Shown here: in pieces, positions 1 through 64,000 of the stretch
Layout: every line of letters starts with the position of its first letter
How positions within the stretch are numbered: position 1 is the first letter of the stretch
Source: Enorma massiliensis phI
GTDB taxonomy: Bacteria > Actinomycetota > Coriobacteriia > Coriobacteriales > Coriobacteriaceae
Assembly: GCF_000311845.1 (NCBI RefSeq)
Contig: NZ_HE978574.1
Location: 238,737 to 302,736 of the forward strand
Direction of reading: 5' to 3'
DNA length: 64,000 nucleotides
Position numbers and translations under genes: made by a program
The notes under the pieces: generated by a model
Databases searched by the model: none
The model's input: only the letters and a program-made list of their open reading frames with translations
Told to the model about the DNA's origin: nothing

Positions 1-1
1 C

Positions 2-673
2 ACAAAGCGCCCCGAGGCGCAGCTCCTGGGTTCGGCTATCGGTATGAAGGTGATGGAGGACGTGCCGTATATCGTGGGGCTCGACCGGTGGCTGGGCGAG
101 CTCGATGAGGACGCGCGCACGTATCTGAAGGATTTCGGCGCAGCTACGGCATCAAACGGTGCGGTGGGCCTCTACCACGTGGAGGGAATCACGCCCGAGG
201 CGGTGCGGCAGGGCCGTGGCCTCGTTAAGCCGGGCGCCCGCACGTACGTGGTCGACGACGCCGAGCTCCAGCGTGTCTACGACAGCTACCCGGTGGTGTG
301 GAAGAAGCGTGACGCTCGGCCCAAGCTCTGCTTCATGGGGTGCCCGCACATGAGCCTCAACCAGCTCGTCACGTGGACCGAGCGCATCGAGCAGGCGCTT
401 GCGGAGCTGGGCCGCGACCGCGTGGTCATCCCGACGGTCTTCACGGCGGCACCCGCGGTGCTCAAGCGCTTCGGCGAGACGCCCTATGCCGCGCGCCTCA
501 AGGCGACGGGCGTGATTACCTCTTATATCTGCCCGCTCATGTATATGAACAACCCGCTCTGCGCGAGCATGCCGGTTATCACATCGAGCAACAAGTTGCG
601 CACATATACCACCGCGCGCTACTACACCGACGACGAGATTCTCGAGCAGATTACCAAGGGAGGCGAGCGCTGA
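2..673 (+). CDS. Aconitase X catalytic (large) subunit, C-terminal part
   Basis: The reading frame is open from the first bases of the window, so the N-terminus lies outside. The visible ~223 residues match the C-terminal half of the DUF521/aconitase X large subunit. Recognisable pieces are FMGCPHMSLNQL, which carries a likely Fe-S ligand cysteine, the AAPAVLKRFGE segment and the terminal SSNKLRTYTTARYYTDDE. Family members are 4Fe-4S or Fe(III) dehydratases; bacterial ones studied act on cis-3-hydroxy-L-proline, and archaeal ones on mevalonate 5-phosphate. The stop TGA overlaps the start of the small-subunit gene (TGATG), so the two are translationally coupled. The substrate cannot be read from this fragment. 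Family confidence is high. Confidence 0.85.
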   Translation, partial: TKRPEAQLLGSAIGMKVMEDVPYIVGLDRWLGELDEDARTYLKDFGAATASNGAVGLYHVEGITPEAVRQGRGLVKPGARTYVVDDAELQRVYDSYPVVWKKRDARPKLCFMGCPHMSLNQLVTWTERIEQALAELGRDRVVIPTVFTAAPAVLKRFGETPYAARLKATGVITSYICPLMYMNNPLCASMPVITSSNKLRTYTTARYYTDDEILEQITKGGER

Positions 674-1116
674 TGAAGACGTTTATAGGGCGTGTGATTT
701 CACCCGGAGAGACCACGGCAGAGGCCGTGGTGACGCACGGCGGGCTCAACACGCTGGCGTCGTTCCAGAAGGCGCTGCAATTTGGCGATAAGAAGGCCAC
801 GTGCGGCGACCAGAACAATCCGGATCTTTACGGCAAGCAGATGGCGGGCCGCGCGCTCTGCCTGCCGCAGACCATCGGTTCCACCACGGGCGGCCTCGTG
901 CTGTACTGCGCATGCGCCATGAAGCGCCAGCCTGCCTGCATGCTGTTCTCGGAGCCCATCGATTCGTTGGCGGCGGCGGGCGCCGTGCTCGCCGACGTAT
1001 GGTTGGACGATGTATCGATGCCGGTCATAGATAGCCTGGGCGATGAGTTTTTGAGTTACGTGCAGGACGGTATGGCAGTGACCGTGCGCGAGGGCGGCGT
1101 AGTTGAGGTTGGCTAG
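673..1116 (+). CDS. Aconitase X swivel (small) subunit, DUF126
   Basis: This 147-residue protein has the usual length for the separate small subunit. It begins MKTFIGRVISPG and contains the conserved PQTIGSTTGGLVLY stretch, equivalent to the serine-containing swivel loop that closes on the substrate. It follows the catalytic subunit with a one-base overlap (TGATG), so the two should assemble into one dehydratase. The start is fixed by the overlap. A hairpin terminator follows directly, so this is the last gene of its operon. Fusion versus separate subunits varies within the family; here they are separate. Confidence 0.85.
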   Translation: MKTFIGRVISPGETTAEAVVTHGGLNTLASFQKALQFGDKKATCGDQNNPDLYGKQMAGRALCLPQTIGSTTGGLVLYCACAMKRQPACMLFSEPIDSLAAAGAVLADVWLDDVSMPVIDSLGDEFLSYVQDGMAVTVREGGVVEVG

Positions 1117-1127
1117 GCCGAGCTTTA

Positions 1128-1158
1128 CGGGGCAGGGGGTAGGCCTCTGCCCCGTTTT
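1128..1158 (+). terminator. Rho-independent terminator after aconitase X operon
   Basis: CGGGGCAG at 1128-1135 pairs perfectly with CTGCCCCG at 1147-1154 and is followed by TTTT. It sits 11 bases past the aconitase X stop codon. Confidence 0.8.
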
Positions 1159-1185
1159 GCTGTGCCGGTGAAAGGGGCGGTAACG

Positions 1186-1725
1186 GTGGACCCGCGTTTG
1201 ATAGTGCTCATGGTGATGGGCGTCGCACTGCTCGCGTGGGTTGTCTTCTGCGGCGTCATGGCTGTTCGGCGCCTGCGGAGCTCCGCGTCGCGCTCTGGTC
1301 TTGTGGCGCAGGCGACGTGCGATACGTGTGGGGCGCGGTTCGACGTGGATGCTGCCGAGCTTGCGCGAACCTTCGTCTCGAAGTCGCGAAGCGTTACCAA
1401 GACGAGGCGCCGTGGCGCAGCTCTTGTTGATGAGCCAAGGTATCAGCGTTTTTCCAAGAAGGTGTGGTGCCCGCATTGCGGCGCGCAAAGATGGGCGAAC
1501 ATAGAGAATGTCAACGAGCTCAATGAGCGGCTTCGTCCCGAGCTCATGCGCGTGGGCATACGATGCTTGCTGGTGATGGCGGTGGGCGGATTCATCATCT
1601 TGGGCGCGGCTTCGGTGGCAATGGGCTTTGCCGACCGTGCCGCCGAGGCACGCGTTGAAGAGGCGCGCCAGCAGCAGAGGGATGCGCTCATGGAGCACTA
1701 CGATAGCCTGCGGGACGCCGATTGA
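1186..1725 (+). CDS. Small membrane protein with a split zinc ribbon
   Basis: The GTG start at 1186 is chosen because AAAGGGG lies 8 bases upstream; GTG codons at 1162 and 1168 are in frame but have no such site. The ~179-residue product has a transmembrane helix near residues 4-24, then CDTC, a basic stretch of ~55 residues, CPHC, and a second helix near residues 125-150 followed by an Arg/Glu-rich tail. The two CxxC pairs look like a zinc ribbon interrupted by an insertion, facing one side of the membrane. I do not recognise a named family and no function is claimed. It stands alone between two terminatable units. Confidence 0.6.
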   Translation: MDPRLIVLMVMGVALLAWVVFCGVMAVRRLRSSASRSGLVAQATCDTCGARFDVDAAELARTFVSKSRSVTKTRRRGAALVDEPRYQRFSKKVWCPHCGAQRWANIENVNELNERLRPELMRVGIRCLLVMAVGGFIILGAASVAMGFADRAAEARVEEARQQQRDALMEHYDSLRDAD

Positions 1726-1794
1726 CGTTGGCGCCACCCGCGCTAGGATAGGCGTGGGCTGCCGGCCGCGATGGGGCTCGGCGGCAGCGGCATG

Positions 1795-2427
1795 CTAGTG
1801 CTCGGGCCGGCGGTCCTTGTACTTCTCGGTATAGCCCTCGATATGCAGCGTGCAGGCGATGATGTCTTTGATGACGGGCTCCGGCACGTCCTTATGCGAG
1901 CGAATGTAGAGGATGAGCCCGCTGATGAGCACGTAGAACGTTTCGTAGACGTTATCGATGAGGACCTCGTGGTACCGCGCGAAGTCAACGACGGTCGATT
2001 CGCATATGTAGCGCGCGCAGCGTTCCGCCACGCGGTTCACGAACGTGGTATAGAGCACGGCGTCCCCGCCCTCGGTGATAGAGCCCGAGATACCGGGCAT
2101 TTCGAGGACGAGCGTTTTGAGCAGATGGGAGATGCCGTCGAGGGCGCCTTCGATATCGCCGAAGGTGCGTCCTTCGTTCCAGCTGCGGAGGCGTGCGATG
2201 AAGGCGTCGATGGTGTAGTCGAGCGCGGACTCGAGGGCGACCTCTTTGCTGGGGAAGTAATGGTAGAAAAGCGAACGCGCGCAACCAACGCGGGAGGTGA
2301 CGTTGGAGACCGAGAGCTTGCCGATGCCTTCGGCGGAGCAGACATCGATGACCGCCTGAAGAATCTCTTCGCGGCGCACCTCGTGCGAATGGCGTGCCTG
2401 GCGCGCGTGGCCGGGGCTCTCTGCCAT
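1795..2427 (-). CDS. TetR/AcrR family transcriptional regulator
   Basis: The protein has 210 residues, the normal TetR size. The N-terminal ~50 residues hold the DNA-binding helix-turn-helix: RREEILQAVIDVCSAEGI, then VTSRVGCARSLFYHYFPSKE, the typical recognition helix ending in the YxYF-like motif. The C-terminal ligand domain is family-divergent and gives no clue to the effector. The ATG at 2427 has AAGGAG 7 bases upstream. Two short palindromes in its own promoter region (2479-2517) are candidate autoregulatory operators. No target gene is obvious, because the neighbours are a zinc-ribbon protein and a tRNA. Confidence 0.85.
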   Translation of the reverse strand: MAESPGHARQARHSHEVRREEILQAVIDVCSAEGIGKLSVSNVTSRVGCARSLFYHYFPSKEVALESALDYTIDAFIARLRSWNEGRTFGDIEGALDGISHLLKTLVLEMPGISGSITEGGDAVLYTTFVNRVAERCARYICESTVVDFARYHEVLIDNVYETFYVLISGLILYIRSHKDVPEPVIKDIIACTLHIEGYTEKYKDRRPEH

Positions 2428-2478
2428 GGGCTAACTCCTTCTTCGCTGAATTTGCTGCATCTTTGATTGTTGAGCAAT

Positions 2479-2517
2479 ATTGACAAAACGTCAATGCATA
2501 ATCGGTGACAGTTGTCA
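2479..2517. promoter_or_regulatory. Paired palindromes upstream of the TetR gene (candidate operators)
   Basis: ATTGACAAAACGTCAAT (2479-2495) and TGACAGTTGTCA (2506-2517) are both palindromes built on TGAC/GTCA half sites. They lie 50-90 bases upstream of the tetR-type start. TetR proteins commonly bind such spaced palindromes and repress themselves; this assignment is inference. Confidence 0.4.
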
Positions 2518-2588
2518 TGGGTGGCCGGGTTGGATGATCTGCGCGACGCGCCCATGCGCAGGCGGTTTCTGCTAGACTTTACCTACTT

Positions 2589-2664
2589 GCCTCCGTAGCT
2601 CAGGGGATAGAGCACCGCTCTCCTAAAGCGGGTGTCGACGGTTCGAATCCGCCCGGGGGCACCA
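2589..2664 (+). tRNA. tRNA-Arg(CCT)
   Basis: A full cloverleaf is visible. The acceptor GCCTCCG pairs with CGGGGGC, with one G-T pair. The D-arm has AGCTCAGGGGATAGAGC. The anticodon stem is CCGCT/AGCGG with loop CTCCTAA (anticodon CCT), and the T-arm contains GGTTCGAATCC. CCA is encoded at 2662-2664. It should decode AGG. Its 3' third is repeated ~130 bp downstream. Confidence 0.95.
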
Positions 2665-2870
2665 GCGTATAAGGCGGCGTCGCGCGAGCGGCGCCGCTTC
2701 TGGTTTTGAGGCGGCCGCACGGCGGATTCGGGCCGCCGGCACCCGCCCGCCATCTTCCCCGCGGGTGTCGTTTTCGAATCCGCCCGGGGGCAGGCGCATC
2801 CGGCGGCGTCGCGCGAGCGGCGCCGCTTCTGGTTTCGAGGGGCCGCACGGCGGATTCGGGCCGCCCGTGT
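2628..2870. repeat. Imperfect tandem duplication of the tRNA-Arg 3' end and its downstream flank
   Basis: Copy 1 runs from about 2628 to 2760 and copy 2 from 2761 to 2870. Both contain GCGGGTGTCG, then TTCGAATCCGCCCGGGGGCA, then GGCGGCGTCGCGCGAGCGGC with CGCCGCTTCTGGTTT, then GCACGGCGGATTCGGGCCGC. Copy 2 lacks the 5' part of the tRNA and so is only a T-arm/acceptor relic. The GCGGCG...CGCCGC hairpin followed by TTCTGGTTTT in copy 1 probably terminates the tRNA. Copy 2 ends two bases before the yitT stop codon. Confidence 0.85.
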
Positions 2871-2871
2871 C

Positions 2872-3981
2872 CTATCCGTTGAAGTAGCGCCGCCGCGGCC
2901 TCGACGCCTCCCGCTCCACGTTGCTGCGCACGGTGTCGATAAACTCGAGCACGGGGTCGTTCTGCGGCGTGTCCTCGGCTTCGAGCGGCAATGGCTCGTC
3001 GGCGGGGGCGCGGTGGAAGTTGCCCACGAAGTTTTCGGTTTTGCACACGTTGATGACTGCATGGGGATCGATGTGCCGGACGAAGCGCACGATGTCATCG
3101 GCCTCATACGCAGAGACCACGGTCACGATGAAGTCGACGGGCTTTCCGCTGTAGCCGCCCTGCGCCTTGAAGCGCGTCGACCCATGGTGGAAGATCCGGC
3201 TGTAGGCTTTCAGCACAGCATCTCCGTGCTCAGTGGTAATTTGCAGCGTCACGCGGTCGTAGCGGTGGTAGAAGCTGTCGATCGTCTTCGTGGAAAGAAA
3301 CTGGAAGATGATGGAGTACGCCGCATGCTCCCACCCGAAGATGACGCCGAAGATCGCGAGTATCGTGCAGTTGAACACGAATACGTACTGCCAGATGGTC
3401 TTTCCGGTGCGGTTCGACACCATGAGCGCGATGAAATCGGTGCCCGCGGTGGAGGCGCCGCTCTTGAGCGCGATCGAGATTGCTATCCCTTGCAGCACGC
3501 CGCCGAAGAGCACGCACAGGATGGTATTGTTGAGCAGCGGTTCGAAGGTACAGAACCTGAGGAAGGCGCTGGCGAGAAACACCTGCAGCATGGAGAACAT
3601 CACAAAGCGCTTGGAGATGCTTCGCCAGCAGAGCATCGCGACGGGAACGTTGAGCACGATCATGCCGAGCGAGGTGGGAAAGCTAACTCCAAAGAGCTGC
3701 GTCACGCGGTCGATGAGGATGGCGAGCCCGGTGAATCCGCCGGAAAGCAGGTTGGCCGGATTAACGAACGCCTGAATAACGAATGCTTGCAGCAGCGCGG
3801 AGCAAAAGACGCAGCAGAGGGTAACGAAGCGGCGGATGGCAACATAGCGCCCCAGCCGTTTTATGCGCGCGGAACGCTGGCTGTCCCATGCGCGCGATCC
3901 ATCGGGAAGGGAAGGAGGTTCGGCGGCAGCCGCCTCCGATGCCTCCGCCGCCGGCTCATGTTCCGATGTGGGCATGTCCAT
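2872..3981 (-). CDS. YitT family membrane protein (DUF161 plus DUF2179)
   Basis: This 369-residue protein has a cytoplasmic, acidic, low-complexity N-terminus (~45 residues). About five to six hydrophobic helices follow (roughly residues 50-230), with the family signature VNPANLLSGGFTGLAILI and KSGASTAGTDFIALMVSNRTGK. The C-terminal soluble domain (~residues 240-330, GGYSGKPVDFIVTVVSAYE) is the DUF2179 part. YitT proteins are conserved in Firmicutes and Actinobacteria, but their transport role is unproven. The ATG at 3981 has TGAGGA 6 bases upstream. The gene ends right beside the second copy of the tRNA-Arg duplication. Confidence 0.85.
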   Translation of the reverse strand: MDMPTSEHEPAAEASEAAAAEPPSLPDGSRAWDSQRSARIKRLGRYVAIRRFVTLCCVFCSALLQAFVIQAFVNPANLLSGGFTGLAILIDRVTQLFGVSFPTSLGMIVLNVPVAMLCWRSISKRFVMFSMLQVFLASAFLRFCTFEPLLNNTILCVLFGGVLQGIAISIALKSGASTAGTDFIALMVSNRTGKTIWQYVFVFNCTILAIFGVIFGWEHAAYSIIFQFLSTKTIDSFYHRYDRVTLQITTEHGDAVLKAYSRIFHHGSTRFKAQGGYSGKPVDFIVTVVSAYEADDIVRFVRHIDPHAVINVCKTENFVGNFHRAPADEPLPLEAEDTPQNDPVLEFIDTVRSNVEREASRPRRRYFNG

Positions 3982-4067
3982 ATCTTGTTCCTCAACTCAT
4001 TCGTGGCCCCGAGCGTTCACGGGCCTATTGTGGCATCCCGCACGGCGCGGCGGCCGCCATTTTGAAA

Positions 4068-4787
4068 CTAGATAGGCTCAACATATTTCGCGCGATCGGT
4101 GCGCATCACGCGCTTGGACACGTGGAGGGGAGCACCGTCGGAATCCTGCACAAAGTCGATGACGAGCATCAGGGCGTCGCCACGCTTCACGTCGAGGAGA
4201 AACGCTTCGGCAGGCGTGGCATAGCAGACTTCAAAGGTCTTATGGCCGCGTCCGGGCAGTTCATGGAAGCGCTCGCGAAGCGCTTGATAGAGCGAGCCTT
4301 CGGTGGTTTCGTCGATGAGTTCGGCGAAGCGTGACGGCAGATACGTGGTCTCAACGCAGAACGGCTCGTTGTCCACGTACCTCAACCGCGTGAGCTTCAC
4401 CGCGTCTTCGCCAGCCGCGATGTGCAGGAACGAGGCCACGCCTCCAGGCGTCGCAGAGAGCGCGGCGTCGACTACCTTGGTGGTTACCGTGCTGCCTTGG
4501 CGCTCCATCATGGCCGTAAAGCTCGAGAAGAGCAGGTCGTTGGCATGGGAATGCACATCGCTGGCAACAAAGGCCCCCTTGCCGCGCTCTTTTTGGATAA
4601 GGCCCTCATCCACGAGCATATCGAGCGCCTTGCGAACGGTGCTGCGGCTGAGTCCAGTGTCTTCTTGCAGCTCTGCTTCGGAGGGGATCTTCGCGTTGGC
4701 GGCATAGGATCCTGTGAGGATGCGGGTTCGAAGCGTGTCGGCGAGCTGGCGATAAAGTGGAGTGCTGGCCTTCTCCCGAATCTGCAT
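4068..4787 (-). CDS. GntR/HutC family regulator (UTRA effector domain), probable controller of the sugar-amine locus
   Basis: The N-terminal winged helix spans roughly residues 5-70, with KIPSEAELQEDTGLSRSTVR and ALDMLVDEGLIQKERGKG. The C-terminal UTRA domain follows (residues ~90-238, with YVDNEPFCVETTYLP). I start at the ATG at 4787 because GGATGGAG lies just upstream; a TTG at 4802 in the same frame has no site. It is divergent from the first SIS deglycase gene, and FrlR-type regulators of Amadori-product operons belong to this subfamily. Three ACTTGTAT motifs lie in the shared 210-bp promoter region. A second UTRA regulator is present at 10824, which suggests two inducers or two promoters. 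Confidence 0.85.
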   Translation of the reverse strand: MQIREKASTPLYRQLADTLRTRILTGSYAANAKIPSEAELQEDTGLSRSTVRKALDMLVDEGLIQKERGKGAFVASDVHSHANDLLFSSFTAMMERQGSTVTTKVVDAALSATPGGVASFLHIAAGEDAVKLTRLRYVDNEPFCVETTYLPSRFAELIDETTEGSLYQALRERFHELPGRGHKTFEVCYATPAEAFLLDVKRGDALMLVIDFVQDSDGAPLHVSKRVMRTDRAKYVEPI

Positions 4788-4812
4788 GCATGCTCCATCC
4801 AACTTATTACGT

Positions 4813-4958
4813 ACTTGTATGCATGATTGTAGATGATGGGAACGGTGGTTTCCAGCGTCTAAACAAGATACATGAGCTTAAGTGTTTTGCTCTGCAGCGC
4901 ATTCTTGCTCTCATCCATCCGGCTTGCTATAGTGGTCACACTTGTATTCGACTTGTAT
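4813..4958. promoter_or_regulatory. Three ACTTGTAT motifs in the divergent GntR/SIS promoter region
   Basis: ACTTGTAT occurs at 4813-4820, 4940-4947 and 4951-4958, the last two spaced 11 bases apart on the same helix face. AT-rich half sites of this kind (compare TTGTATATACAA) are typical of GntR/HutC regulators. One copy lies beside the regulator start and two lie within 60 bases of the deglycase start, which fits control of both directions. Operator function is inferred. Confidence 0.4.
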
Positions 4959-4997
4959 TTATATTGATGAAATCAAGAAAGGAAGAGGAGTATAAGT

Positions 4998-5990
4998 ATG
5001 ACAACTAGGGAACAAGTTTCTGACATCATCAAAAACGTGCTTGCGGACAGGAGCGCTTCGGGCGGAATTAGGCGCGTGGTGTGGATTGGTGCCGGCGGAT
5101 CGAACGGCGGCAACTATCCGGCGCAGTATTTCATGGAGCATGAGGCGCGGGATATCGTTTCGGCGATGTACACGAGTAGCGAGTTCGTCTACGCGACGCC
5201 CGGGTACGTGGATGCTTCGACGCTCGTTGTGGCGGTCTCGATGCGCGGAACGGCCGAGACCATCGAGGCGGCGCGCGTGGCCAAGAAGCGCGGAGCCGCG
5301 ACCGTTGCCGTGTACGTTGACGAATCCGGGCTCACCGAGGTATGCGACTATAGGGTTCGCTACGATAGCCTTGCCCTCGACGAAAGCGACATGGCGCGCA
5401 CTAATTCGGCCGTAGTGCTCATGATGGCCATGGAGCTCGTCCAGCAGACGGAAGGGTATGAGCAGTATAAGACGGCGATGGCGGCCTTCGATGTGGTCGA
5501 TCCGATCTATCGCAAGGCGGTCGAGTACGCAACGCCGCTCGCTGCATCATGGGCAGAGCGCAATGCGAGCCGTCCCACCATCAACGTGATGGGCAGCGGC
5601 CCGGCATTCGCGGCGGCCTACGTGTTCTCAATCTGCAACATCCAGGAGATGCTCCAGATCGATTCGTGCACCATCAACAGCTGCGAGTTCTTCCATGGTC
5701 CGTTCGAGATTCTCGATAAGCGCACGTCGCTCTTCCAGCTGGTGTCGGTGGGGCGTTGCCGCCCGGTGGACGAGCGCGCGGTCGCGTTCCTCAAGCAATA
5801 TGGCGGAGAGAATGTCTACATTCTCGATGGCAAAGAGCTCGGGCTCAACGATATTCCGGATAGCGTGTCCGAGTATTTCAACCACCTAATCTTCTCGCCA
5901 ATCCTGAACAACGTGTACATGCGGGCGCTTTCGGCTGTGACGCGCAAAGACTACCTTACGCGTCGTTACATGTGGAAGGTCCCCTACTAA
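4998..5990 (+). CDS. SIS-domain sugar-amine 6-phosphate deglycase, FrlB/GfrF-like (first copy)
   Basis: This 330-residue protein has two SIS domains. The first is near residues 25-150 (VVWIGAGGSNGGNYPAQYF, then VVAVSMRGTAETIEAARVAK). The second is near 190-320 (INVMGSGPAFAAAY and the conserved INSCEFFHGPFEILDK). The EFFHGPFE block and the C-terminal RRYMWKVPY match FrlB-type fructoselysine-6-phosphate deglycases and their glucoselysine counterparts, which release glucose-6-phosphate and the free amine. GGAAGAGGAG precedes the ATG. A terminator separates it from the PTS genes, so it may have its own promoter. Its exact substrate, and which of the two SIS enzymes handles which Amadori product, are inferred. 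Confidence 0.8.
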   Translation: MTTREQVSDIIKNVLADRSASGGIRRVVWIGAGGSNGGNYPAQYFMEHEARDIVSAMYTSSEFVYATPGYVDASTLVVAVSMRGTAETIEAARVAKKRGAATVAVYVDESGLTEVCDYRVRYDSLALDESDMARTNSAVVLMMAMELVQQTEGYEQYKTAMAAFDVVDPIYRKAVEYATPLAASWAERNASRPTINVMGSGPAFAAAYVFSICNIQEMLQIDSCTINSCEFFHGPFEILDKRTSLFQLVSVGRCRPVDERAVAFLKQYGGENVYILDGKELGLNDIPDSVSEYFNHLIFSPILNNVYMRALSAVTRKDYLTRRYMWKVPY

Positions 5991-6032
5991 TGAGAAATCA
6001 GGACAGAGGGATTTTTGCATTTGCTCAACAGG

Positions 6033-6062
6033 CGGGCCGTCCGGTGGGCGGCCCGTTCGTTT
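6033..6062 (+). terminator. Hairpin terminator after first SIS deglycase
   Basis: CGGGCCG (6033-6039) pairs with CGGCCCG (6049-6055) across a 9-base loop and is followed by TTCGTTT. It lies between the deglycase and the PTS promoter. Confidence 0.65.
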
Positions 6063-6138
6063 CGAAGCGGTAAACGGTTAGAATCCACCCGCAAACGGTC
6101 TTCTCAAGCTAAAAACAGACGAATATGATGTTTAGATA

Positions 6139-6186
6139 AGTCATGACTACTAAGACATCTATAATGACCATAACGACTAAGAGGAG
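6139..6186 (+). promoter_or_regulatory. Promoter/operator region of the PTS operon
   Basis: A consensus -10 box TATAAT (6160-6165) lies 27 bases before the IIA start. The -35 is weak and overlaps the perfect palindrome AGTCATGACT (6139-6148). CTATAATGAC and CCATAACGAC (about 6159-6177) resemble CTATAACGTC, the reverse complement of the GACGTTATAG repeats in front of the second GntR gene. A regulator-dependent promoter is likely; the operator assignment is inferred. Confidence 0.4.
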
Positions 6187-6191
6187 GCGTG

Positions 6192-6641
6192 ATGAATCAG
6201 TTAATTCTGGCATCGCACGGCGGGCTCGCCGAAGGCGCCCGCGACACGTTGTCGATGGTCCTCGGCGACGTGCAGAACGTCCACGTCGTCTCGCTCAAGC
6301 GTGATGACAAGGATCCCATCACCAAGGAGGTGGAAGCGCTCATCGACTCGTTCGACCCGGCGGATACGGTGTACGTCTGCACCGACATGCTGGGCAGCAG
6401 CGTTAACAACTCCATGGTCGAGCTCATGGGCAAGCGCAGCGACATCACGGTCATCAGCGGCATGAACATGCCCCTCGTGCTCTCGCTCGTCACGGCGACC
6501 GAGCCGGTGCAGGGCGCTGAGCTCGCCAAGCTTATCCGCGACGCGCGCCGCGGCCTGCGCAACTGCGCCGCGGCCTGCGCAACTGCGCCGAGGCCGAAGA
6601 GGAGCCGGCTGGTGCCGCTGCCGCCAAGCGCGCCCATGTGA
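6192..6641 (+). CDS. PTS mannose-family IIA component with frameshifted tail
   Basis: The domain is a normal ~120-residue EIIA-Man fold. It has the phosphorylatable His in LILASHGGLAEG near residue 9, then DMLGSSVNNSM and GMNMPLVLSL. After LAKLIRDARRGLRNC the protein leaves the family pattern and ends in a basic Pro/Arg-rich tail. That change comes from a 20-bp tandem duplication at 6545-6584. With only one copy, the frame would read an acidic Ala/Pro linker (CAEAEEEPAGAAAAKRAHV) straight into the IIB domain. The stop TGA at 6639-6641 overlaps the IIB start GTG at 6638. ATG 6192 has GGAGG upstream. The IIA domain itself looks functional. Confidence 0.8.
   Translation: MNQLILASHGGLAEGARDTLSMVLGDVQNVHVVSLKRDDKDPITKEVEALIDSFDPADTVYVCTDMLGSSVNNSMVELMGKRSDITVISGMNMPLVLSLVTATEPVQGAELAKLIRDARRGLRNCAAACATAPRPKRSRLVPLPPSAPM
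6545..6590. repeat. 20-bp tandem duplication inside the PTS IIA-IIB junction
   Basis: The 20-mer GCGCCGCGGCCTGCGCAACT occurs twice (6545-6564 and 6565-6584), with periodicity continuing six more bases to 6590. Twenty is not a multiple of three, so the duplication changes frame. Removing one copy joins the IIA frame to the IIB frame without a stop. Confidence 0.95.
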
Positions 6642-7129
6642 ATGCCGGGCCGGCCAACATTAAGCTCGCGCGTCTCGACTACCGCCTGCTCCATGGCCAG
6701 GTTGTGTTCTCTTGGATTAACACGGTCGGCGCGCAGCGCATCATCGTGGTGGACAACGACGCCGCCACTGACGACGTGAAGAAGGGCGCGCTGCGCCTTG
6801 CCAAGCCTTCGGGCGTGTATCTCAACATCTTCACGGTCGAGCGCGCACTCAAGAAGATGCCCAAGCTCAACACGCTCGGAGAGAGCGTCATGTTCATCTT
6901 CGGCAATGTGCACGAGATGCTGGAGTTCTGCCAGTCCTACAAGCTGGATGAAGTCAACTTCGGCGCTGCGGCCAACCACGACGGCGCGAAGCCCGTGGGC
7001 GGCAAGGACACGTCGGTCTTCCTCGACGATGCCGAGATCGCCGATGCCAAGAAGCTCCTAGAGCTCGGCGTCAAGATCTACGAGCAGCAGACTCCCACGC
7101 AGCCGCGCACGGATATCACAGAGCTCTAG
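6638..7129 (+). CDS. PTS mannose-family IIB component
   Basis: This EIIB-Man domain of ~160 residues has RLDYRLLHGQV near residues 12-22; the His is the phosphate acceptor from IIA. The conserved IIVVDNDAATDDVKK and NIFTVERAL segments follow. No ribosome-binding site is visible before the GTG at 6638, but its GTGA overlap with the IIA stop permits reinitiation. This supports the idea that the protein was once the second half of a IIAB fusion like ManX. If reinitiation fails, the transporter would be starved of IIB. It passes phosphate to sugars moved by IIC/IID. Confidence 0.8.
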   Translation: MNAGPANIKLARLDYRLLHGQVVFSWINTVGAQRIIVVDNDAATDDVKKGALRLAKPSGVYLNIFTVERALKKMPKLNTLGESVMFIFGNVHEMLEFCQSYKLDEVNFGAAANHDGAKPVGGKDTSVFLDDAEIADAKKLLELGVKIYEQQTPTQPRTDITEL

Positions 7130-7198
7130 GGCCCCGCGTACTTGGCAACAACTCCCGCAAGGGATTAGCTGCATCCAATCATCTGAAAGGAGAAGGTT

Positions 7199-8002
7199 AT
7201 GGATACGCTCGTAAGTGCGGTGCTCGTCGGCCTCGTCGGCGTGTTCTGCATGATGGACTCGCGCCTGCTCGGCCGCCTCAACTTTGAGCAGCCCCTGATC
7301 GGCGCGACGCTCGTGGGTGTGGTGCTGGGCGATGTTCCCACCGGCCTTGCTGTTGGCGCCGCCACCGAGCTGGTGAGCATGGGCCTCGTTCAGGTTGGTG
7401 CCGCCGTTCCGCCCGATATGGTGCTCGGTGGTATCGTGGCCGCGGCCTTCGCGTGCCTCACCGGCGCCTCTGCCGAGACGGCTATGACCATCGCCATCCC
7501 GGTCGCGGTGCTCGGCCAGCTTTTGGGCATCGTGTTCCGCTCCATCATCGTTGTGCTCGGTCACGTTGCCGATGACGCCATCGAGAAGGCGCAGTTCAAG
7601 AAGGCCCGCTCGATGCACATCGTCTTCGGCACCATCCTGTACTCGCTCATGTACTTCCTGCCGATCTTCGTTGCCGTCTATGTGGGCACCGACGTTGTGC
7701 AGGCGGTCGTGAACATGATTCCCGCTTGGGTCACCAACGGCCTCAACACCGCCAGCCAGCTGCTTACCGCCTACGGTCTTGCGCTGCTGCTCTCGATGAT
7801 GCTCAACAAGGGCATGACGGTCTACCTGATCCTCGGCTTCATGCTCGCTTCGTACCTCGGCCTTTCCGTCACCGCCGTCGCGATCTTCGGCGTGATCCTC
7901 GCCATCATTCTCGTGAGCCTGCGCTTCCGCGGCGGTTCCGAGCTTGCCGTCGAGGGCGGGGCAGCCTCCGATTACGATCCGCTTGAAGACGACGACGAGT
8001 AA
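7199..8002 (+). CDS. PTS mannose-family IIC permease
   Basis: This 267-residue hydrophobic protein resembles ManY/AgaW. It contains the family pieces MMDSRLLGRLNFEQPLIG, LVGVVLGDVPTGLAVGAATEL and GGIVAAAFACLTG, with about eight membrane segments and an acidic C-terminal tail (DYDPLEDDDE). ATG 7199 follows AAGGAG. It lies 69 bases after IIB and 14 before IID in one operon. With IID it should form the channel that moves and presents the sugar for phosphorylation. In the context of two FrlB-like enzymes, the substrate is probably a glycated amino acid. Confidence 0.88.
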   Translation: MDTLVSAVLVGLVGVFCMMDSRLLGRLNFEQPLIGATLVGVVLGDVPTGLAVGAATELVSMGLVQVGAAVPPDMVLGGIVAAAFACLTGASAETAMTIAIPVAVLGQLLGIVFRSIIVVLGHVADDAIEKAQFKKARSMHIVFGTILYSLMYFLPIFVAVYVGTDVVQAVVNMIPAWVTNGLNTASQLLTAYGLALLLSMMLNKGMTVYLILGFMLASYLGLSVTAVAIFGVILAIILVSLRFRGGSELAVEGGAASDYDPLEDDDE

Positions 8003-8016
8003 GGAGGAATGGAACA

Positions 8017-8844
8017 ATGGCAACGAAAGATGTTTCGCTGAATAAGAAGATCTGGCAGTTCTTCTGGCGCTCCTGGGCCATCCAGGACTCCTGGAACTAC
8101 GAGCGCCAGATGAATCTGGGCTTCCTCTATGGCATGGCGCCGACGCTCGACCGCTGCTATCCGGATGAGTCCGACCCCGTGCAGCTCGAGCGCAAGAAAG
8201 ACGCGTACCGTCGTCACATGGCGTTCTACAACTGCACCCCGCAGACGAGCGCCTTCGTTCTCGGCCTTTCCGCCTCTATGGAGGAGGAGTATGCCGAGGA
8301 TCCCAAGAGCCTCAACCCCGACACCATCAACGCCATGAAGACGGCACTCATGGGCCCGCTTTCGGGCATCGGTGACTCGTTCTTCCAGGGAACGATCCGC
8401 GTTATCGCCTTCGGCCTGGGCGTCCAGCTTGCGCAGCAGGGCTCCCTCATGGGCCCGATCCTGGCCATGGTCATCTCGGCTATCCCCTCGATCCTCATCA
8501 CCTGGTTTGCGGCGAAGATCGGTTATCAGGGCGGTCACCAGTACCTCGAGAAGCTGCAGAGCGGCAACATGATGGACAAGGTCATGTACGTCTGCGGCAT
8601 CGTGGGCCTCATGTCGGTGGGCGGCATGATTGCGACGCTTATCGGCTCGACCACGCCGGCGACCTTCTCGGATGGTACGCTCGTCATCCAGGACATTCTC
8701 GATTCCATCATGCCCAACATGATTCCGCTGGCGCTTACCGGCGTTATGTACTGGCTGGTCAAGAAGGGTGTGAAGACCGGCTGGCTGCTTATCATCTGCA
8801 TCGTGGGCGGCATCCTGCTCAACGTCCTGGGCATCCTTGCGTAA
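8017..8844 (+). CDS. PTS mannose-family IID permease
   Basis: This 275-residue protein is of the ManZ/AgaE type. The N-terminal FWRSWAIQDSWNYERQMNLG is typical for IID, as is MGPLSGIGDSFFQGTIRVI in the middle. Hydrophobic segments occupy the C-terminal half and the protein ends in a membrane helix. AAGGAGGAATG precedes the start. It is the last membrane component of the operon. A GC-rich hairpin (8847-8899, GCTCGCG/CGCGAGC ends, no T-run) lies just after it and may lower readthrough into the following SIS gene or stabilise the upstream mRNA. Confidence 0.88.
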   Translation: MATKDVSLNKKIWQFFWRSWAIQDSWNYERQMNLGFLYGMAPTLDRCYPDESDPVQLERKKDAYRRHMAFYNCTPQTSAFVLGLSASMEEEYAEDPKSLNPDTINAMKTALMGPLSGIGDSFFQGTIRVIAFGLGVQLAQQGSLMGPILAMVISAIPSILITWFAAKIGYQGGHQYLEKLQSGNMMDKVMYVCGIVGLMSVGGMIATLIGSTTPATFSDGTLVIQDILDSIMPNMIPLALTGVMYWLVKKGVKTGWLLIICIVGGILLNVLGILA

Positions 8845-8983
8845 CCGCTCGCGCATGGGCGCGGCGCGGCGAGTTTACGGCCGTGCCGCGGCCGCGAGCA
8901 GTGTATGGCGCGGAGACCGTAACGATGCGGGATCCGTATAGATCGGGGAGGTTGTCTCCCGAGAATAGAAAGGACTTTCTTTC

Positions 8984-9967
8984 ATGTACGAGATCGATGT
9001 GAACCTGCCTAAGCAGATTGTGGCGGACGTGCTCTCTAACCACGAGATCGACAGCGTTGCGTTCGTCGGCTGCGGCGCGTCGATGTCTGAGCTCTACCCG
9101 GCCAAGTATTTCCTGGCCAACAACACGAGCAAGCTGAACGTTCAGATCTTCACCGCTAACGAGTTCAACTACGATGCCCCTTCGTGGCTCGGTGAGCATA
9201 CCTTCGTGATTACCTGCTCGCTCGGCGGCGGCACTCCCGAGACCGTGGAGGCCAACAAGACCGCCAAGCAGGCGGGCGCTCCGGTGGTTGCCATCACCCA
9301 TGCAGCCGGCTCCGCGCTCACCAAGGGCGTCGACCACGTGATCGTTCACGGCTTCGAGGCCAACTATGCTGCCAAGACTGAGAAGATGGGCTATGCGCTC
9401 GCGCTCGCGCTCGAGATTCTCCAGCAGACCGAGGGCACCGATCTGTACGACGACATGCAGGCCGGTCTTGCGGGCGTGTTCGAGTGCGCCGAGAAGGCCG
9501 CTCAGTCCGTGGGCAAGGTTGCCGAGGAGTGGGCTCAGGAGCACAAGAACGACGACTGCATCCACTTCCTGGCCTCCGGCGCGAGCGAGAAGGTCGCGTA
9601 CTCCACCTCCCTCTTCCTCATGATGGAGATGCAGTGGATCAACTCCGGTAACTTCAACTGCGGCGAGTTCTTCCATGGCCCGTTCGAGCTCACCGACCCC
9701 GACCACAACTTCGTGCTCTTCATGGCCGATGGCAAGACGCGTGCCATGGATGCCCGCGCCCTCACGTTCCTGCAGCGCTTCGATTCGCGCTATGTGGTCA
9801 TCGACGCCAAGGACTTCGGCCTTACCAGCTATGTGCCCTCGAGCGTTGCGACCTACTTCAACCCGTTCGTGCACACTGCCGTCATGCGCGTGTTCGCCGA
9901 GCACATCGCCGATGCCCGCCAGCACCCGCTGACCAAGCGCCGCTACATGTGGAAGCTCACCTACTAA
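8984..9967 (+). CDS. SIS-domain sugar-amine 6-phosphate deglycase (second copy)
   Basis: This 327-residue enzyme is a paralogue of the SIS protein at 4998: VAFVGCGASMSELYPAKYF and CSLGGGTPETVEANK in the first SIS domain, INSGNFNCGEFFHGPFELTD in the second, and RRYMWKLTY at the end. Salmonella gfr-type loci likewise carry two deglycases, one for glucoselysine-6-phosphate and one for fructoselysine-6-phosphate, beside a mannose-family PTS; the same division is inferred here. The start ATG 8984 has AAAGGA upstream, and a small hairpin (CGGGGAG/CTCCCG, 8944-8962) lies in the leader. A strong terminator follows at 10021. Confidence 0.8.
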   Translation: MYEIDVNLPKQIVADVLSNHEIDSVAFVGCGASMSELYPAKYFLANNTSKLNVQIFTANEFNYDAPSWLGEHTFVITCSLGGGTPETVEANKTAKQAGAPVVAITHAAGSALTKGVDHVIVHGFEANYAAKTEKMGYALALALEILQQTEGTDLYDDMQAGLAGVFECAEKAAQSVGKVAEEWAQEHKNDDCIHFLASGASEKVAYSTSLFLMMEMQWINSGNFNCGEFFHGPFELTDPDHNFVLFMADGKTRAMDARALTFLQRFDSRYVVIDAKDFGLTSYVPSSVATYFNPFVHTAVMRVFAEHIADARQHPLTKRRYMWKLTY

Positions 9968-10020
9968 AACTCACCAGGTAAAAGGTGGGTGTCATAGCGG
10001 CTTCATAGCCAATAGCTAGA

Positions 10021-10050
10021 GGGGCGGGTCTTCGGACGCGCCCCTTCTTG
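10021..10050 (+). terminator. Terminator after second SIS deglycase
   Basis: GGGGCGGGTC (10021-10030), a TTCG loop, and GACGCGCCCC (10035-10044) pair with a single mismatch and run into TTCTTG. It separates the PTS/SIS unit from the HAD gene. Confidence 0.7.
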
Positions 10051-10072
10051 TGCAAGGATGTTTGGAGTGGTC

Positions 10073-10702
10073 ATGGTTCGTGCGGTTCTTTTCGACATGG
10101 ACGGCGTGCTGGTCGATACCGAGTGGTTCTACAACCGTCGTCGCTGCGCCTATCTGGAAGAGCATGGGTTCGTGTTCGACGAGATCCCGGATCTTTCCGG
10201 GTCGAATGAGACGGCTATCTGGGAGTTCTTCGTGCCGGATGACCCGGTGCGCCGCGAGGAGCTGCGGCTGGGATACCGGGATTACCAGAAGACGCATCCG
10301 GTTCCCTACGGTGAGCTGCTCAACCAAGATGCTAAACCGGTGATGGAGGAGCTGCATGCCCGTGGCGTGCTGCAGGCGATTGCGAGCTCATCGTATCGTT
10401 CGCTCATTAACGAGCTGGTGGAAATCGCCGATGTGGCGAATGTGCTCGACTACACGGTGAGTGGGCACGAGTGCTCCGCGTTCAAGCCCGATCCAGAGAT
10501 CTACCTGCGGGCCATGGGTCAACTTGGCGTTGAGCCGGGTGAATGCCTCATTATTGAGGATTCGCCCCTGGGCATCGAGGCGGGCAAGCGCTCGGGGGCT
10601 CGCGTGCTGGCGCTGAAGCCGCATGAGGGCGTTCATCTCGACCAATCGGGTGCTGATATGGTTATCGATTCGCTGTGGGACATCCTTAACGAGCTCGGCT
10701 GA
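10073..10702 (+). CDS. HAD-superfamily hydrolase (beta-phosphoglucomutase-like)
   Basis: The 209-residue protein has all HAD motifs: FDMDGVLVDT near residue 10 (nucleophile Asp and general-acid Asp), a Ser in IASSSYRS (motif II), the Lys in FKPDPEIY (motif III), and IIEDSPLGIEAG (motif IV). The cap domain is the small helical type seen in phosphoglycolate and sugar-phosphate phosphatases. ATG 10073 is preferred because GGAG lies 5 bases upstream; ATG 10058 is too close to its AAGG. Its place between the deglycase and the GntR gene suggests a role in sugar-phosphate clearance, but the substrate is unknown. Confidence 0.85.
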   Translation: MVRAVLFDMDGVLVDTEWFYNRRRCAYLEEHGFVFDEIPDLSGSNETAIWEFFVPDDPVRREELRLGYRDYQKTHPVPYGELLNQDAKPVMEELHARGVLQAIASSSYRSLINELVEIADVANVLDYTVSGHECSAFKPDPEIYLRAMGQLGVEPGECLIIEDSPLGIEAGKRSGARVLALKPHEGVHLDQSGADMVIDSLWDILNELG

Positions 10703-10770
10703 GAGCTTCGAACGGCGCGCTAGTTATGCAAAATGATTGTGTGAGGAGGCCTTTTTTCTAAAACATCATA

Positions 10771-10797
10771 GACGTTGTTATAGTTAAGACGTTATAG
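10771..10797 (+). promoter_or_regulatory. GACGTT(GT)TATAG direct repeat before the second GntR gene
   Basis: GACGTTGTTATAG (10771-10783) and GACGTTATAG (10788-10797) are near-identical direct repeats 26-53 bases before the GntR start, overlapping the probable -10 region. Their reverse complement resembles motifs around the -10 box at 6159-6177. This is a candidate shared operator. Confidence 0.35.
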
Positions 10798-10823
10798 CTG
10801 TTTTGAAAGAGGGGTTATAGGGG

Positions 10824-11546
10824 ATGGCTGGCTCCAAGGTGACGCCGCTGTATCAGCAGATCTTCGAAGAGCTAAAAGGTGCTATAGAGAGCGGGGAGTA
10901 TGACCCCAAGGACCGCATCCCGTCCGAGCCAGAGCTCTCTGAGCGCTACGGTGTGAGCCGCATTACGGTGCGGCGCGCCATCGAGGAGCTGTGCAGCGAA
11001 GGTTACCTGGTTAAGCAGCAGGGGCGCGGAACGTTCGTGAGCATGCCCCGCATCAACCGGCGCCTTCTGCAATATGAATTTGCGCGGAGCTTCACGCAGG
11101 TGTGCGAGGACAACGGCATGAAGGCGGGGGCGCATCTGGTTAACCGCCTGATTGTGCCGGTTCGTTCCGAAGAGGCGCAGTTCCTCAAGTTGAACGAAGA
11201 CGCCCTGCTCCTGTACTTGCAGCGCGTTCGCACCGCCGACGGTCAGCCCATCTTCGAGGAGAACATCTTCCTGCCCTACGTTGGCTACGAGTCGCTTCTG
11301 CACCGCTCCCTCGAGGACGTCTCCATCTTCAATTTGATCGGAGAGATTCACGGGAGCATTCCCGCGCATACGCCCCAGCGCACCATCGAGGCGGTGCGCG
11401 CGACGAGTGAGCAGGCATCCCGACTGGCGATTGCTGCCAACGACCCGCTGCTCTACCTAAACGTGCACTTCGCCGATGAACATGGCGAGCCGGTGTGCAT
11501 CGGCCGACAGTATTATGTAGGGAGTCGGTACCGGTTCGTGCTCTAG
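10824..11546 (+). CDS. GntR/HutC family regulator (UTRA domain), second copy
   Basis: This 240-residue protein has a winged helix at ~residues 5-75 (RIPSEPELSERYGVSRITVR, EELCSEGYLVKQQGRGTFV) and a UTRA domain at ~95-235 (GQPIFEENIFLPYVGYESLL). It closes the sugar-amine locus, lies 10 bases before recQ, and probably regulates itself through the direct repeats upstream and the PTS operon through the similar motif near 6160. AGGGG sits 12 bases before the ATG. Its sequence is clearly different from the regulator at 4068, so the two are unlikely to be redundant. Confidence 0.85.
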   Translation: MAGSKVTPLYQQIFEELKGAIESGEYDPKDRIPSEPELSERYGVSRITVRRAIEELCSEGYLVKQQGRGTFVSMPRINRRLLQYEFARSFTQVCEDNGMKAGAHLVNRLIVPVRSEEAQFLKLNEDALLLYLQRVRTADGQPIFEENIFLPYVGYESLLHRSLEDVSIFNLIGEIHGSIPAHTPQRTIEAVRATSEQASRLAIAANDPLLYLNVHFADEHGEPVCIGRQYYVGSRYRFVL

Positions 11547-11556
11547 GGGGCGAGCG

Positions 11557-13554
11557 TTGGCATATTCGCATCAGAGCGATGGGAGGGAGCCCTCGGCTTC
11601 GTATGCGCCGGCCGCGGCGCTCGATACGCTCAAGCGCTACTTTGGCTACAGCTCGTTTAGGCCGGGGCAGGAGCGCATGGTTTCCGCCATCCTTTCTGGC
11701 TGCGACGCGCTCGGCGTCATGCCCACGGGCGCCGGAAAATCTATCTGCTATCAGGTTCCCGCTCTCATGCTGCCCGGGCTTAACCTGGTCGTGAGCCCGC
11801 TCGTCTCGCTCATGGCCGACCAGGTGAGCGCGCTTAAGGCGGCGGGCGCACGCCCCTCATATCTCAATTCAACGCTTACGCCGGCGCAGCAGAACACCGT
11901 GCTCAAACGAGCCTCCGAGGGCTGGTACCAGATTATGTACGTGGCTCCCGAGCGCTTGGCCGATCCTCGCTTCCTCGCGTTCGCACGGGCGGCGGCGGGG
12001 CCGGGTGGAATTGGCATACCGCTCGTTGCCGTTGACGAGGCGCATTGCGTATCCCAATGGGGGCAAGACTTCCGCCCGTCGTACCTCGAGATAGCTTCGT
12101 TCGTTGCCGCGCTTCCCCAGCGTCCGGTGCTTGCCGCCTTTACCGCGACGGCAACGGAGCGCGTGCGGGCGGATATTTCCACGATGCTCGGCCTTCGTGC
12201 GCCGCAGACGGTCACGACGGGATTCGACCGTCCCAACCTTTATTTCGAAGTGCAGGAGCTGGGCGATAAGGCGAAGGCTGCTTGGGTGCGCGACTACGTG
12301 CGCTCGCATGCGCAGGAGAGCGGCATCGTGTACTGCGCAACGCGCAAGAAGGTGGACGAGCTTGCGCAGGATCTGATGCATGAGCTTGCGCCCCTGGGTG
12401 TTCGCGTGGGGCATTACCACGCGGGCCTTTCCATCGAGGAGCGCCGGGTAAACCAAGAGGGATTCATCACGGATGCGATTCCGGTAATCGTGGCAAAGAA
12501 CGCCTTCGGCATGGGCATCGACAAGCCGAACGTTCGCTACGTCATTCATCTGAATGCGCCGGAAAGTATCGAGGCATATTATCAAGAGGCTGGTCGCGCG
12601 GGGCGCGATGGCGACCCGGCGGGGTGCGTGCTCCTGTGGAATGGCGCCGATTTCAATCTGCGGCGGCGGCTCATCGACCGCGATCCTGGAGACGTTGAGC
12701 TCGATGAGGGGCAGCGTGAGCAGGCCAAGCGCAACCGTTTCAGGCTGCTTTCCCAAATGGAGGGCTATTGCCGTACTACGGATTGCCTTCGAGCGTACAT
12801 TCTTCGATATTTCGGCGAAGATGAGCGTGATAGGGAAGGGGCTAGCCCGGCTCCGGCGGGGGCGCGCGGCTGCGGCAATTGCTCGAACTGCCTGACGCCG
12901 TTCGAGGCAGATGATGTCACAGAGGCCGCACGCGCGATCATGCGCTTCGTTTCTCGACATCCGGGCCGCTTTGGAAAAGCGCTTATTGCCGACGTGTTGC
13001 ACGGGGCGAATACCGAGCGCATTCGTTCGCTTCGCCTTGATAGCGATTCGGAATATGGAAAGCTCGCCGAACTGCCGATCGCACGCGTCAGGGACACGGT
13101 GGAGCAGCTTATTGGCAGCGGATACCTGACCGTTTCGATGGGGCAGTATCCGGTAATCGGCATGGGTGACTTAGGGTTAGCGGCGCTGAACAGTCCGGAG
13201 GAGTTCGCCTTCAGCATCAAGCGCCGCAAACGTGGGCGTGCTGGTTCCGAGCGGGCGCGCCGCGCGGTGGATTTGCTGCGCGACGAGGCGGCTCTCGACA
13301 GCAAGCCGCGGATCGGCGACGATGCCGAACTTTTCGAGCGGCTTCGTGCGCTTCGTCGTGAGCTTGCAGAATGGCGCGACGTGCCTCCGTACATCGTTTG
13401 CAGCGATAAAACGTTGCGCGGGCTGTGTCGCCAGCGTCCGGCGACGCGCGAGGAGTTGCTGGAGGTTTCGGGCATCGGCGAGCGCAAGGCGGATGAGTTT
13501 GGCGAGGCGTTCCTCAAAGCTATTTCGGAGTTCGAGGACGAGCACCGCGGCTAA
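11557..13554 (+). CDS. recQ: ATP-dependent DNA helicase RecQ
   Basis: This is a 665-residue 3'-5' helicase. Walker A (GVMPTGAGKS) is at residues 53-62 and DEAH with the aromatic-rich loop (DEAHCVSQWG) starts at 160. Motif VI (YYQEAGRAGRDG) is at ~341-352. The zinc-binding cysteines fall at 405, 410, 439, 442 and 445. A winged-helix RQC domain follows, then an HRDC domain near 595-660 (LLEVSGIGERKADEFG). It should act in recombination and fork repair. The TTG start at 11557 has a GGGGG stretch 6 bases upstream. It follows the GntR gene by 10 bases and may be cotranscribed with it. Confidence 0.92.
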   Translation: MAYSHQSDGREPSASYAPAAALDTLKRYFGYSSFRPGQERMVSAILSGCDALGVMPTGAGKSICYQVPALMLPGLNLVVSPLVSLMADQVSALKAAGARPSYLNSTLTPAQQNTVLKRASEGWYQIMYVAPERLADPRFLAFARAAAGPGGIGIPLVAVDEAHCVSQWGQDFRPSYLEIASFVAALPQRPVLAAFTATATERVRADISTMLGLRAPQTVTTGFDRPNLYFEVQELGDKAKAAWVRDYVRSHAQESGIVYCATRKKVDELAQDLMHELAPLGVRVGHYHAGLSIEERRVNQEGFITDAIPVIVAKNAFGMGIDKPNVRYVIHLNAPESIEAYYQEAGRAGRDGDPAGCVLLWNGADFNLRRRLIDRDPGDVELDEGQREQAKRNRFRLLSQMEGYCRTTDCLRAYILRYFGEDERDREGASPAPAGARGCGNCSNCLTPFEADDVTEAARAIMRFVSRHPGRFGKALIADVLHGANTERIRSLRLDSDSEYGKLAELPIARVRDTVEQLIGSGYLTVSMGQYPVIGMGDLGLAALNSPEEFAFSIKRRKRGRAGSERARRAVDLLRDEAALDSKPRIGDDAELFERLRALRRELAEWRDVPPYIVCSDKTLRGLCRQRPATREELLEVSGIGERKADEFGEAFLKAISEFEDEHRG

Positions 13555-13598
13555 GTGGCGCGCATTTTCAATTTAATACCTCCTCAGGTTTGAGAAAA

Positions 13599-13763
13599 GT
13601 ATCCAAATGTGCGCTAAGTCGGTCTTTGATCCTGCGAAAACATGGGTGACGATTCTTCACATGCCTGGTAGACGGGCCATGGCACATGCTTCTACCAGCG
13701 CGGTGGACAATTCGCACGGAAGAAATGCAGGAAAAAAGACCGACTTAGCGCAAATTTGGATAC
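13599..13763. repeat. Long inverted-repeat element (37-bp arms, 165 bp)
   Basis: The left arm 13599-13635 (GTATCCAAATGTGCGCTAAG...) and the right arm 13727-13763 are reverse complements with three mismatches. The 91-bp interior contains a smaller inverted repeat, CTGGTAGA/TCTACCAG. No protein reading frame of interest lies inside. It fills most of the 369-base gap between recQ and the oxidoreductase gene. The shape fits a MITE-like element or a structured RNA. The rest of the gap shows nothing clear. Confidence 0.85.
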
Positions 13764-13923
13764 ATGGGGCAGGGGGCCGCACGGTGGGTGCGTTACAAGA
13801 GCTCGCTTTGCGGCAAACGCCGGCTTCATGCGGGTTTCAGCTGATACAATGGGGCCGTTTTTCACGGTAGCCGCATCTGCCCCTGCGGTCATCGCGTTCA
13901 TCTCCGTGCAGAAGGAGGAGCAC

Positions 13924-15042
13924 ATGTCCGATCAAGTTGCCGCCCCGCTCGACGCCGCCGCTGCATCCGACGCTGCGTTCGCGCGTATTAGCTCGCAGCC
14001 GTTCCCCCAAGATATCTTCTTGGCGCCCCAGCTGCGCTGGGCGGTTATCGGCTGCGGTGTAATTGCAAACCAGATGGCGCAGGTCATGGCGCTCGCCGGG
14101 CGTCCGCTTGCGGGCGTTGCCAACCGCACGATCGAGAAGGCGCGGGCGTTTGCCGAGCGCTATGGCGTTGAGCGCGTGTACGAATCCTACGATGAGCTCT
14201 ATGCAGACCCGAGCATCGATGCGGTTTACATCACTACGCCCCATAACACGCATATCACGTACCTGCGCCAGGCGCTCGCCGCGGGCAAGCATGTGTTGTG
14301 CGAGAAGTCCATCACGCTCAACAGCGCCGAGCTCGACGAGGCGCGCGCCCTCGCGCACGAGCACGGCGTGGTGCTTATGGACGCGACCACCATTCTGCAC
14401 ATGCCGCTGTACCAGGAGCTGGTGCGCCGCATGAACACGGGCGAGTTCGGTCGGATGAACCTGGCGCAGGTGAATTTCGGCAGCTTCAAAGAGTACGGCG
14501 ACCTGACCAATCGCTTTTACAACCCCAAGCTTGCCGGCGGCGCGATGCTCGATATCGGCGTATACGCCCTTTCCATCGCACGACTGTTCATGGCAAGCCA
14601 GCCGAAGGAGCTTGTCTCGCTTGCAAATCGCAGCACGACCGGCGTGGATCAAACGAGCGGCTTCGTGACGCGCAACGCCGAGGGGCAGCTGGGCGTGTTC
14701 TCGCTCTCGCTCCACTCCAAGCAGCCCAAGCGCGCGATGATTAGCTTCGATAACTGCTATATCGAGGCCACCGATTATCCGCGTGCCGACCATGCGACCA
14801 TCGTGTGGACGAACAACGGGCGCCGTGAGGAGGTTCGCGCTGGCGAGGAGGGCTACGCGCTGGCGTACGAGATCGCCGACCTCGAGGCGGCGGTGGCGGG
14901 TGATGCCGATAAGCTTAAGCTGCTGGACTACGCTGCCGATGTGATGGAGATCATGACGCGCCTCCGCTACGAGTGGGGCGTGTACTACCCCGAGGAGGCA
15001 GAGCTGGCGGCTGCCGCCGGTGTGGAGGCCGCGGGGGCGTAA
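13924..15042 (+). CDS. Gfo/Idh/MocA family oxidoreductase
   Basis: The protein has 372 residues. The Rossmann domain (WAVIGCGVIANQMAQ, residues ~39-53) binds NAD(P). The conserved EKSITLNSAELDEA gives the catalytic-site Lys of the EKP-like motif (here EKS), and GGAMLDIGVYALSIARL is the GFO_IDH C-terminal signature with the usual Asp and Tyr. Such enzymes oxidise sugars, inositols or trans-dihydrodiols; the substrate is not visible. ATG 13924 has AGGAGG 6 bases upstream. The first ~35 residues are Ala-rich and lie outside the domain. It appears to be a single-gene unit, flanked on both sides by long inverted repeats. Confidence 0.87.
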   Translation: MSDQVAAPLDAAAASDAAFARISSQPFPQDIFLAPQLRWAVIGCGVIANQMAQVMALAGRPLAGVANRTIEKARAFAERYGVERVYESYDELYADPSIDAVYITTPHNTHITYLRQALAAGKHVLCEKSITLNSAELDEARALAHEHGVVLMDATTILHMPLYQELVRRMNTGEFGRMNLAQVNFGSFKEYGDLTNRFYNPKLAGGAMLDIGVYALSIARLFMASQPKELVSLANRSTTGVDQTSGFVTRNAEGQLGVFSLSLHSKQPKRAMISFDNCYIEATDYPRADHATIVWTNNGRREEVRAGEEGYALAYEIADLEAAVAGDADKLKLLDYAADVMEIMTRLRYEWGVYYPEEAELAAAAGVEAAGA

Positions 15043-15152
15043 TTTCTGAGCAGGCTATAGGCGCGCATGGTTGGGACAGCTCCACGCGCGCTCTGGACAG
15101 GGCCGGGGGCGCGTTGCCGTCCTCGGCCCGTTGTTTTTCTTCGTTTGCGTCT

Positions 15153-15333
15153 TTTTGTGGCAGTTATTTCAGATATGAACGATTGTCCGGCGTACGAGGC
15201 TACAAAAGCAGCCCTTCAATGGGATGCAGGCTTTCGAATCCTGCGCTTTTGTTGCCAGCTGTCTGTCCAAGGCAGTGCAGCGCCTCCCTCTTTGCCGCGT
15301 GAATCGTTCACATCTGAAATAACTGCCACAAAA
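15153..15333. repeat. Long inverted-repeat element (32-bp arms, 181 bp)
   Basis: The left arm at 15153-15184 (TTTTGTGGCAGTTATTTCAG...) and the right arm at 15302-15333 are reverse complements with one mismatch. The interior can fold further: ACAAAAGC pairs with GCTTTTGT around a GCAGG/CCTGC hairpin. It lies 140 bases upstream of metA. I see no match to a known methionine-related riboswitch. It occupies the centre of a 430-base gap. Confidence 0.85.
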
Positions 15334-15427
15334 TCGGCTTCTGACGAAAAAAGTTGCTCAACCGACTGCTTGACGGCCCGATGAACGCGTGAAAAGATTG
15401 AATTTCACGTTGCCGCGCGGCGCGTCT

Positions 15428-15455
15428 GGGCTCGCGCTGCAGTGCGAGCCCATTT
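15428..15455 (+). promoter_or_regulatory. metA: Hairpin directly before metA ribosome-binding site
   Basis: GGGCTCGC (15428-15435) and GCGAGCCC (15444-15451) form a perfect 8-bp stem followed by ATTTG. The metA ribosome site AAGGAG begins 11 bases later. It could be an attenuator or mRNA-stabilising hairpin; the T-run is weak. Confidence 0.4.
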
Positions 15456-15472
15456 GCATGTAAGGAGCACCC

Positions 15473-16420
15473 ATGCCCATCCGCATCCCCGATGCGCTGC
15501 CCGCCACCCAGGCGCTCGAGCGCGAGAACATCTTCGTCATGACCGAGTACCGCGCGCTGCACCAGGACATTCGTCCTCTGCGCGTGCTCATCTTGAACCT
15601 CATGCCCACGAAGATCGCCACCGAGACGCAGATTATGCGAAAGCTGTCCAACACCCCGCTGCAGATCGAGGTCGAGCTGCTGCGCACGGTGAGTCACGAG
15701 GCGACGCACGTGTCCGAAGACCATCTGGAGACGTTCTATCGCACGTTCGAAGAGGTCGAGCATGAGCACTTCGATGGCCTGATTATCACGGGCGCGCCCG
15801 TTGAGCAGCTCGATTTCGAGGATGTGGACTACTGGCCCGAGCTTCAGCGCATCATGGACTGGTCGGTGGAGAACGTGCATTCGACGCTGCACATTTGCTG
15901 GGGCGCCCAGGCGGGGCTCTACCATCATTACGGCATCAACAAGCACGAGCTGCCGGCCAAGCTTTCGGGCGTGTACGAGCATTACCTCGTCAAGCGCTCG
16001 TCGCCTCTGGTGCGCGGTTTCGACGACCGCTTCTATGCGGTGCATTCGCGCTATACCGAGGTGCGCGCATCGGATGTGGAGGCGTGCAGCGAGCTTGAGG
16101 TGGTCGCGGCGTCCGAGGTGGCGGGGCTCTATATCGTGAAGAGCGTCGACAGCCGCCAATTCTTCGTGTTTGGTCATCCGGAGTACGATACCGATACCTT
16201 GCGGCTCGAATACGAGCGCGATGTGAAGCGCGGCATCGATCCGCAGGTGCCGGTGAACTATTTCCCCGGCGACGATCCCGCGCGCGAGCCGCTCAACACC
16301 TGGTGCAGCCAGGCGCAGCTGCTTTACACTAACTGGCTCAACTACTACGTGTACCAGACCACGCCGTACGACATCCGCCTGGCCGGCCGCATCGCCCGCG
16401 CCAAGGCAGGACTGGTATAA
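15473..16420 (+). CDS. metA: Homoserine O-acyltransferase, probably acetyl-CoA specific
   Basis: This 315-residue MetA-type enzyme catalyses the first committed step of methionine synthesis. The nucleophile Cys142 is in [11 protein letters not shown], and the catalytic His and Glu are in FGHPEYD near residues 234-240. Residue 111 is Glu ([16 protein letters not shown]). In this family Glu111 goes with acetyl-CoA use and Gly111, as in E. coli, with succinyl-CoA, so O-acetylhomoserine is the likely product despite the family's common name. AAGGAG precedes ATG 15473. It is a single gene with a hairpin leader. Confidence 0.93.
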
Positions 16421-16450
16421 GGGCGGGGGAGCTCTCCTTCATTTTAAAAG

Positions 16451-16637
16451 GGGCAAGAAACGGATAAAAAGAGGGGGCATTAAAAACACGTTCCTTCCGT
16501 TTCCTGCCCATGTTCCACAACAGGACCGGGGGCGAGCCGCTCGAGAGGGCGCGCCCTGCCTCGTCGATGCGAAAGCGTCGCATAACTCGACGGTGAAGCT
16601 TGAATTTGCCCTTCACCTGCGAGTTACGCGACGCTTT
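16451..16637. repeat. Two inverted repeats in the metA-M16 gap
   Basis: Arms GGGCAAGAAACGGA (16451-16464) and TCCGTTTCCTGCCC (16496-16509) pair with one mismatch. Further on, 27-base arms at 16572-16598 and 16611-16637 (AAAGCGTCGCATAACTCGAC... against its complement, three mismatches) form a 66-base hairpin. The two lie tail-to-tail between the convergent metA and M16 genes, so either could act in transcription termination, but neither has a clear T-run. The remaining ~100 bases up to 16740 hold two copies of CGGGCGCTGGGG-like sequence and nothing else obvious. Confidence 0.7.
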
Positions 16638-16740
16638 TCTGAGGCAGATGGTCAGTTTCTTTGCCTGGGCGCTGGGGGGGTAAAGTACCCGGCGCCTTAT
16701 CCGGGCGCTGGGGAGACGGAGCGCCCGTCGCCTGCCTCCG

Positions 16741-19700
16741 TTACCCGAGCAGGTCCACCACGTTCCACCCAGCGTTGCTTGCCTCGATGATCTCGCGTCC
16801 GCCGAAGACGCAACGCGGGGCCTTTTCGGCAACCTGCGCAACATCCGAGCCCAGCTCGCGCAGGCGCTTGGGCGTGGTGGCGAGCATCTCGGAGCGCAGC
16901 TGCTCGCGGTATCCCGGGGTGCGCTTCGAGAAATACGCCCCGTTCAGGCGCTTGGTAAGCGCATACGGCTTCACGGGCGCGTCGTTGCTCGAGACGGTCG
17001 AGACGATGTAGCCCTCAAAGGTATCGCGGTCCGTATCGAGCTCGCCGAGCCATGCGCCGGCGCCCGCGATGCGGTCAATCGAGGGGTCGATTGCCGGATC
17101 GCGATACGTGTAGAACGCGAGCTGGCGGTCTGCGGCGGCGCGGAACCCGCAGCCATACGCACCGCCCTTTACGCGGATTTCGTTCCAGAGATAGCCGTAA
17201 GAGAGCGCGTTTGCTGCAACGCCCCAGCTGCCGTCCGTCGCAATGCCGAGCGCGCGCGGGTCGGTGGACTGTCCCAGGTAGCATACGTCGCTGGGAATCA
17301 CGAACGCCTCGTGCTTGTCCTCGGGCATGGGCACATAGAGCTCCTTGGCAGGAGCGGTGCGCGGGGCAAGCCCCAGCGTTCCGGCAGCCGCCCAGTAGCG
17401 GGCATAGTCCTCATCGGAGCCAGTGAAGCTCGCGACGGTGCCGGTCGAGGTGAAGATACGCTGCTGCAGCTCGCGCAGCTTGTCGCAGAGCTCACCCGTG
17501 CGCTCATCGAAGTGGTCGAGGAGATCGCGCAGGAAACGGTAGAAGTCCACGCCGCCAAGCTGCTCGGAGATGACTGCTGCGGGCGACACGTACGAGAGCG
17601 CGCGCCCGAGCGCCGCTTGGTGCCCCGCGGTGATGAATGTCTGCTCCACACCTATCTTGAGCTGCGTGAGAACGTCGCGCATGCGATCGGTATCCTCGAA
17701 GATGGTCTCTGCCCAAACCTCGCGGGGAATGCTCGCGAGCGCATCGATCTTCTCGGAGAGCGCTCCCGCCGAGACGAGCAGTACCGGGCGGGCGAGCTTC
17801 CAATTAGGTTGCTGGAAAACCTCCGTGGTAAAGGTAAGGAAGCCGAGGTTGGAGCCTATGAAGCTGTCGAGTTCGGCGGCGGTGTGCTGTACCGTGGGAA
17901 GCTGCTGCATGAGGCGGCAAAGTACCTTCACGTAGGGGAGCTCGGCATAGCTCACGTGGGTAAGGTCGAAGTAGGTGAGTGCGTAGGCCAGCCGGCGCGT
18001 GGGGATGCTATGGCGAAGGCAGGGGATGGGCGCGGCGTCATCGAGCGTGCAGGCGGGATCCGGGCGAGCGTCGCCGATGTCCTCCACGTGGAGGCGCGGG
18101 AGCTTCGCGCGATCCTCGGGCGCGTCCTCGGCTTCCTGCTGGCGGCGAAGTTCTGCCACGTCGTCGAGGATTGCCTGGAGCTCGGCGGTGCTCATGCTCG
18201 CTTTGATGTTGGCGAGCTTTGCCGCTTCGGTGTCGGTGGTGGAGCCGGTGCCGCCATCTGCTGCCTCGGCGCTGTCGGCGGAGTCGATCGGGGCCGCTGC
18301 CTCTCCCGCTTTGGGCGCGTCTGCTGCGCCCTCGCCCGAACCGGCGCCAACCGGCACGAGTTCAACCAGAGCACAGTGATTGCTTTCCAGCACGAGTTCC
18401 CTCAGCAGGTCCTCGAAGAACGGGCCATCGAGGGCTTCGCGAAGCGCTGCGTAGGTGTCGGCGTATTTGAGGGCATCGGTTGCAGCATCGTCATCATAGA
18501 GCCAGGTGGAGAGCGCTTCGCAGGCGAGCACGACACCGTCCGACATGCCGTAGTCGCGCTGCCGCAGCGCGTACTCGTTACTGCTGATCACCGCTTCGAG
18601 CCGGTCGCGCGGTACGCCATGCTCCACAAGGTCACGGCAGGTATCCTCAATCACGTTCCGGAATTCCTGCGCCGCCTGCGGCCGCGCGTTTTGCAAGATG
18701 ATGAGCTCATAGGGCTGCTGGCAGGCGGACGAGGTGTAGCTCGTCACATTTCCGCCCAAGCCCGCGGCGATAATCGCTTTCTTGACCGGGGCCTCGTTGG
18801 AGCCGAGGATCGCATCGAAGAGCACATCGGCTGCAACGGTGCGGAAGGTATCGAGCGCTTGGCCAATGACATAGCCCATGCCCACGAGTGCGTTTTCGGG
18901 AGTGGTTTGCATCTCGACGCGCTTGTAGTCGCACACGGTCGGTTCCTGCATGGCGAGCGGGTTGGGCGCGAGCGCTGCGGGGCTGGCTCCTGCGGCACGC
19001 TCGGCAGCGATGCGGCGGCCAGCGGCGTTTTCCTGCGAGAGGTAGCGCTCGTCAAGAAACGCGAGCTCGCGCCGCACGTCAGCGAAGTCTCCATACAGGG
19101 TGAGATAGCTATTGGCCAAGTTGTAGTGTCGGGCATGCGTGTCGAGGAACTCCTCATAGGTGAGCTCGGGTATCGCCCGCGGGTCGCCGCCGGATTCGAA
19201 CGCATACGCCGTGTCGGGGAAGAGGGCCGCGCCCACGGCGTCGTCCAACACGCTCATGGGGTCGGAGAGCGCGCCCTTCATCTCGTTGAACACCACGCCG
19301 TTGTAGCGGAGCGTACCCTCGGTGAGCGGCTTGCCTTCCGGTACGTCGAGCTCGTAGTGCCACCCCTCTTGCTCGAAGATGGCGCGCTTCGTGTAGATGG
19401 CCGGGTTGAGCACCGCGTCCATATAGACGTCCATGAGGTTGAGCAGGTCCTGCTCGTTGGTGGAGGCAACAGGGTAGACGGTCTTGTCCGGGTAGGTCAT
19501 GGCGTTCAGGAACGTCTGCATGGAGCCTTTGATGAGCTCAACGAACGGCTCCTTGAGCGGGAACTTTTCCGAACCATCGAGGACGGAGTGCTCAAGGATG
19601 TGGAACACGCCCGTGCTGTTGGCGGGCGGCGTTTTGAAGCCGATGGCGAAGGCCTTGTTCTCGTCGTCGCAGGCGAGGTAGAGCAGGCGCGCACCGGATG

Positions 19701-19875
19701 CATGGTGGAAGAGCACGTAGGCGTCGGCATCGAGCTCTTCTATGGTTTCAACATGCGTGACGGTGAAGCCGCAGGTTGTTGTTCCAGGTGCGAGCAGCGC
19801 AGCAGCGGCAGCGCGGGGGTTGGCGGTTTCCGCGGCCTGCGGATTGTTTTCAGAAGGGGCGGTTTTGGGTTCCAT
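16741..19875 (-). CDS. M16C family zinc metallopeptidase (PreP/insulinase-like)
   Basis: This 1044-residue protein carries the inverted zinc motif HILEH at residues 92-96, followed by the family block FPLKEPFVELIKGSMQTF and NAMTYPDKTVYPVAS. The length and four-repeat architecture match presequence-protease-like M16C enzymes, which degrade peptides inside a closed chamber. An Ala/Glu/Asp-rich, low-complexity stretch near residues 520-590 probably forms the linker between the two halves. The ATG at 19875 follows AAGGAG; 21 codons upstream are open but have no site. No signal peptide is visible, so it is likely cytoplasmic, degrading peptides from transport or turnover. Confidence 0.88.
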   Translation of the reverse strand: MEPKTAPSENNPQAAETANPRAAAAALLAPGTTTCGFTVTHVETIEELDADAYVLFHHASGARLLYLACDDENKAFAIGFKTPPANSTGVFHILEHSVLDGSEKFPLKEPFVELIKGSMQTFLNAMTYPDKTVYPVASTNEQDLLNLMDVYMDAVLNPAIYTKRAIFEQEGWHYELDVPEGKPLTEGTLRYNGVVFNEMKGALSDPMSVLDDAVGAALFPDTAYAFESGGDPRAIPELTYEEFLDTHARHYNLANSYLTLYGDFADVRRELAFLDERYLSQENAAGRRIAAERAAGASPAALAPNPLAMQEPTVCDYKRVEMQTTPENALVGMGYVIGQALDTFRTVAADVLFDAILGSNEAPVKKAIIAAGLGGNVTSYTSSACQQPYELIILQNARPQAAQEFRNVIEDTCRDLVEHGVPRDRLEAVISSNEYALRQRDYGMSDGVVLACEALSTWLYDDDAATDALKYADTYAALREALDGPFFEDLLRELVLESNHCALVELVPVGAGSGEGAADAPKAGEAAAPIDSADSAEAADGGTGSTTDTEAAKLANIKASMSTAELQAILDDVAELRRQQEAEDAPEDRAKLPRLHVEDIGDARPDPACTLDDAAPIPCLRHSIPTRRLAYALTYFDLTHVSYAELPYVKVLCRLMQQLPTVQHTAAELDSFIGSNLGFLTFTTEVFQQPNWKLARPVLLVSAGALSEKIDALASIPREVWAETIFEDTDRMRDVLTQLKIGVEQTFITAGHQAALGRALSYVSPAAVISEQLGGVDFYRFLRDLLDHFDERTGELCDKLRELQQRIFTSTGTVASFTGSDEDYARYWAAAGTLGLAPRTAPAKELYVPMPEDKHEAFVIPSDVCYLGQSTDPRALGIATDGSWGVAANALSYGYLWNEIRVKGGAYGCGFRAAADRQLAFYTYRDPAIDPSIDRIAGAGAWLGELDTDRDTFEGYIVSTVSSNDAPVKPYALTKRLNGAYFSKRTPGYREQLRSEMLATTPKRLRELGSDVAQVAEKAPRCVFGGREIIEASNAGWNVVDLLG

Positions 19876-20226
19876 GGTTCTCCTTACGGTGTATAGCCTG
19901 GTAACGCTTATACCCCGATTGCGCGTGGAGCGACCCACTTGCGCATGGATCGACTTCGGTCGCGCCTACAGCGCGAGATGAGTGCCCCGCCCGCCTGCGA
20001 CCATAGCGCTGACGACCCTCGGACTGTCCAATCGTGGTGAGAATGTGATGCCGCCGGGGCTTGGGCAACGGTGCTCCCGCGGCATGCCGGCGTTTTCCAA
20101 GGGCATGCTCCGGTGGGCTAAAGCATGTGATCGAACCTGCTCAACTTTGCATAAACATGCCTTTTAACCTGCTGAATCTTACGTTAAGGTGAAGGATGGA
20201 AAAGGTATTGGAAAGGGGCGCAAAGC
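19876..20226. promoter_or_regulatory. Divergent promoter region between M16 peptidase and EamA genes
   Basis: No gene is seen in these 351 bases. AACCTGCTCAA (20134-20144) and AACCTGCTGAA (20166-20176) are direct repeats 32 bases apart in the AT-richer part just upstream of the EamA gene, as expected for a regulator site. TTGCGCGTGGAGCGACCC and TTGCGCATGGATCGACTT near 19919-19955 are another imperfect repeat. Confidence 0.3.
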
Positions 20227-21222
20227 GTGGCGGCAGAAGCGACGGAGACGGTTGAAGAAAAATCGGTGAACAGATTCGGCGTGGATGCAGCGTCGCGCGC
20301 ATGGCGCCGCATCCGACGCAGCCGATCAAATGCCGAGCGCGACCGCCGCGCAGTTACCGGCGTGCTTGCGACGCTCTTCGGAGGTATCTTCTGGGGCTTT
20401 TCCGGCACATGCGCAAGCTTTCTGTTCGAGAACTATACCGTTGATACGACCTGGCTCATGTGCGCCCGCCAGATTGTGTCGGGCCTGATCTTCTTGATCG
20501 TTATCCTTTCGCGCCGTACGGATCGGGGTAATCTGGTGCGCCTGCTCACCACGAAGCGCGATGTGGCAGTGCTCGTGGTGTTCGCGGCGCTCGGCGTGCT
20601 CCTCAACCAGTACGGCTATCTCATGGCGGTTCGCCTGACCAACGCGGGCACCGCGACGGTGCTGCAATGCCTCCAGCTTGTGATGATCATGGTGTATTCG
20701 TGCTTGAGGTCGCGCCGCGCGCCGCGCCGGAGGGAATTTGCGGGGGTTATTTTGGCGCTGGCGGGCACCTATCTTCTCGCGACCGGAGGCAACCCCTCCA
20801 ACCTGGCGATTCCCCTCGAGGGCCTGACAATCGGCCTTGTTGCGGCGGTGGGCGCTGCATGCATGTCGATCATTCCGGCGCGCATCCTTCCTAAATACGG
20901 AGCCTCGGTGGTCACGGGGTCGGGCATGCTGCTTTCGGGAATCGTGACAACGTGCCTCTTTCATCCGTGGGCGAACATGCCGCAGCTTGACGGCATGGGC
21001 TGGGGCGCGTTTTTCGTGCTTGCCGCCGTGGGCTCGTGTCTTGCGTATTCGCTGTATATGCAGGGCGTGAAAGATATCGGTTCCATGCGTGCGAGCCTGA
21101 TTGGCACGGTGGAGCCTGTTTCAGCTGCGGTGACAAGCGCTGTTGTGCTGGGAACGGTGTTTACCATGCCGGACATTGCCGGCTTTGCCTGCATCATCGT
21201 GATGGTGTTCCTCACGGCGTGA
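20227..21222 (+). CDS. EamA/DMT-superfamily membrane transporter
   Basis: This 331-residue protein has ~40 soluble N-terminal residues, then ten hydrophobic segments as two EamA repeats: GGIFWGFSGTCASFLFENY opens the first and LVAAVGAACMSIIPARIL the second. The GTVEPVSAAVTSAVVLG motif in the second repeat is typical for YdcZ/RhaT-like drug or metabolite exporters. The GTG start at 20227 has AAAGGGG 9 bases upstream. The C-terminus is short (ends in IIVMVFLTA), and the stop codon falls inside the first unit of a 35-36-bp tandem repeat, so the original end may have been replaced. The substrate is unknown. Confidence 0.85.
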   Translation: MAAEATETVEEKSVNRFGVDAASRAWRRIRRSRSNAERDRRAVTGVLATLFGGIFWGFSGTCASFLFENYTVDTTWLMCARQIVSGLIFLIVILSRRTDRGNLVRLLTTKRDVAVLVVFAALGVLLNQYGYLMAVRLTNAGTATVLQCLQLVMIMVYSCLRSRRAPRRREFAGVILALAGTYLLATGGNPSNLAIPLEGLTIGLVAAVGAACMSIIPARILPKYGASVVTGSGMLLSGIVTTCLFHPWANMPQLDGMGWGAFFVLAAVGSCLAYSLYMQGVKDIGSMRASLIGTVEPVSAAVTSAVVLGTVFTMPDIAGFACIIVMVFLTA

Positions 21223-21322
21223 GCTATTGCGCGCCGGGCTCCGTGGGTGCGGCGTGAGCTATCGTGCGCCGGGGCTCCGTGGGTGCGGCGTGAGCTATCG
21301 TGCGCCATGGTTCCGTGAGCGC
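21216..21322. repeat. Three tandem 35-36-bp units starting at the EamA stop codon
   Basis: The units begin at 21216, 21251 and 21287, each with GGCGTGAGCTAT followed by GTGCGCC-like and CCGTG sequence. The TGA of the first unit is the stop codon of the EamA gene. The rest of the gap to 21487 shows no gene. Confidence 0.85.
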
Positions 21323-21487
21323 GGCGTTCCTGCGTGAGGCTGCATGCGTGGCGACTTGCGCACGACGGTGTGCGTCGTGCCCGCATGGCATGCCGGCACG
21401 CGGCTGCATGTTCCAGCTCGGTTTTTGAAGGCTCGGCATGAAAGAATGTGTTTTATGCGCCCCTGCCGGGCTCCGCGCAAGCTCTTA

Positions 21488-21545
21488 CATGCCGATTTAC
21501 GCAATAGGAGCCAATTTTCGCCTTCTTATTGCGTAATTCGGCATG
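21488..21545. repeat. 58-bp palindromic repeat, copy A
   Basis: CATGCCGATTTACGCAATA pairs with the terminal TATTGCGTAATTCGGCATG across an interior containing GAGCCAATTTTCGCC. The hairpin and about 12 bases of flank on each side (CTCTTACATGCC, GGCATGGAAGTTTA) recur at 26707-26764. Here it lies between the EamA gene and the end of the rpiR-type gene. Confidence 0.9.
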
Positions 21546-21613
21546 GAAGTTTATCCAGCGTTGTTCAACATGCGACACCGTGGCGGTGTTGCGGAGGGGC
21601 TGGCAGCGTTCAC

Positions 21614-22474
21614 CTAAGCATCGAGCTTCTTATCTGATGCCATCATTGATTCGTGGAGGCTGATGTGATGCTTCGGGTCCGGCAGCATGGAGTACAGGAA
21701 GTAATACAGCACCTCAACAACAAAGGTAAGAGGGATGCGCGAGAGCTGGAATTCGCGCGTGGTGAGGAGCCGCTCGCGATTCACTGCTGTGAGCACATGA
21801 TCTGACATGTGAACGAGCGGGGATTCGGTTTCGCTCGTGAGCAGCACGATGGGAACTCCGTTCGAGCGGGCTACCTGAGCAATTTGCATGAGCCTTCTCG
21901 ATTTTCCTGAGTTGGAGATGAGTACAAGCAGGTCTTGCTTGGTGAGGGTGAGCGAGAAGGCGGAGGCTTTCTCGTTAATTTCGCTCGTTATGCTTCGAAG
22001 TCCAAGTTGGTTGAACTTGAAGGCAGCGTCCATCGCGACGGGAATGGTGTTGCCTACTGCCACGATCTGGATGATTGATGCTTCACTGAGCAGCCTAAGC
22101 GTGGCGCGCAGCTCGCTATGGTCGAGACGCTGAGCGGTCATCTCGAGCTCAGAAGACTTCGTGCTGAGTATCGTTTGAAGAGAGCCGCCAACGTTATCAA
22201 GGGATATCTCGCTCGGCGCAATGCCGGGACGCTCTTTGGCGATGTCGCGATTGAGCGAGAGTTGAAAAGAGCGATAGCCATTAAAGCCGAGGCGCTTGCT
22301 TAGGCGTGAGACTGTTGCCTCCGATGCTCCGCTTGCCTGTGCGAGCGCCGCCGAAGTCATGTTCGAGGCCTGTCTCGGGTGATCGAGGATGTACTGCACG
22401 ATGCGCTTCTCTGCGTCGAACAACTCGATATCCGAGCAAAGCATGTCTAGCGCGCTGGTAGCCGGTTCCTCCAT
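21614..22474 (-). CDS. RpiR family regulator (HTH plus SIS domain)
   Basis: This 286-residue protein has an N-terminal HTH_6 domain (ALAQASGASEATVSRLSKRLGFNGYRSFQ, residues ~40-70) and a C-terminal sugar-phosphate-binding SIS domain (~120-260: IQIVAVGNTIPVAMDAA, VLISNSGKSRRLMQIA). I start at the ATG at 22474, which has GGGAGG upstream; the open frame upstream has no site. It is divergent from the glucoside PTS gene, so it most likely senses a sugar phosphate produced by that PTS or the downstream enzymes. A perfect 9-bp inverted repeat lies in its promoter region. Confidence 0.88.
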   Translation of the reverse strand: MEEPATSALDMLCSDIELFDAEKRIVQYILDHPRQASNMTSAALAQASGASEATVSRLSKRLGFNGYRSFQLSLNRDIAKERPGIAPSEISLDNVGGSLQTILSTKSSELEMTAQRLDHSELRATLRLLSEASIIQIVAVGNTIPVAMDAAFKFNQLGLRSITSEINEKASAFSLTLTKQDLLVLISNSGKSRRLMQIAQVARSNGVPIVLLTSETESPLVHMSDHVLTAVNRERLLTTREFQLSRIPLTFVVEVLYYFLYSMLPDPKHHISLHESMMASDKKLDA

Positions 22475-22505
22475 GGGCCTCCCATCCTCTCGTTCGACCG
22501 TTTGG

Positions 22506-22535
22506 CAACGGCTTTGATTGTAGTACAAGCCGTTG
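22506..22535. promoter_or_regulatory. Inverted repeat in the rpiR-PTS divergent promoter
   Basis: CAACGGCTT (22506-22514) and AAGCCGTTG (22527-22535) are perfect inverted repeats with a 12-base spacer, 32 bases upstream of the rpiR-type start. This is the natural candidate for RpiR binding. Confidence 0.45.
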
Positions 22536-22667
22536 ACCAGCGACTCCTAGCGCGTTTACCGCTAAGAAAATACCTTTCACAGATTTCGAATACATAAAAG
22601 AAACACGTCATTTACAATCGGGCCATGTTCGTATTAGGAGAGCCGATGGCAGGGAAAAGGAGGAAAC

Positions 22668-24581
22668 ATGGCATCTGATTACAAAGCCATGGCCACGAGC
22701 ATTATCCAGGGCCTTGGTGGCACAGGAAACCTGACCAACGTCACGCATTGCGCCACCCGCCTGCGTGTTGTGGTGAAAGACCCGGCAAAAATCAACCAAG
22801 CGGCTGTAAAGAAAGTTAATGGCGTGCTTGGGCTCGAGGTGGCTGGCAACCAGGTTCAGGTAATTGTTGGACAGGTAATTGAAGACCTGTATCTGGCGGT
22901 TGAGAAGCAGGTTGGAAGCCTTGCAGGAAAGGCAGGGGGGAGGGTAGCCTCACCAGACAAACCTAAGAAGCCTCTCGATTACGTTGCGGGCTTCATGTCC
23001 ATGCTCGCGAGCATCATGAGCCCGGTCATCCCCGGTCTCGTTGCCGCAGGCTTCCTTGCCACGATTCTGACCATCATGTCGGTGTTCTTCGGGATCGATT
23101 CGAGCAACTCCACGTACGCCATCCTGTACAACTTCTCGCAGGCTGTGTTCTACTTCATGCCGGTTTTTGTAGCGTACACTTCGGCTCAGCGCTTCAATAC
23201 CGAGCCTGTGCTCGCGATGCTACTCGCTTGCGCGCTTCTGTACCCCGACTGGGTGACTATGGTGAACACCCTGACGGCGGAGGGCCAGGAGTTTGTCGGC
23301 TACTTCGGCCTGCCGGTTACGCTTACTACCTACAATGGCGCTGTGGTGCAGATCATCCTTTCTGTCTGGGTGATGTCTAAGATCGACATGTTCCTCAAGC
23401 GCGCGATCCCCGAGGTAGTTCGCCACTTCCTCAAGCCGTTCCTGCTACTTTTGATCATGAGCGTGATTACCCTGACCGTGACTGGTCCGCTCGGTGCGCT
23501 CATCACCGACTACTTCACGGCATTTATCAATTGGATCAGCGAAGTTGCGCCCTGGTTTACTGTTGCCGCTATGGTCATCTTCTTCACGACCGTTGGCGTC
23601 GTGCTTCCTGGTTTCCACATGGCGCTCGTGCCCATCGCTACGGCGAATATCGCTACGATCGGCTATGACAACCTGCTGAACATCGCGTTCTTCTGCTGCA
23701 CCATCACGCCTGGCTTTATCGCGCTCGCGGTTGCGCTCAAGACCAAGAGCAATAACCTGCGTCAGATCGCGTTCCCGGCCGCGCTTTCGGCGCTGTTCGG
23801 CGGCATTTCCGAGCCCACGACTTACGGCATTTCCTATAAGATGGTTCGTCCGTATTACGTACATACAATCGTTGCCATCGCAACGGCGTTGCTCGCGGGC
23901 ATCATGCAGCTCAAGTGCTATGCGTTCGGTGGATATTCTCTCACGAACATCCTGCTTTACATGGGGCCCGATCGCGATATGGCAAACTTTACCAACGCGC
24001 TTATTCTTGTGGCGTTCATGGCGGTCGCTTCCTTCGTGCTCACATGGGTTATCGGATTCGATGACTCCATCTACGACGAGGAGGATGAGGACGGTAACCC
24101 CCTGCCTGAGTCTGAGGGAGAGCCGGCGAAGAAGGTTCCAACGGCAAACGAGTCCTTCGTCCTTCCCGCACAGGGCGAGTACATCGCTCAGGCGGATATT
24201 TCGGACAACGTGTTTGCGCAGGGTATTCTTGGTCCTTGCTTTGGAGTGAAGCCGACAGACGGTGATGTCGTTTCTCCGGTTGCTGGTTCGGTTTATGCGG
24301 TCGCTGGCACCAAGCATGCGGTGACTATCGTGACCGATGGCGGCGCCGAGGTGCTTGTTCACATTGGTATCGACTCGGTCAAGCTTGATGGCGCTGGCCT
24401 CGAAACATTTGTTCAGAAGGGCGACCGCGTGACTGCGGGCCAGCGCATCGCGTCTTTCGACAAAGATGTGTTCGAGAAGGCGGGCGTTGATACTACTATC
24501 GTGTGCTCGCTCATCAACGGCAAAGATTATGCGAGCGTTGCCTTCCAACAATGTGATGCGCCCATGATTGCTACGGTGTAG
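22668..24581 (+). CDS. PTS glucoside-family EIIBCA permease
   Basis: The 637-residue fusion has the domain order IIB-IIC-IIA of BglP/ScrA-type permeases. The IIB cysteine is in THCATRLRV (Cys28). IIC spans ~105-460 with the signature ALFGGISEPTTYGISYK. IIA occupies ~500-637, with the active His in LVHIGIDSVKLDG (His565). An acidic linker (DDSIYDEEDEDGNPLPESEG) joins IIC to IIA. AGGAGG precedes ATG 22668. It is the first gene of an operon with an esterase and, beyond a terminator, an aldolase. The sugar is unknown; the esterase suggests an acylated glycoside or sugar. Confidence 0.9.
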   Translation: MASDYKAMATSIIQGLGGTGNLTNVTHCATRLRVVVKDPAKINQAAVKKVNGVLGLEVAGNQVQVIVGQVIEDLYLAVEKQVGSLAGKAGGRVASPDKPKKPLDYVAGFMSMLASIMSPVIPGLVAAGFLATILTIMSVFFGIDSSNSTYAILYNFSQAVFYFMPVFVAYTSAQRFNTEPVLAMLLACALLYPDWVTMVNTLTAEGQEFVGYFGLPVTLTTYNGAVVQIILSVWVMSKIDMFLKRAIPEVVRHFLKPFLLLLIMSVITLTVTGPLGALITDYFTAFINWISEVAPWFTVAAMVIFFTTVGVVLPGFHMALVPIATANIATIGYDNLLNIAFFCCTITPGFIALAVALKTKSNNLRQIAFPAALSALFGGISEPTTYGISYKMVRPYYVHTIVAIATALLAGIMQLKCYAFGGYSLTNILLYMGPDRDMANFTNALILVAFMAVASFVLTWVIGFDDSIYDEEDEDGNPLPESEGEPAKKVPTANESFVLPAQGEYIAQADISDNVFAQGILGPCFGVKPTDGDVVSPVAGSVYAVAGTKHAVTIVTDGGAEVLVHIGIDSVKLDGAGLETFVQKGDRVTAGQRIASFDKDVFEKAGVDTTIVCSLINGKDYASVAFQQCDAPMIATV

Positions 24582-24605
24582 GGCACAGCAACTAAGGAGG
24601 TCCAT

Positions 24606-25745
24606 ATGCAGCAAGTTGAGCATGCAGATGGCCGGCTCTACGACGCGTCGCTTGTCGGTCGGATTCGTGAGCGAGAGTATACGGGGGAGGTTTATGGAGT
24701 CGAAACGCTCTTTAAGCCGGTGCCCGATGTGGACGAGGAGCATGTTGTCGACCCGCGCCTGGAAACTGTTATGGAGAAGAAGCGCAAGATGTTCTCCGAG
24801 CGCGCTCAGGCAGGATGGCGGCTTTCCAACGAGCGCTACCGTCCCGATAAGGTGACATACGACCTCACGACGACGGACGTTGGCGTAGACGAACGGCTCA
24901 TTCCCATCGACGACGATCATCTCATTGATATCTACATATATCGCGCCGAGGGAGCGCCGCAGAATTGTCCCGTGATGATTTATCTGCATGGCGGCGGTTT
25001 TACGGCGGGTGACATGCGTTTGTACGCCAACCAAATGAAGCTCGTTGCGGAGCTTTCGGGGGCGGTCGCAATTTTCCCTGAGTATCGTCTCGCGCCGGAG
25101 TGCCCGTTCCCTGGACCGATTGATGATGCGTGGGGTACCGTGCGCTGGGTGTACAAGCATGCTGCCGAGCTGGGCGTCGATCCAGAGGGCATCATGGTCG
25201 CTGGAGATTCGGCAGGCGGTTCGCTCACCGCGGCGTGCGTGCAGAGGGATCTCGAGCGCATGGCATCAGGGGCGGAGCGCATTATCAAAAAGATCGTTGG
25301 CATCTATCCTGGGTGGGATCTTCGCGATTGGCGTACGCTGGACGAATATACCTGGTCGTACGATGAGTATCCGGTTCGCGAGGATCAGTTCGAGCTTGTG
25401 AAGAGCCGCATCGAACGTATTCGCAGCGGCGTGGAGGGGAGCGAGACCTCTTCTTCTAATCTGTATCTGCAGGGTAAGACTACGTCGGATAATCCGCTTG
25501 TGAATGTTGCGGCAGCGTCCGACGAGGTGCTCGAGCAGTTTCCTGAGGTGCTCGCCATCTCGTCGGAATACGACTACCTTCGCGTGGGGACCGACCACCT
25601 GGTGAAGCGCATGCAGGACCTGGGTGTGAAGGTTCGCAACATGCGCTACTGCGGCTGTGATCATGGATTCTTCGATATGCTTGGAACCTATGTCCAAGCC
25701 GAGGAGCTCTGCCAAACGCTGGCGGACGAGTTGAAGCCCCTGTAA
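24606..25745 (+). CDS. HSL-family alpha/beta hydrolase (acetyl-esterase-like)
   Basis: The 379-residue enzyme has the oxyanion motif HGGG at 128-131 and the nucleophile elbow GDSAGG with Ser202. The catalytic His is probably in CGCDHGFFDML near residue 355 and the acid in SSEYDYLR. These identify a hormone-sensitive-lipase/Aes-type carboxylesterase. The N-terminal ~100 residues form the usual cap. AAGGAGG precedes the ATG, 24 bases after the PTS gene, so the two are cotranscribed. In this place it may remove acyl groups from an imported sugar phosphate; that is inference. No signal peptide is seen, so it should be cytoplasmic. Confidence 0.87.
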   Translation: MQQVEHADGRLYDASLVGRIREREYTGEVYGVETLFKPVPDVDEEHVVDPRLETVMEKKRKMFSERAQAGWRLSNERYRPDKVTYDLTTTDVGVDERLIPIDDDHLIDIYIYRAEGAPQNCPVMIYLHGGGFTAGDMRLYANQMKLVAELSGAVAIFPEYRLAPECPFPGPIDDAWGTVRWVYKHAAELGVDPEGIMVAGDSAGGSLTAACVQRDLERMASGAERIIKKIVGIYPGWDLRDWRTLDEYTWSYDEYPVREDQFELVKSRIERIRSGVEGSETSSSNLYLQGKTTSDNPLVNVAAASDEVLEQFPEVLAISSEYDYLRVGTDHLVKRMQDLGVKVRNMRYCGCDHGFFDMLGTYVQAEELCQTLADELKPL

Positions 25746-25750
25746 TCGCG

Positions 25751-25784
25751 CGGGTGTCGCCTATGGGTGACACCCGCTTTTTGC
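25751..25784 (+). terminator. Terminator between esterase and aldolase genes
   Basis: GCGGGTGTC pairs with GACACCCGC (25769-25777) around a 10-base loop and is followed by TTTTTGC. Because the aldolase follows only 49 bases later with no clear promoter, this is probably partial and sets aldolase level. Confidence 0.75.
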
Positions 25785-25832
25785 TTGGGTTTATTCGGCG
25801 TGGTTGGTGCATTGCAAGAAAGGTTGGCTACC

Positions 25833-26666
25833 ATGCTTGTTTCGATGGTTCAGATGCTGCGCGATGCTCGTGAGCAGGGATACTGCGTACCCGCTCTGGG
25901 GTGCGGGAACGAGCATCAGGCGCGTGCTTGTATCGCGGCGGCCGAGCAGGCTTCTTCGCCGCTTATCCTGTTGGTAATTTACGAGGTGGTCCCCTCGTTC
26001 GAGACGATTGGCAGGGGCGTACTCCGCGTGGCAGAAGAGGCGAGCGTTCCGGTATCGGTTATTCTCGACCATGGAAAAACGTTCGAGCAGGTCATGCATG
26101 CCATTAGGCTTGGATTTCCCGATGTGATGCTCGATTGCTCAGCGCTACCTTATGAGGAGAACGCGATCCGCATGCGCGAAGTGGTGCGGGTTGCCCATGC
26201 GGTTGGCGTGGGCGTTGAGGCTGAGTTCGGCCATGTGGGCATGGGGCTCGGCACGGGCGAGACGGCGGACCATAGCGTGTATACCGATCCCGATGAAGCG
26301 GTGCGCTTCGTTTCGGAGACGGGGGTTGATGCGCTCGCGGTATCTATCGGTACGGCCCATGGAGCCTACGAGGGAACTCCCGAGTTGCAATTTGGTTTGC
26401 TCGCCGAGCTGAGAGAGAAGGTGCGGGTGCCGCTCGTGTTGCATGGAGGCTCGGGGTCGGGCGAGGAAAACCTACGGAACGCTTGTCGTATGGGTGTGGC
26501 GAAACTCAACATCGCCCATGACTTATATTGCGGGACCCTCCGTGCCCTTGAGGATGCAGATTTTACGGGTAACGGAGCCTATGACCTCTATAACGTGGTT
26601 TTCCATGGCATCGAGGCGGCTGCAGCTCACGCAATTGACATCTGCGGCTCTGCTGGCAAGGTATAG
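25833..26666 (+). CDS. Class II (zinc) ketose-phosphate aldolase family protein
   Basis: This 277-residue TIM-barrel protein is of the FbaA/GatY/IolJ family. Metal and catalytic residues are in SVILDHGKT (Asp, His), VEAEFGHVG (Glu, His), SIGTAHGAY (His) and LVLHGGSGSG (His, phosphate-binding Gly/Ser). It lacks the extra C-terminal region of long FbaA enzymes. Related enzymes cleave fructose- or tagatose-bisphosphate, or a keto-deoxy-gluconate phosphate in inositol breakdown. No kinase is present in the cluster, so the substrate must already carry its phosphates or be a monophosphate. ATG 25833 follows AAGAAAGG. Confidence 0.85.
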   Translation: MLVSMVQMLRDAREQGYCVPALGCGNEHQARACIAAAEQASSPLILLVIYEVVPSFETIGRGVLRVAEEASVPVSVILDHGKTFEQVMHAIRLGFPDVMLDCSALPYEENAIRMREVVRVAHAVGVGVEAEFGHVGMGLGTGETADHSVYTDPDEAVRFVSETGVDALAVSIGTAHGAYEGTPELQFGLLAELREKVRVPLVLHGGSGSGEENLRNACRMGVAKLNIAHDLYCGTLRALEDADFTGNGAYDLYNVVFHGIEAAAAHAIDICGSAGKV

Positions 26667-26706
26667 GGCATCGCTTGCATGTCCTTGAATCGGAGGATGG
26701 CTCTTA

Positions 26707-26764
26707 CATGCCGTTTTACGCAATAAGAGCCAATTTTCGCCTTCTTATTGCGTAATTCGGCATG
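26707..26764. repeat. 58-bp palindromic repeat, copy B
   Basis: This is nearly identical to the element at 21488-21545, including the loop GAGCCAATTTTCGCCTTC and the flanks CTCTTACATGCC and GGCATGGAAGTTTA. Two point differences are visible in the left arm region. Confidence 0.9.
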
Positions 26765-26795
26765 GAAGTTTACTCAGAGCGCAAAGCTGGGCACA

Positions 26796-26879
26796 CCGAG
26801 CTGGGTCTGTCGAGCCGTGCCCGCCAATCTGGGCCCGCCGAGCTGGGTCTGTCGAGCCGCGCCCGCCAATCTGGGCCCG
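26796..26879. repeat. Two 42-bp tandem units
   Basis: Units 26796-26837 and 26838-26879 begin CCGAGCTGGGTCTGTCGAGC and differ at one base. A partial unit precedes them and CCGAGC restarts a third. No gene is evident; every frame is open because of the composition. Confidence 0.9.
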
Positions 26880-26930
26880 CCGAGCGAGAAACATGCGACG
26901 AAGGCCGGCAGGGACTAAACAGGGCACGAA

Positions 26931-26968
26931 GCAAAAGGCCGCGCCAGCGAGTTGTTGCTGGCGCGGCC
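26931..26968 (-). terminator. Terminator of the M32 carboxypeptidase gene
   Basis: Read on the minus strand, GGCCGCGCCAGC pairs perfectly with GCTGGCGCGGCC across an 8-base loop and is followed by TTTTGCTT. It lies 8 bases past the stop codon. Confidence 0.85.
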
Positions 26969-26975
26969 GGATCCT

Positions 26976-28484
26976 CTACAGCCCGTATAGCTCGCTGAAT
27001 TTCTTTTGCAGATAATCGCAATAGAACGTGGCGTCAAACGGAGCGCCGCATGCGTTCAGGATGAGCTCGGGCGCGTCCTTCCCCGCGCCCCAGCGCCAGA
27101 TTTTATCGCGCAGCCAGGTGCGCACGGGCGCAAGGTCGCCTGCGGCGCAGGCGGCATCAACATCCACACCGTCCGCCGCCATGGCGGGTACCATCTGCGC
27201 TCCATAGGCGCTTCCAAGCGCGTAACTCGGGAAGTACCCGAAGCTTCCGCCCGACCAGTGCGTGTCCTGCAGGCAGCCATCCGTGTCATTCGGCACGTCA
27301 AGCCCCAGGTACGTACGGGTAAACTGCGCCCAGAGCTCAGGGATGTCGCGTGCGGTTGCCTCGCCTGTGAAGAGCATCCGCTCGATGTCATAGCGCACCA
27401 TGATATGCAGCGGGTAGGTGAGCTCATCGGCTTCGGTGCGAATGAGCTGCGGCAGCGCGATGTTTGCCGCGCGGTAAAGCTGGTCCTCCGAGACGCTTCC
27501 ATACGCCTCGGGAACGTGCTTGCGCAGCACGGCGAGAAGCGGGCCCATAAATGCGCGCGAGCGTCCGACGATGTTCTCAAAGAATCTCGACTGGCTTTCG
27601 TGGATGCCCATGGTGGAGCCGGTGCCCAAGCAGGTGTAGGCGTACGCGGGATCGATGTTCTGCTCGTAAATGGCGTGGCCAGCCTCGTGGATGACCGAGA
27701 ACACGTTGCTGAGCAGGTTGTTTTCGTAGATGTGCGTCGTGATGCGCACGTCGCCGGGCGCCATGCCGTTGGTGAAGGGGTGCTCGACGCAATCGAGAAC
27801 GGAGGCTTCGGGATCAAGGCCCACGATGTCCGTGAGCTCGCGAGCGATGGCAAGCTGCACGGATTCCGGCACGCGGGCGGTGAGGAACGGCGCCTCGGGC
27901 TGGGGACGCTTTCCTACCTCGTGCACAAGTGGCACGACGGTAGCCTTGACCTGGTCGAAGAACCGATCATAGGCGGCCGAGTCCATGCCGCGCTCGTATT
28001 GATCGAGCCATACATCGTAAGGGTCGCGCGTCGAATCGATGCAGGCGGCCTGGCGCTTAAGCGCGGCGAGGATGCGATCGATGTACGGGGCGAACGATTC
28101 CCAGTCGTTCGCGAGCTTCGCTTTGTGCCAGACAGCGTTCGCTTCGCTGGTGAGCTTCGACCACGCTGCAGCCTCTTCGGTGGGGATGGCAACTGCCTCG
28201 CGCTGCTCGCGGGCGAGGACGCGAAGCTCGGTTGCCGTTTGCTCGTCGAGTTCTCCGGCGGCTGCCGCCTCTTTGAGCTGGGCAATTAGTTCTTGCGCCG
28301 AAGCACTGGTAAGCGCTTCATGGTATTCGCCGGCAAGTGCACCCATGGCCTCCGCGCGCGCGGGTGCGCCCTTCGGCGGCGCCTTGGTTTCCCCGTCGAA
28401 TTCCAGGATGCCCATAAGGTAGGTGCGCAGCCACAGATCGCGCTCGAGGCGTTTGAGCTGCTGGACGCTTGAATTGTTTGCCAT
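26976..28484 (-). CDS. M32 family carboxypeptidase (Taq-type)
   Basis: The 502-residue protein has the HEXXH zinc motif in VIHEAGHAIYEQ, the family-typical MGIHESQSRFFEN glutamate segment and GTGSTMG just before it. The length matches thermostable carboxypeptidase 1. The enzyme removes C-terminal residues from peptides in the cytoplasm. The ATG at 28484 has AAAGGA upstream; the 26 upstream codons that are open have no site. It stands alone between a terminator and a regulatory-gene relic. Confidence 0.92.
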   Translation of the reverse strand: MANNSSVQQLKRLERDLWLRTYLMGILEFDGETKAPPKGAPARAEAMGALAGEYHEALTSASAQELIAQLKEAAAAGELDEQTATELRVLAREQREAVAIPTEEAAAWSKLTSEANAVWHKAKLANDWESFAPYIDRILAALKRQAACIDSTRDPYDVWLDQYERGMDSAAYDRFFDQVKATVVPLVHEVGKRPQPEAPFLTARVPESVQLAIARELTDIVGLDPEASVLDCVEHPFTNGMAPGDVRITTHIYENNLLSNVFSVIHEAGHAIYEQNIDPAYAYTCLGTGSTMGIHESQSRFFENIVGRSRAFMGPLLAVLRKHVPEAYGSVSEDQLYRAANIALPQLIRTEADELTYPLHIMVRYDIERMLFTGEATARDIPELWAQFTRTYLGLDVPNDTDGCLQDTHWSGGSFGYFPSYALGSAYGAQMVPAMAADGVDVDAACAAGDLAPVRTWLRDKIWRWGAGKDAPELILNACGAPFDATFYCDYLQKKFSELYGL

Positions 28485-28554
28485 GACAATCCTTTCAGGA
28501 AGATGTGCCGAGCTTTGCAGCAGTGTACTTCGACGCGACTGCCGAGCCAAGCCA

Positions 28555-28734
28555 CTATGCAAGCCCGAGTGTCTTGAGCCCTTGGTCAGTCAACTGATAG
28601 GCTGCTGGCCGGGCCGAAGTTTTTCGCAACAGGTTTTCCGCGCTGAGCGAGGTGAGTAACCTGCGCGCTGTGGCCTGCGATGCCTTCAAGTGCCGGCTTT
28701 TCCCGCATATAAATTGACGAAAACGTGAGAATTG
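28555..28734 (-). pseudogene. Relic of a winged-helix DNA-binding domain
   Basis: On the minus strand, a frame with no start codon reads CGKSRHLKASQATARRLL, then TSLSAENLLRK, then AAYQLTDQGLKTLGLA and a stop. This looks like the C-terminal winged helix found in Fic- or MarR-like proteins (a helix with SQATARRLL, then a basic wing). A TGA closes the frame at 28735-28737, so only ~59 codons remain. It lies upstream of the M32 gene and divergent from the amidase gene. I judge it a gene remnant; the parent family is uncertain. Confidence 0.4.
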
Positions 28735-28786
28735 TCACTAGCATGGGCATCCTGTGCTAGCATGATGCGCCTCTGTGTTGTCTATC

Positions 28787-28828
28787 AGGGGAGATGACAT
28801 GGAAGAAAGGGGGGATGACATGGAAGAA
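28787..28828 (+). repeat. 21-bp tandem duplication of ribosome site and start codon
   Basis: AGGGGAGATGACATGGAAGAA (28787-28807) is followed at once by AGGGGGGATGACATGGAAGAA (28808-28828). Each unit carries a ribosome site and an in-frame ATG (28799 and 28820), so the amidase gene has two equivalent starts seven codons apart. Confidence 0.95.
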
Positions 28829-29956
28829 CAGGCGAAGCCGAGTAAATCGGGTCGCGCGAGAAAGATCGTTGTCCGCGTGCTCATCGCGCTCGTTGCACTC
28901 GTCGTCCTTGCGGTGGCGGGCATTGCATTCATGTTCCGCAATGAAATCGCGACCGTGGCATCCATCAAGAAGGTGAACGATTACCCCTTCTACACCATGA
29001 CCTACGAGGGCGATTACGGCATTGACGAGTTCATAGCCCAGGGAGGCGCTTCCAGCGATGCCGAGCTCATCGGGTTCGTCGTGCAGCATCTCATGAAAGG
29101 GCTTCCCATAACGATCGAGCTGCCCGACCTCGCGTGCTCGACGTTCAACGCTACCACGTCAGAAGGCGACGCAATCTTTGGCCGTAACTTCGACCTGAGC
29201 TATTCGCCGAGCATGCTGGTGCGCACCGATCCGGCGGATGGCTACGCATCGATTTCCATGGTTAACCTAGGATTCCTTGGCTACGGTGAAGACAAGTTGC
29301 CGGATTCTCCCACTTCGAGCATCACGGCGCTTGCAGCCCCTTACGCGCCGCTTGATGGCGTGAACGAAGCTGGCCTGGCCGTGGGGGTGCTGCTCATCGA
29401 CACCGATCCCACTAATCAGCAAACCGACAGGGTGGACATCACAACTACGACGGCCATCCGCCTTATGCTCGATAAGTGCGCGACGGTAGACGAAGCGCTT
29501 GACCTGCTTGAGCAGTACGACATGCATTCGAGTGCCAACAGCTGCTACCACTTCCAGATTGCCGATGCCTCGGGCGATACCGTGGTGGTCGAGTATGTTG
29601 ATAACGAGATGTCGGTTCTCGACCCCGACGACGTGACTACTGCGGGCCAGCCCGCTGCGGGCACCACGTACATGGCGGCTACGAACTTCCTGCTCACGCC
29701 CGGTGAGTATGATTTCGGAACGGGCCAGGACCGTTACCAGATTGTGACTGAGGGGCTTGGGGCGACGGACGGCGTTCTTTCCGAGGATGAGGCCATGAGC
29801 CTTCTCGCCGCGTGCTCGCAGGAGCCGCATATCAATAGCCGTGGGGAGGAGAGCCAGACGCAATGGTCGGTGGTGTATAACCTCGACAAGCAGAGCGCGA
29901 CCATTGCCATTGGACGAGATTACGAGAATGTCTACGAGGTGAGCCTGCGCGAGTAG
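28799..29956 (+). CDS. Membrane-anchored Ntn-hydrolase, linear amide C-N hydrolase family
   Basis: The product has ~385 residues. A basic N-terminus is followed by one transmembrane helix (residues ~24-46), then an extracytoplasmic domain. DLACSTFNATTSEGDAIFGR with NFD (Cys113, Asn130, Asp132) matches the processing site and pocket of choloylglycine hydrolase/penicillin V acylase relatives. The Cys is internal, so it would become the N-terminal nucleophile only after self-cleavage. Bile-salt hydrolase activity cannot be claimed, because close BSH proteins start at the Cys and lack an anchor. Two start codons are possible owing to the 21-bp duplication. It is followed by two GGGGC/GCCCC hairpins. 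Confidence 0.75.
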   Translation: MEERGDDMEEQAKPSKSGRARKIVVRVLIALVALVVLAVAGIAFMFRNEIATVASIKKVNDYPFYTMTYEGDYGIDEFIAQGGASSDAELIGFVVQHLMKGLPITIELPDLACSTFNATTSEGDAIFGRNFDLSYSPSMLVRTDPADGYASISMVNLGFLGYGEDKLPDSPTSSITALAAPYAPLDGVNEAGLAVGVLLIDTDPTNQQTDRVDITTTTAIRLMLDKCATVDEALDLLEQYDMHSSANSCYHFQIADASGDTVVVEYVDNEMSVLDPDDVTTAGQPAAGTTYMAATNFLLTPGEYDFGTGQDRYQIVTEGLGATDGVLSEDEAMSLLAACSQEPHINSRGEESQTQWSVVYNLDKQSATIAIGRDYENVYEVSLRE

Positions 29957-29988
29957 GGGCATTCGCCCCGACCGGGGGCATTCGCCCC
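29956..29988. repeat. Duplicated small hairpin after the amidase stop
   Basis: GGGGCATTCGCCCC occurs at 29956-29969, its first base being the last base of the stop codon, and again at 29975-29988. Each is a 5-bp stem with an ATTC loop. They may act in mRNA 3'-end stability; no T-run follows. Confidence 0.8.
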
Positions 29989-30026
29989 GCCGGCGTTGCG
30001 AGCTGAGCACACCGCATTCCGCATAA

Positions 30027-30060
30027 TTGCACGTGGGAGGCGCACCCGTTGTGCTATCAT
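30027..30060 (+). promoter_or_regulatory. Probable pheST promoter
   Basis: TGCTATCAT (30052-30060) is an extended -10 box (TGnTATCAT). TTGCAC (30027-30032) is upstream but at 22 bases, too far for an ideal spacing. It precedes the T-box leader by ~45 bases. Confidence 0.4.
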
Positions 30061-30104
30061 TTCGACCAACGCGTTGACGGAGAGGGTTGCACCCGCCGCG
30101 TCGC

Positions 30105-30380
30105 CGTTCAGAGAGGGTGGGTCACCGGCTGAAAGCCCGCCTGCGGAGGCAAGGATGCAGCGTTCACTCCCGAGTAGCGACCTGAACGGCCGCGTGGCAG
30201 ATGTGCGAGACAGATGTACCCGGCACAACTGTCTCATTGCGCTGAGTAGGGAAGCCGCCGCCTGGGCGACATCAGGCTAAAGAGGGTATGCGGGGCACGA
30301 CATCCCGCAGCCAACCAAGGTGGTACCGCGGAATTGCATCCGTCCTTGAGCAGAGTGAGCTCGAGGGCGGATTTTTCTTT
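30105..30380 (+). promoter_or_regulatory. T-box riboswitch leader of pheST (tRNA-Phe sensing)
   Basis: The basal stem I pairs CGTTCAG (30105-30111) with CTGAACG (30182-30188). Near its 3' side, TTC at 30163-30165 followed by ACTCCCGAGTAGCGA sits where the specifier codon belongs, which fits phenylalanine and the AGTA motif. The invariant T-box AACCAAGGTGGTACCGCGG is at 30313-30331. The terminator pairs ATCCGTCCTTGAGC with GCTCGAGGGCGGAT and ends in TTTTTCTTTT. Uncharged tRNA-Phe should pair with the specifier and the T-box and allow readthrough into pheS. A tRNA-Phe gene lies in this window at 54177. Confidence 0.93.
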
Positions 30381-30439
30381 TCGTCTCGGGCGATGTTCCA
30401 GAGACCTCGAGCACCGGGAGATTTCGAAAGGGGAAGTAC

Positions 30440-31516
30440 ATGGGTCTGATTGACGATCTCGATGCGTTGCAGGCGCGCGCGCAGGAGATGATTGCCGCCG
30501 CGACAGATGCGAAAAAGCTTGAAGAGGCACGCGTGGCGCTCCTCGGCCGAAAGGGCGAGATCACGCAGATTATGCACATGATGGGCAAGGTTGCGCCTGA
30601 AGAGCGCCCGGTGCTCGGCAAGCGCGCGAACGAGCTGCGTCGCATGGCCGAGAGCCTCATCGAGCACGCTGCCGGCGACCTCAAGCGCCAGGCTATGCGC
30701 GAGCTCATGGCCACCGAATCCGTGGACGTGACGCTTCCGGGGGCGCGCCCGACCATCGGTCATGCCCACCTCATCAACCAGATCAAAGAGGAGATCGAGG
30801 ACGTGTTCTGCGGTATCGGCTATACCGTCGAATCGGGCCCCCAGGTGGAGACCTCGTACTATAACTTCACTGCGCTGAACGCCCCGATGGACCATCCGAG
30901 CCGTTCCGCGCGCGATACGTTCTACGTGGTGGACAACGCGCCCGGATCCGTGGCGCACCCCGAGCAGCACGCGCACGGCGAGTCCGACGTGCTCCTGCGC
31001 ACCCAGACGTCCGGCGCGCAGATTCATATCATGGAGCATCAGAAGCCGCCCATCTATGCCATCGTTCCCGGCACCGTGTACCGCCCGGATACCGCCGACG
31101 CCTGCCATCTTCCCCAGTTCAACCAGGTCGAGGGCATCGTGGTGGACGAGGGCATTACGTTCGGCGACCTCAAGGGCACGCTGGACTACTTCGCGCGCGC
31201 GATGTTCGGTGAGGACCGCCAGACGCGCTATCGCCCGCATTTCTTCCCCTTCACCGAGCCGAGCTGCGAGCTCGACGTTTCTTGCCACGTCTGCGGGGGC
31301 AAGGGTTGCAGCTTCTGCAAGCACAGCGGTTGGATCGAGATTCTCGGTTGCGGCATGATCGACCCGAACGTGCTTATCAACTGCGGCGTCGATCCCGACC
31401 GTTATACCGGCTTCGCGTTTGGCATCGGCGTGGAGCGCGTTGCGGCGCTCCGGTACGATCTGCCCGACCTGCGCACGCTCATGACCGGAGACATGCGCTT
31501 CTTGGAGCAGTTCTAA
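30440..31516 (+). CDS. pheS: Phenylalanyl-tRNA synthetase alpha subunit
   Basis: The 358-residue protein has an N-terminal coiled coil (~1-80) and the class II catalytic core. Motif 2 is RYRPHFFPFTEPSCELDV (near residue 265), with motif 3 GIGVERVAALRYDLPDLR near 330-350. A four-cysteine insertion (CHVCGGKGCSFCK, just after motif 2) resembles the zinc-knuckle insert of several actinobacterial and clostridial PheS proteins. GAAAGGGG precedes the ATG. It forms the heterotetramer with PheT and is controlled by the T-box leader. Confidence 0.96.
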   Translation: MGLIDDLDALQARAQEMIAAATDAKKLEEARVALLGRKGEITQIMHMMGKVAPEERPVLGKRANELRRMAESLIEHAAGDLKRQAMRELMATESVDVTLPGARPTIGHAHLINQIKEEIEDVFCGIGYTVESGPQVETSYYNFTALNAPMDHPSRSARDTFYVVDNAPGSVAHPEQHAHGESDVLLRTQTSGAQIHIMEHQKPPIYAIVPGTVYRPDTADACHLPQFNQVEGIVVDEGITFGDLKGTLDYFARAMFGEDRQTRYRPHFFPFTEPSCELDVSCHVCGGKGCSFCKHSGWIEILGCGMIDPNVLINCGVDPDRYTGFAFGIGVERVAALRYDLPDLRTLMTGDMRFLEQF

Positions 31517-31594
31517 ACCGAGCAGTACCGCAGGTGAGGGGCTGGCAAGTCCTGTCGCCCCGTTGTCACCATTGTTACGCAGAAGGAGAATGCA

Positions 31595-34090
31595 ATGCGC
31601 GTTTCATATAACTGGCTGCAGGAGCTCATCGACGTTCCGGAGTCGCCGGAAGAGCTCGGCCGCGAATTCATCCGTACGGGCACTGAGGTTGAGGCCATCG
31701 ACATCGTGGGCGAATCGTTCGATCATGTCGTGACGGCGAAGGTCGTGTCTAAAGAGCCCCATCCGGATTCCGACCACATGTGGGTCACGATGGTCGATGT
31801 GGGGAACTATAACCTGGGGGAAGACGGCTCGCCCGAGCCGTTGCAGATTGTGTGCGGCGCTCAGAACTTCGAGCAGGGCGATCACATCGTGACCGCGCTG
31901 GTGGGGGCGGAGCTCCCCGGTGGCATCAAGATCAAGAAGAGCAAGCTGCGCGGTGTGGTGAGTTACGGCATGAACTGCTCGGCGCGCGAGCTTGGTCTTT
32001 CGGGTGATCATTCCGGCATCATGATTCTGCCCGCGGACGCGCCGGTGGGCGTGCCGTTTGCCGAGTATCGCGGCACGTCGGACACCGTGCTGGACTGCGA
32101 GATTACCCCGAATCGCCCGGACTGCCTCTCCATGGCGGGCATGGCCCGCGAGGTGGGAGCCATCTTCGATCGCGACACGCATGTCGAGCTGCCAACCATC
32201 AAGCAGGAGGTTGGGCGTCCGACGGCCGACGAGGTCTCGCTCGCCATCGCTGACGAGGGGCTGTGCAGCCGCTACGTGGCGCGCATTGTGCGCAACGTGA
32301 AGGTGGGGCCCTCGCCGGAGTGGATGGTCGAGCGCTTGGCGGCAGCCGGCGTGCGCTCCATCAACAACATCGTGGACATCACCAACTACGTGATGATGCT
32401 TACCGGCCAGCCCCTGCACGCCTTCGACCTCGACACCTTTGCCGAGCGCGACGGGCACCGCCGCGTGGTGGTGCGCGGGGCGCACGAGGGCGAGGTCTTC
32501 CAGACGCTTGACGGCGTTGAGCGCACGCTCGACGAAGGCATGGGCCTCATCACCGATGGCGAGCGCCCCGTGGCGCTGGCCGGCGTGATGGGCGGCATGG
32601 ATTCCGAGATTGAAGACGATACGCGTGACGTGCTCATCGAGAGCGCGTGCTTCGATGCGGGGCGCACGTCGCATACGAGCCGCGACCTGCAGCTCATTTC
32701 CGAGGCTTCGATTCGCTTCGAGCGCCAGGTAGACGAGGCGGGCTGCGTGGATGTGGCGAACATCACGGCCGCACTCATCGAGGAACTCGCGGGCGGCGAG
32801 GTCGCGCCGGGTTACGTGGACCTCTATCCTGCACCCAAGGTGCAGCCGGAGCTCGTGCTGCGCCAGGAGCGCGTCGACCTCATCTGCGGTGCCCAGATCT
32901 CGCCGGAGTTCATCGAGCGCGCGCTCACGCGGCTCGGCTGCACGGTGCGCGTGGACGCTGCGGGCGCGAGCGCGGCGGCCGCTGGTGGCGCCGGCACTGC
33001 GGGCGCGTTCCACGTGGTGCCGCCGAGCTTCCGTCCGGACCTCGAGCGCGAGATCGACCTCATTGAGGAGGTCCTGCGCCTTTGGGGCATGGACTGCGTG
33101 GAGGCGACCATTCCTGCAGCGAAGAATCACATCGGCGGCCTCACGCACGAGCAGCGTCTGCTTCGCCGCGTGGGCGCCATCTTGCGCTCCTGCGGGCTCA
33201 ACGAGACCACGACGTACTCGTTCGCCGCGCCCGGCGACCTGGAGAAGACTCGCATGAGCACCGAGGGCCGCGGCCTGCCGGTCGTCATCATGAACCCGCT
33301 CGTGGCCGAGCAGACCGAGATGCGTCGTTCGCTGCTTCCGGGTCTGTTGCAGTCGGTTGCCTACAACAACGCGCGCGGCACGGCCAACGTGCATCTGTAC
33401 GAGATGGGTACGCTCTTCTGCGGTCGCGAGAACGCGAGCCTGCCCAAGGAACGCCGTTCGCTCGCCGGCGTGCTGTCCGGCGCGTGGGGCGATGTGACGT
33501 GGAAGCAGAAATTCGCGCCGCTGCGTTTCTTTGATGGTAAGGGTGTGGTGGAAGAGCTGCTCGCTCAGCTCCGAGTCGAGAAGGTTCGGTTCCGCCCGGC
33601 CGAGGGCGACGGTTATGCCTTCCTGCAGCCGGGCCGCGGCGCCGAAGTGCTGGCGGGTGGTACCGTGCTCGGATGGGTGGGCGAGATTCACCCTGAGGTC
33701 CGCAATGCGTACGGCATCGATCTTCCGGTCGTGGCGTTTGAGCTGAACCTCGACGCGCTCATCACGTGCTCGCGCGACCAGCAGGCGTATCGCGACTTCT
33801 CGTCGTACCCGGCGGTCGAGATGGACCTCGCCATCGTGGTGGACGAGGGCGTTACCTGCGAGGATTTGGAGCGCCGCCTCCAGTCTGCCGGAGGCAAGCT
33901 CCTGCGCGGTGTGCGCCTCTTCGATGTGTACCGCGACGACAAGCGCGTGGGCGAGGGCAAGAAGTCGATGGCGTTCGCGCTTACGTATCGCGCCGACGAC
34001 CACACGCTTACCTCCGAAGAGGTCGAGAAGGTGCACCAGAAGCTCGTGACCAAGGTGTGCAAGGCTACCGGCGGCGAAGTCCGCGCTTAG
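31595..34090 (+). CDS. pheT: Phenylalanyl-tRNA synthetase beta subunit
   Basis: The 831-residue protein has full length for bacterial PheT. An EMAP-like tRNA-binding domain covers ~residues 40-155 (VVSKEPHPDSDHMWVTMVDVG). B3/B4 editing (residues ~210-390) and B5 (~405-480, with an Ala/Gly-rich insertion) come next, followed by the catalytic-like core. The C-terminal FDX-ACB anticodon-binding domain contains YPAVEMDLAIVVDEGV. AGAAGGAG precedes the start, 78 bases after pheS. A palindrome follows the stop codon. Confidence 0.96.
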   Translation: MRVSYNWLQELIDVPESPEELGREFIRTGTEVEAIDIVGESFDHVVTAKVVSKEPHPDSDHMWVTMVDVGNYNLGEDGSPEPLQIVCGAQNFEQGDHIVTALVGAELPGGIKIKKSKLRGVVSYGMNCSARELGLSGDHSGIMILPADAPVGVPFAEYRGTSDTVLDCEITPNRPDCLSMAGMAREVGAIFDRDTHVELPTIKQEVGRPTADEVSLAIADEGLCSRYVARIVRNVKVGPSPEWMVERLAAAGVRSINNIVDITNYVMMLTGQPLHAFDLDTFAERDGHRRVVVRGAHEGEVFQTLDGVERTLDEGMGLITDGERPVALAGVMGGMDSEIEDDTRDVLIESACFDAGRTSHTSRDLQLISEASIRFERQVDEAGCVDVANITAALIEELAGGEVAPGYVDLYPAPKVQPELVLRQERVDLICGAQISPEFIERALTRLGCTVRVDAAGASAAAAGGAGTAGAFHVVPPSFRPDLEREIDLIEEVLRLWGMDCVEATIPAAKNHIGGLTHEQRLLRRVGAILRSCGLNETTTYSFAAPGDLEKTRMSTEGRGLPVVIMNPLVAEQTEMRRSLLPGLLQSVAYNNARGTANVHLYEMGTLFCGRENASLPKERRSLAGVLSGAWGDVTWKQKFAPLRFFDGKGVVEELLAQLRVEKVRFRPAEGDGYAFLQPGRGAEVLAGGTVLGWVGEIHPEVRNAYGIDLPVVAFELNLDALITCSRDQQAYRDFSSYPAVEMDLAIVVDEGVTCEDLERRLQSAGGKLLRGVRLFDVYRDDKRVGEGKKSMAFALTYRADDHTLTSEEVEKVHQKLVTKVCKATGGEVRA

Positions 34091-34096
34091 CGCGTC

Positions 34097-34189
34097 TTTC
34101 CCAGGTGCCGCATCTTCGCCTCCAATCGTCGGTCGGCGCCCTTAGGCGTCCTCCCTCCTCTTTCAGGCGAACCTGCGGCACCTGGGAAA
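34097..34189. repeat. Inverted repeat after pheT (25-bp arms)
   Basis: TTTCCCAGGTGCCGCA (34097-34112) and TGCGGCACCTGGGAAA (34174-34189) are perfect inverted repeats. Including the adjoining TTCGCCT/AGGCGAA, the arms reach 25 bases with two mismatches. It begins six bases after the pheT stop. It lacks a T-run, so it is not a standard terminator. Confidence 0.85.
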
Positions 34190-34258
34190 CCCGCCGCAGG
34201 CCTTGTTCCAACCCCTGCGGTTTCGATGCAAGTGCAGCCGTATGAGCCCGTTCGGCCC

Positions 34259-34406
34259 TATACTTCTAGCGAGAACGATGTGCGCGCCGGGCGCCGGGCT
34301 TTCTGTAGCGAGTTTCCCGCAGCAGGTCGGCATCGCCGACCTGCGAGGACCACGAGCGAAAGAACTGCCCGGCGCCCTCCGAGAGCAAACAGCGATTGGA
34401 GCTCTT
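34259..34406 (+). promoter_or_regulatory. Promoter and structured leader of the PF00882-type gene
   Basis: A -10 box TATACT (34259-34264) is followed by a ~140-base leader. In it GGGCGCCGGGC (34289-34299) pairs perfectly with GCCCGGCGCCC (34367-34377), enclosing the 9-bp hairpin GCAGGTCGG/CCGACCTGC (34322-34344). The ribosome site GGAG lies 29 bases beyond the long stem. I do not recognise a known riboswitch class. Confidence 0.5.
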
Positions 34407-35246
34407 GTGCCAAGTTGGAACATCCATATTGCCCAGAGCGAGCAGCTCTTTTCCCGCAATGGCGCGGTCGCTTGCACCGTGCGGGACCGCAATGCCTTCC
34501 TGTTTGGTGCGCTCGTGCCGGACATCCCGGTGGGCTACATGGTCCCCGACGTGCGCGAGCCCATCGCGTATCGCATCACGCACTTCGCAACGCCCGAGCC
34601 CATCCCCAAGCCGCGCGAGCACGAGTTCTGGGCGGATTACGTCGCCCCCGCTGCAGAGCGCCTTGGTATCGTTGAGGGCCGCGTTCCCATTGCCGATGCC
34701 ATCGCTCCCGCTTCGATTGCTATCGAGCGCGAAACGGTCAATCGCATCCACTATCCCCAGCGCTACGAGGGCGTGACCATCAATCCCCCCAAGCAGGGGA
34801 GCCCTGCCGACGATGATTGCTCGCCTGCCTCACTTGAGCGCTCGGGCTTTGATCTCTTGCTTGGCGTATGGACACACCTTCTGGCCGATAACATTTGGAA
34901 TACGCGCGTCAACGAGTTTCTCGATGCGCTTGGCGATAAGCCCAGCGAACAGTTTCGCATTAAAAAGCAGGGAGATTTCGACTGGTTCGGCAAGACGCTG
35001 CCCATTACCTCGTTTCCTCGCGATACGCCGAGGCTCATTGCGGCTGCCGCAGCGTTTCCGCAGTACGAGCTCGACGAGCGCACGGTGCTTATGACCATCG
35101 GCGTCGCACATGAGATTGTCCGGGAGAACCAAGGCGCGCTCGACCACCCGCCCTATCGCCTGCTCACCAGCGAGTTCTTTTCGACCGTGTCCGCTGAGGT
35201 TGTCGAGACCACCGACCGACTCCTCGCCGAGCGGTTGCAACCATAG
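34407..35246 (+). CDS. Zinc-dependent phospholipase C-like (PF00882-type) protein
   Basis: I start at GTG 34407, giving VPSWNIHIAQSEQLF, because GGAG lies 6 bases upstream and the 68 codons before it look noncoding. The ~279-residue protein has Trp/His near its N-terminus (SWNIHIA), then FLFGALVPDIPVGYMVPD with an Asp, RITHFA, and LLLGVWTHLLADNIW with His and Asp. This is the spacing of metal ligands in the bacterial zinc-dependent phospholipase C/S1-P1 fold. No signal peptide is seen, unlike secreted toxins, so an intracellular phosphoesterase role is more likely. The substrate is unknown. Confidence 0.65.
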   Translation: MPSWNIHIAQSEQLFSRNGAVACTVRDRNAFLFGALVPDIPVGYMVPDVREPIAYRITHFATPEPIPKPREHEFWADYVAPAAERLGIVEGRVPIADAIAPASIAIERETVNRIHYPQRYEGVTINPPKQGSPADDDCSPASLERSGFDLLLGVWTHLLADNIWNTRVNEFLDALGDKPSEQFRIKKQGDFDWFGKTLPITSFPRDTPRLIAAAAAFPQYELDERTVLMTIGVAHEIVRENQGALDHPPYRLLTSEFFSTVSAEVVETTDRLLAERLQP

Positions 35247-35327
35247 GCTTGGAGCAGTCAGCGGTGTAAAACGCGTTCGCATGAAGCGCTTCCGGTGTCA
35301 AAAATCGATCCTCACGTCACGTTCCAC

Positions 35328-35472
35328 AAGTTCGAGGCTCGAGTCGGAAGGTTTTTGCGGATTTTCCGAGTAGCCACCCGTTTTCGGGAGCTGTTTCCTG
35401 CGGTTTTGTTGCCCGGGAGGGCGGGTCTACTCGGCGTTTCCCGAAAAACCTTCCGACTCGAGCCGCGAACTT
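35328..35472. repeat. 145-bp palindromic repeat flanking the DUF559 gene, left copy
   Basis: The arms are 35328-35356 (AAGTTCGAGGCTCGAGTCGG...) and 35444-35472, with one mismatch over 29 bases. The interior contains GTTTCCTGCGGTTTTGTT. The same element, in opposite orientation as judged by its interior, is at 36858-37000. The following ~280 bases up to the gene are clearly AT-richer than the surroundings and hold no convincing gene. Confidence 0.9.
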
Positions 35473-35753
35473 TTTTGATGTTGTGTGAGTTGGTGTTCTA
35501 TCGGAGTGTTGTCACGGCGTGTGCGAGGCGGGCGCTGCTGCCTGAGGTGCTGTCTAGGTTGTTTGTGGCGCATTATTTATGATGTAAATTGAATATATGG
35601 GACTGTCTACCCATGATTGTTTGCCATTTAGTGCATAGATAGCGCAGTGGCCATGTTCTGCGTGTTCAAGTTTTGGCCAGCAGTTTGTCAGCTGGAGCGG
35701 CAATATGTTGGGCACAGACCCAAGCAGGTTGGCGTTGCGGTTATGGTTTGAAC

Positions 35754-36818
35754 ATGAATATCGTGTTGTCACATAGCTCCGCATTCCGCTACTACCGCAC
35801 ACCGCCCGTGGTGTTGGCGCTGTACGGCGATTGCTACGGTATCGATGTGTCGCGGGAGCGTCGCCGTGCGCTCAGAGGTTCGGGTTCATTCGGCCCCCTT
35901 GACATACCGATTCACGTGCTCGTTCGCAGCAAGACTCATGTGAAGGCGACAAAAACTTGCATACCGCATATTTGGTCCGGTGAGATTGCCCCTGGAATGA
36001 TTCGCGCTACCGATCTAGGCTTTGCGGTCACATCGCCTGTGCTCACGATGCTGTGTCTTGCCGCAATGTCGCCTGTTGCACAGGTAACCATGATGCTCTA
36101 TGAGCTGATGGGATTGTTCGCGGTGTACCGTGCGCGCCATGGCGAGCGGGAGTACCTGCAGAAGCTCGTCGATACAGGCTCATTTCCTATCATCGATGGG
36201 TGGAAGCCGATGCTGGACAATAACGGGAACATTACCGATTTATGGGACCGACCTCCCCTCATTACCATCGATGAAGTCCAGCGCTTTTGCGATCAGTTTC
36301 GAGGCATGCGCGGCATTGGCCGGCTTCGCCAAGCTCTTGATGACGTATGGGGTGTGGCGCGCTCGCCGTTCGAGGTGCAGGCGGCAATGCTGCTTGGTCT
36401 TCCGAGGCGGAGGGGTGGCTACGGATTTGGCAGCTTTGAACTGAATAAAGCTATACGGCTTTCGGATGCGGCGCGCGCTATAGCGCGCCAACAGACGTGT
36501 TGCATCGATTTGTATGCAGAGGGGCCAGAGGGTCTCCCGCCCATAGCCATTGAATGTCAAGGAGCAGGTTATCACGGTGGGTCAGAGCGGAATGCAATGG
36601 ACGATAACCGAGCGCTGGCGTTGCAAAGTATGGGTTTAACGGTGGTGCGCTTACGATACGAGCAGATTGCCGATCCCTGGCGGCTTCAGCAGGTTGCAAG
36701 CTTTCTGCTGGGAAAACACGGGCGAGTGTGGGCACCAAAAACGGAGCGTCTCGAGCAGAAGGAGCGAGAACTGCGCGCCGACGTGCTCACGGATTGGTGG
36801 CGGCTTGGTTCTGCCTGA
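35754..36818 (+). CDS. DUF559/Vsr-like putative endonuclease with an N-terminal regulator-like region
   Basis: This 354-residue protein starts MNIVLSHSSAFRYYRTPPVV. The N-terminal ~250 residues resemble the AbiEi-like region that often precedes DUF559 domains in Actinobacteria. The C-terminal ~110 residues carry a PD-(D/E)XK-type core: IDLYAEG, then IAIECQGAGYHGG, then MDDNRALALQSMGLTVVRL. The acidic residues Asp, Glu (in IECQ) and Asp are in place, with Gln instead of Lys. No strong ribosome site precedes ATG 35754. The upstream AT-rich stretch and the flanking inverted repeats suggest acquisition as a unit. Function is unproven: nuclease, or abortive-infection/antitoxin-like. Confidence 0.6.
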   Translation: MNIVLSHSSAFRYYRTPPVVLALYGDCYGIDVSRERRRALRGSGSFGPLDIPIHVLVRSKTHVKATKTCIPHIWSGEIAPGMIRATDLGFAVTSPVLTMLCLAAMSPVAQVTMMLYELMGLFAVYRARHGEREYLQKLVDTGSFPIIDGWKPMLDNNGNITDLWDRPPLITIDEVQRFCDQFRGMRGIGRLRQALDDVWGVARSPFEVQAAMLLGLPRRRGGYGFGSFELNKAIRLSDAARAIARQQTCCIDLYAEGPEGLPPIAIECQGAGYHGGSERNAMDDNRALALQSMGLTVVRLRYEQIADPWRLQQVASFLLGKHGRVWAPKTERLEQKERELRADVLTDWWRLGSA

Positions 36819-36857
36819 TTATGGGGGCTCACGCTTGCCGGGAGAGACGGGGCGGAA

Positions 36858-37000
36858 AAGTTCAAGGCTCGAGTCGGAAGGTTTTTCGGGATCGGTGAGT
36901 AGACCGGTCTTGGGAGGTAACAAAACCGCAGGAAACAACTCCCGAAAACAGTTGTCTACTTGGAAGGTTGGCAAAAAACTTCCGACTCGAGCCTCGAACT
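36858..37000. repeat. 143-bp palindromic repeat flanking the DUF559 gene, right copy (reversed)
   Basis: The left arm begins AAGTTCAAGGCTCGAGTCGG at 36858 and the right arm ends CGAGCCTCGAACT at 37000. The interior carries AACAAAACCGCAGGAAAC, the reverse complement of the left copy's interior, so the copies face each other. The remaining ~200 bases to the pyk terminator show no gene. Confidence 0.9.
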
Positions 37001-37198
37001 GCATTCCGGGTACCAAACACGGGCTTATAGGCCTCGGCAGGGCTGCCGCGGGGGGCGTGGCGTGGTGGGCATGGGAGAGAGCTGCGGGGGCGTGGAGCGT
37101 GAGAGAGCCGTAGAAGCGTGACGCGGGAGGTCGGCGTCGGCGAACGGCGCGGAGACAGCGCGTTAATGTGGGAAAACGCAACGTGCATGAGGCATACG

Positions 37199-37230
37199 AA
37201 AAGGGCCGCAGGCATGCCTGCGGCCCTTTG
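37199..37230 (-). terminator. Terminator of pyk
   Basis: On the minus strand, AAGGGCCGCAGGC pairs perfectly with GCCTGCGGCCCTT and is followed by TTCGTATG. It lies 38 bases past the pyk stop. Confidence 0.8.
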
Positions 37231-37267
37231 AGAAGCGTGATGCTTGCTGGTGCAATGTTCTAGCTGC

Positions 37268-38737
37268 TTAGCGCACCTGAGCGACGTAGACCACGTTCGT
37301 GGAGCTGCGCTTCCCATCGCCGATGGTGGAGTCGACGGCGGTCTTGGGGTCGCCGACGGTCACGACGGCAACATCGCCGGCGTCCACGTAGCCGCGCTCC
37401 TTAGCGCAGTCGATGGCCTTCGCCACGGTGTCGTCCACGCTGCCCTGCGTAATGGCGGCAAGGTGCGGCTCGATACCCCAGTACATGAGCATCTTCTGCA
37501 CGGCCCACTGGTGGCGCGAGAAAGCGACAACGGGCGTGCTCGGGCGGAAGTGCGAGATGAGGCGCGCGGTGCGGCCGGTGGTGGTGGGAACAACGATGCA
37601 CTTGGCGCCCACGGTCGTGGCCATGTTCACGGCGGAGAGGCCCACGACGTTGTTGATCACGCGCGTGCTCTGGCTGCCCTCGGGCACCTTGAGCTCGGCG
37701 TGCGCCCCCAGGTACTGCTCGGTCTCATGCGCGATGCTCGCCTGCATGCGAACGGCCTCGACCGGGTACTTGCCGGCGGCGGACTCGCCGGAGAGCATCA
37801 CGGCGTCGGTGCCGTCATAGATGGCGTTGGCGACGTCGGCGACCTCGGCGCGGGTCGGACGCGGGTTGCGGATCATGGAGTCGAGCATCTGCGTGGCGGT
37901 GATGACCGGCTTGTACGCGGCGTTGCACTTCTTGATCATCTTCTTCTGCAGGTGCGGGACGAGCTCGGGCTCGATCTCGATACCCAGGTCACCGCGGGCG
38001 ATCATGATGCCGTCGGAAGCCTTGAGGATCTCGTCGAAGTTCTGGACGCCCAGGGCGCACTCGATCTTTGGGAAGATGCCCACGTGCTCGCCGCCGTTCT
38101 CACGGCAGAGCTCGCGGATCTCGCGCACGGCGGCGCCGTTGCGGATGAAGGAGGCGGCGATGTAATCGATGCCCTCCTTCAGGCCGAAGAGGATGTCCTG
38201 GCGGTCGCGCTCGGTGATGGCGGGCAGGCCGATCTCGACGTTGGGCAGGTTCACGCCCTTGCGCTCGCCGATCTCGCCGTCGTTCTTGACGACGCAGTGC
38301 ATGTCCTGGCCGTCGACGCTCTCGACGACGAGCTCGACGATGCCGTCGTCGATGAGGATGCGGGAGCCGGGCTCGACCTCGTTGGGGAGGTTGAGGTAGT
38401 CGAGCGAGATGTGGCTGGCGTCACCGAGGAAGTCCTCAGAGGTGGGGGCGGCGGTGACGACGATCTTCTCGCCGGTCTTGACGGTGACCTTCTGATGGTC
38501 CTTGAGCAGGCCGGTGCGGACCTCGGGTCCCTTGGTGTCAAGCAGGATGCCGATCGTCATGTCGAGCTCGGCGGCGATGCGACGGACGCGCTCGATGCGG
38601 CCGTGATGCTCCTCATACGAGCCATGGGAGAAGTTGAAGCGGGCGACGTTCATGCCCGCCTTCATCATCTCGCGCAACGTCTCGTCGTTGTCGCAGGCAG
38701 GGCCCATCGTGCAGACAATTTTCGTGCGTTTATACAT
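37268..38737 (-). CDS. pyk: Pyruvate kinase
   Basis: The 489-residue protein has MNVARFNFSHG, ILLDTKGPEVRTG, the metal-binding IKASDGIMIARGDLGIEIE segment and VITATQMLDSMI, all pyruvate kinase signatures, plus a C-terminal allosteric domain (~residues 355-489). It makes ATP and pyruvate in the last step of glycolysis, the main energy route in this asaccharolytic-to-fermentative group. I use ATG 38737 with GGAGGA upstream; a TTG at 38749 is also open. It is monocistronic, with a strong terminator. Confidence 0.96.
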   Translation of the reverse strand: MYKRTKIVCTMGPACDNDETLREMMKAGMNVARFNFSHGSYEEHHGRIERVRRIAAELDMTIGILLDTKGPEVRTGLLKDHQKVTVKTGEKIVVTAAPTSEDFLGDASHISLDYLNLPNEVEPGSRILIDDGIVELVVESVDGQDMHCVVKNDGEIGERKGVNLPNVEIGLPAITERDRQDILFGLKEGIDYIAASFIRNGAAVREIRELCRENGGEHVGIFPKIECALGVQNFDEILKASDGIMIARGDLGIEIEPELVPHLQKKMIKKCNAAYKPVITATQMLDSMIRNPRPTRAEVADVANAIYDGTDAVMLSGESAAGKYPVEAVRMQASIAHETEQYLGAHAELKVPEGSQSTRVINNVVGLSAVNMATTVGAKCIVVPTTTGRTARLISHFRPSTPVVAFSRHQWAVQKMLMYWGIEPHLAAITQGSVDDTVAKAIDCAKERGYVDAGDVAVVTVGDPKTAVDSTIGDGKRSSTNVVYVAQVR

Positions 38738-39120
38738 GCAGTCCTCCAATTACACACTGCGTTTACGGGTCTTCTCATTCAGCGGTGCATTATAGGTGAA
38801 CTGGCCGGAAAGATAGCCGCTCATCGAAGAAAAACAGCCGATTACCGAATCTGCATTACATAACACAAATACGGGGATTATATTTCGCGCTTTTTGCTGA
38901 AGAGGTCGGATGCCGGCGAAGGTGAGCTGCGCGGAATGCCGGACGGAGTGTCGGACGATGGCGGGTTGGGCGCCCCGGCGTTGCCGTGCGGAGCCGAGCT
39001 GGGCGCTCCGGCGGGGCCGGGCGAAACCCGGATGCTCCCGCCGATTTTGGGCGATATTTGGACATGCGATTCGTTGTCGGGCGATAAATGGACGTTTTGG
39101 GGCCCAGGAATGTCCAAAAG
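38738..39120. other. Noncoding stretch between pyk promoter and minisatellite
   Basis: The first ~140 bases are AT-richer and should hold the pyk promoter. Beyond 38890 the sequence is GC-rich and open in several frames on both strands, without ribosome sites or family resemblance. Two related units, GGGCGATATTTGGACATG (about 39049) and GGGCGATAAATGGACGTT (about 39079), keep a 30-base spacing and lead into the tandem array. Confidence 0.5.
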
Positions 39121-39330
39121 CCGCCCGATAACGCCGCGAGCGTCCGAAAGCCGCCCGATAACGCTGCTGGTGGAAGAATGTCGCCCGGCAACGTGGCGTT
39201 TGGCGGGACATCGCCCGGCAACGGCGCGGTCGTCCGCGAGTCGCCCGGCAGCGGCGCGATCGTCCCCGAGTCGCCCGGCAGCGGCGCGCGCGGCAGAATG
39301 TCGCCCGGCAACGCCGCATCCAGCAGAGCG
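39121..39330. repeat. 30-bp minisatellite, seven units
   Basis: Seven units start at 39121, 39151, 39181, 39211, 39241, 39271 and 39301. Each opens with (C/T)CGCCCG(A/G)(T/C)A(A/G)CG and keeps an exact 30-base period. Unit bodies vary, and there are no unrelated spacers. Because 30 is a multiple of three, frames stay open on both strands (for example a repeated SPGNGAVVRE-like decapeptide on plus), but no start signal supports translation. Confidence 0.95.
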
Positions 39331-39520
39331 CTGCTCGAAAAACGCCGCCACTGAGGTAAGCGGCAGAAACCCGAGCTTCTGGGCCTTGTGGCCCGCGCGC
39401 TTGGGTAAAATAGAAGCTTGCATGACGAGCCCTTGCCTCCGGGAATTACGATTGGGCGTTGTGTAGGTATAGGGGGTGCCCCGGGCACCCAGAGTTCAGA
39501 CGTACCAGGAGGGATACAGT

Positions 39521-42196
39521 TTGAAAGAGTACCTAGCTTCGGCTGAGGACGTGCTCAAAGAGCAATCCACGAGCGCGGATGCGGGCCTGAGCACTGCCGA
39601 GGCGCAAACGCGCCAGGCGAAGTTCGGCCCGAACAAGCTCAAGGAGGAAGAGAAGACCCCGCTGTGGATCCGCTTCTTCCAGCAGATGGCCGACCCCATG
39701 GTCATCATGCTCATCGTCGCGGCCGTCATCTCCGCCGTGACCGGCATGATCCAGGGCGAGTCCGAGTGGGCCGACGTCGTCATCATCATGGCGGTGGTGA
39801 TCATCAACTCCGCCCTCGGCGTGATCCAGGAGGCCAAGAGCGAAGAGGCGCTCGCTGCTCTTCAGGAGATGAGCGCCGCCCAGTCCAAGGTCATCCGCGA
39901 CGGCAAGCAGATCTCGCTGCACTCCAGCGAGCTCGTGCCCGGCGACATCGTGCTGCTCGAGGCGGGCGACGCGGTTCCCGCCGACTGCCGCGTGCTCGAG
40001 AGCGCTTCCATGAAGATCGAGGAGGCCGCCCTTACCGGCGAGTCCGTCCCGGTAGAGAAGCACACCGACCCGATCGCGCTCGACGGTGCCGACGACGTTC
40101 CGCTCGGCGACCGTAAGAACATGTGCTATATGGGTTCCACCGTGGTGTACGGCCGCGGCCGCGCCGTGGTGTGCGGGACCGGCATGAATACCGAGATGGG
40201 TAAGATCGCTGGTGCGCTCAACGACGCCAAGGAAGAGCTCACGCCGCTTCAGGTGAAGCTCGCCGAGCTTTCCAAGATCCTCACCGTCCTGGTGATTGTC
40301 ATCTGCGTGGTCGTTTTCGCCGTCGACGTGCTGCGTGCCGGCATCGGCACCGTCACCGCCGAGCCGCACATGCTGCTCGACACCTTCATGGTTGCCGTGT
40401 CGCTCGCCGTTGCGGCCATCCCCGAGGGCCTCGTCGCCGTGGTGACCATCGTGCTTTCCATCGGCGTGACCAAGATGGCCAAGCGCCAGGCGATTATCCG
40501 CAACCTCAGCGCGGTCGAGACTCTTGGCTGCACGCAGGTCATTTGCTCGGATAAGACGGGTACCCTCACCCAGAATAAGATGACGGTCGTGAACCACGAG
40601 CTTGCCGCTCCCGAGGAGAAGCTGCTCGCGGGCATGGCGCTGTGCTCCGATGCCAAGTGGGACGAAGAGGCCGGCGAGGCCGTGGGCGAGCCCACCGAGT
40701 GCGCGCTCGTGAACGACGCCGCCAAGATGGGCATGAAGGGACTGGACGAGGAGCACCCGCGCGTGGGAGAGGCTCCGTTCGACTCCGGCCGCAAGATGAT
40801 GTCCGTCGTGGTCGAGGAAGCCGATGGCAACTTCGAGCAGTACACCAAGGGTGCGCCCGATGTGGTCGTGGGGCTTTGCACGCAGGTGTATGACGGCGAC
40901 AAGATTGTTCCCATGACCGACGAGCGTCGCGAGCAGATTCTGGCTGCCAACAAGGCCATGGCCGACCAGGCGCTGCGCGTGCTTGCGCTCGCCAGCCGCA
41001 CCTACACCGAGAAGCCTGCGGACTTCGCTGCCGAAGCGCTCGAGAACAACCTCGTGTTCTGCGGTCTCTCCGGCATGATTGACCCCGAGCGTCCCGAGGT
41101 TGCTCCCGCTATCGAGGAGGCCCACGGCGCCGGCATCCGCACCGTCATGATCACGGGCGACCACATCGACACCGCCGTGGCCATCGCAAAGAACCTCGGT
41201 ATCGTCGAGGATCGCAGCCAGGCCATCACCGGTGCCGAGATCGACAAGATGTCTGAGGAAGAGCTCGATCAGAACATCGAGAAGTACGGCGTGTACGCTC
41301 GCGTTCAGCCCGAGCACAAGACCCGCATCGTCGAGGCGTGGAAGTCAAAGAACAAGATCGTTGCCATGACGGGCGACGGTGTGAACGATGCTCCCTCCAT
41401 CAAGCACGCGAACATCGGCATCGGCATGGGCATCACCGGCACCGACGTCACCAAGAACGTTGCCGACATGGTGCTTGCCGACGACAACTTCGCCACGATC
41501 ATCAATGCGTGCGAAGAGGGTCGTCGCATCTACGACAACATCCGTAAGGTCATCCAGTTCCTGCTGTCCGCGAACCTGGCCGAGGTATTCAGCGTGTTCG
41601 CGGCGACGCTCATGGGCTTCACGCTGTTCCAGCCCATCCAGCTTTTGTGGGTGAACCTCGTGACCGACTGCTTCCCCGCGCTCGCGCTCGGCATGGAAGA
41701 GGCCGAGGGCGACGTGATGAAGCGCAAGCCGCGCAATGCCACTGACGGCGTGTTCGCGGGCAACATGGGTCTCGATACCGTGGTCCAGGGCCTCATCATC
41801 ACCGTGCTCGTGCTCGCCAGCTTCTTCTGCGGCGTGTACTTCGACCTGGGCGTCATCGATCTTTCCAAGCTGGCCACTTCCATGGCCGACGAAGAGGGCG
41901 TCATGATGGCGTTCATTACCTTGAACATGGTCGAGATCTTCCACTGCTTCAACATGCGCAGCCGTCGTGCCAGCATCTTCCATATGAAGAAGCAGAACAA
42001 GTGGCTGTGGGGCGCGGCGTTCCTGGCGCTCGTTCTCACGCTCGTTGTGGTCGAGGTCGATGCCCTGTCCATGATTTTCTTTGGTGTGGAGCATCTTGAG
42101 CCCAAGGGCATGATCACCGCGCTCGCGCTCGGCTTCCTGATCATCCCGTTGGTTGAGATTTACAAGGCCATCATGAGGGCGGTCGAGAAGGAGTAG
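39521..42196 (+). CDS. P-type Ca2+-transporting ATPase (PMCA/SERCA-like)
   Basis: The 891-residue P2-type pump has an N-terminal cation-ATPase domain, the TGES loop (ALTGESVPVEK) and VAAIPEGLVAVV in TM4. The phosphorylation site is CSDKTGTLTQNKM near residue 348 and the hinge is MTGDGVNDAPSIKHANIGIG. LLWVNLVTDCFPALALGME in TM6 has the Asn and Asp that ligate Ca2+ in this family. It should export calcium. TTG 39521 is chosen because AGGAGGG lies 6 bases upstream; the open frame further upstream has no site. A large terminator follows. Confidence 0.93.
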   Translation: MKEYLASAEDVLKEQSTSADAGLSTAEAQTRQAKFGPNKLKEEEKTPLWIRFFQQMADPMVIMLIVAAVISAVTGMIQGESEWADVVIIMAVVIINSALGVIQEAKSEEALAALQEMSAAQSKVIRDGKQISLHSSELVPGDIVLLEAGDAVPADCRVLESASMKIEEAALTGESVPVEKHTDPIALDGADDVPLGDRKNMCYMGSTVVYGRGRAVVCGTGMNTEMGKIAGALNDAKEELTPLQVKLAELSKILTVLVIVICVVVFAVDVLRAGIGTVTAEPHMLLDTFMVAVSLAVAAIPEGLVAVVTIVLSIGVTKMAKRQAIIRNLSAVETLGCTQVICSDKTGTLTQNKMTVVNHELAAPEEKLLAGMALCSDAKWDEEAGEAVGEPTECALVNDAAKMGMKGLDEEHPRVGEAPFDSGRKMMSVVVEEADGNFEQYTKGAPDVVVGLCTQVYDGDKIVPMTDERREQILAANKAMADQALRVLALASRTYTEKPADFAAEALENNLVFCGLSGMIDPERPEVAPAIEEAHGAGIRTVMITGDHIDTAVAIAKNLGIVEDRSQAITGAEIDKMSEEELDQNIEKYGVYARVQPEHKTRIVEAWKSKNKIVAMTGDGVNDAPSIKHANIGIGMGITGTDVTKNVADMVLADDNFATIINACEEGRRIYDNIRKVIQFLLSANLAEVFSVFAATLMGFTLFQPIQLLWVNLVTDCFPALALGMEEAEGDVMKRKPRNATDGVFAGNMGLDTVVQGLIITVLVLASFFCGVYFDLGVIDLSKLATSMADEEGVMMAFITLNMVEIFHCFNMRSRRASIFHMKKQNKWLWGAAFLALVLTLVVVEVDALSMIFFGVEHLEPKGMITALALGFLIIPLVEIYKAIMRAVEKE

Positions 42197-42218
42197 GCTC
42201 CCGAACGTCAACCTGACC

Positions 42219-42315
42219 GAAGGCCCCGGCGATTCCTTCGAGCGTGGTCCTCGCTGCTTGGCGATGCCAAGCAGCTGCGGGTAACGCCCTTCGGAACTCG
42301 CCGGGGCCTTCTTCG
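42219..42315 (+). terminator. Large branched terminator after the Ca2+ ATPase gene
   Basis: GAAGGCCCCGGCGA (42219-42232) pairs with TCGCCGGGGCCTTC (42298-42311), followed by TTCG. A nested hairpin CTGCTTGGC/GCCAAGCAG sits inside. The T-run is short, but the stem is very strong. Confidence 0.65.
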
Positions 42316-42489
42316 TTGACGCGCCACCATTCTCTGGACCTGTGTGGGATAGTGTGCGCTTCTGCAGCGCGTTCTGTTCCTGTTTACTTACCGGCGGGCT
42401 CTGAAATGAGTTCGAGTCTCGAGCGTTTTTGAGTGAGGGGCTGTGCGGTAAGATGAGCAGCGTATGTCGACGTGTTGAAGGGCGGTTGC

Positions 42490-43653
42490 ATGGCAAAACG
42501 GGCGCGGAGCAAAGGTGCTGGCCGCGGCAAGCGTGGAAAGGCCACGATGGGGCAGGCCGATGCTGCGCGTGTAGGCGCCGCGCTGCCTAAGATCGATGCG
42601 CTGGAGGACGTGCCGGCGTTCACGGATGTGCGGCCGAGCGACGAGCAGCGCGCGGCGTTCGAGGCCTTCTGCGCGGCGGCTGAAACGCCTGGTGAAATGC
42701 ATTTAGGATGTGTAGTTCGCCTTGACCGCGGATTTCCGTTGGTGGTGACTGCGGAGCGCATGCTGCGCGCGGAACATGCCGTTGGATTCGCCAAACAGGA
42801 TAAGGAGAAGGGCGATGGCCTGCTCCCCGCCGTGGGAGATTGGGTTGCGCTGAGGCTTGCTCCCGGGCACGATATGGGCGTCATCGAGCGCGTTTTGCCC
42901 CGCCGCACGGTGTTCGAGCGGTGGCGCGGTAAAAATCGCGGCGAGCGGCAGGTTCTGTGCGCGAACGTTGATGCGATTCTTGTCGTTCAGCCACTTGGCG
43001 CCGGCGAGGTGCTGCTTGGGCGTATCGCGCGCTCGCTCGTGCTCGCGGCAGACTGTGGCGCCGAGCCGATCGTGGTGCTCACCAAGGCAGACCGTTGTTC
43101 TGAGGAGGAACGCGAGGGCGAGGTGGCTCGCGTGCGGCGCCTTGTGGGCGGCGGGGTCCGCGTCGTGGTGACGTCGTCCGCGACGGGAGAGGGGCTCGAC
43201 GGCGTGCGTGCCTGCGTGCCCGCGGGTACCTGCTCCATGATTCTGGGAGAATCGGGCGCGGGCAAATCGACGCTGCTCAATACGCTGCTGGGACACGATG
43301 CGCTCGAAACCGGTGCGGTACGTGCCCGTGACGATGCGGGCAGGCACACGACGGTCGCGCGCGTGATGGTCAAGCTGCCGGGTTCTTGCGGTGTGGTGAC
43401 GGATGCTCCCGGGCTGCGCAGCCTGCCCCTGGTGGGTCATGAGCGCGGGCTTGCCAGGGCGTTCCCCGAGATTGTCGAGGCGTCAAGAGGGTGCCGGTTC
43501 AACGACTGCACGCATACGCATGAGCCTGGATGCTCGGTACGGGCTGCGGTAGAGGCGGGAGAGATTGACGAGTTGCGCCTCGAGGTGTTCAAGGGGCTGG
43601 CGTCTGAAATGCGCGTAAGTGCGCAGAGTCTGGACCCTGATATCCACCTGTAG
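42490..43653 (+). CDS. rsgA: Ribosome small-subunit-dependent GTPase A
   Basis: The ~387-residue protein has a basic N-terminal extension (~30 residues), an OB-fold, and a circularly permuted GTPase domain. The order is G4 (VLTKAD, ~residue 196), G1 (LGESGAGKSTLLNTLLG, ~258) and G3 (VTDAPGLR, ~307). The C-terminal zinc motif is GCRFNDCTHTHEPGCSV. RsgA matures the 30S subunit. Two Ser/Thr-rich switch segments are present. ATG 42490 has AAGGGCGG upstream. It is followed by a gap before the Tad locus. Confidence 0.93.
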   Translation: MAKRARSKGAGRGKRGKATMGQADAARVGAALPKIDALEDVPAFTDVRPSDEQRAAFEAFCAAAETPGEMHLGCVVRLDRGFPLVVTAERMLRAEHAVGFAKQDKEKGDGLLPAVGDWVALRLAPGHDMGVIERVLPRRTVFERWRGKNRGERQVLCANVDAILVVQPLGAGEVLLGRIARSLVLAADCGAEPIVVLTKADRCSEEEREGEVARVRRLVGGGVRVVVTSSATGEGLDGVRACVPAGTCSMILGESGAGKSTLLNTLLGHDALETGAVRARDDAGRHTTVARVMVKLPGSCGVVTDAPGLRSLPLVGHERGLARAFPEIVEASRGCRFNDCTHTHEPGCSVRAAVEAGEIDELRLEVFKGLASEMRVSAQSLDPDIHL

Positions 43654-43968
43654 ATTGGTCTTGTTGCGGTGTCTGGGATGCCGGGAGGCGCCGACGCGCT
43701 TGATCGGTGATGCATCGGCTCTTCCAAAAGATGAATACCTTTTTCGTTTCCTGTACGTGCGGGGCTGGCTGAGTGGCCGCCTCGCTTCTTTTGCACTCGA
43801 GTAATGCATAAAGAAACAACTGAATAGGAGCTGGGCGTTTAGTTTTCCACCTGCGTTTTGTCAGCGGGTCTCTCACTTTATCGGGTTGATGTCTGCCCTG
43901 GATTGGTCCCTCGCGAAAATGGCATCAAGGACGAAGTTCCTCACGATGGTTCAAGCGAGGGGTGGCAG
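43654..43968. promoter_or_regulatory. Gap with probable Tad operon promoter
   Basis: No gene is supported in these 315 bases. The stretch 43785-43830 is AT-richer (TTGCACTCGAGTAATGCATAAAG) and is the most likely place for the promoter of the pilus operon, but no clean -35/-10 pair is visible. Confidence 0.3.
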
Positions 43969-44727
43969 ATGAAGCAGGGAAAGCGGTTGATCGCAAGCGT
44001 TGCGTCGGGTCTTCTTGCCGCTGCGCTGAGCCTGTGGTACGGAGCGTCCCTGCAGGCGGGGGCAGAGCAGGAACGACAGGAGATGCTCGCAGCTTATGGA
44101 GGGGATCTTGTGAGCGTCTGTGTGGCGTCGCGCGACATCGATGCGGGCGAAACGATCGATGAAGGATGCGTGCGCGTTGAGGAATGGGTTGCAGGCATGC
44201 TCCCTTCCGGTGCGCTCACCTCGGCCGATGATGTGATTGGGAGGCAGGCGACTTCGGCGATTCCGGAGCAGGCGGTGCTCTGCCCCTTGTACTTCGAGAC
44301 GAGAAGCGGGTCTTTGGATATACCCGAAGGCCGGGTTGCGGTCTCGGTGGGCGTCGATGCCGCCCATGCCGTGGGAGGTTCTATCGAGCCGGGCACGAGC
44401 GTCGACGTCTATGTTTCCGCAAACGGCGTGGCCGATCGGTTATGCGGGGCGCATGTAATCGATACCAGCGCACAGGGGCAGGGAGCGGCGAGCGGAGATT
44501 TGAGCTGGGTAACGCTGGCCATTGAGCCCGCCCGCGTAACGGAAGTGCTGGCTGCAACGGCAAAGGGGACGATCACTCTTGCGGCTCCTGGTGAGGGAGC
44601 CAATGCGGGCGCTTCAGATGATTCAGTAGATACCGAGGCTTCGAGCGATGCTGTCGGTGAAGGGTCCAGCGCGGCGAGCGCTGGTACCCCGACGGATGAG
44701 CTGGATGAAGGGGGCGACGCGCGATGA
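43969..44727 (+). CDS. cpaB: Tad pilus assembly protein CpaB/RcpC-like
   Basis: The 252-residue protein has an N-terminal membrane helix (~residues 6-26), then an SAF domain (VASRDIDAGETIDEGCVRVEEW, residues ~45-105) as in CpaB and flagellar FlgA relatives. The RcpC-type region contains VAVSVGVDAAHAVGGSIEPGTSVDVY. The tail is Ser/Ala/Asp-rich and disordered. In Gram-negatives CpaB aids the secretin; here, without an outer membrane, it probably anchors pilus passage at the wall. ATG 43969 follows GAGGGGTGG. Its stop overlaps the next start (ATGA), marking the head of the Tad operon. Confidence 0.85.
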   Translation: MKQGKRLIASVASGLLAAALSLWYGASLQAGAEQERQEMLAAYGGDLVSVCVASRDIDAGETIDEGCVRVEEWVAGMLPSGALTSADDVIGRQATSAIPEQAVLCPLYFETRSGSLDIPEGRVAVSVGVDAAHAVGGSIEPGTSVDVYVSANGVADRLCGAHVIDTSAQGQGAASGDLSWVTLAIEPARVTEVLAATAKGTITLAAPGEGANAGASDDSVDTEASSDAVGEGSSAASAGTPTDELDEGGDAR

Positions 44728-46265
44728 AGGATGCGGTATGGCTTGCGTGCTGCCCGCGTAGCGAACGCAGGATCGTTCAGCGTGAGATAGAGTCGCGAGA
44801 GGTGGGTGCGCGGCTGCTCTGGCTTGATGGGGTTCAGGCTCTTGGGGAGGTGCTCTCGGCATTATCCGAGCCGGTTGATGGCGTGGTAGCGCTGGACGAC
44901 GAAGGCATGCGCGATGAGCTGCTTGCCTTGCTGGCCAAGGTTGCGTCATCTCAGGTGCCGTGCCGTGCCGTCGTTATGGTTTCCGAGCTCGATCCAGCGT
45001 GGATCGCCCAGCTATTTCGCGCGGGCGCAGCGGAGGTTGTGCCTGTTTCGAGGGAAGAGATGCGGCGCGGATGCGCTGATGGGGCATGCATGGGAAGGGA
45101 TTGCAACCGCGAGGCTCAGACGCCGCCTCTCGATACCACGCCTGGGCTCGAGGTGCCTTGTGCACCCACGAGGCTTGCCTGTAACGCAACGGAAGCCGTT
45201 CACGAACCGGTGCCTCGGGTCCAGGATGGATGTTCGCCGTCCTATACGCAAGATGACCTGGCCGACCTCGATGAGCCGGATGAGGTGCCTTTTGCGCCAT
45301 GCCGCGCGGAGGACCTGTGGTGCATGGGAGGATCTCAAGCTGCGAGCCTGGATCATGCGGCGCCTGAACCGAGTGGCGAGGAGATTTCGCCGCACGTGGA
45401 CACATCTCATGCGGAGGGCGCTAGCGAACGTCGAGCGCCGGTAGTCTGTGCGGTTTCCGGTGCGGGAGGGAGCGGAGCCACAACGCTCATCGCTGCGATG
45501 GCGGCTTGCTCTGCGCATGCCGGCCTTCGGACCGCCGTGCTCGACTTGGATCTCATGTTCGGCAATCTTTACGAGCTCTTTGGCGTAGAAACGCTGCATG
45601 ACCTTGGTTTGCTTGCGAACCAAATGGGAAGTGCCCCGTTGGATGAGGCTGCGATCGTGAGGTCTTCGATGCGCGTGGGGCCCGGGCTAACGCTGTGGGG
45701 CCCCATCGCCACACCCGAGCGCGCGGAGCTGCTTGGGCGCGCGGTCGAGATGCTCATCGGCGTTCTTCGCCGGGAATCGGATGTCGTATTCGTTGACACG
45801 TCCCGCACGTGGACTGATGCCGTGGCGGGGGCGGTCGCAGGCTGCGATCGTTGCCTTATGGTATGCGGCCATGCGGTGGGTGCGGTGACGGCGCTCGAGC
45901 GAGCGGTGAGCATGGTCAGCCGGCTAGGCGTTCCGCGGACGCGCATGGTCTGCGTCGTAAATCGCTTCGGGCAGCGCGCCTGCACCGAAGAGGAGGCGAT
46001 GCGCCTGGAGATGGCGGCGGCGCTGAGCGCGAAGACGCGCATCCCCGACGGGGGAAGTGCGCTCGCATCACTGCTCTCGTTTGGACGCATAGAGGATGCC
46101 GTGCGCGCTCAGGATGCGTTCGGCAGAAGCATCCATGCGTTTACCCGCAGCTTGCTGCGTGAGCTTGGTTGCTCGATAGGTGCCGATGTGCCAGACGGCG
46201 TCCAGGAGGTTTCTGCGCGGCCTCGCCTGCGGTTGCCTTGGAAGAGGCTCGGTGAGGCCTCGTGA
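44724..46265 (+). CDS. tadZ: TadZ/CpaE-like localisation ATPase with degenerate Walker A
   Basis: The 513-residue protein has an N-terminal receiver-like domain (~1-115), a long variable linker (~120-235, acidic and Cys-containing), and a MinD/ParA-type domain from ~238. The P-loop reads SGAGGSGATTLIAAMA: both lysines of the deviant Walker A (KGGxGKT) are Ala. TadZ proteins often keep the first Lys, so ATP hydrolysis is doubtful here. DLDLMFGNLYELFGVE and VFVDTSRTWTDA follow as Walker A' and B counterparts. It should position the pilus machine. It overlaps both neighbours by four bases. Confidence 0.85.
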   Translation: MKDAVWLACCPRSERRIVQREIESREVGARLLWLDGVQALGEVLSALSEPVDGVVALDDEGMRDELLALLAKVASSQVPCRAVVMVSELDPAWIAQLFRAGAAEVVPVSREEMRRGCADGACMGRDCNREAQTPPLDTTPGLEVPCAPTRLACNATEAVHEPVPRVQDGCSPSYTQDDLADLDEPDEVPFAPCRAEDLWCMGGSQAASLDHAAPEPSGEEISPHVDTSHAEGASERRAPVVCAVSGAGGSGATTLIAAMAACSAHAGLRTAVLDLDLMFGNLYELFGVETLHDLGLLANQMGSAPLDEAAIVRSSMRVGPGLTLWGPIATPERAELLGRAVEMLIGVLRRESDVVFVDTSRTWTDAVAGAVAGCDRCLMVCGHAVGAVTALERAVSMVSRLGVPRTRMVCVVNRFGQRACTEEEAMRLEMAAALSAKTRIPDGGSALASLLSFGRIEDAVRAQDAFGRSIHAFTRSLLRELGCSIGADVPDGVQEVSARPRLRLPWKRLGEAS

Positions 46266-47617
46266 GCGTCTTTGAACGATTTGAGCGCGTAAGAAGGAGT
46301 AAGGGCCAGCTCGATTCGGGCGGGCGAGGCCACGCGCCGCGGGGAAGGGCGTCGCGCTCTCTTCGCGCCATTGTGCGAGATGCGAAGCGCGATATGCTCG
46401 ACCGCGTGGGGTTTGCCGAGGTGGCGCGTTTAGCTCGAGATTCCGACACAAGGCATTCTCGCGAAGAGCTGCGTCCCGCGGTGGAAGCGGTGATTAACGC
46501 ACGAGATACGGGAGAGCTCAGCCAAGAGGACCGTGAAGAGGTCGTTGTCGAGGTCTTGGACGATGTAGTAGGGCTTGGGCCGCTCCAGCCCCTCATCGAA
46601 GACGATTCGGTCACAGAAATAATGGTCAACGGCTGCATGTCGACATATTTTGAGCAGGCAGGAACGCTGCATGCCATGGGGAGGCTCTTTGATGATGACG
46701 AGCAGATTCGTATTCTCATCGATCGCATTATCTCTCCCTTGGGTAGGCGTATCGACGAACGGAGCCCCATCGTCAATGCGCGCCTGAGCCAGGGCTACCG
46801 CGTTAACGCGGTGATTCCACCTATCGCGATCGATGGGCCCATCCTCACCATCCGTAAGTTTTCCGATCGCATCAGTTCGCTCAAAGAGCTCGTTGACCTG
46901 GGCTCTCTGCCCGAATGGTATGCGCAGCTTCTCTCATGCGCGGTATCGCTCCGCCAGGACCTTGCGGTTGCAGGCGGCACGGGGTCGGGCAAGACCACGC
47001 TGCTCAATGCTCTGTCATGCGAGATTCCCGTAGGTGAGCGCATCGTGACGATTGAGGATTCCGCGGAGCTCAAGTTCTCGCGGCACCCGCATGTGGTGAG
47101 GCTCGAGGCCCGTGCGGCATCGATAGAGGGGGAGGGTGAGGTGACGATACGAGACTTGGTGACAAACGCCCTGCGCATGAGGCCCGACCGCATCGTGGTA
47201 GGAGAGGTGCGAGGGGCGGAATGCATCGATATGCTGCAGGCCATGAACACCGGGCATGACGGATCGCTCACGACCTTGCACGCAGGAACCGAGGAGGAAG
47301 CCGTCGTGCGCCTCACGCTGCTTGCACGTTACGGCATCAATCTTCCCTCCGAGCTTATCGAGGAGCAGATCGCGATGGCACTCGATGGAATCGTCATGTC
47401 TGAACGCCGGGCCGATGGCAGGAGATTCGTGTCGTCGTATTCAGGGGTGGCGAGAGGGGCGGGGGGAGGCGTAGAGCTCGAGCAGTATGTGACCTTCGAC
47501 CGTGCTGCCGGAGCGTGGAAGCTTGTGCGGGAGCCGCCGTTTATCGCCCAAGCGCTCGAGGCTCATGTTCTTACAGAAGAGGAGGTATCGGCATGGCGCG
47601 ATATATGCCCTTCGTGA
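46262..47617 (+). CDS. tadA: Tad pilus secretion ATPase TadA/CpaF
   Basis: This is a 451-residue type II/IV secretion ATPase. Walker A is AGGTGSGKTTLLNAL near residues 237-251, the Asp box is RIVTIEDSAELKF, and the Walker B region is RMRPDRIVVGEVRGAE. A His box with TGHDGSLTTLHAG follows. The N-terminal ~100 residues form the helical domain of CpaF proteins. It powers polymerisation of the Flp pilin. The GTG start at 46262 overlaps the tadZ stop (GTGA). Its 3' end overlaps the start of tadB by 25 bases. Confidence 0.94.
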   Translation: MSVFERFERVRRSKGQLDSGGRGHAPRGRASRSLRAIVRDAKRDMLDRVGFAEVARLARDSDTRHSREELRPAVEAVINARDTGELSQEDREEVVVEVLDDVVGLGPLQPLIEDDSVTEIMVNGCMSTYFEQAGTLHAMGRLFDDDEQIRILIDRIISPLGRRIDERSPIVNARLSQGYRVNAVIPPIAIDGPILTIRKFSDRISSLKELVDLGSLPEWYAQLLSCAVSLRQDLAVAGGTGSGKTTLLNALSCEIPVGERIVTIEDSAELKFSRHPHVVRLEARAASIEGEGEVTIRDLVTNALRMRPDRIVVGEVRGAECIDMLQAMNTGHDGSLTTLHAGTEEEAVVRLTLLARYGINLPSELIEEQIAMALDGIVMSERRADGRRFVSSYSGVARGAGGGVELEQYVTFDRAAGAWKLVREPPFIAQALEAHVLTEEEVSAWRDICPS

Positions 47618-48540
47618 TCGGGGCACTTGTGGCTGTGTGTACGGCCTGCCTGTTTGGCTGCTTTTCGGTAGGGGGCGTGCCAGGGCGCTCTGTGCCCACC
47701 TCTGCGGATGCACGGCAAGTCTCGGTAGCAGGGATGAAAGAGGGGCTGCTCGCTTTCTCGAGAAGGCTGGGCGAGATGGTTCCGCAGCAGATCTCGGGAA
47801 ATTCCGTGGTACGGCGTTACGTGATGGAGATTCCTTTCGATGGTGGGGACTACGTTACCAAGCTTGGCATGCTGTTGTGCGCCGATGCCTCCTGCGGCCT
47901 TGCGGGAGCTATCGTCTCGTTCTCTTTGTGGGGGTTCGCCGCAGGCCTTGTGGCGTTTTGGGGCATTCTGGGCTTACGGTCATCTCGGAGGAAGCGCTCG
48001 GAAGAGCGGCGCATAGAGGCGGAGATGCCGGAGGCGTTCGCAGCGCTTGCCATCGCGCTCGGTTCGGGGCACTCGCTTGCCCAAGGTATGCGCTTCGTGG
48101 GAAGTCATGCTCAAGAGCCTGTCAAATCGGAGTTCACGAGGGTTTCGCACGCGATAGATTGCGGGGTCCCCGCAGCGTCGGCGCTTGACGATTTGCTCGA
48201 GCGCCTGCCTGCCCCTGGGTTGGGGTTCGTATCGCTCGCTTTGAAGATATCCCAGCGCACGGGCGCTCCGCTGCGCGACCTACTCGCAGATGCCGCGGAG
48301 ATGGTGGGCGAACGCATGGAGCTCGCGCGCCGGCTCGATGTGAAAACGTCTCAAGCACGTATGTCGGCGCGCTTGGTGGCCCTCATGCCGGTGGCGATGG
48401 TCGGTCTGCTCACACTGCTCTCAGGCGACTTCAGGGCGGGCCTTGCAACGCCCGTTGGGGCTGGCAGCGTGGCCGTTGCCCTTGCCTTAAACCTGCTCGC
48501 GTGGTGGATCATCCGGCACATGATGGAGGTTGATGTGTGA
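47593..48540 (+). CDS. tadB: Tad pilus inner-membrane platform protein TadB
   Basis: This 315-residue T2SSF-type protein has an N-terminal signal-anchor helix, a central membrane pair near residues 105-140, and the T2SSF helical domain (AFAALAIALGSGHSLAQGM, ALKISQRTGAPLRDLL). Two C-terminal helices end it. ATG 47593 follows GAGGAGG and lies within the end of tadA. It forms the platform with TadC that connects the ATPase to pilin assembly. Confidence 0.9.
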   Translation: MARYMPFVIGALVAVCTACLFGCFSVGGVPGRSVPTSADARQVSVAGMKEGLLAFSRRLGEMVPQQISGNSVVRRYVMEIPFDGGDYVTKLGMLLCADASCGLAGAIVSFSLWGFAAGLVAFWGILGLRSSRRKRSEERRIEAEMPEAFAALAIALGSGHSLAQGMRFVGSHAQEPVKSEFTRVSHAIDCGVPAASALDDLLERLPAPGLGFVSLALKISQRTGAPLRDLLADAAEMVGERMELARRLDVKTSQARMSARLVALMPVAMVGLLTLLSGDFRAGLATPVGAGSVAVALALNLLAWWIIRHMMEVDV

Positions 48541-49187
48541 TGTCCGCGTCGTGGTTGGGGCCTTGCGCGGTCGGCGGTGCATGGGCAACGTTCCTGTGGC
48601 TTTTTCAGGGGGTCGAGCCGAGTGAGCGACAGAAGGCTCTGGTCAGGATGGTTGCAGTTGGCGAGGCGATTGCGGGAAGGGCGTGCTCCGTGGGAAGCCG
48701 GCTCGTAGAGCTGGTTCCGCTTGCACCCGATGCTGCTCGCGGCCGAGCGTCCCTTGGAGAGATCTCCGAAATGATTGATGTTGTACGGCTCGGGCTGTCT
48801 GCAGGGCTTTCGTTTGATGCTGCGCTCGAGTTGTATTGCGCCAATCGGACCGGGCGACTCGCGGACCTTTTGAGTGAAGCACGCATGTCGTGGCAGATGG
48901 GTCTTGGAACACGCGAGGAGGAGCTTTCGAGGGTCGCCTGCGTGCTGGGTGAAAGGGCCTTGGAGTCGTTTGCCGCAACGGTCTCACAGGCGCTTGGGCT
49001 GGGTGCCCCGCTGAGCGAAACGCTTGCCGGGCAAAGTAGGGAAATCAGGTTAGCGCATCGGGCCGATGTTGAGCGAGAGATCGAGCGTATTCCGGTCAAG
49101 TTGCTCATACCCACCGGAACGTTGATTCTACCAGCGCTTTTGCTGTCAATCGTGGGTCCGCTGCTCGCTGCGAGTGGCATGTTGTAA
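48540..49187 (+). CDS. tadC: Tad pilus inner-membrane platform protein TadC
   Basis: This 215-216-residue T2SSF-domain protein has helices at both ends and MIDVVRLGLSAGLSFDAALELY in the middle, paralogous to the TadB segment. It overlaps the tadB stop (TGATG). TadC pairs with TadB. It is short compared with many TadC proteins (~300), having lost an N-terminal membrane pair. Confidence 0.88.
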   Translation: MSASWLGPCAVGGAWATFLWLFQGVEPSERQKALVRMVAVGEAIAGRACSVGSRLVELVPLAPDAARGRASLGEISEMIDVVRLGLSAGLSFDAALELYCANRTGRLADLLSEARMSWQMGLGTREEELSRVACVLGERALESFAATVSQALGLGAPLSETLAGQSREIRLAHRADVEREIERIPVKLLIPTGTLILPALLLSIVGPLLAASGML

Positions 49188-49198
49188 GGAGGGTGTTC

Positions 49199-49486
49199 AT
49201 GAAGGGTTGGCTGAGGATTCAACAGAGTTGCCGAAGGGCCATTGAAAGCGGAGGGGCGTGGTTTTCCATGAAAAGGGACATCATTCGCGTGCGCGTGATG
49301 CATGCCATAAACAGGCGGCTGGGCGAAGCAAGCAGGCTGGTTGCAGAAGAAAAGGCGCAGGGAACGACGGAGTACGCCATTTTGGTTGGCGTATTAGTTG
49401 TAATCGCAATAATTGCGATCATCGCATTCCGGGATCGGGTTAGCGAGCTCTGGAATGCCATATCAGATGGCATTAACAGTTTGTAG
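49199..49486 (+). CDS. flp: Flp-type major pilin
   Basis: The 95-residue prepilin has a long basic leader (~58 residues) ending in EEKAQGTTEYAILVG, followed by a 20-residue hydrophobic helix and a short tail (RDRVSELWNAISDGINSL). The Glu-Tyr pair after the leader is the Flp hallmark. If cleavage falls before Gln, Glu is at position +5 as in type IV pilins. AAGGAGG precedes ATG 49199. The leader is much longer than the usual ~15-25 residues. No prepilin peptidase gene (tadV) is in this window, so it must be elsewhere. Confidence 0.9.
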   Translation: MKGWLRIQQSCRRAIESGGAWFSMKRDIIRVRVMHAINRRLGEASRLVAEEKAQGTTEYAILVGVLVVIAIIAIIAFRDRVSELWNAISDGINSL

Positions 49487-49494
49487 CGCGTCGA

Positions 49495-50202
49495 ATGCGT
49501 GGGCGTGGCAAAGACTTCGTGCGCTCGCAGGGAAGATTGCGGGCAACGGTTGGGGATGGGCTGCGCGCCGGCGGTTCTCTCAGAACGTGGCTTGCTTGGT
49601 GCGCCGCCCCCTTGCTCTGCCTTGCGGTGATTGCTGCCTCTCTGTTGGGGTTTGGGGCGATTGCGCGTGGGCGGTTAGAGGGTACGGCGGCGCATGGGGA
49701 GGTGTCGTCTGCTGTTGAAGAGGGTGTCCAAGGGGAACGTGCTTCTAGCGGCGAAGGCTCTGCCGACACATCCTCTCGAGCCGATGACGTAGGAGAAGGT
49801 GACGCCGCATATGACCAGGATTCTTTGTTGGGGCGTTCGGGTGCGGGGGAAGAGGAAGCGGGCGCCGGCGATTCCCATGCTTCGACAGCCGCTTCGCTTC
49901 TCGCCGAGTTGGATCGGCTTTCGGCGGATCGTGAGGCGGGAGAAGGCCAGGTGGCGGTTGAGCTTCGCATGGACGAGGGACTTGTTCCTGCAGCCCGCTC
50001 TGTGCTCCAGGTGTATCAGGGTGTCGAAGGCGCCCGCTTGTATTCCAGTGGCTACCTCGACCTAAAGGGAAATGCTTGGGGCGCCATCGTTCAGGCTCGT
50101 TCTGGCTGCATTGATGTGGTTACGGTGGCTGCCTTGGAAGAAGATTCGGCTTCGACGGTGCGCGCGGTTCGGATGTTCGCTACAGACGATGCAGAGGATT
50201 AG
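49495..50202 (+). CDS. Tad-locus membrane-anchored protein of unknown function
   Basis: This 235-residue protein has a basic N-terminus, one membrane helix (~residues 33-57: WCAAPLLCLAVIAASLLG), an acidic Ser/Gly/Ala-rich stretch (~65-130) and a compact C-terminal ~100 residues (LRMDEGLVPAARSVLQVY, DVVTVAALEEDSASTV). It sits 8 bases after flp in the same operon and likely acts outside the membrane in pilus assembly. I recognise no family. Confidence 0.65.
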   Translation: MRGRGKDFVRSQGRLRATVGDGLRAGGSLRTWLAWCAAPLLCLAVIAASLLGFGAIARGRLEGTAAHGEVSSAVEEGVQGERASSGEGSADTSSRADDVGEGDAAYDQDSLLGRSGAGEEEAGAGDSHASTAASLLAELDRLSADREAGEGQVAVELRMDEGLVPAARSVLQVYQGVEGARLYSSGYLDLKGNAWGAIVQARSGCIDVVTVAALEEDSASTVRAVRMFATDDAED

Positions 50203-50293
50203 GTTCGGGCGAGAGGGGGCCATTCCAAGCGTGTCGCCGGTGCGGGCGCTTGCTGGGTTCGGTCTGGTGAGGGGGCATCTTGGGGAGGGAGAT

Positions 50294-50521
50294 ATGGACG
50301 ATAGAAAGCGCCGCGCAATCGTCCTGCGCGAGATTGCCGAGGAATCATGTGCCCAAGCAACGCTTGAGTATGCTCTCACCGTTATCGCTTTCATGGCGAT
50401 GGTCTCGGGCTTGGCGTTGCTTTGGCATGCGGGCGCGGACGGAGCGCTCGCACGCGCAGTCGAAGAGGCAGCATCGCATGCGCTGGATGGGTTGGGGTTG
50501 CTGGATATCTCGCTGTATTAG
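50294..50521 (+). CDS. Small prepilin-like protein (Flp/TadE type)
   Basis: The 75-residue protein has a leader ending in EESCAQATLEYALTV, then a hydrophobic helix (IAFMAMVSGLALLW) and a short helical tail. AQATLEY matches the AQGTTEY of the Flp pilin, so the same peptidase should process it. GGGAGGGAG lies just before ATG 50294. It may be a minor pilin. Confidence 0.8.
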   Translation: MDDRKRRAIVLREIAEESCAQATLEYALTVIAFMAMVSGLALLWHAGADGALARAVEEAASHALDGLGLLDISLY

Positions 50522-50528
50522 GCAGGGG

Positions 50529-51038
50529 TTGCGGCGGCCCGGGGCGTCAGCCGCCTTGAGCGCAGCGCGCGAAGAGCGCGCTCAGGCAACGGTGGAGGCC
50601 GCGGTGCTCCTACCGGTCTTCCTCACCCTGCTGCTTCTCGCCGTGCAGCCCGTTTGCGTGCTGTACACGCGCGCCGTGATGGAGTCTGCGGCGGCGGAAA
50701 CAGCGCGACTGATGGTTACGGCTGAAGGGGAAACGGACGAGAGCATTCGGGCATTCGCTCTGAGGCGCCTGGCAGCTGTACCCGATATCTCGATATTCCA
50801 TGCAGGAGGTCCGCTTGCATGGGGTATCGAGATGCAGGCGGCATCGAGCGGGGACGGCGAGGTGATGGTCTGCATTACGGGCGCGATAACGCCGCTGCCG
50901 GTAATCGGAGCCTTCGCGCACGCATTCGGTGCGGTGAACGGCCAGGGAGATGTGGAGATGTCGGTCCGGGCGGGCTATGACGGCAGGCCGAGTTGGCTGG
51001 AGGGCGATTATGGAACGTGGACGCAGCGCTGGGATTGA
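50529..51038 (+). CDS. TadE-like pseudopilin
   Basis: The ~169-residue protein has REERAQATVEAAVLLPVFLT near its N-terminus, with the same AQATxE processing-type motif, a membrane helix and a soluble C-terminal domain. The start is uncertain: no ATG is in frame, TTG 50529 and TTG 50556 are possible, and coupling with the previous gene (stop at 50519-50521) is likely. It overlaps the next gene by 29 bases. Confidence 0.75.
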   Translation: MRRPGASAALSAAREERAQATVEAAVLLPVFLTLLLLAVQPVCVLYTRAVMESAAAETARLMVTAEGETDESIRAFALRRLAAVPDISIFHAGGPLAWGIEMQAASSGDGEVMVCITGAITPLPVIGAFAHAFGAVNGQGDVEMSVRAGYDGRPSWLEGDYGTWTQRWD

Positions 51039-53055
51039 TCTGTTTCTTGAAGACGGCGCGTATACGACGCTCACCTCTGCGGTGTCGATTCTTGTGATTC
51101 TCTCTTTGCTGTTTGCCATCGCGAGTGGGATTTGGAGCATGTCGCGCGCCGGAGATGCCCAGGTGGCAGCCGATGTGACCGCGCTTGCCGGGGCGAACGT
51201 CGTGTCGTCGTATCACACGGCGGCTACGGTGCTGGACGCCTCGGTGCTGAGCATGGGGCTTGCAGGGCTCTGCGTAACAGGGGCCGGGCTGGTTGGGCTC
51301 TTGATCCCAGGCGTGAACGCGGTTGCGCCTCAGACGATTAATGCGGGATTGCGCATGCTCGAGGCTCGCAACAAGTTGGCAGCCTCGGCGTCGAAGGGGC
51401 TAAAGGCGCTCGAGTCGTCGTTGCCGCTCGTCATTGCTGCAAACGGCACACGCGCGTGCGCGGCTCAGGGAAGCGATGAGGTGGTGTTCACGGGGACCGC
51501 GCTTGCCGTGCCGCTTTCGTCTGGCTCCGATTTCCCCGCGCTTGAGGGGGAGCAGGTTTCCACGGAAGGCATCGAGAACGCTGCGGGAGAGCTCGACGAG
51601 GCCGCCCAAGAGCTCGCCGCAGCTGCAGAGGAGACGGCGAAGGCAAAAGAGGAGGCCTGGCTTGCCGATTGCGGCAGCGAAGGGCGGAACATGCAAGAGC
51701 GTGCCGGGAAGCTCTCGGCGCTTTCCGGAACGGAAAACCCCGACTACGCCTCGAGCATCACCTGGGAGCCCGAGGTCGCGCTCAATCGAACGCGGTCATA
51801 TTACGCATGGCGTCTCAAGCACGACGAACCGGAGAACGCAAGCGTCGAGGCGGCTGCAGATTCTGCTGCCCGCAAGGCGTTCTATCGATATGCGGTCGAT
51901 CATTTTCGAAGCGCCCATGTCGTTGAGTCTGGCGGCAGGGTGACATCGACGGTGGAGCTCTTGCCGCGCAATACCGATGAAGTCCGCGAGACAACGCTCT
52001 ATACCGAGAGCGTGTGGCCAACGACTCGCGAAGGAAGCGGGTTTGTTCTTCATTATGGGGAGGCTTGCCCCGGAGCTGAGGGCGCTGCTGGACCGTTGCG
52101 ATCTCTCGCCGATGTCGAGACGGGAGCGGTTCGCGAATGCCCTGTGTGCCATTTCGGGATCGGCGATGTTGGAAGGGTTCCTGCTGCATCGACTTCGATT
52201 GACAACGGCTATGAATACCATTTGCGCGCCTTTACCGAGGCTCTTGATGCATACGTATCATGTCGAAATCAGGAGCTCGAGCTTGAGCGGGCGGCGCAGG
52301 GCGCGGCGGAAACGGCCGGCGACGCCTTCGATGAGGCGCTTTCGGTTCTTTCGACAAAGCGGCCGCGCATCGCTCCTCCCGGAAGATACGGCGTGGTTTC
52401 CCTTGTGGTGTCGGGCGAGCTGTCTTCCCCGGATAGCCTTGACTCGGCATTCGCCGAAAGCCCGAACCTGTCGCGACGGGGTGCGCTGTCCGCTGCCGTG
52501 CTCGCGCCCGATGCCGCGACCAATACGAACAACGTCTTGTCATCGTTCTTCAGCTCTCTTGAGCATAGAACCGGCGGAGGCGGCGCGGTTGGGTTGATTG
52601 ATGACGTTATGGGGTTATGGGGCTCGCTGCTCGTTTCGTACGGGGATGTGAGTGCCGGGCTATCGGCGCTCATGGATGATCTTATCGGCGGGCTATCCGC
52701 TGTTGGGATGGGCCCCATAGCGTCATGGCTGAGTGACCGGATTGACAGCGCGGTGCGCGGCCTTGGCTTCGAGCCGGTTGACCTGAGTTCGCTTAAGCCG
52801 GTTCTTACCGATAGCGGTAACGTTCTCTCCCATGCAGATGTTCCTGCCCTAACTAATGCTCAGGAACTTTTGCGCTCCATTCCCTTGGGAACGACCGACC
52901 CCTCGGCGCTGTTGCGGGCGCTCCAGTACGAGGTCAGCGAAGAGGTTTTGTCCGCCTCCTTCACGATTGCGGAGATTCCCCTGCCGGGAGGAGGGTCAAT
53001 CCCCCTTACCATACGTCTTTCGGATGTGGTCGGGTCGGCGGAGGGCAAACCATGA
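51010..53055 (+). CDS. TadG-like surface-associated Tad protein
   Basis: This 681-residue protein has an N-terminal membrane helix (AVSILVILSLLFAIASGIW, residues ~25-43), then AQVAADVTALAGANVVSSY, the conserved Ala-rich 'DAAALAAA'-type segment of TadE/TadG/Flp-locus proteins. The large ectodomain includes an Ala/Glu-rich coiled coil (~195-235) and a CxxC (CPVCHFGIGDVG, ~400). ATG 51010 follows GGAGGG. It likely forms part of the pilus base or tip. Unlike many TadG proteins, no von Willebrand A domain is visible. Confidence 0.75.
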   Translation: MERGRSAGIDLFLEDGAYTTLTSAVSILVILSLLFAIASGIWSMSRAGDAQVAADVTALAGANVVSSYHTAATVLDASVLSMGLAGLCVTGAGLVGLLIPGVNAVAPQTINAGLRMLEARNKLAASASKGLKALESSLPLVIAANGTRACAAQGSDEVVFTGTALAVPLSSGSDFPALEGEQVSTEGIENAAGELDEAAQELAAAAEETAKAKEEAWLADCGSEGRNMQERAGKLSALSGTENPDYASSITWEPEVALNRTRSYYAWRLKHDEPENASVEAAADSAARKAFYRYAVDHFRSAHVVESGGRVTSTVELLPRNTDEVRETTLYTESVWPTTREGSGFVLHYGEACPGAEGAAGPLRSLADVETGAVRECPVCHFGIGDVGRVPAASTSIDNGYEYHLRAFTEALDAYVSCRNQELELERAAQGAAETAGDAFDEALSVLSTKRPRIAPPGRYGVVSLVVSGELSSPDSLDSAFAESPNLSRRGALSAAVLAPDAATNTNNVLSSFFSSLEHRTGGGGAVGLIDDVMGLWGSLLVSYGDVSAGLSALMDDLIGGLSAVGMGPIASWLSDRIDSAVRGLGFEPVDLSSLKPVLTDSGNVLSHADVPALTNAQELLRSIPLGTTDPSALLRALQYEVSEEVLSASFTIAEIPLPGGGSIPLTIRLSDVVGSAEGKP

Positions 53056-53489
53056 TGCGCATGCGATTACATTCGCGTTTGCTTGCGATAGTGCGCGGGA
53101 CGTGCGCTACGCCCTCGTGGCTGCGACGTAAGGGTGGCATATGGCTGGCTCTCACAGATCGAGCCAATCAGCGGTGCGGTTTGGCAGGAGAAGAACGGGC
53201 GCAGGCGACTGTTGAGATGGCAGTCGTCGTTCCCGTACTCCTCGTTCTCGCGCTCATCGTATACAACATCATGCTGTTTGTAGTTGCGACAGCTCGGTTC
53301 GATCGAATCGCCCCCGATATCGTGGCCGCGCATGCCGTCTCGCCCTCGGGCGAAGGCGACGGCCCAGCTGATGACAGCGTGGGTGTGATCGAATCTCGGA
53401 TAGAGGGTGCCATGGCCGGCTACGACGTGGAGATTGAGGTGACGTGCACCGAAGGGGGAGCTAGCTCGGGGGATGACCTCCTCACCTGA
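53052..53489 (+). CDS. TadE-like pseudopilin, truncated by a frameshift
   Basis: The N-terminal part is clear: a basic leader, then GEERAQATVEMAVVVPVLLV and a membrane helix, then a soluble region up to DVEIEVTCTEGG. The frame stops at 53487-53489. The normal C-terminal domain continues in another frame at 53477-53641, so a one-base loss near 53480-53490 is likely (or a sequencing error, or a recoding site). It overlaps the TadG-like stop (ATGATG). As written, the protein lacks its last ~50 residues. Confidence 0.75.
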   Translation: MMRMRLHSRLLAIVRGTCATPSWLRRKGGIWLALTDRANQRCGLAGEERAQATVEMAVVVPVLLVLALIVYNIMLFVVATARFDRIAPDIVAAHAVSPSGEGDGPADDSVGVIESRIEGAMAGYDVEIEVTCTEGGASSGDDLLT

Positions 53490-53641
53490 TTGGGGGCTTG
53501 CGAACCTATCGATGTTCGATGCGCATGAGGCCTTGGCCGAGTTCTCTTTCCATTGCGGGTGTCGACCTCGGTGCGCCGGTCGCGCTGGCGCATCATCGCG
53601 ATGTGACGGTCGATCCCTGGAGACCGGGGGTGGTGATGTGA
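53477..53641 (+). pseudogene. Out-of-frame C-terminal part of the TadE-like pseudopilin
   Basis: In the -1 frame the sequence reads LIGGLRTYRCSMRMRPWP, then SIAGVDLGAPVALAHHRDV and TVDPWRPGVVM and stops. This has the look of a TadE C-terminus (Cys, paired basic strand, DPWRPG end). Its TGA stop (53639-53641) overlaps the ATG of the DUF192 gene, the same coupling used throughout the operon, which supports this as the true gene end. Confidence 0.65.
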
Positions 53642-54015
53642 TGAAGAGAGAGGGTCGCTCGCACATAAAGAGGCTTGCGAGGGCCAATCGTCTCGATGGG
53701 CAAGCAATCCGTCGCGTTGTGCGGCGCTTGGGCTGGGACGATCGCATGGTCGTCATCGCGGCAAGCCCGCTACGCCGGTTGCTTGGTTTGGCGGCGTGCG
53801 TTCCATCAAAGATAGATGGGCTGGATGATGCTTCGATCGTCATGGTGTTTCCGAGCTGCGCGTCGGTGCATACATGGTTTATGCGAAGGGCGATTGATAT
53901 CGTTTTCGCTGGCCCTGAAGGCGAAGTGCTGGCTCGGTTCGATGGCGTTCCGCCGTGGCGCATTCGGTCGTGCCAAGGGGCTCGGTATGCAATTGAGCGG
54001 TTCTCTGCGGGTTGA
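53641..54015 (+). CDS. DUF192 family protein
   Basis: The ~124-residue protein contains VMVFPSCASVHTWFMRRAID with IVFAGPEGEVL, the core of DUF192 (PF02643; compare 'TFGMRFPIDVVFLD'). DUF192 is a small beta-fold of unknown function, common beside Tad and secretion loci in Actinobacteria. ATG 53641 is coupled to the end of the pseudopilin frame. It appears to be the last gene of the Tad operon. Confidence 0.8.
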   Translation: MKREGRSHIKRLARANRLDGQAIRRVVRRLGWDDRMVVIAASPLRRLLGLAACVPSKIDGLDDASIVMVFPSCASVHTWFMRRAIDIVFAGPEGEVLARFDGVPPWRIRSCQGARYAIERFSAG

Positions 54016-54133
54016 TAGCGGCGCCCGGCGGCAACAACGGTTTAGCAGATCGATGGCGGTACCCGGAAAGATGATGCGAGAAGCCGTTGAGCGGAAAGCC
54101 CCCTCGCAGCATGCCGGGTCGCGGATTGGGTGG

Positions 54134-54163
54134 AAAACAAGAACGGCCCCGTTTCCGGGGCCG
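54134..54163 (-). terminator. Terminator of tRNA-Phe
   Basis: On the minus strand, CGGCCCCG, loop GAAA and CGGGGCCG form a perfect stem followed by TTCTTGTTTT, just past the tRNA-Phe 3' end. It may also stop the convergent Tad transcript. Confidence 0.85.
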
Positions 54164-54176
54164 CAAACTTCGAAGG

Positions 54177-54249
<73 letters not shown>

Positions 54250-54450
54250 GGGTGCTGTAAGCAGGACAGCTCGATAACTATACCAAATCGACGGTAAGCG
54301 TCAAGTCAAAATATGCGATATCGAACAAAGTTCGTTCCATGGCGCTATACTCATAGTTCACCTAGGTGCGTTAGGCGAGTAAAACGCGGCAAGCAAGATG
54401 GTTTTCGGATTGAATAGATCGAGCGCACCGTTGATGAGGAGAGGGAAGCG

Positions 54451-55512
54451 ATGGAGCGAATCCGTGGAGTCAACCTTTCGGGATGGTTCATACCCGAGCC
54501 GTGGGTCACCCCCTCGCTGTTCGCCGCCACAGGTGCTTCGAACGAAGTGGAGCTGCAGGTCGCGCTCGGCTCGGTTGCCTACAACGAGCGCATGCGCCAG
54601 CATTATGAGACGTTCATCACCGAGGATGATTTCCGCTGCATGTCGGCTATTGGCCTCAATGCAGTGCGCCTGCCGGTGCCGTGGTACGCCTTTGGCTCTC
54701 AGGGCGATGGCGAGGTCTATATCCCGCTTGTCGATTACATCGACCGCGCCTTCGAATGGGCGAAGAAGTTCGGTATGCAGGTGCTGCTCGATTTGGCAAC
54801 GGTTCCGGGCGGTCAAGGAGATTCGAATAATTCTCGGAGCACGCCGGAATCCACGGTCGATTGGCATTCCTCGGCCAACGGGCGGCACATCGCTCTCGGT
54901 GTGCTCGACCGCCTGGCTACGCGATATGGTATGCGTGCGGAGATCATGGGCATCGAGCTGCTCGACTCGCCCATCATGAGCGTGCGCAAGAACCTCTTCA
55001 CCACGACCGATGGCATACCGAGTCACTACTTGCGAAACTTTTACCGCGACGCCTACGGAATCGTGCGCATGCACATGCCCGAAGAGAAGATGGTAGTTTT
55101 CTCGGCCTCTGGCTATCCGTCTGCATGGAAGCATTTCATGCGGGGCGACCAGTATAAGAACGTGTGCATGGACGTTCACCTGTACCATTACCGCGATGAG
55201 ATGGCGATTGACATCACGACGCCCAAGGGCCTCTCGTCTGCGATCGCGCGCAACAGGCGGCTGATTAAAGAGGCTCGTGCGGCCGGCTTCCCAGTCATCG
55301 TCGGCGAGTGGTCCGGAGCCGCTGTGTTCTCGAACGTGTCGGTCACGCCCGAGGGCCGCGCAGCATACGAGCGCGTGTTCATCTCGAACCAGATGGCTTC
55401 GTTTGCGGATGCCTATGGCTGGTTCTTCCAGACTTGGAAGACCGAGAAGCGCATAGCGGCATGGGACGCCCGTGCTGCGCTCGGTACGCTCGAGCGCGCG
55501 ATGCTCGACTAG
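54451..55512 (+). CDS. GH5-family (exo-glucanase-like) protein lacking the acid/base Glu
   Basis: The 353-residue protein aligns by eye with exo-beta-1,3-glucanase-type GH5 enzymes: GVNLSGWFIPEPW at the start, LNAVRLPVPW, MDVHLYHY, and the nucleophile in VIVGEWSGAA (Glu286). The acid/base motif NEP is replaced by DSP (GIELLDSPIM, 172-174), and the usual DLHGAPG reads DLATVPG. There is no signal peptide, so it is cytoplasmic. It may be a pseudo-enzyme, a binding protein, or a hydrolase with changed chemistry. GAGGAGAGGGAAGCG precedes ATG 54451. It lies 18 bases before rsmI. Confidence 0.8.
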   Translation: MERIRGVNLSGWFIPEPWVTPSLFAATGASNEVELQVALGSVAYNERMRQHYETFITEDDFRCMSAIGLNAVRLPVPWYAFGSQGDGEVYIPLVDYIDRAFEWAKKFGMQVLLDLATVPGGQGDSNNSRSTPESTVDWHSSANGRHIALGVLDRLATRYGMRAEIMGIELLDSPIMSVRKNLFTTTDGIPSHYLRNFYRDAYGIVRMHMPEEKMVVFSASGYPSAWKHFMRGDQYKNVCMDVHLYHYRDEMAIDITTPKGLSSAIARNRRLIKEARAAGFPVIVGEWSGAAVFSNVSVTPEGRAAYERVFISNQMASFADAYGWFFQTWKTEKRIAAWDARAALGTLERAMLD

Positions 55513-55530
55513 CGAAACTTCATAGACGTC

Positions 55531-56445
55531 ATGGCTAACCAGGGAAAACTCTTCATTGTAGGAACGCCGATCGGCAATTTGGGCGACCTCTCGCCCCGCG
55601 CGGTCGAGGCGTTTCGCGTGGCCGACGCCGTGTGCTGCGAAGATACGCGTGTGACGGGGAAGCTGCTCTCGGCGGCGGGCGTGTCGCGGCAGCTCATTCG
55701 CTGTGACGAGAACGTGATTACTGGGCGCGCCCCTTCCTTGGTCGATCGCATGCTGGCGGGCGAGACGCTCGCCTTTGCATCCGATGCGGGCATGCCGGGG
55801 GTGTCGGACCCCGGGCAGGTGCTCGTGGACGCGGCGCGAGAGGCGGGCGTGTCGGTGGAGGTCGTTCCCGGTCCGGTGGCATGTGTGACAGCGCTCGTTG
55901 CATCGGGGATACCTTGTGACCACTTCTTTTTCGAGGGATTCCTGCCGCGTAAGGCGGGCGAGCGCGTGCGGCGCTTGCAGCAGCTCATGACGGTGCCGGG
56001 AGCGCTTTTGTTCTATGAGTCTCCCCATCGCGTCGCTGCAACGCTCGAATCCGTGGCCAGCGTGTTCCCGACGCGCGTTGCGGCGCTTTGCCGCGAGCTG
56101 ACAAAGCTGCATGAGGAAGTGCTCCGCGCTCCCGCGCCAGAGCTCGCTTCGCAGGTAGCGGCTCGTATCGAGGCGGGTGAGCCGGTGCGCGGGGAGTGCG
56201 TGGTCGTGGTGGCTCCGCCGAGTGCGGAGGAACAGGCCGAGATGGCCGCCCGCACGGCGGCGGGCATGAGCACGCTTTCCGTGGATGGTGCTGCGCCGGA
56301 TCCCGAGGAGGCTTTGCGCGCCGATATCGCCGAGGGGCTCACTTCGGGGGAGCCGGCCAATGCCCTGGCCAAGCGCCTCGCCCAGAAGTACTCTCGCCGC
56401 AAGCGGGAGGTCTACGCCCTCATCCTCGCATCAGAAGGGAACTGA
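55531..56445 (+). CDS. rsmI: 16S rRNA (cytidine1402-2'-O)-methyltransferase
   Basis: The 304-residue protein belongs to the tetrapyrrole-methylase fold. VGTPIGNLGDLSPRAVE at the N-terminus, CEDTRVTGKLL, ASDAGMPGVSDPG, VVPGPVACVTALVASG and FEGFLPRK are all RsmI marks. It methylates the 2'-OH of C1402 in the decoding site. The C-terminal ~60 residues are a helical RsmI-specific domain. It follows the GH5 gene by 18 bases, and two palindromes follow it. Confidence 0.95.
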   Translation: MANQGKLFIVGTPIGNLGDLSPRAVEAFRVADAVCCEDTRVTGKLLSAAGVSRQLIRCDENVITGRAPSLVDRMLAGETLAFASDAGMPGVSDPGQVLVDAAREAGVSVEVVPGPVACVTALVASGIPCDHFFFEGFLPRKAGERVRRLQQLMTVPGALLFYESPHRVAATLESVASVFPTRVAALCRELTKLHEEVLRAPAPELASQVAARIEAGEPVRGECVVVVAPPSAEEQAEMAARTAAGMSTLSVDGAAPDPEEALRADIAEGLTSGEPANALAKRLAQKYSRRKREVYALILASEGN

Positions 56446-56474
56446 TAAAGTCCGGTAGGCTAGGTTGTGCGATG

Positions 56475-56559
56475 TGATAAATCGAACCCGGTTCGTTTTA
56501 TCACTCTCTCAGATCGAGGCAGAATGATAAAACAAACCGAGTTCGTTTTATCATTCTGC
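56475..56559. repeat. Pair of related palindromes before metG
   Basis: Palindrome 1 (56475-56503) has TGATAAATCGAACC and GGTTCGTTTTATCA arms. Palindrome 2 (56519-56559) has perfect 15-bp arms, GCAGAATGATAAAAC and GTTTTATCATTCTGC, around AAACCGAGTTC. They share TGATAAAnCnAACC and its complement. They are stronger and more symmetrical than typical operators, lack T-runs, and lie 72-156 bases upstream of metG. Confidence 0.9.
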
Positions 56560-56630
56560 GCCCAACGTTCGCCTGCGGTATCATTATCCCCTGCACGTCA
56601 GCCCGTCATGAGGGAGAGGACCGCACCGTT

Positions 56631-58253
56631 ATGGAGCATTCGAAGCCTTCGTATTACATCACGACACCCATTTACTATGTCAACGCCAAGCCGCACCTGG
56701 GCACGGCGTACTGCACCGTCCTTGCCGACGTGCAGGCTCGTTTCCAGCGCGCATGCGGTAAGGACGTCAAATTCCTTACCGGCATGGATGAACATGGCGA
56801 GAAGGTTGCCGAGGCGGCCGAGAAGAACGGGTTCGATTCTCCGCAGGCATGGTGCGACTCCATGGAGCCCGCCTTCCGCGATCTGTGGGAGACGCTCGAG
56901 ATTTCTAACGACGACTTCATTCGCACCACGCAGCCTCGCCATATTGCGAGCGTGCAGAAGTTCCTGCAGGCATTGCTGGATCGGGGTTATATCTACAAGG
57001 GCTCGTATGATGGCTGGTACTGCCGTCCGGAGGAAACCTACTTCACCGAGACGCAGGTGCGCCACCATGAGGAAGACCGCGTAGCGGCTGGAGAGTCCCC
57101 GGCCGATCCGGCGCACCCGCTCTGCCCGGATTGCGATCGCCCGCTCGAGCGCATCGAGGAGGAGAGCTGGTTCTTCAAGCTTTCCGAGTTCCAGCAGCCG
57201 CTCCTCGACTTCTACGAGGCCCATCCCGATTTCATTCAGCCGGAAACGCGCAAGAACGAGGTCATCTCGTTCGTAAAGGGCGGCCTCAAGGACCTTTCCA
57301 TCAGCCGCTCCACGTTCGATTGGGGCGTGCCGTTCCCCTTTGACGACAAGCACGTTGCCTATGTGTGGGTCGACGCGCTCATCAACTACCTTTCTGCCGT
57401 TGGGTACGGCGCCGAGGGCGATGAAGCTGCCGACAGCCTCGCGTTCCGCTGGCCCGCGCAGGTCCATGTGGTTGGCAAGGACATCATCCGCTTCCATTGC
57501 GTCATTTGGCCGGCGCTTCTCATGGCGGCGGGCCTGCCGTTGCCTGAGCGCGTGTTCGTTCACGGCTTTTTGACCGTGCGCAACGAGGAGACGGGCAAGG
57601 CCGAGAAGATGTCGAAGAGCCGCGGCAACGCTATCGCACCGGAGGAGGTTATCGATCTTCTGGGTGTGGATGCGTACCGCTATTACTTCATGAGCGATGT
57701 CGCGCACGGCACGGATGCACCGATCAGCTGGGGCCGCATGCGCCAGGTTTACAACGCCGATTTGGCCAATAGCTGGGGAAACCTCGTAAGCCGTACGCTC
57801 AACATGAGTATGAAGTACTTCGATGGGTGCTCGCCGGTGCGCCCGGCGGACCTGGGCGGCGCATCGCCCGTGCGCGATGCCTGCGAGGGCGTGTTCGACC
57901 GTTATGCGCAGGCGATGGAGGCTATGGACTACGGCACCGCCGCATCCGAGGTGCTTGCGATTGTCTCGGCCGCTAACCACTACATCGAGGACACGGCGCC
58001 ATGGGCGCTTGCCAAGGATCCCGAGAAGGCCGGTGAGCTGGCGAGCGTGATTTGGAATCTGCTCGAGGTCATCCGCATCGCAAGCGAGCTCTACGATCCG
58101 TTTATGCCGAAGATCTCGGCCGAGGTTCGTCGCCGCCTGGCGCTCGATCCGGAGCCGTCGCGCGACCTACGCAATGCCTGCGAGTGGGGCGGCCTGGTGG
58201 GTGGCCAGCCCGTCGAGAAGGGCGAGCCCCTTTTCCCGCGCTTGGTCGACTAG
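56631..58253 (+). CDS. metG: Methionyl-tRNA synthetase
   Basis: The 540-residue class I synthetase has the HIGH-type motif PHLGTAY, GMDEHGEK, the zinc-knob CxxC (CPDCDRPL), WVDALINYLSAVG and KMSKSRGN near residue 327. The anticodon-binding helical domain is C-terminal. The EMAP-type dimerisation domain found in E. coli MetG is absent. GAGGGAGAGGA lies 12 bases before ATG 56631. Confidence 0.96.
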   Translation: MEHSKPSYYITTPIYYVNAKPHLGTAYCTVLADVQARFQRACGKDVKFLTGMDEHGEKVAEAAEKNGFDSPQAWCDSMEPAFRDLWETLEISNDDFIRTTQPRHIASVQKFLQALLDRGYIYKGSYDGWYCRPEETYFTETQVRHHEEDRVAAGESPADPAHPLCPDCDRPLERIEEESWFFKLSEFQQPLLDFYEAHPDFIQPETRKNEVISFVKGGLKDLSISRSTFDWGVPFPFDDKHVAYVWVDALINYLSAVGYGAEGDEAADSLAFRWPAQVHVVGKDIIRFHCVIWPALLMAAGLPLPERVFVHGFLTVRNEETGKAEKMSKSRGNAIAPEEVIDLLGVDAYRYYFMSDVAHGTDAPISWGRMRQVYNADLANSWGNLVSRTLNMSMKYFDGCSPVRPADLGGASPVRDACEGVFDRYAQAMEAMDYGTAASEVLAIVSAANHYIEDTAPWALAKDPEKAGELASVIWNLLEVIRIASELYDPFMPKISAEVRRRLALDPEPSRDLRNACEWGGLVGGQPVEKGEPLFPRLVD

Positions 58254-58381
58254 CCGCAATGGAGCGCCTGCCGCTTTGCTCCGGTCGGCAGCATTGCGTT
58301 CTTTGGTTCTGGTTTGCTGCGCCCTTCTGCGCCGAGTTGCAGGAGGGCGCTTGCATGGTATCGGTGTTTTTAGATTGGTAA

Positions 58382-58583
58382 AGCCGATCTTGGCTAAAAA
58401 TGTCGATTTATGGCGCTCGGTGTCGCGGGGATAGCGATGGATGCTGCGGTTTGGAGCCAATCTCCTGAGCTTTATTGATGCTTTTGCGGCTTTTTGCTGG
58501 TTCAAGGGGCGATCGGACTGCATAGTGTGGGCTACGCTGCCATTCCCAGCGCCATAAATCGACATTTTTAGCCAGAATCGGCT
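58382..58583. repeat. Long inverted-repeat element (35-bp arms, 202 bp)
   Basis: The left arm 58382-58416 (AGCCGATCTTGGCTAAAAAT...) and the right arm 58549-58583 differ at two positions over 35 bases. The 132-bp interior is AT-richer and holds no gene. It fills the metG-rsmA gap. Its arm core CCATAAATCGACATTTTTAG is similar to CGATAAATGGACGTTTTGG near 39083. The rest of the 375-base gap shows nothing. Confidence 0.88.
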
Positions 58584-58628
58584 GAGGCTGATGCATTTGC
58601 GCGACGCGCCGCGATGAAAGGAGCTCCC

Positions 58629-59582
58629 ATGACCATATCTCCGCTTGCCAATCGTGCTGCCACGCGCGAGCTGCTTGATGAGTTTGGCCTCGCCACCAAG
58701 CATCGCTTCGGGCAGAATTTCCTCATCGACAACCATGTGATCGAGCGCATCTGCGAGTTGGCGGAGCTTACCGGCACGGAGCACGTGCTCGAGGTGGGGC
58801 CGGGCATCGGAACGCTTACGCTAGCGCTCGTGCAAGAAGCGGCGCGTGTCGTATCCATCGAGATGGACAGCGCGCTCGAGCCGGTGCTCGATGCGCACGC
58901 GGCAGACTATCCCAACTTCCGCTACCTCATGGGCGACGCTCTTCGCGTGTCGCCAGAGCGCATCGTGGAGGCAGCGGGCGCCCCGCCGACGCATTTCGTG
59001 GCGAATCTACCCTACAACGTGGCAGCGACAATCATCTTGGACTTCTTTGAGAAGATGCCCAACCTCGAGCGCGCCGTCGTGATGGTGCAAAAGGAGGTCG
59101 CCGACCGCATCTCCGCACAGCCCGGTAGCAAAGACTACGGGGCCTACACTGTCAAGCTTTCGCTCTTCGCACAGGTAACTGGCCGGTTTGAGGTGCTCCC
59201 GCGCTGCTTCATGCCAGCCCCGCACGTCGATTCCGCCGTGGTGCGGCTCGATCGCCTTGGGTACGAAGCGGAGGGCCTTGTTGCGAGCGCCGGCGCTGGC
59301 TCCGTGCAGGCACAACATGGCTCAGATGCAGAGGACTTCGTTTCCAAGGTGTGCCGGGTGGTCGATGCGGCGTTCGCGCAGCGACGCAAGACCATCAGGA
59401 ATTCCATGGGATCAAGCGGGTTTGCCAAAGATGCGCTCGACGCCGCATTCGAGGCCACGGGTATCGCGCCGACCGTTCGTGCCGAGACGCTCTCAACCGA
59501 GCGATTCGTTGCGCTTGCCCAGGAACTTGCTCGCCTGGGCGGGCTGCCCGAGCCGGGAGCGCGGGGCAGGGGAAACCGATGA
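58629..59582 (+). CDS. rsmA: 16S rRNA adenine N6,N6-dimethyltransferase
   Basis: The ~317-residue RsmA/KsgA has SAM motif I VLEVGPGIGTLT, the acidic VVSIEMDSALEPVLD, motif IV FVANLPYNVAATI (NLPYN gives the adenine-binding NLPY) and a C-terminal helical domain with RRKTIRNSMG. It dimethylates A1518 and A1519. ATG 58629 is used because AAAGGAG lies 5 bases upstream; ATG 58614 is in frame without a site. An insertion of ~20 residues precedes the C-terminal domain. It overlaps tatD (ATGA). Confidence 0.95.
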   Translation: MTISPLANRAATRELLDEFGLATKHRFGQNFLIDNHVIERICELAELTGTEHVLEVGPGIGTLTLALVQEAARVVSIEMDSALEPVLDAHAADYPNFRYLMGDALRVSPERIVEAAGAPPTHFVANLPYNVAATIILDFFEKMPNLERAVVMVQKEVADRISAQPGSKDYGAYTVKLSLFAQVTGRFEVLPRCFMPAPHVDSAVVRLDRLGYEAEGLVASAGAGSVQAQHGSDAEDFVSKVCRVVDAAFAQRRKTIRNSMGSSGFAKDALDAAFEATGIAPTVRAETLSTERFVALAQELARLGGLPEPGARGRGNR

Positions 59583-60544
59583 CTCTCGCACCGCTTTCGT
59601 TCGCCAAAACGGTCAAGAAAAAGCAGCGTTCCTTTGAGCTCCCCGCACCTGCGGCCCCGCTTGCCGATACCCACGCGCACCTCACCTGTTTCTGGAACAA
59701 AACGCCCGCCGAGGCGCTTGCGCGCGCCGCTCGCGCGGGAGTGCGTTCGCTCGTTACGCTCTGGGATCCCATCGCAGACGACTTCGATTCCTTTCCTGCA
59801 TTTCGCGCATGGCTTGCCGAACAGCTCGCCGTGGCGCGTGAACAGGCGGAGCGAGATGGCTCGCCCCTCGACCTTTTTGACAACGTCCGATTCCTTGCGG
59901 GTGTGCACCCCTATGGAGCGCTCGATTTCATGAGCCGGGAATCCCAGGTGCTCAGCCAGCTCCGCGAGGCGCTTTTAGATCCGCTGTGTGCGGGGATAGG
60001 CGAGATTGGTCTCGACTACCACTTCGACGCGGATGACAACATCGAAGCGGCTCCGCATGACGTTCAGATTGCTTGCATGGAATCGCAGCTCGCGCTTGCC
60101 AGCGAGAACGGGGTTCCCGTCGAGCTGCATCTGAGAAACGATGCGGGCGACGAGGCGCGCGGGGCGCACGAAGATGCCTACCGCGTGCTGCAAGAGCACG
60201 GTGTTCCGCAGGCTGGCTGCGTGCTCCACTGCTTTACTGAAGATCTGCCCACTGCGGAGCGCTTTTATGGTCTCGGCTGTTATATAGCGTTCGGCGGGGC
60301 TGCGACGTTCAAGCGCAACGAGGGCATTCGCGAGGCCTTCGCCGCCTGTCCGCTCGATCGCATCTTGTTCGAAACCGATTGTCCTTATATGGCCCCTGAG
60401 CCCATTCGAGGGGTGGAGTGCGAGCCCGCGATGATCGGATTCACCGCCGATGCGCTCGCCCACGACCGTGCCGAGCGCACGGGCGAGGCCCCCGCAGCCA
60501 TCGCGCAGGCAGCATACGATAACGCCCGCGCGCTCTTCGCCTGA
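59579..60544 (+). CDS. tatD: TatD family metal-dependent DNase/hydrolase
   Basis: This 321-residue TIM-barrel metallohydrolase has metal ligands in ADTHAHLTCF (His-x-His), IGEIGLDYH (Glu), VELHLRN (His), VLHCFTED (His) and LFETDCPYMAPEP (Asp). It has an N-terminal extension of ~35 residues and an insertion near residues 75-105 compared with compact TatD proteins. The ATG overlaps the rsmA stop. The C-terminal ~30 codons (ALAHDRAERTGEAPAA...) are duplicated in altered form downstream (60615-60707). Confidence 0.9.
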   Translation: MTLAPLSFAKTVKKKQRSFELPAPAAPLADTHAHLTCFWNKTPAEALARAARAGVRSLVTLWDPIADDFDSFPAFRAWLAEQLAVAREQAERDGSPLDLFDNVRFLAGVHPYGALDFMSRESQVLSQLREALLDPLCAGIGEIGLDYHFDADDNIEAAPHDVQIACMESQLALASENGVPVELHLRNDAGDEARGAHEDAYRVLQEHGVPQAGCVLHCFTEDLPTAERFYGLGCYIAFGGAATFKRNEGIREAFAACPLDRILFETDCPYMAPEPIRGVECEPAMIGFTADALAHDRAERTGEAPAAIAQAAYDNARALFA

Positions 60545-60555
60545 AACGCATCGTG

Positions 60556-60611
60556 AATCGCAGACACCGGGTGTTGGCGTTTCAATCGCAGACACCGGGT
60601 GTTGGCGTTTC
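60556..60611. repeat. Two perfect tandem 28-bp units after tatD
   Basis: AATCGCAGACACCGGGTGTTGGCGTTTC occurs at 60556-60583 and 60584-60611 without change; only the first 20 bases distinguish it from background. Each holds the palindrome ACACCGGGTGT. They sit between the tatD stop and its duplicated tail. Confidence 0.95.
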
Positions 60612-60614
60612 AAT

Positions 60615-60707
60615 GCGGTCGCCTACGACCGTGCCGAGCGCACGGGCGAAGACCCTGGCCTGGCCGTGCGTGCCGCATGGGAGAACGCACGCCGTCTGTT
60701 CTACTAA
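60615..60707 (+). pseudogene. Second copy of the tatD 3' end
   Basis: Thirty codons read AVAYDRAERTGEDPGLA, VRAAWENARRLFY and stop, matching the real tatD end ALAHDRAERTGEAPAAIA, QAAYDNARALFA. The DNA is near-identical over GACCGTGCCGAGCGCACGGG and diverges afterwards with conservative changes. It has no start of its own. It may be the original tatD C-terminus displaced by recombination, or a partial duplicate that has drifted. Confidence 0.8.
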
Positions 60708-60770
60708 ATCGATGCCTCCAGAGCGGGTATAACAACTGCACGAAACGATGCTGAGAAGCGGGGGCTTTCC

Positions 60771-62051
60771 ATGGCGAAGACAAAGGGTGCAAAATCGGCG
60801 GCGAAAGAGGCAGAGAAGAGTGCTCGCAAGCGCGCGAAAGCCAGCAGGAAGATGAGGGAGCGGGCGGATGCGTCGCTCGATGCCGATGCCCGCGTAAGCG
60901 AGGAAGCCCGGCGCAAGGCATTGAAGCGCGAGCTGAAGAAGCACGGAAAGGCGAAGAAGGACGCGCGTGCCATCATACGAGAAGAGGCGCGCGAGCATGC
61001 CGAGGCCAGCAAGGCCATTCGCAGGGAAACCGATCGAGCCATCAAGAGCATTGCCGCTCAGGCGGCTGTTGATGCGGCGAATACTGCCGCCCAGACCGCC
61101 GCGCGCGCGGCGCAAGAGGCGGCGCGCCACCTCTCGCCGCGCTACTCTGCCCCACGTCCTGTCGCGGGGCGCACGGCGCTGGGGTCGTGGGACCTGCACA
61201 ATCACTCGGTCTTCTCGGACGGCTCTTGTACGGTCGACGAGCTCATTGCCGGGGCGCGGGCGGCAGGCCTCACGCGTATTGCCATTACCGATCACGATTG
61301 TCTCTCCCAGCTCTCCTTTATTCGCGCGAGGTCGCGCGAGCTAAGTTTTCCGGTGCTTGCGGGCGTCGAGGTGTCGGCGCACGATCCGGCGACGGGGCGC
61401 AAGGTGCACGTCCTGGGCTTTGGGCTGGAGGCGACCGCAGACGGTTCGGGGCCGGTTGAGCGGCTCGTCGCGCCCACGCTGTTCGCGCGCACGGCGACCA
61501 GCCTATGGCAGGCATGGGTACTCAAGCGCGAAGACGTTGAGTTCTCTGGTCACAGGCTCTCGTTCGACGAGGTGTACGATGTCGCGAGGGCAAGCACGGG
61601 CATCTACAAGCAGCACATCATGGAGGCGCTCACGCGGCGCCCGCATACCGACCCCGATTACCAGTTCTGCTATCAATGCTGGTTCAAGGGAGATAGCCCG
61701 GCGAATCGCACCGTCGAATATCCGACGGCGGTCGAGGCGGTGCGCGCCATCCGCGAGCAAGGGGGCGTGCCGGTTCTCGCGCATCCGGGGCAGACGAAGT
61801 CGTGGGCCATCGTGCCGGAGCTCGTTGGCGCAGGGCTCATGGGCATCGAGGCGTTCCATCCGGACCACGGGCCCGTTGAAGAGGGGCTGGCATTCGAGCT
61901 CGCCGAGCGTCTTGGTCTCTTCGTGACGGGCGGCAGCGACTACCATGGCAAGTACGGTAGCTCCCCCGCGCTGGGAACGAGTTTTGTGTGCCCTGAAGAG
62001 GCGGGAAGCAAGGTCGAGGGGCTGTTTGCCAGCGAGGCCGCGCTTTCGTAG
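60771..62051 (+). CDS. PHP-domain phosphoesterase with a histone-like N-terminal tail
   Basis: The 426-residue protein has ~125 N-terminal residues that are almost only Lys, Ala, Arg and Glu (KSAAKEAEKSARKRAKAS and similar), predicted helical and strongly basic. A PHP domain follows: DLHNHSVFSDGSC (His143, His145), ITDHDCLSQL, VEVSAHD, HPGQTKSW and GGSDYHGKYG give the metal ligands of TrpH/RNase AM-like 3'-5' nucleases and phosphatases. The tail could bind nucleic acid or polyphosphate. ATG 60771 is preceded by a weak GGGG. Confidence 0.85.
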   Translation: MAKTKGAKSAAKEAEKSARKRAKASRKMRERADASLDADARVSEEARRKALKRELKKHGKAKKDARAIIREEAREHAEASKAIRRETDRAIKSIAAQAAVDAANTAAQTAARAAQEAARHLSPRYSAPRPVAGRTALGSWDLHNHSVFSDGSCTVDELIAGARAAGLTRIAITDHDCLSQLSFIRARSRELSFPVLAGVEVSAHDPATGRKVHVLGFGLEATADGSGPVERLVAPTLFARTATSLWQAWVLKREDVEFSGHRLSFDEVYDVARASTGIYKQHIMEALTRRPHTDPDYQFCYQCWFKGDSPANRTVEYPTAVEAVRAIREQGGVPVLAHPGQTKSWAIVPELVGAGLMGIEAFHPDHGPVEEGLAFELAERLGLFVTGGSDYHGKYGSSPALGTSFVCPEEAGSKVEGLFASEAALS

Positions 62052-62068
62052 CCCGCATCCACGCGCAT

Positions 62069-62180
62069 GTTGCGCCTTGGGCGCGGAGCGATTGCCCCGG
62101 TTTCTGCTACGCCTTGGGCGCCGGGCGATAATCTCAATCTCCGCTACGCCTTGGGCGTCGTGGCGATGACCTCGGTTTCT
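62069..62180. repeat. Three 37-38-bp units spanning the dac 3' end
   Basis: Units at 62069-62105, 62106-62142 and 62143-62180 share GCTACGCCTTGGGCG and a GGTTTCT/AATCTCC end. The last unit encodes the final codons and stop of the D,D-carboxypeptidase on the minus strand; the other two follow the stop. Confidence 0.9.
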
Positions 62181-63505
62181 GCTGCGCCCGGCTCTCCCGT
62201 GAAGAAACGCGTGAAGCGGTCGAGCTGCACAAGGAGCCATTCAAGCGGCGAAGGGGCCCGGACTTCCTCTGCGGCAACGAGCTCAACGGAGGCGAGCTCC
62301 GTTTCTCCCTGACAAAGCGCGAGGGTCCCTGCATGGTCGCCGCGCTGCACATCGCCAGAAAAATCGACGGTATCGACCTTGAGCGAAATATCGCCCTCGA
62401 GGTCGAAGTAGCTAGCGGTAGCGTTGGCGTCGGCAACGGTGACATCAACGGTCTTGTCGGTCCAATCCGTATCGGACGCGCGTGCGATGAGCGGGTCGCC
62501 GTCGGGCGTGAGCTTGCTGCTCTCAAAGAGCGGAACGGTCTTGAGGTGCTCGTAGTACCAGTTGGCGAGTGTTAGGGTGTTGCTGAAGCGGGAATCGTTG
62601 TCGCTGCAACCCAAGACAACGACGTAGACCTCTTTTTCGTCGCGCTGGAACGTTCCCACAAAGCAGGTTCCCGCATCGTAGGTGGTTCCTGTCTTGCCGC
62701 CCACGTTGCCCTCTTGTCCGAGGATGTCGTTGCGCACCTTGAAGGTGACCTCGCGCTCGGCGCCGTCAGCACCGGTTACCGTGATAGTGTTGTCGCCGCT
62801 GCCATCGATCTCGCGGAACGTGTCGTTTTTCATCGCGTAGCTGAACATCGTCACCACGTCGCGCGCGGAGGCGTGCATATCGCCAACCCAGTCTCCGAAG
62901 TCAAGCCCATGGGGGTTGGTGAACGTGGCGTCCATGCCCAGCCCGGCCGCCTTGTCGTTCATCGCCTGGATGAAGGTTGCGTACGGGTCGGTGCTTGCCG
63001 GGTCGATGATTGCTCCCACGGTCGTGGCGATGGCCATGGCGGCGTCGTTGCCCGAGGGGATGAGGAGCGCCCTGAGCGCCGTCTCAAGGGTGAGCGTGTC
63101 GCCTTCTTGCAGGTGGGCGGTCGACTCGCCTACCGTGGCCGCTGCGTGATCGACGGTTATCGTGGTGGAGAGGTCGGCGTTTTCGAGCGCAACGATGGCG
63201 GTCATGACCTTGGTGATCGAGGCGATCTTGGTCTGCGTGTCGGCATCGCGTTCAAAATAAACGGTTCCGTTCGGGTCCATGACGATTGCCTGTGCCGCTT
63301 CGATATCGGGAAGATCGGCGTCGGCGAGCCCGCGCTCTTCCGCCGTGACTCCGCAGACGATGTCCGTCATGCGCGTTTCCGCTCCGGCGAGGGCGGGCGT
63401 GCCAAGCAGCACGCAGCATGCGAGACTCAGGACCGCGAGAAGCCGCGGCATGAGGACGCGGGCGCTATGGGCACGGCGCGCGGGGAGCTGGAATGATTCG
63501 AGCAC
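62144..63505 (-). CDS. Serine-type D-alanyl-D-alanine carboxypeptidase (DacA/DacF-like)
   Basis: The ~453-residue protein has a signal peptide (MPRLLAVLSLACCVLLG to ALAGAE), then the S11 peptidase domain with SITK (Ser96-Lys99), SGN (151-153) and KTGTT. A beta-rich C-terminal domain follows, then a C-terminal amphipathic/hydrophobic stretch (LEWLLVQLDRFTRFFTGE) that should tether it to the membrane. It trims peptidoglycan pentapeptides. The GTG start at 63503-63505 has AAGGAGG 4 bases upstream. Its last codons belong to a three-unit tandem repeat. Confidence 0.9.
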   Translation of the reverse strand: MLESFQLPARRAHSARVLMPRLLAVLSLACCVLLGTPALAGAETRMTDIVCGVTAEERGLADADLPDIEAAQAIVMDPNGTVYFERDADTQTKIASITKVMTAIVALENADLSTTITVDHAAATVGESTAHLQEGDTLTLETALRALLIPSGNDAAMAIATTVGAIIDPASTDPYATFIQAMNDKAAGLGMDATFTNPHGLDFGDWVGDMHASARDVVTMFSYAMKNDTFREIDGSGDNTITVTGADGAEREVTFKVRNDILGQEGNVGGKTGTTYDAGTCFVGTFQRDEKEVYVVVLGCSDNDSRFSNTLTLANWYYEHLKTVPLFESSKLTPDGDPLIARASDTDWTDKTVDVTVADANATASYFDLEGDISLKVDTVDFSGDVQRGDHAGTLALCQGETELASVELVAAEEVRAPSPLEWLLVQLDRFTRFFTGEPGAAETEVIATTPKA

Positions 63506-63897
63506 GGTTCCTCCTTGTGGCGCGAGGCGGGCGCATCGAGTTGGTGGCTGCGCTCCATTATACGGTTCTGCGGCGAGCGCATCGCGCGTGGCACGACTCG
63601 TTGAGGCAAGGCTCCGTATCGGGCGGTCCGCGCGTGGTCGGAGCTGAGGCAGTCCCACATGCGCTTTGCAGACGGACGGCATCGCGCGTTCCCTGTTATG
63701 GGCGGTTTCGCGTAAGTACGGCACGCGGGCTGTCCTGCACCGCCTCGCGCACCTCCGTTCCACCTTAAGCCCCGTATCATTCCGCCAACGGTATGGGAGA
63801 ATGGTCGGAAAGCCGTTAAGGTTAACTTAAGCTTCGAGGGCTATCTTTGACCCGACTTCCCCGCGGGCATAATGGAAGGGGGGAAAGGAGCCATTTG
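63506..63897. promoter_or_regulatory. Divergent gap with the response-regulator promoter
   Basis: A promoter is visible: TTGACC (63847-63852) and CATAAT (63868-63873). Upstream, GTTAAGGTTAACTTAAG (63815-63831) has repeated TTAAG/TTAAC half sites, as expected for OmpR-family autoregulation. No gene is supported in the rest of the 392 bases. Confidence 0.5.
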
Positions 63898-64000
63898 GTG
63901 AAAACGCGTATCCTCGTCGTGGACGACGAGAAGACTATTACCGACCTCGTGGGCATCTATCTGCGCAACGAGGGCTACGAGGTCCAGCTTGCCTATAACG
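63898..64000 (+). CDS. OmpR-family response regulator, N-terminal part
   Basis: GTG 63898 follows AAAGGAG. The 34 visible residues, VKTRILVVDDEKTITDLV with GIYLRNEGYEVQLAYN, are the start of a receiver domain with the acidic pair DD that binds Mg2+; the phosphorylated Asp lies beyond the window. VanR/SrrA-like regulators begin this way. A sensor kinase is expected downstream. Confidence 0.85.
   Translation, partial: MKTRILVVDDEKTITDLVGIYLRNEGYEVQLAYN

Follow-up and report, generated by a model that had tools for sequence, protein, structure and literature searches.

The window, i.e., the entire 64-kb stretch of DNA that was analysed, carries at positions 4998-11546 the operon stretch of a mannose-family phosphotransferase system (PTS), in which a divergent GntR/UTRA regulator is followed by genes for a SIS protein, IIA, IIB, IIC, IID, a second SIS protein, a HAD hydrolase and a second GntR/UTRA regulator. 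The two regulators (4068-4802 on the reverse strand and 10824-11546 downstream; this and all other features lie on the forward strand) match PF07702 and PF00392. Both SIS-domain proteins match PF01380 and are probable sugar-amine-6-phosphate deglycases; the first (4998-5990) matched the PDB entries 3fkj (E = 8e-66), 9otj (E = 6e-62) and 3eua (E = 1e-46), and the second (8984-9967) matched 9otj (E = 3e-71) and 3eua (E = 4e-61), with 3eua being described as a 'putative fructose-aminoacid-6-phosphate deglycase'. EIIC (7199-8002; PF03609, E = 8e-72) and EIID (8017-8844; PF03613, E = 1e-89) belong to the same PTS. The gfr-type set of IIA, IIB, IIC, IID and two SIS deglycases is thus present, and in its gene content the locus resembles a fructoselysine/glucoselysine (gfr) PTS operon, from which we infer the class of substrate; the NCBIfam model for fructoselysine-6-phosphate deglycase gave 58 and 84 bits against a cut-off of 430.

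The EIIA-Man domain is encoded at 6192-6641 (ATG 6192, with GTG 6189 also in frame; PF03610, E = 3e-20, residues 5-113) and the complete sorbose-type EIIB domain at 6638-7129 (PF03830, E = 3e-36, profile positions 1-147 of 148). Both matches exceed the gathering cut-off, which places the two domains among the mannose-family EIIA and EIIB. His9 of IIA (in ASHG) and His19 of IIB (in LLHGQV), which we take to be the phospho-acceptor histidines, are invariant in the alignments with relatives. Between the two domains the frame is shifted by a duplication: a 20-bp unit, GCGCCGCGGCCTGCGCAACT, is present in two exact head-to-tail copies at 6545-6564 and 6565-6584 (repeat search and Tandem Repeats Finder), followed at 6585-6595 by a partial third copy, GCGCCGaGGCC (10/11; Tandem Repeats Finder and junction comparison), so that the array reaches 6595 with 2.5 copies and one mismatch. 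An exact 20-bp tandem repeat within 64 kb is no chance event. The IIA sequence is native to about residue 124, departs from its course at the second copy, and continues as an out-of-frame basic tail (AAACATAPRPKRSRLVPLPPSAPM) to the TGA at 6639-6641; its alignment with fused relatives stops at the duplication. The IIB frame, in turn, stays open when followed upstream across the second copy; it reads ...RGLRNCAEAEEEPAGAAAAKRAHVNAGPANIKLARLDYRLLHGQ there, in alignment with the linker ...SGLRNCALTEEDEQ...NNGPANIVLVRLDYRLLHGQ of the fused relatives, and 3' of the duplication it encodes the normal acidic Ala/Pro linker without a stop; it comprises 202 aa and contains no one-frame EIIAB fusion. A previous sequence-only reading had stated that two exact 20-mers throw off the IIA frame, which was confirmed in every checkable detail, and that removing one copy would yield a single frame running from IIA via an acidic Ala/Pro linker into IIB, as in ManX, which is borne out by the open frame and by the fused relatives.

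Upstream of GTG 6638, the IIB frame contains no ATG, GTG or TTG codon, which leaves this codon as its sole possible start. The GTG (6638-6640) overlaps the IIA stop codon (6639-6641) in a GTGA (6638-6641; sequence, ORF list and motif scan) that was created by the frameshift and has the overlapping stop and start of a termination-reinitiation gene pair. A Shine-Dalgarno (SD) motif, which is common but not essential in such pairs, was not found 3-14 nt 5' of GTG 6638. The start-codon and SD scans therefore agree with the earlier proposal that IIB can be reached only by reinitiation at an overlapping GTG lacking a ribosome site. Programmed -1 frameshifting was rejected as no X-XXY-YYZ slippery heptamer occurs in 6540-6640, and a structured recoding or regulatory RNA was rejected as 6590-6680 folds no better than shuffled sequences (z = +1.1); Rfam yielded no match in 4700-9100.

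A close IIB (at least 63% identity) was found in 46 Coriobacteriales genomes besides that of the window, and in every one of them IIA and IIB lie in one open frame of 308-518 aa, whereas the 17 weaker IIB matches in the order (at most 56% identity) lie in frames of at most 258 aa, too short for a fusion. At the family level, the same single open frame was found in 30/30 other genomes with a close IIB. Among 80 named loci, a collection that may leave out the nearest records of the window, fusion is seen in the 39 closest and separate genes in the 41 more distant; IIC, IID and both SIS proteins were found in 39/39 fused loci, and most of the separate-gene loci inspected likewise have IIC, IID and SIS proteins. 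In a maximum-likelihood tree of IIB, one well-supported branch divides the fused from the separate rows, and the window is nested in the fused clade (support 100/99) beside Collinsella-type sequences (100/98 for the window with L036-L041). Because the close relatives are fused and the window falls inside their clade, the one-copy fused IIAB is ancestral and the split secondary. As far as can be seen from these sequences, the split is confined to the genome of the window; separate genes with the same basic IIA tail, which the sequence-only reading had named as grounds for abandoning its proposal of a duplication-split fusion, are absent among the close relatives. Neither a close IIB nor a close SIS2 exists in four other genomes of the genus, where the best SIS2 match had 34% identity; the operon may thus have been gained in the window genome or lost in those four.

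An older layer of history can be read at the same junction. The separate-gene relatives that were inspected have an IIA with an acidic, EEDDL-like tail; its final bases form an ATGA (GTGA in L077) that overlaps the start of IIB. Mostly a GAGGAGGA ribosome site lies within this tail some 10 nt upstream of that start, and in the relatives examined a GAGGAGGA-type or purine-rich site has been retained at a distance of 8-12 nt. Several fused relatives carry GAGGAGGAC (Glu-Glu-Asp) at the corresponding position of the linker, which we read as a relic of the old site. By comparison with both, the AGGAG at 6600-6604 of the window, within the acidic linker GAAGAGGAG (Glu-Glu-Glu, 6596-6604), probably descends from the ribosome site that served IIB when it was still a separate gene. 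It is the SD-like motif nearest to GTG 6638 but lies 33 nt upstream, too distant to serve this start. The order of events, as reconstructed from the relatives, is separate coupled genes, then fusion, then re-splitting in the window genome, and the new split recreates an ancestral-like stop-start overlap minus its ribosome site. The GTGA overlap is a modest coincidence, because any TGA stop that follows A, G or T overlaps in this way in the -1 frame. The out-of-frame stop of the window falls just before the IIB domain and leaves it intact, whereas of 13 fused relatives, two have the equivalent stop 31-49 nt ahead of IIB and 11 have it 62-242 nt inside IIB, and none has it exactly before the domain; such a placement may be due to chance or to selection for a functional split.

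In the one-copy form, the unit starts with GCGCCGcGGCC and is followed by GCGCCGaGGCC, an imperfect direct repeat (10/11 match over 11 bp) at a distance of 20 bp; the duplicated unit is thus bounded by a pre-existing microhomology of 6 bp. Mispairing between such direct repeats is a textbook route to tandem duplication, and slipped-strand mispairing between the two 11-bp repeats (GCGCCG-c/a-GGCC) probably produced the 20-bp duplication; papers on microhomology-mediated tandem duplication retrieved in a literature search were all eukaryotic. Since similar microhomology sites are common in the window, no special cause has to be invoked for the duplication. A sample of 464 kb (ca. 20%) of the window genome was scanned, long ORFs with a base composition typical of coding DNA being taken as genes. 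Inside genes, this sample contains no second tandem duplication of at least 10 bp that is exact and changes the frame; the other exact tandem repeats of at least 10 bp with a period not divisible by three all lie between genes. A genome-wide habit of such duplications in genes was thus not seen in this sample. One intergenic array consists of 2.9 exact tandem copies of a 19-bp unit (L130, 16526-16581), downstream of a 300-aa ORF. A separate class of repeat in this genome is a dispersed palindrome of about TGAATCGCAGACACCGGGTGTCTGCGATTCA, found at window positions 60556-60614 and often paired ca. 28-55 bp apart, with further copies at L131 9514, L132 560/6715/6747, L140 3504/3558, L144 1891/15516/15549/15593 and L145 5518/5551. 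A search with its core pattern gave 40 copies in the window genome but no copy in any of 63 further genomes from the family, among them four from the same genus; the control search with the reversed pattern gave none. The repeat looks like a species-specific REP-like element.

With the two-copy allele, the IIA domain would still be produced in full, followed by a short, basic nonsense tail, and the only route to IIB would be for ribosomes terminating at TGA 6639-6641 to restart at the overlapping GTG without an SD motif. A GTG start is weaker than ATG. Of seven 4-nt gene overlaps in the 464 kb, that of the window is alone in having no SD-like motif, and in Haloferax volcanii reinitiation at overlaps has no strict need of an SD motif but loses 20-80% of its efficiency with the loss of that motif (PMC6728339); on both grounds a reduced synthesis of IIB is to be expected. 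The supply of IIB, and hence transport, would probably be reduced but perhaps not nil, and, provided that IIB is made, the split should not be fatal, given that IIA and IIB function as free-standing proteins in related operons, Salmonella with its separate GfrA and GfrB among them (PMC12675984). Four further EIIA-Man and five further EIIB domains are encoded in the genome and, speculatively, may also supply phosphoryl transfer. The dN/dS of IIB against Collinsella-type relatives is 0.13-0.20, like that of IIC and IID, and together with the still-open acidic linker suggests little time without selection. For IIA, pairs with the window gave 0.33-0.43, which overlaps the range among fused relatives (0.24-0.36) but mostly lies slightly above it, and some relaxation of selection on IIA is possible. 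Taken together, the low IIB and moderate IIA values are consistent with selection that lasted until recently or is continuing. We therefore favour, with good but not full confidence, the explanation that a sporadic, recent 20-bp duplication split the ancestrally fused EIIA-EIIB gene of a gfr-like PTS operon in one genome, leaving IIB to unaided reinitiation and probably to reduced synthesis, with nothing pointing to a selected switch; we infer the recency and rarity of the event, as the species is represented by one genome. The two-copy allele is probably a hypomorph, and loss of one copy could restore the fused gene.

A tentative alternative, with perhaps a minor share of the probability, is that the split is neutral and functional, two proteins being made by termination-reinitiation at the GTGA in what is in effect a return to the ancestral two-gene arrangement. 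Distant operons of the same type (SIS, IIA, IIB, IIC, IID, SIS) do work with separate IIA and IIB genes overlapping by ATGA (GTGA in L077), as do the separate GfrA and GfrB of Salmonella, and the H. volcanii data show the SD motif to be helpful, not essential, at overlaps; but the separate-gene relatives keep their site 8-12 nt upstream, as against 33 nt here, and the start is the weaker GTG. The complete IIB domain encoded from GTG 6638 and the purifying selection on it would also agree with a working split, although this selection may all predate the duplication.

It is unlikely that the second copy is an assembly or library artefact and that the true genome has one copy and a fused gene. 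All relatives do have one copy, and the assembly is evidently a draft with collapsed rRNA repeats, because the third of its three contigs (C3, L153; 5.6 kb) is a single 5S-23S-16S rRNA operon. The 51-bp array nevertheless fits within one short read, its border carries the microhomology expected of a biological duplication, and the usual error of assemblers at short tandem repeats is to collapse them, seldom to create them.

The duplication would matter more as a switch. The sequence-only reading had suggested that slipped-strand mispairing, by adding or removing one 20-bp unit, could switch the protein back and forth between a fused and a split state as a possible phase switch of the locus, which we consider very unlikely, and this part of that reading found no support. 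Exact tandem copies can be lost through slippage, the loss of one copy would leave the normal fused frame, and such a reversion is plausible; the forward event, relying on 6 bp of microhomology, should be far rarer. No second copy occurs in any close relative (46 Coriobacteriales genomes, 39 named loci), and two exact copies with an 11-bp imperfect part do not form a hypermutable array, whereas known contingency loci use many short repeat units. The remaining frame-changing repeats of the 464-kb sample are intergenic, and, to our knowledge, an intracellular nutrient PTS is not a usual target of phase variation; a literature search yielded no paper linking Collinsella to phase variation, the matches being incidental. 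It is more economical to read the allele as a loss or reduction of function that can revert, and a bet-hedging switch is unsupported. Also very unlikely is a standing reversible allele in the species, by which cells would alternate between fused IIAB and split, weakly coupled IIA and IIB and so tune the uptake of Amadori compounds in the gut.

On the favoured reading, a sporadic split with reduced IIB, the strain may be poorer than its relatives at taking up its substrate, for which fructoselysine-type compounds from food are a possibility. The locus also makes the fusion and re-splitting of PTS domains readable, as a fused gene that still carries the relic of an old ribosome site was then split by a 20-bp duplication.

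Among known systems, Escherichia coli ManX is a fused EIIAB-Man, and the one-copy reading of the window likewise consists of IIA, an acidic Ala/Pro linker and IIB, with fused relatives of 308-335 aa. The window allele differs in being split, it scores far below the cut-off of PRK15088 (the NCBIfam ManX model), and the fusion in this clade of Coriobacteriia lies in operons whose outer relatives have separate genes, so that a shared origin with ManX is not required. The gfrABCDEF operon is the fructoselysine/glucoselysine PTS of Salmonella (Miller et al. 2015; PMC12675984), with which the window shares mannose-family IIA, IIB, IIC and IID and two SIS deglycase-like proteins, whereas the Salmonella IIA and IIB are separate and the locus described here has GntR/UTRA regulators and a presumed substrate. 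Slipped-strand contingency loci likewise have a tandem-repeat frameshift inside a coding sequence, but the window has two 20-bp copies, no polymorphism seen (one genome) and a metabolic target. The translationally coupled, separate IIA and IIB genes of Faecalibacterium, Oscillibacter, Enterococcus, Atopobium and rumen Coriobacteriaceae have the 4-nt overlap and the gene order in common with the window; there, an ATGA (or GTGA) is combined with an SD motif in an acidic EEDDL tail, whereas the window has a GTGA without SD motif at the end of a nonsense tail.

Follow-up and report, generated by a model that had tools for sequence, protein, structure and literature searches.

We asked whether a nuclease-type gene that lies between two facing palindromic elements is a self-contained mobile unit, or whether gene and palindromes belong to a wider partnership. 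The locus was analysed within a window of 64,000 nucleotides from a Coriobacteriaceae genome of 2.28 Mb (G000). A search of genome contigs with a six-member alignment gave five named relatives, the nearest being Collinsella massiliensis and Collinsella sp. An2. We observed that the layout given in a preliminary description of this DNA, a single gene between two facing palindromes with an AT-rich stretch before it, is real, and its features are as follows.

35331-35469, + strand: palindrome P1, 139 bp
35331-35356 and 35444-35469: outer stems of P1
35368-35373, 35397 onwards and 35427-35432: GAGTAG box, core CCTGCGGTTTTG and CTACTC box of P1
35470-35753, + strand: interval between P1 and the gene, presumed leader or promoter region, 284 bp, 49% GC compared to 61% for the window
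35754-36818, + strand: gene for an MTES_1575/DUF559-type PD-(D/E)XK protein, 354 amino acids
35754-36008, + strand: N-terminal ~85 residues, the most variable part of the protein
36354-36713, + strand: PD-(D/E)XK nuclease domain, residues about 201-320
36861-36998, - strand: palindrome P2, 138 bp, in opposite orientation to P1
36897-36902, 36922-36932 and 36956-36961: GAGTAG box, core AAAACCGCAGG and CTACTT box of P2

Each of P1 and P2 is an interrupted palindrome by itself, and the two match in inverted orientation with 83-84% identity across about 146 bp (E about 1e-38). Their predicted folding energies of −91 and −69 kcal/mol correspond to z-scores of −9.4 and −7.8 against dinucleotide shuffles. 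The best start of the gene is the ATG at 35754; the TTG at 35673 proposed by the ORF tool has no support among relatives. The gene sits between pyk and a phospholipase-like (PLPC) gene, as do its homologues in several genera. Separate from the long palindromes, a perfect hairpin with 15-bp arms lies 3' of pyk (37200-37229) and is likely an ordinary terminator. An Rfam scan of the window returned two tRNAs only and no palindrome match above the gathering score.

The protein is recognizable as a nuclease of the kind first proposed, though its matches fall below the curated Pfam cut-offs. The PD-(D/E)XK domain occupies the last ~150 residues and matches MTES_1575 (PF18741) with E 6e-6, at 26.7 of the 38.2 bits needed, and DUF559 (PF04480) marginally, with E 0.09 at 13.1 of 20.6 bits. 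The C-terminal catalytic domain is thus what it has in common with these Vsr-like families. In an alignment of 26 relatives D252 and E267 are invariant and Q269 nearly so; the motif falls on the expected strands, with Q269 replacing the lysine. An AlphaFold model built on six sequences only has a mean pLDDT of 71.8; it is confident for the nuclease domain (82-91 at residues 201-270) and poor at residues 8-52. Fold matches of the catalytic domain, to TnsA, I-Bth0305I and Holliday-junction resolvases, are all weak. For I-Bth0305I the sequence match has E 0.3 and the fold match a TM of 0.57 of the target over 74 columns, with E 0.6-1.2. Pfam scans found no HUH/Y1 transposase domain in the protein, which is therefore not a RAYT, and no match for its N-terminal part. 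No PADLOC defence model matched it, the paralogues matched only weakly, and a phage search gave no match. Mean pairwise identity is 30% in the N-terminal 85 residues compared to 39% elsewhere, and we infer that this segment is a candidate reader of the palindrome stem. The gene as a whole evolves fast, since within a genus the protein is only 47-48% identical where the flanking pyk is 88-92% identical.

The palindrome also occurs away from this unit. About 13 copies are dispersed through the genome, two of them beside the focal gene; a closed cassette of gene and repeats is thus too simple a picture. Ten solo copies were inspected and are intergenic by a crude ORF call, in which 78 bp of one copy (L005) fall within a predicted ORF and another (L007) overlaps a short one. 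A DNA search of 66 other genomes of the bacterial family found zero copies. Nor was a focal-family palindrome found at the orthologous sites of five other species, of which four are sister species and one belongs to another genus; one such site, in G004, has a 72-bp hairpin instead. With both flanks aligned, the intergenic gap at these palindrome-free sites is shorter; the difference ranges from 44 to more than 350 bp and is usually 130-280 bp. The sister species that lack the focal copies also lack the focal stem type, and the insertion junctions at their sites are too diverged for a target-site duplication to be read. The window also holds solo palindromes of four other families, none with an assigned strand.

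13601-13760: solo palindrome of a further family with seven genomic copies
15153-15333: solo copy of the family adjoining paralogue L036 (C1:169203)
16572-16641: solo copy of the short family flanking paralogue L033 (C2:125577)
58383-58582: solo copy of the family flanking paralogue L035 (C1:231293)

No nuclease or DUF559-type gene was found within about 1.5 kb of any of the seven copies of the first family, which is perhaps an orphan set left after loss of its nuclease.

The focal genome has six paralogues of the gene, and a palindrome adjoins every one of them (6/6), each of a different family. The copy numbers of these families are about 13, 5, 6, 1, 8 and 6; five of the six have further copies elsewhere, and that of L034 is a single copy. 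For a wider comparison, 31 nuclease-family loci from the focal and other genomes were picked by protein similarity only and then scanned for palindromes (20-bp arms, at most 2 mismatches, 40-200-bp loops). We counted 32 long palindromes in the 37 kb within 600 bp of the gene, compared to 12 in the remaining 534 kb, a descriptive difference in density of ~38 times. Of the 31 genes, 27 have a palindrome within 600 bp, with a stem that differs by lineage. Locus and genome counts are not independent because the genomes are related. The palindrome may be upstream, downstream or on both sides of the gene, and inverted or direct. Two inverted flanking palindromes occur at the focal locus and in G065; G004 has a direct pair, and other genomes have a palindrome on one side only. 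The G004 pair (L037; 1332-1471 and 2807-2946) is 91% identical, closer than dispersed copies usually are, which suggests local duplication or gene conversion. Among MTES_1575 proteins of other Actinomycetota, the palindrome link was absent in the 20 loci sampled, with gene limits approximated. Dispersed copies of the cognate type go with presence of the gene, with two exceptions: the L034 family is a single copy, and solo copies can outlast the gene. The case that had been named as fatal, repeats spread over the genome independently of DUF559 genes, is true in its first half only, for the tie to the gene exists. Together, these data suggest a previously undescribed partnership of protein and palindrome that resembles REP-RAYT pairs.

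The palindromes share an internal architecture. All eleven full focal copies are 138-139 bp long; conservation is about 95% in the outer 26 bp, near-random in the spacers next to them, and evident again at the GAGTAG/CTACTC box and the centre CCTGCGGTTTTG. Overall the palindromes are 60-210 bp long, mostly 120-150 bp; their outer stems vary by lineage, but a CTACTC box in the interior and, at the centre, an asymmetric core (AAAACCGCAGGT-like) are shared. Over 24 stem types, the box scores 280 compared to 212-218 for shuffled sequences and the core 264 compared to 190-200, and the core lies at most 3 bp from the middle of the palindrome in 22 of the 24. Members of the longer family beside the distant paralogue L036 also hold CCTGCGGTTTTGTG or a similar sequence, as judged by eye.

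Stem and protein have changed together in one case. G042 (L163) departs from its near-identical neighbours in two places, the palindrome arms and the N-terminal ~80 residues of the protein, whose other ~270 residues are nearly identical to theirs. One recombination event, or linkage alone, could explain this change, because the arms and the 5' end of the gene are adjacent on the DNA. Conversion of the solo copies in G042 to the new stem was considered and rejected, as they are still of the old type. The type of the gene now at pyk and that of the solo copies can disagree: in G013 the nuclease is of type A and the solos at sites S1 and S2 are of type B.

The solo copies themselves are long-lived. 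Close Collinsella species inherit them at the same sites. Hypermutable spacers were ruled out, since spacers at orthologous sites evolve like the flanks or slower. Site S1 carries stem type A or B depending on the species, around the same core, and in G034 (L237) it is a hybrid whose left arm is of type B and whose right arm is of type A, with the common core between them. This copy looks as if two types had recombined. In two species, G022 (L200) and G010 (L202), a type B and a type A solo palindrome stand side by side at the same site. Deletions were present in 7 of 13 readable S1 sites, some of them at short repeats. A hand count of stem mutations after nuclease loss gave about 6 compared to 2 (ten copies each), which is not significant. 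Because sites are inherited, S1 shows types A, B and hybrid, and deletions affect 7/13 of its readable copies, we conclude that most solo elements are old and have kept their stems intact, and that they can switch type in place and decay by deletion. MITEs are likewise short non-coding inverted-repeat elements dispersed between genes, but this history is not that of recently spreading MITEs; here, no target duplications were found, and randomized spacers go with preserved stems, box, core and length.

Such conservation could also be expected if the protein were a DNA-binding regulator or a chromosome-organizing factor, with the palindromes as immobile, host-selected operator-like sites and the nuclease fold used weakly or for repair. 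The age, intergenic position and vertical inheritance of the dispersed copies fit this explanation, as do their rigid length and constrained stems, box and core. AbiEi antitoxins are DNA-binding proteins that bind inverted repeats (PMC7319586), and one paralogue has a very weak AbiEi match (E 0.03); the focal protein has no such match and has a nuclease domain. However, the catalytic residues are invariant or nearly so, and the palindromes can stand upstream or downstream of the nuclease gene, while their usual place with respect to other genes is downstream and away from promoters. Sister species also switch stem type and miss each other's set, which would be unusual for a host regulon. We consider a regulator unlikely.

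Inspection of the pyk locus in 64 genomes bears on whether the nuclease and the palindromes depend on each other. The nuclease gene is present in 28 of them, two with an interrupted copy, and a palindrome of at least 116 bp is adjacent in 28/28 of these sites. No palindrome of 100 bp or more was found at the 21 resolvable gene-less sites, two of which have hairpins of 80-87 bp. If the palindromes were moved by another enzyme, for example a RAYT or an IS200-like transposase, the nuclease genes would be passengers or preferred neighbours. The majority of palindromes are indeed gene-free and non-coding, and the GAGTAG box inside them is reminiscent of the GTAG tag that REPs carry (PMC3733652). 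This perfect co-occurrence at pyk and the distinct family for each nuclease paralogue are, however, hard to explain by passengers, and we regard action of another enzyme as improbable.

The same locus informs the history of the gene. In g3 Collinsella, gene-less pyk sites retain the last codons of the nuclease gene and are therefore deletion losses; the empty sites in sister strains that might have represented pre-insertion sites are, in close Collinsella, of this kind. Both orientations of the gene, and subfamilies that differ deeply, are found at pyk, and the tree, which has some long branches, requires seven switches between pyk and a location elsewhere, at least 4 of them on well supported branches. 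Hence the gene does change site and orientation over long times. No target-site duplication, and no clean insertion with one, was found among the copies compared. Given this, and the same pyk-PLPC site in many relatives, the single-gene mobile cassette of the preliminary description stays a supposition. A circular Collinsella aerofaciens record of 1785 bp (NZ_OY725722.1; L305) was rejected as an excision circle: it has no palindrome and its nuclease gene is truncated N-terminally. It places this truncated family member beside an apparent fragment of a transposase-like reading frame and is possibly an assembly artefact.

Recurrence of the gene at one site, in both orientations, as deep subfamilies and with these site changes, would also suit a homing-type selfish gene that cuts gene-less sites and is copied in by repair, the palindromes being its landing sites. 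The homing endonuclease I-Bth0305I (E 0.3) and Tn7 TnsA are among the nearest solved catalytic domains. These structural matches are weak and not significant, though, and the focal gene has no intron, intein or transposon context. Moreover, the near empty sites are decayed genes, and no homing target is left at pyk because none of the 21 gene-less sites carries a palindrome; solo sites elsewhere could still serve as targets. A homing gene therefore seems to us about as doubtful as transport by another enzyme. Finally, although the hairpins are strong and some lie between convergent genes, it is very hard to believe that they serve as ordinary terminators or arose as structural by-products beside foreign genes, because they share internal motifs (core and box), are 60-210 bp long, repeat their stems genome-wide and are 38-fold enriched near the gene, and because the ordinary 30-bp terminator-like hairpin at 37200-37229 stands apart from them.

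The likeness to REP-RAYT systems, noted at the outset, has strong support: every paralogue is matched by a separate palindrome family, dozens of relatives show the association again, and in one case arms and N-terminus have changed jointly. PMC2817692 and PMC8266576 describe for RAYTs and REPs flanking palindromes, co-evolution, rapid evolution of the gene and dispersed copies tied to it. What is reported there of REP-RAYT systems ("REPtrons", TnpA-REP) is paralleled here by one gene with cognate palindromes beside it and dispersed extragenic copies, by joint diversification of enzyme and palindrome, and by a gene that evolves faster than its neighbours. The differences are also clear. The enzyme is of the PD-(D/E)XK type, whereas a RAYT is an HUH protein; most of the elements measure 120-210 bp and contain box and core, whereas REPs are 20-40 bp; copies number 1-13, compared to over 100 for REPs; and the gene is not always flanked on both sides. 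Compared to MTES_1575 and DUF559 proteins, the family is set apart by its sub-cut-off matches and by a palindrome link that the sampled relatives in other Actinomycetota lack.

On balance, we favour the reading that nuclease and palindromes are partners, the focal gene supplying the dedicated enzyme, in a system that follows REP-RAYT logic although its enzyme is unrelated, and we hold it with some confidence. The protein, probably a dimer, would read both arms of its own palindrome type through the variable N-terminal region, and the conserved C-terminal PD-(D/E)XK domain would act at or near the invariant asymmetric core in the palindrome centre. Cutting or nicking, followed by repair in trans, might then produce dispersed intergenic copies in each lineage over long times. 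Enzyme and stem would co-diversify quickly, giving a private palindrome family for each lineage and each paralogue, as for RAYTs and REPs. Binding, dimerization, cleavage, mobilization and spread caused by the enzyme are all proposed here from sequence, with which palindromes that are mobilized, cut, protected or simply bound would agree. The outcome may be selfish or useful to the host.

In the open-access literature, to which the search was confined, we found no report of DUF559 or similar nucleases with palindromes. We give roughly even chances to the broader proposal that this is a new kind of element: a PD-(D/E)XK nuclease that recognizes and propagates or polices private long palindromes with a universal asymmetric core, its swappable N-terminal specificity matched to swappable stems, as a REP-RAYT analogue that arose independently from a restriction-type nuclease. 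If confirmed, REP-RAYT-like palindrome spreading would have had more than one origin, a restriction-type nuclease taking the place of the HUH transposase. The match between N-terminus and stem would provide a natural series of sequence-specific palindrome-reading proteins. Confirmation would also give a function to a branch of an uncharacterized nuclease family that has up to ten copies per actinobacterial genome, and would account for the long hairpins scattered in Collinsella-like gut bacteria.
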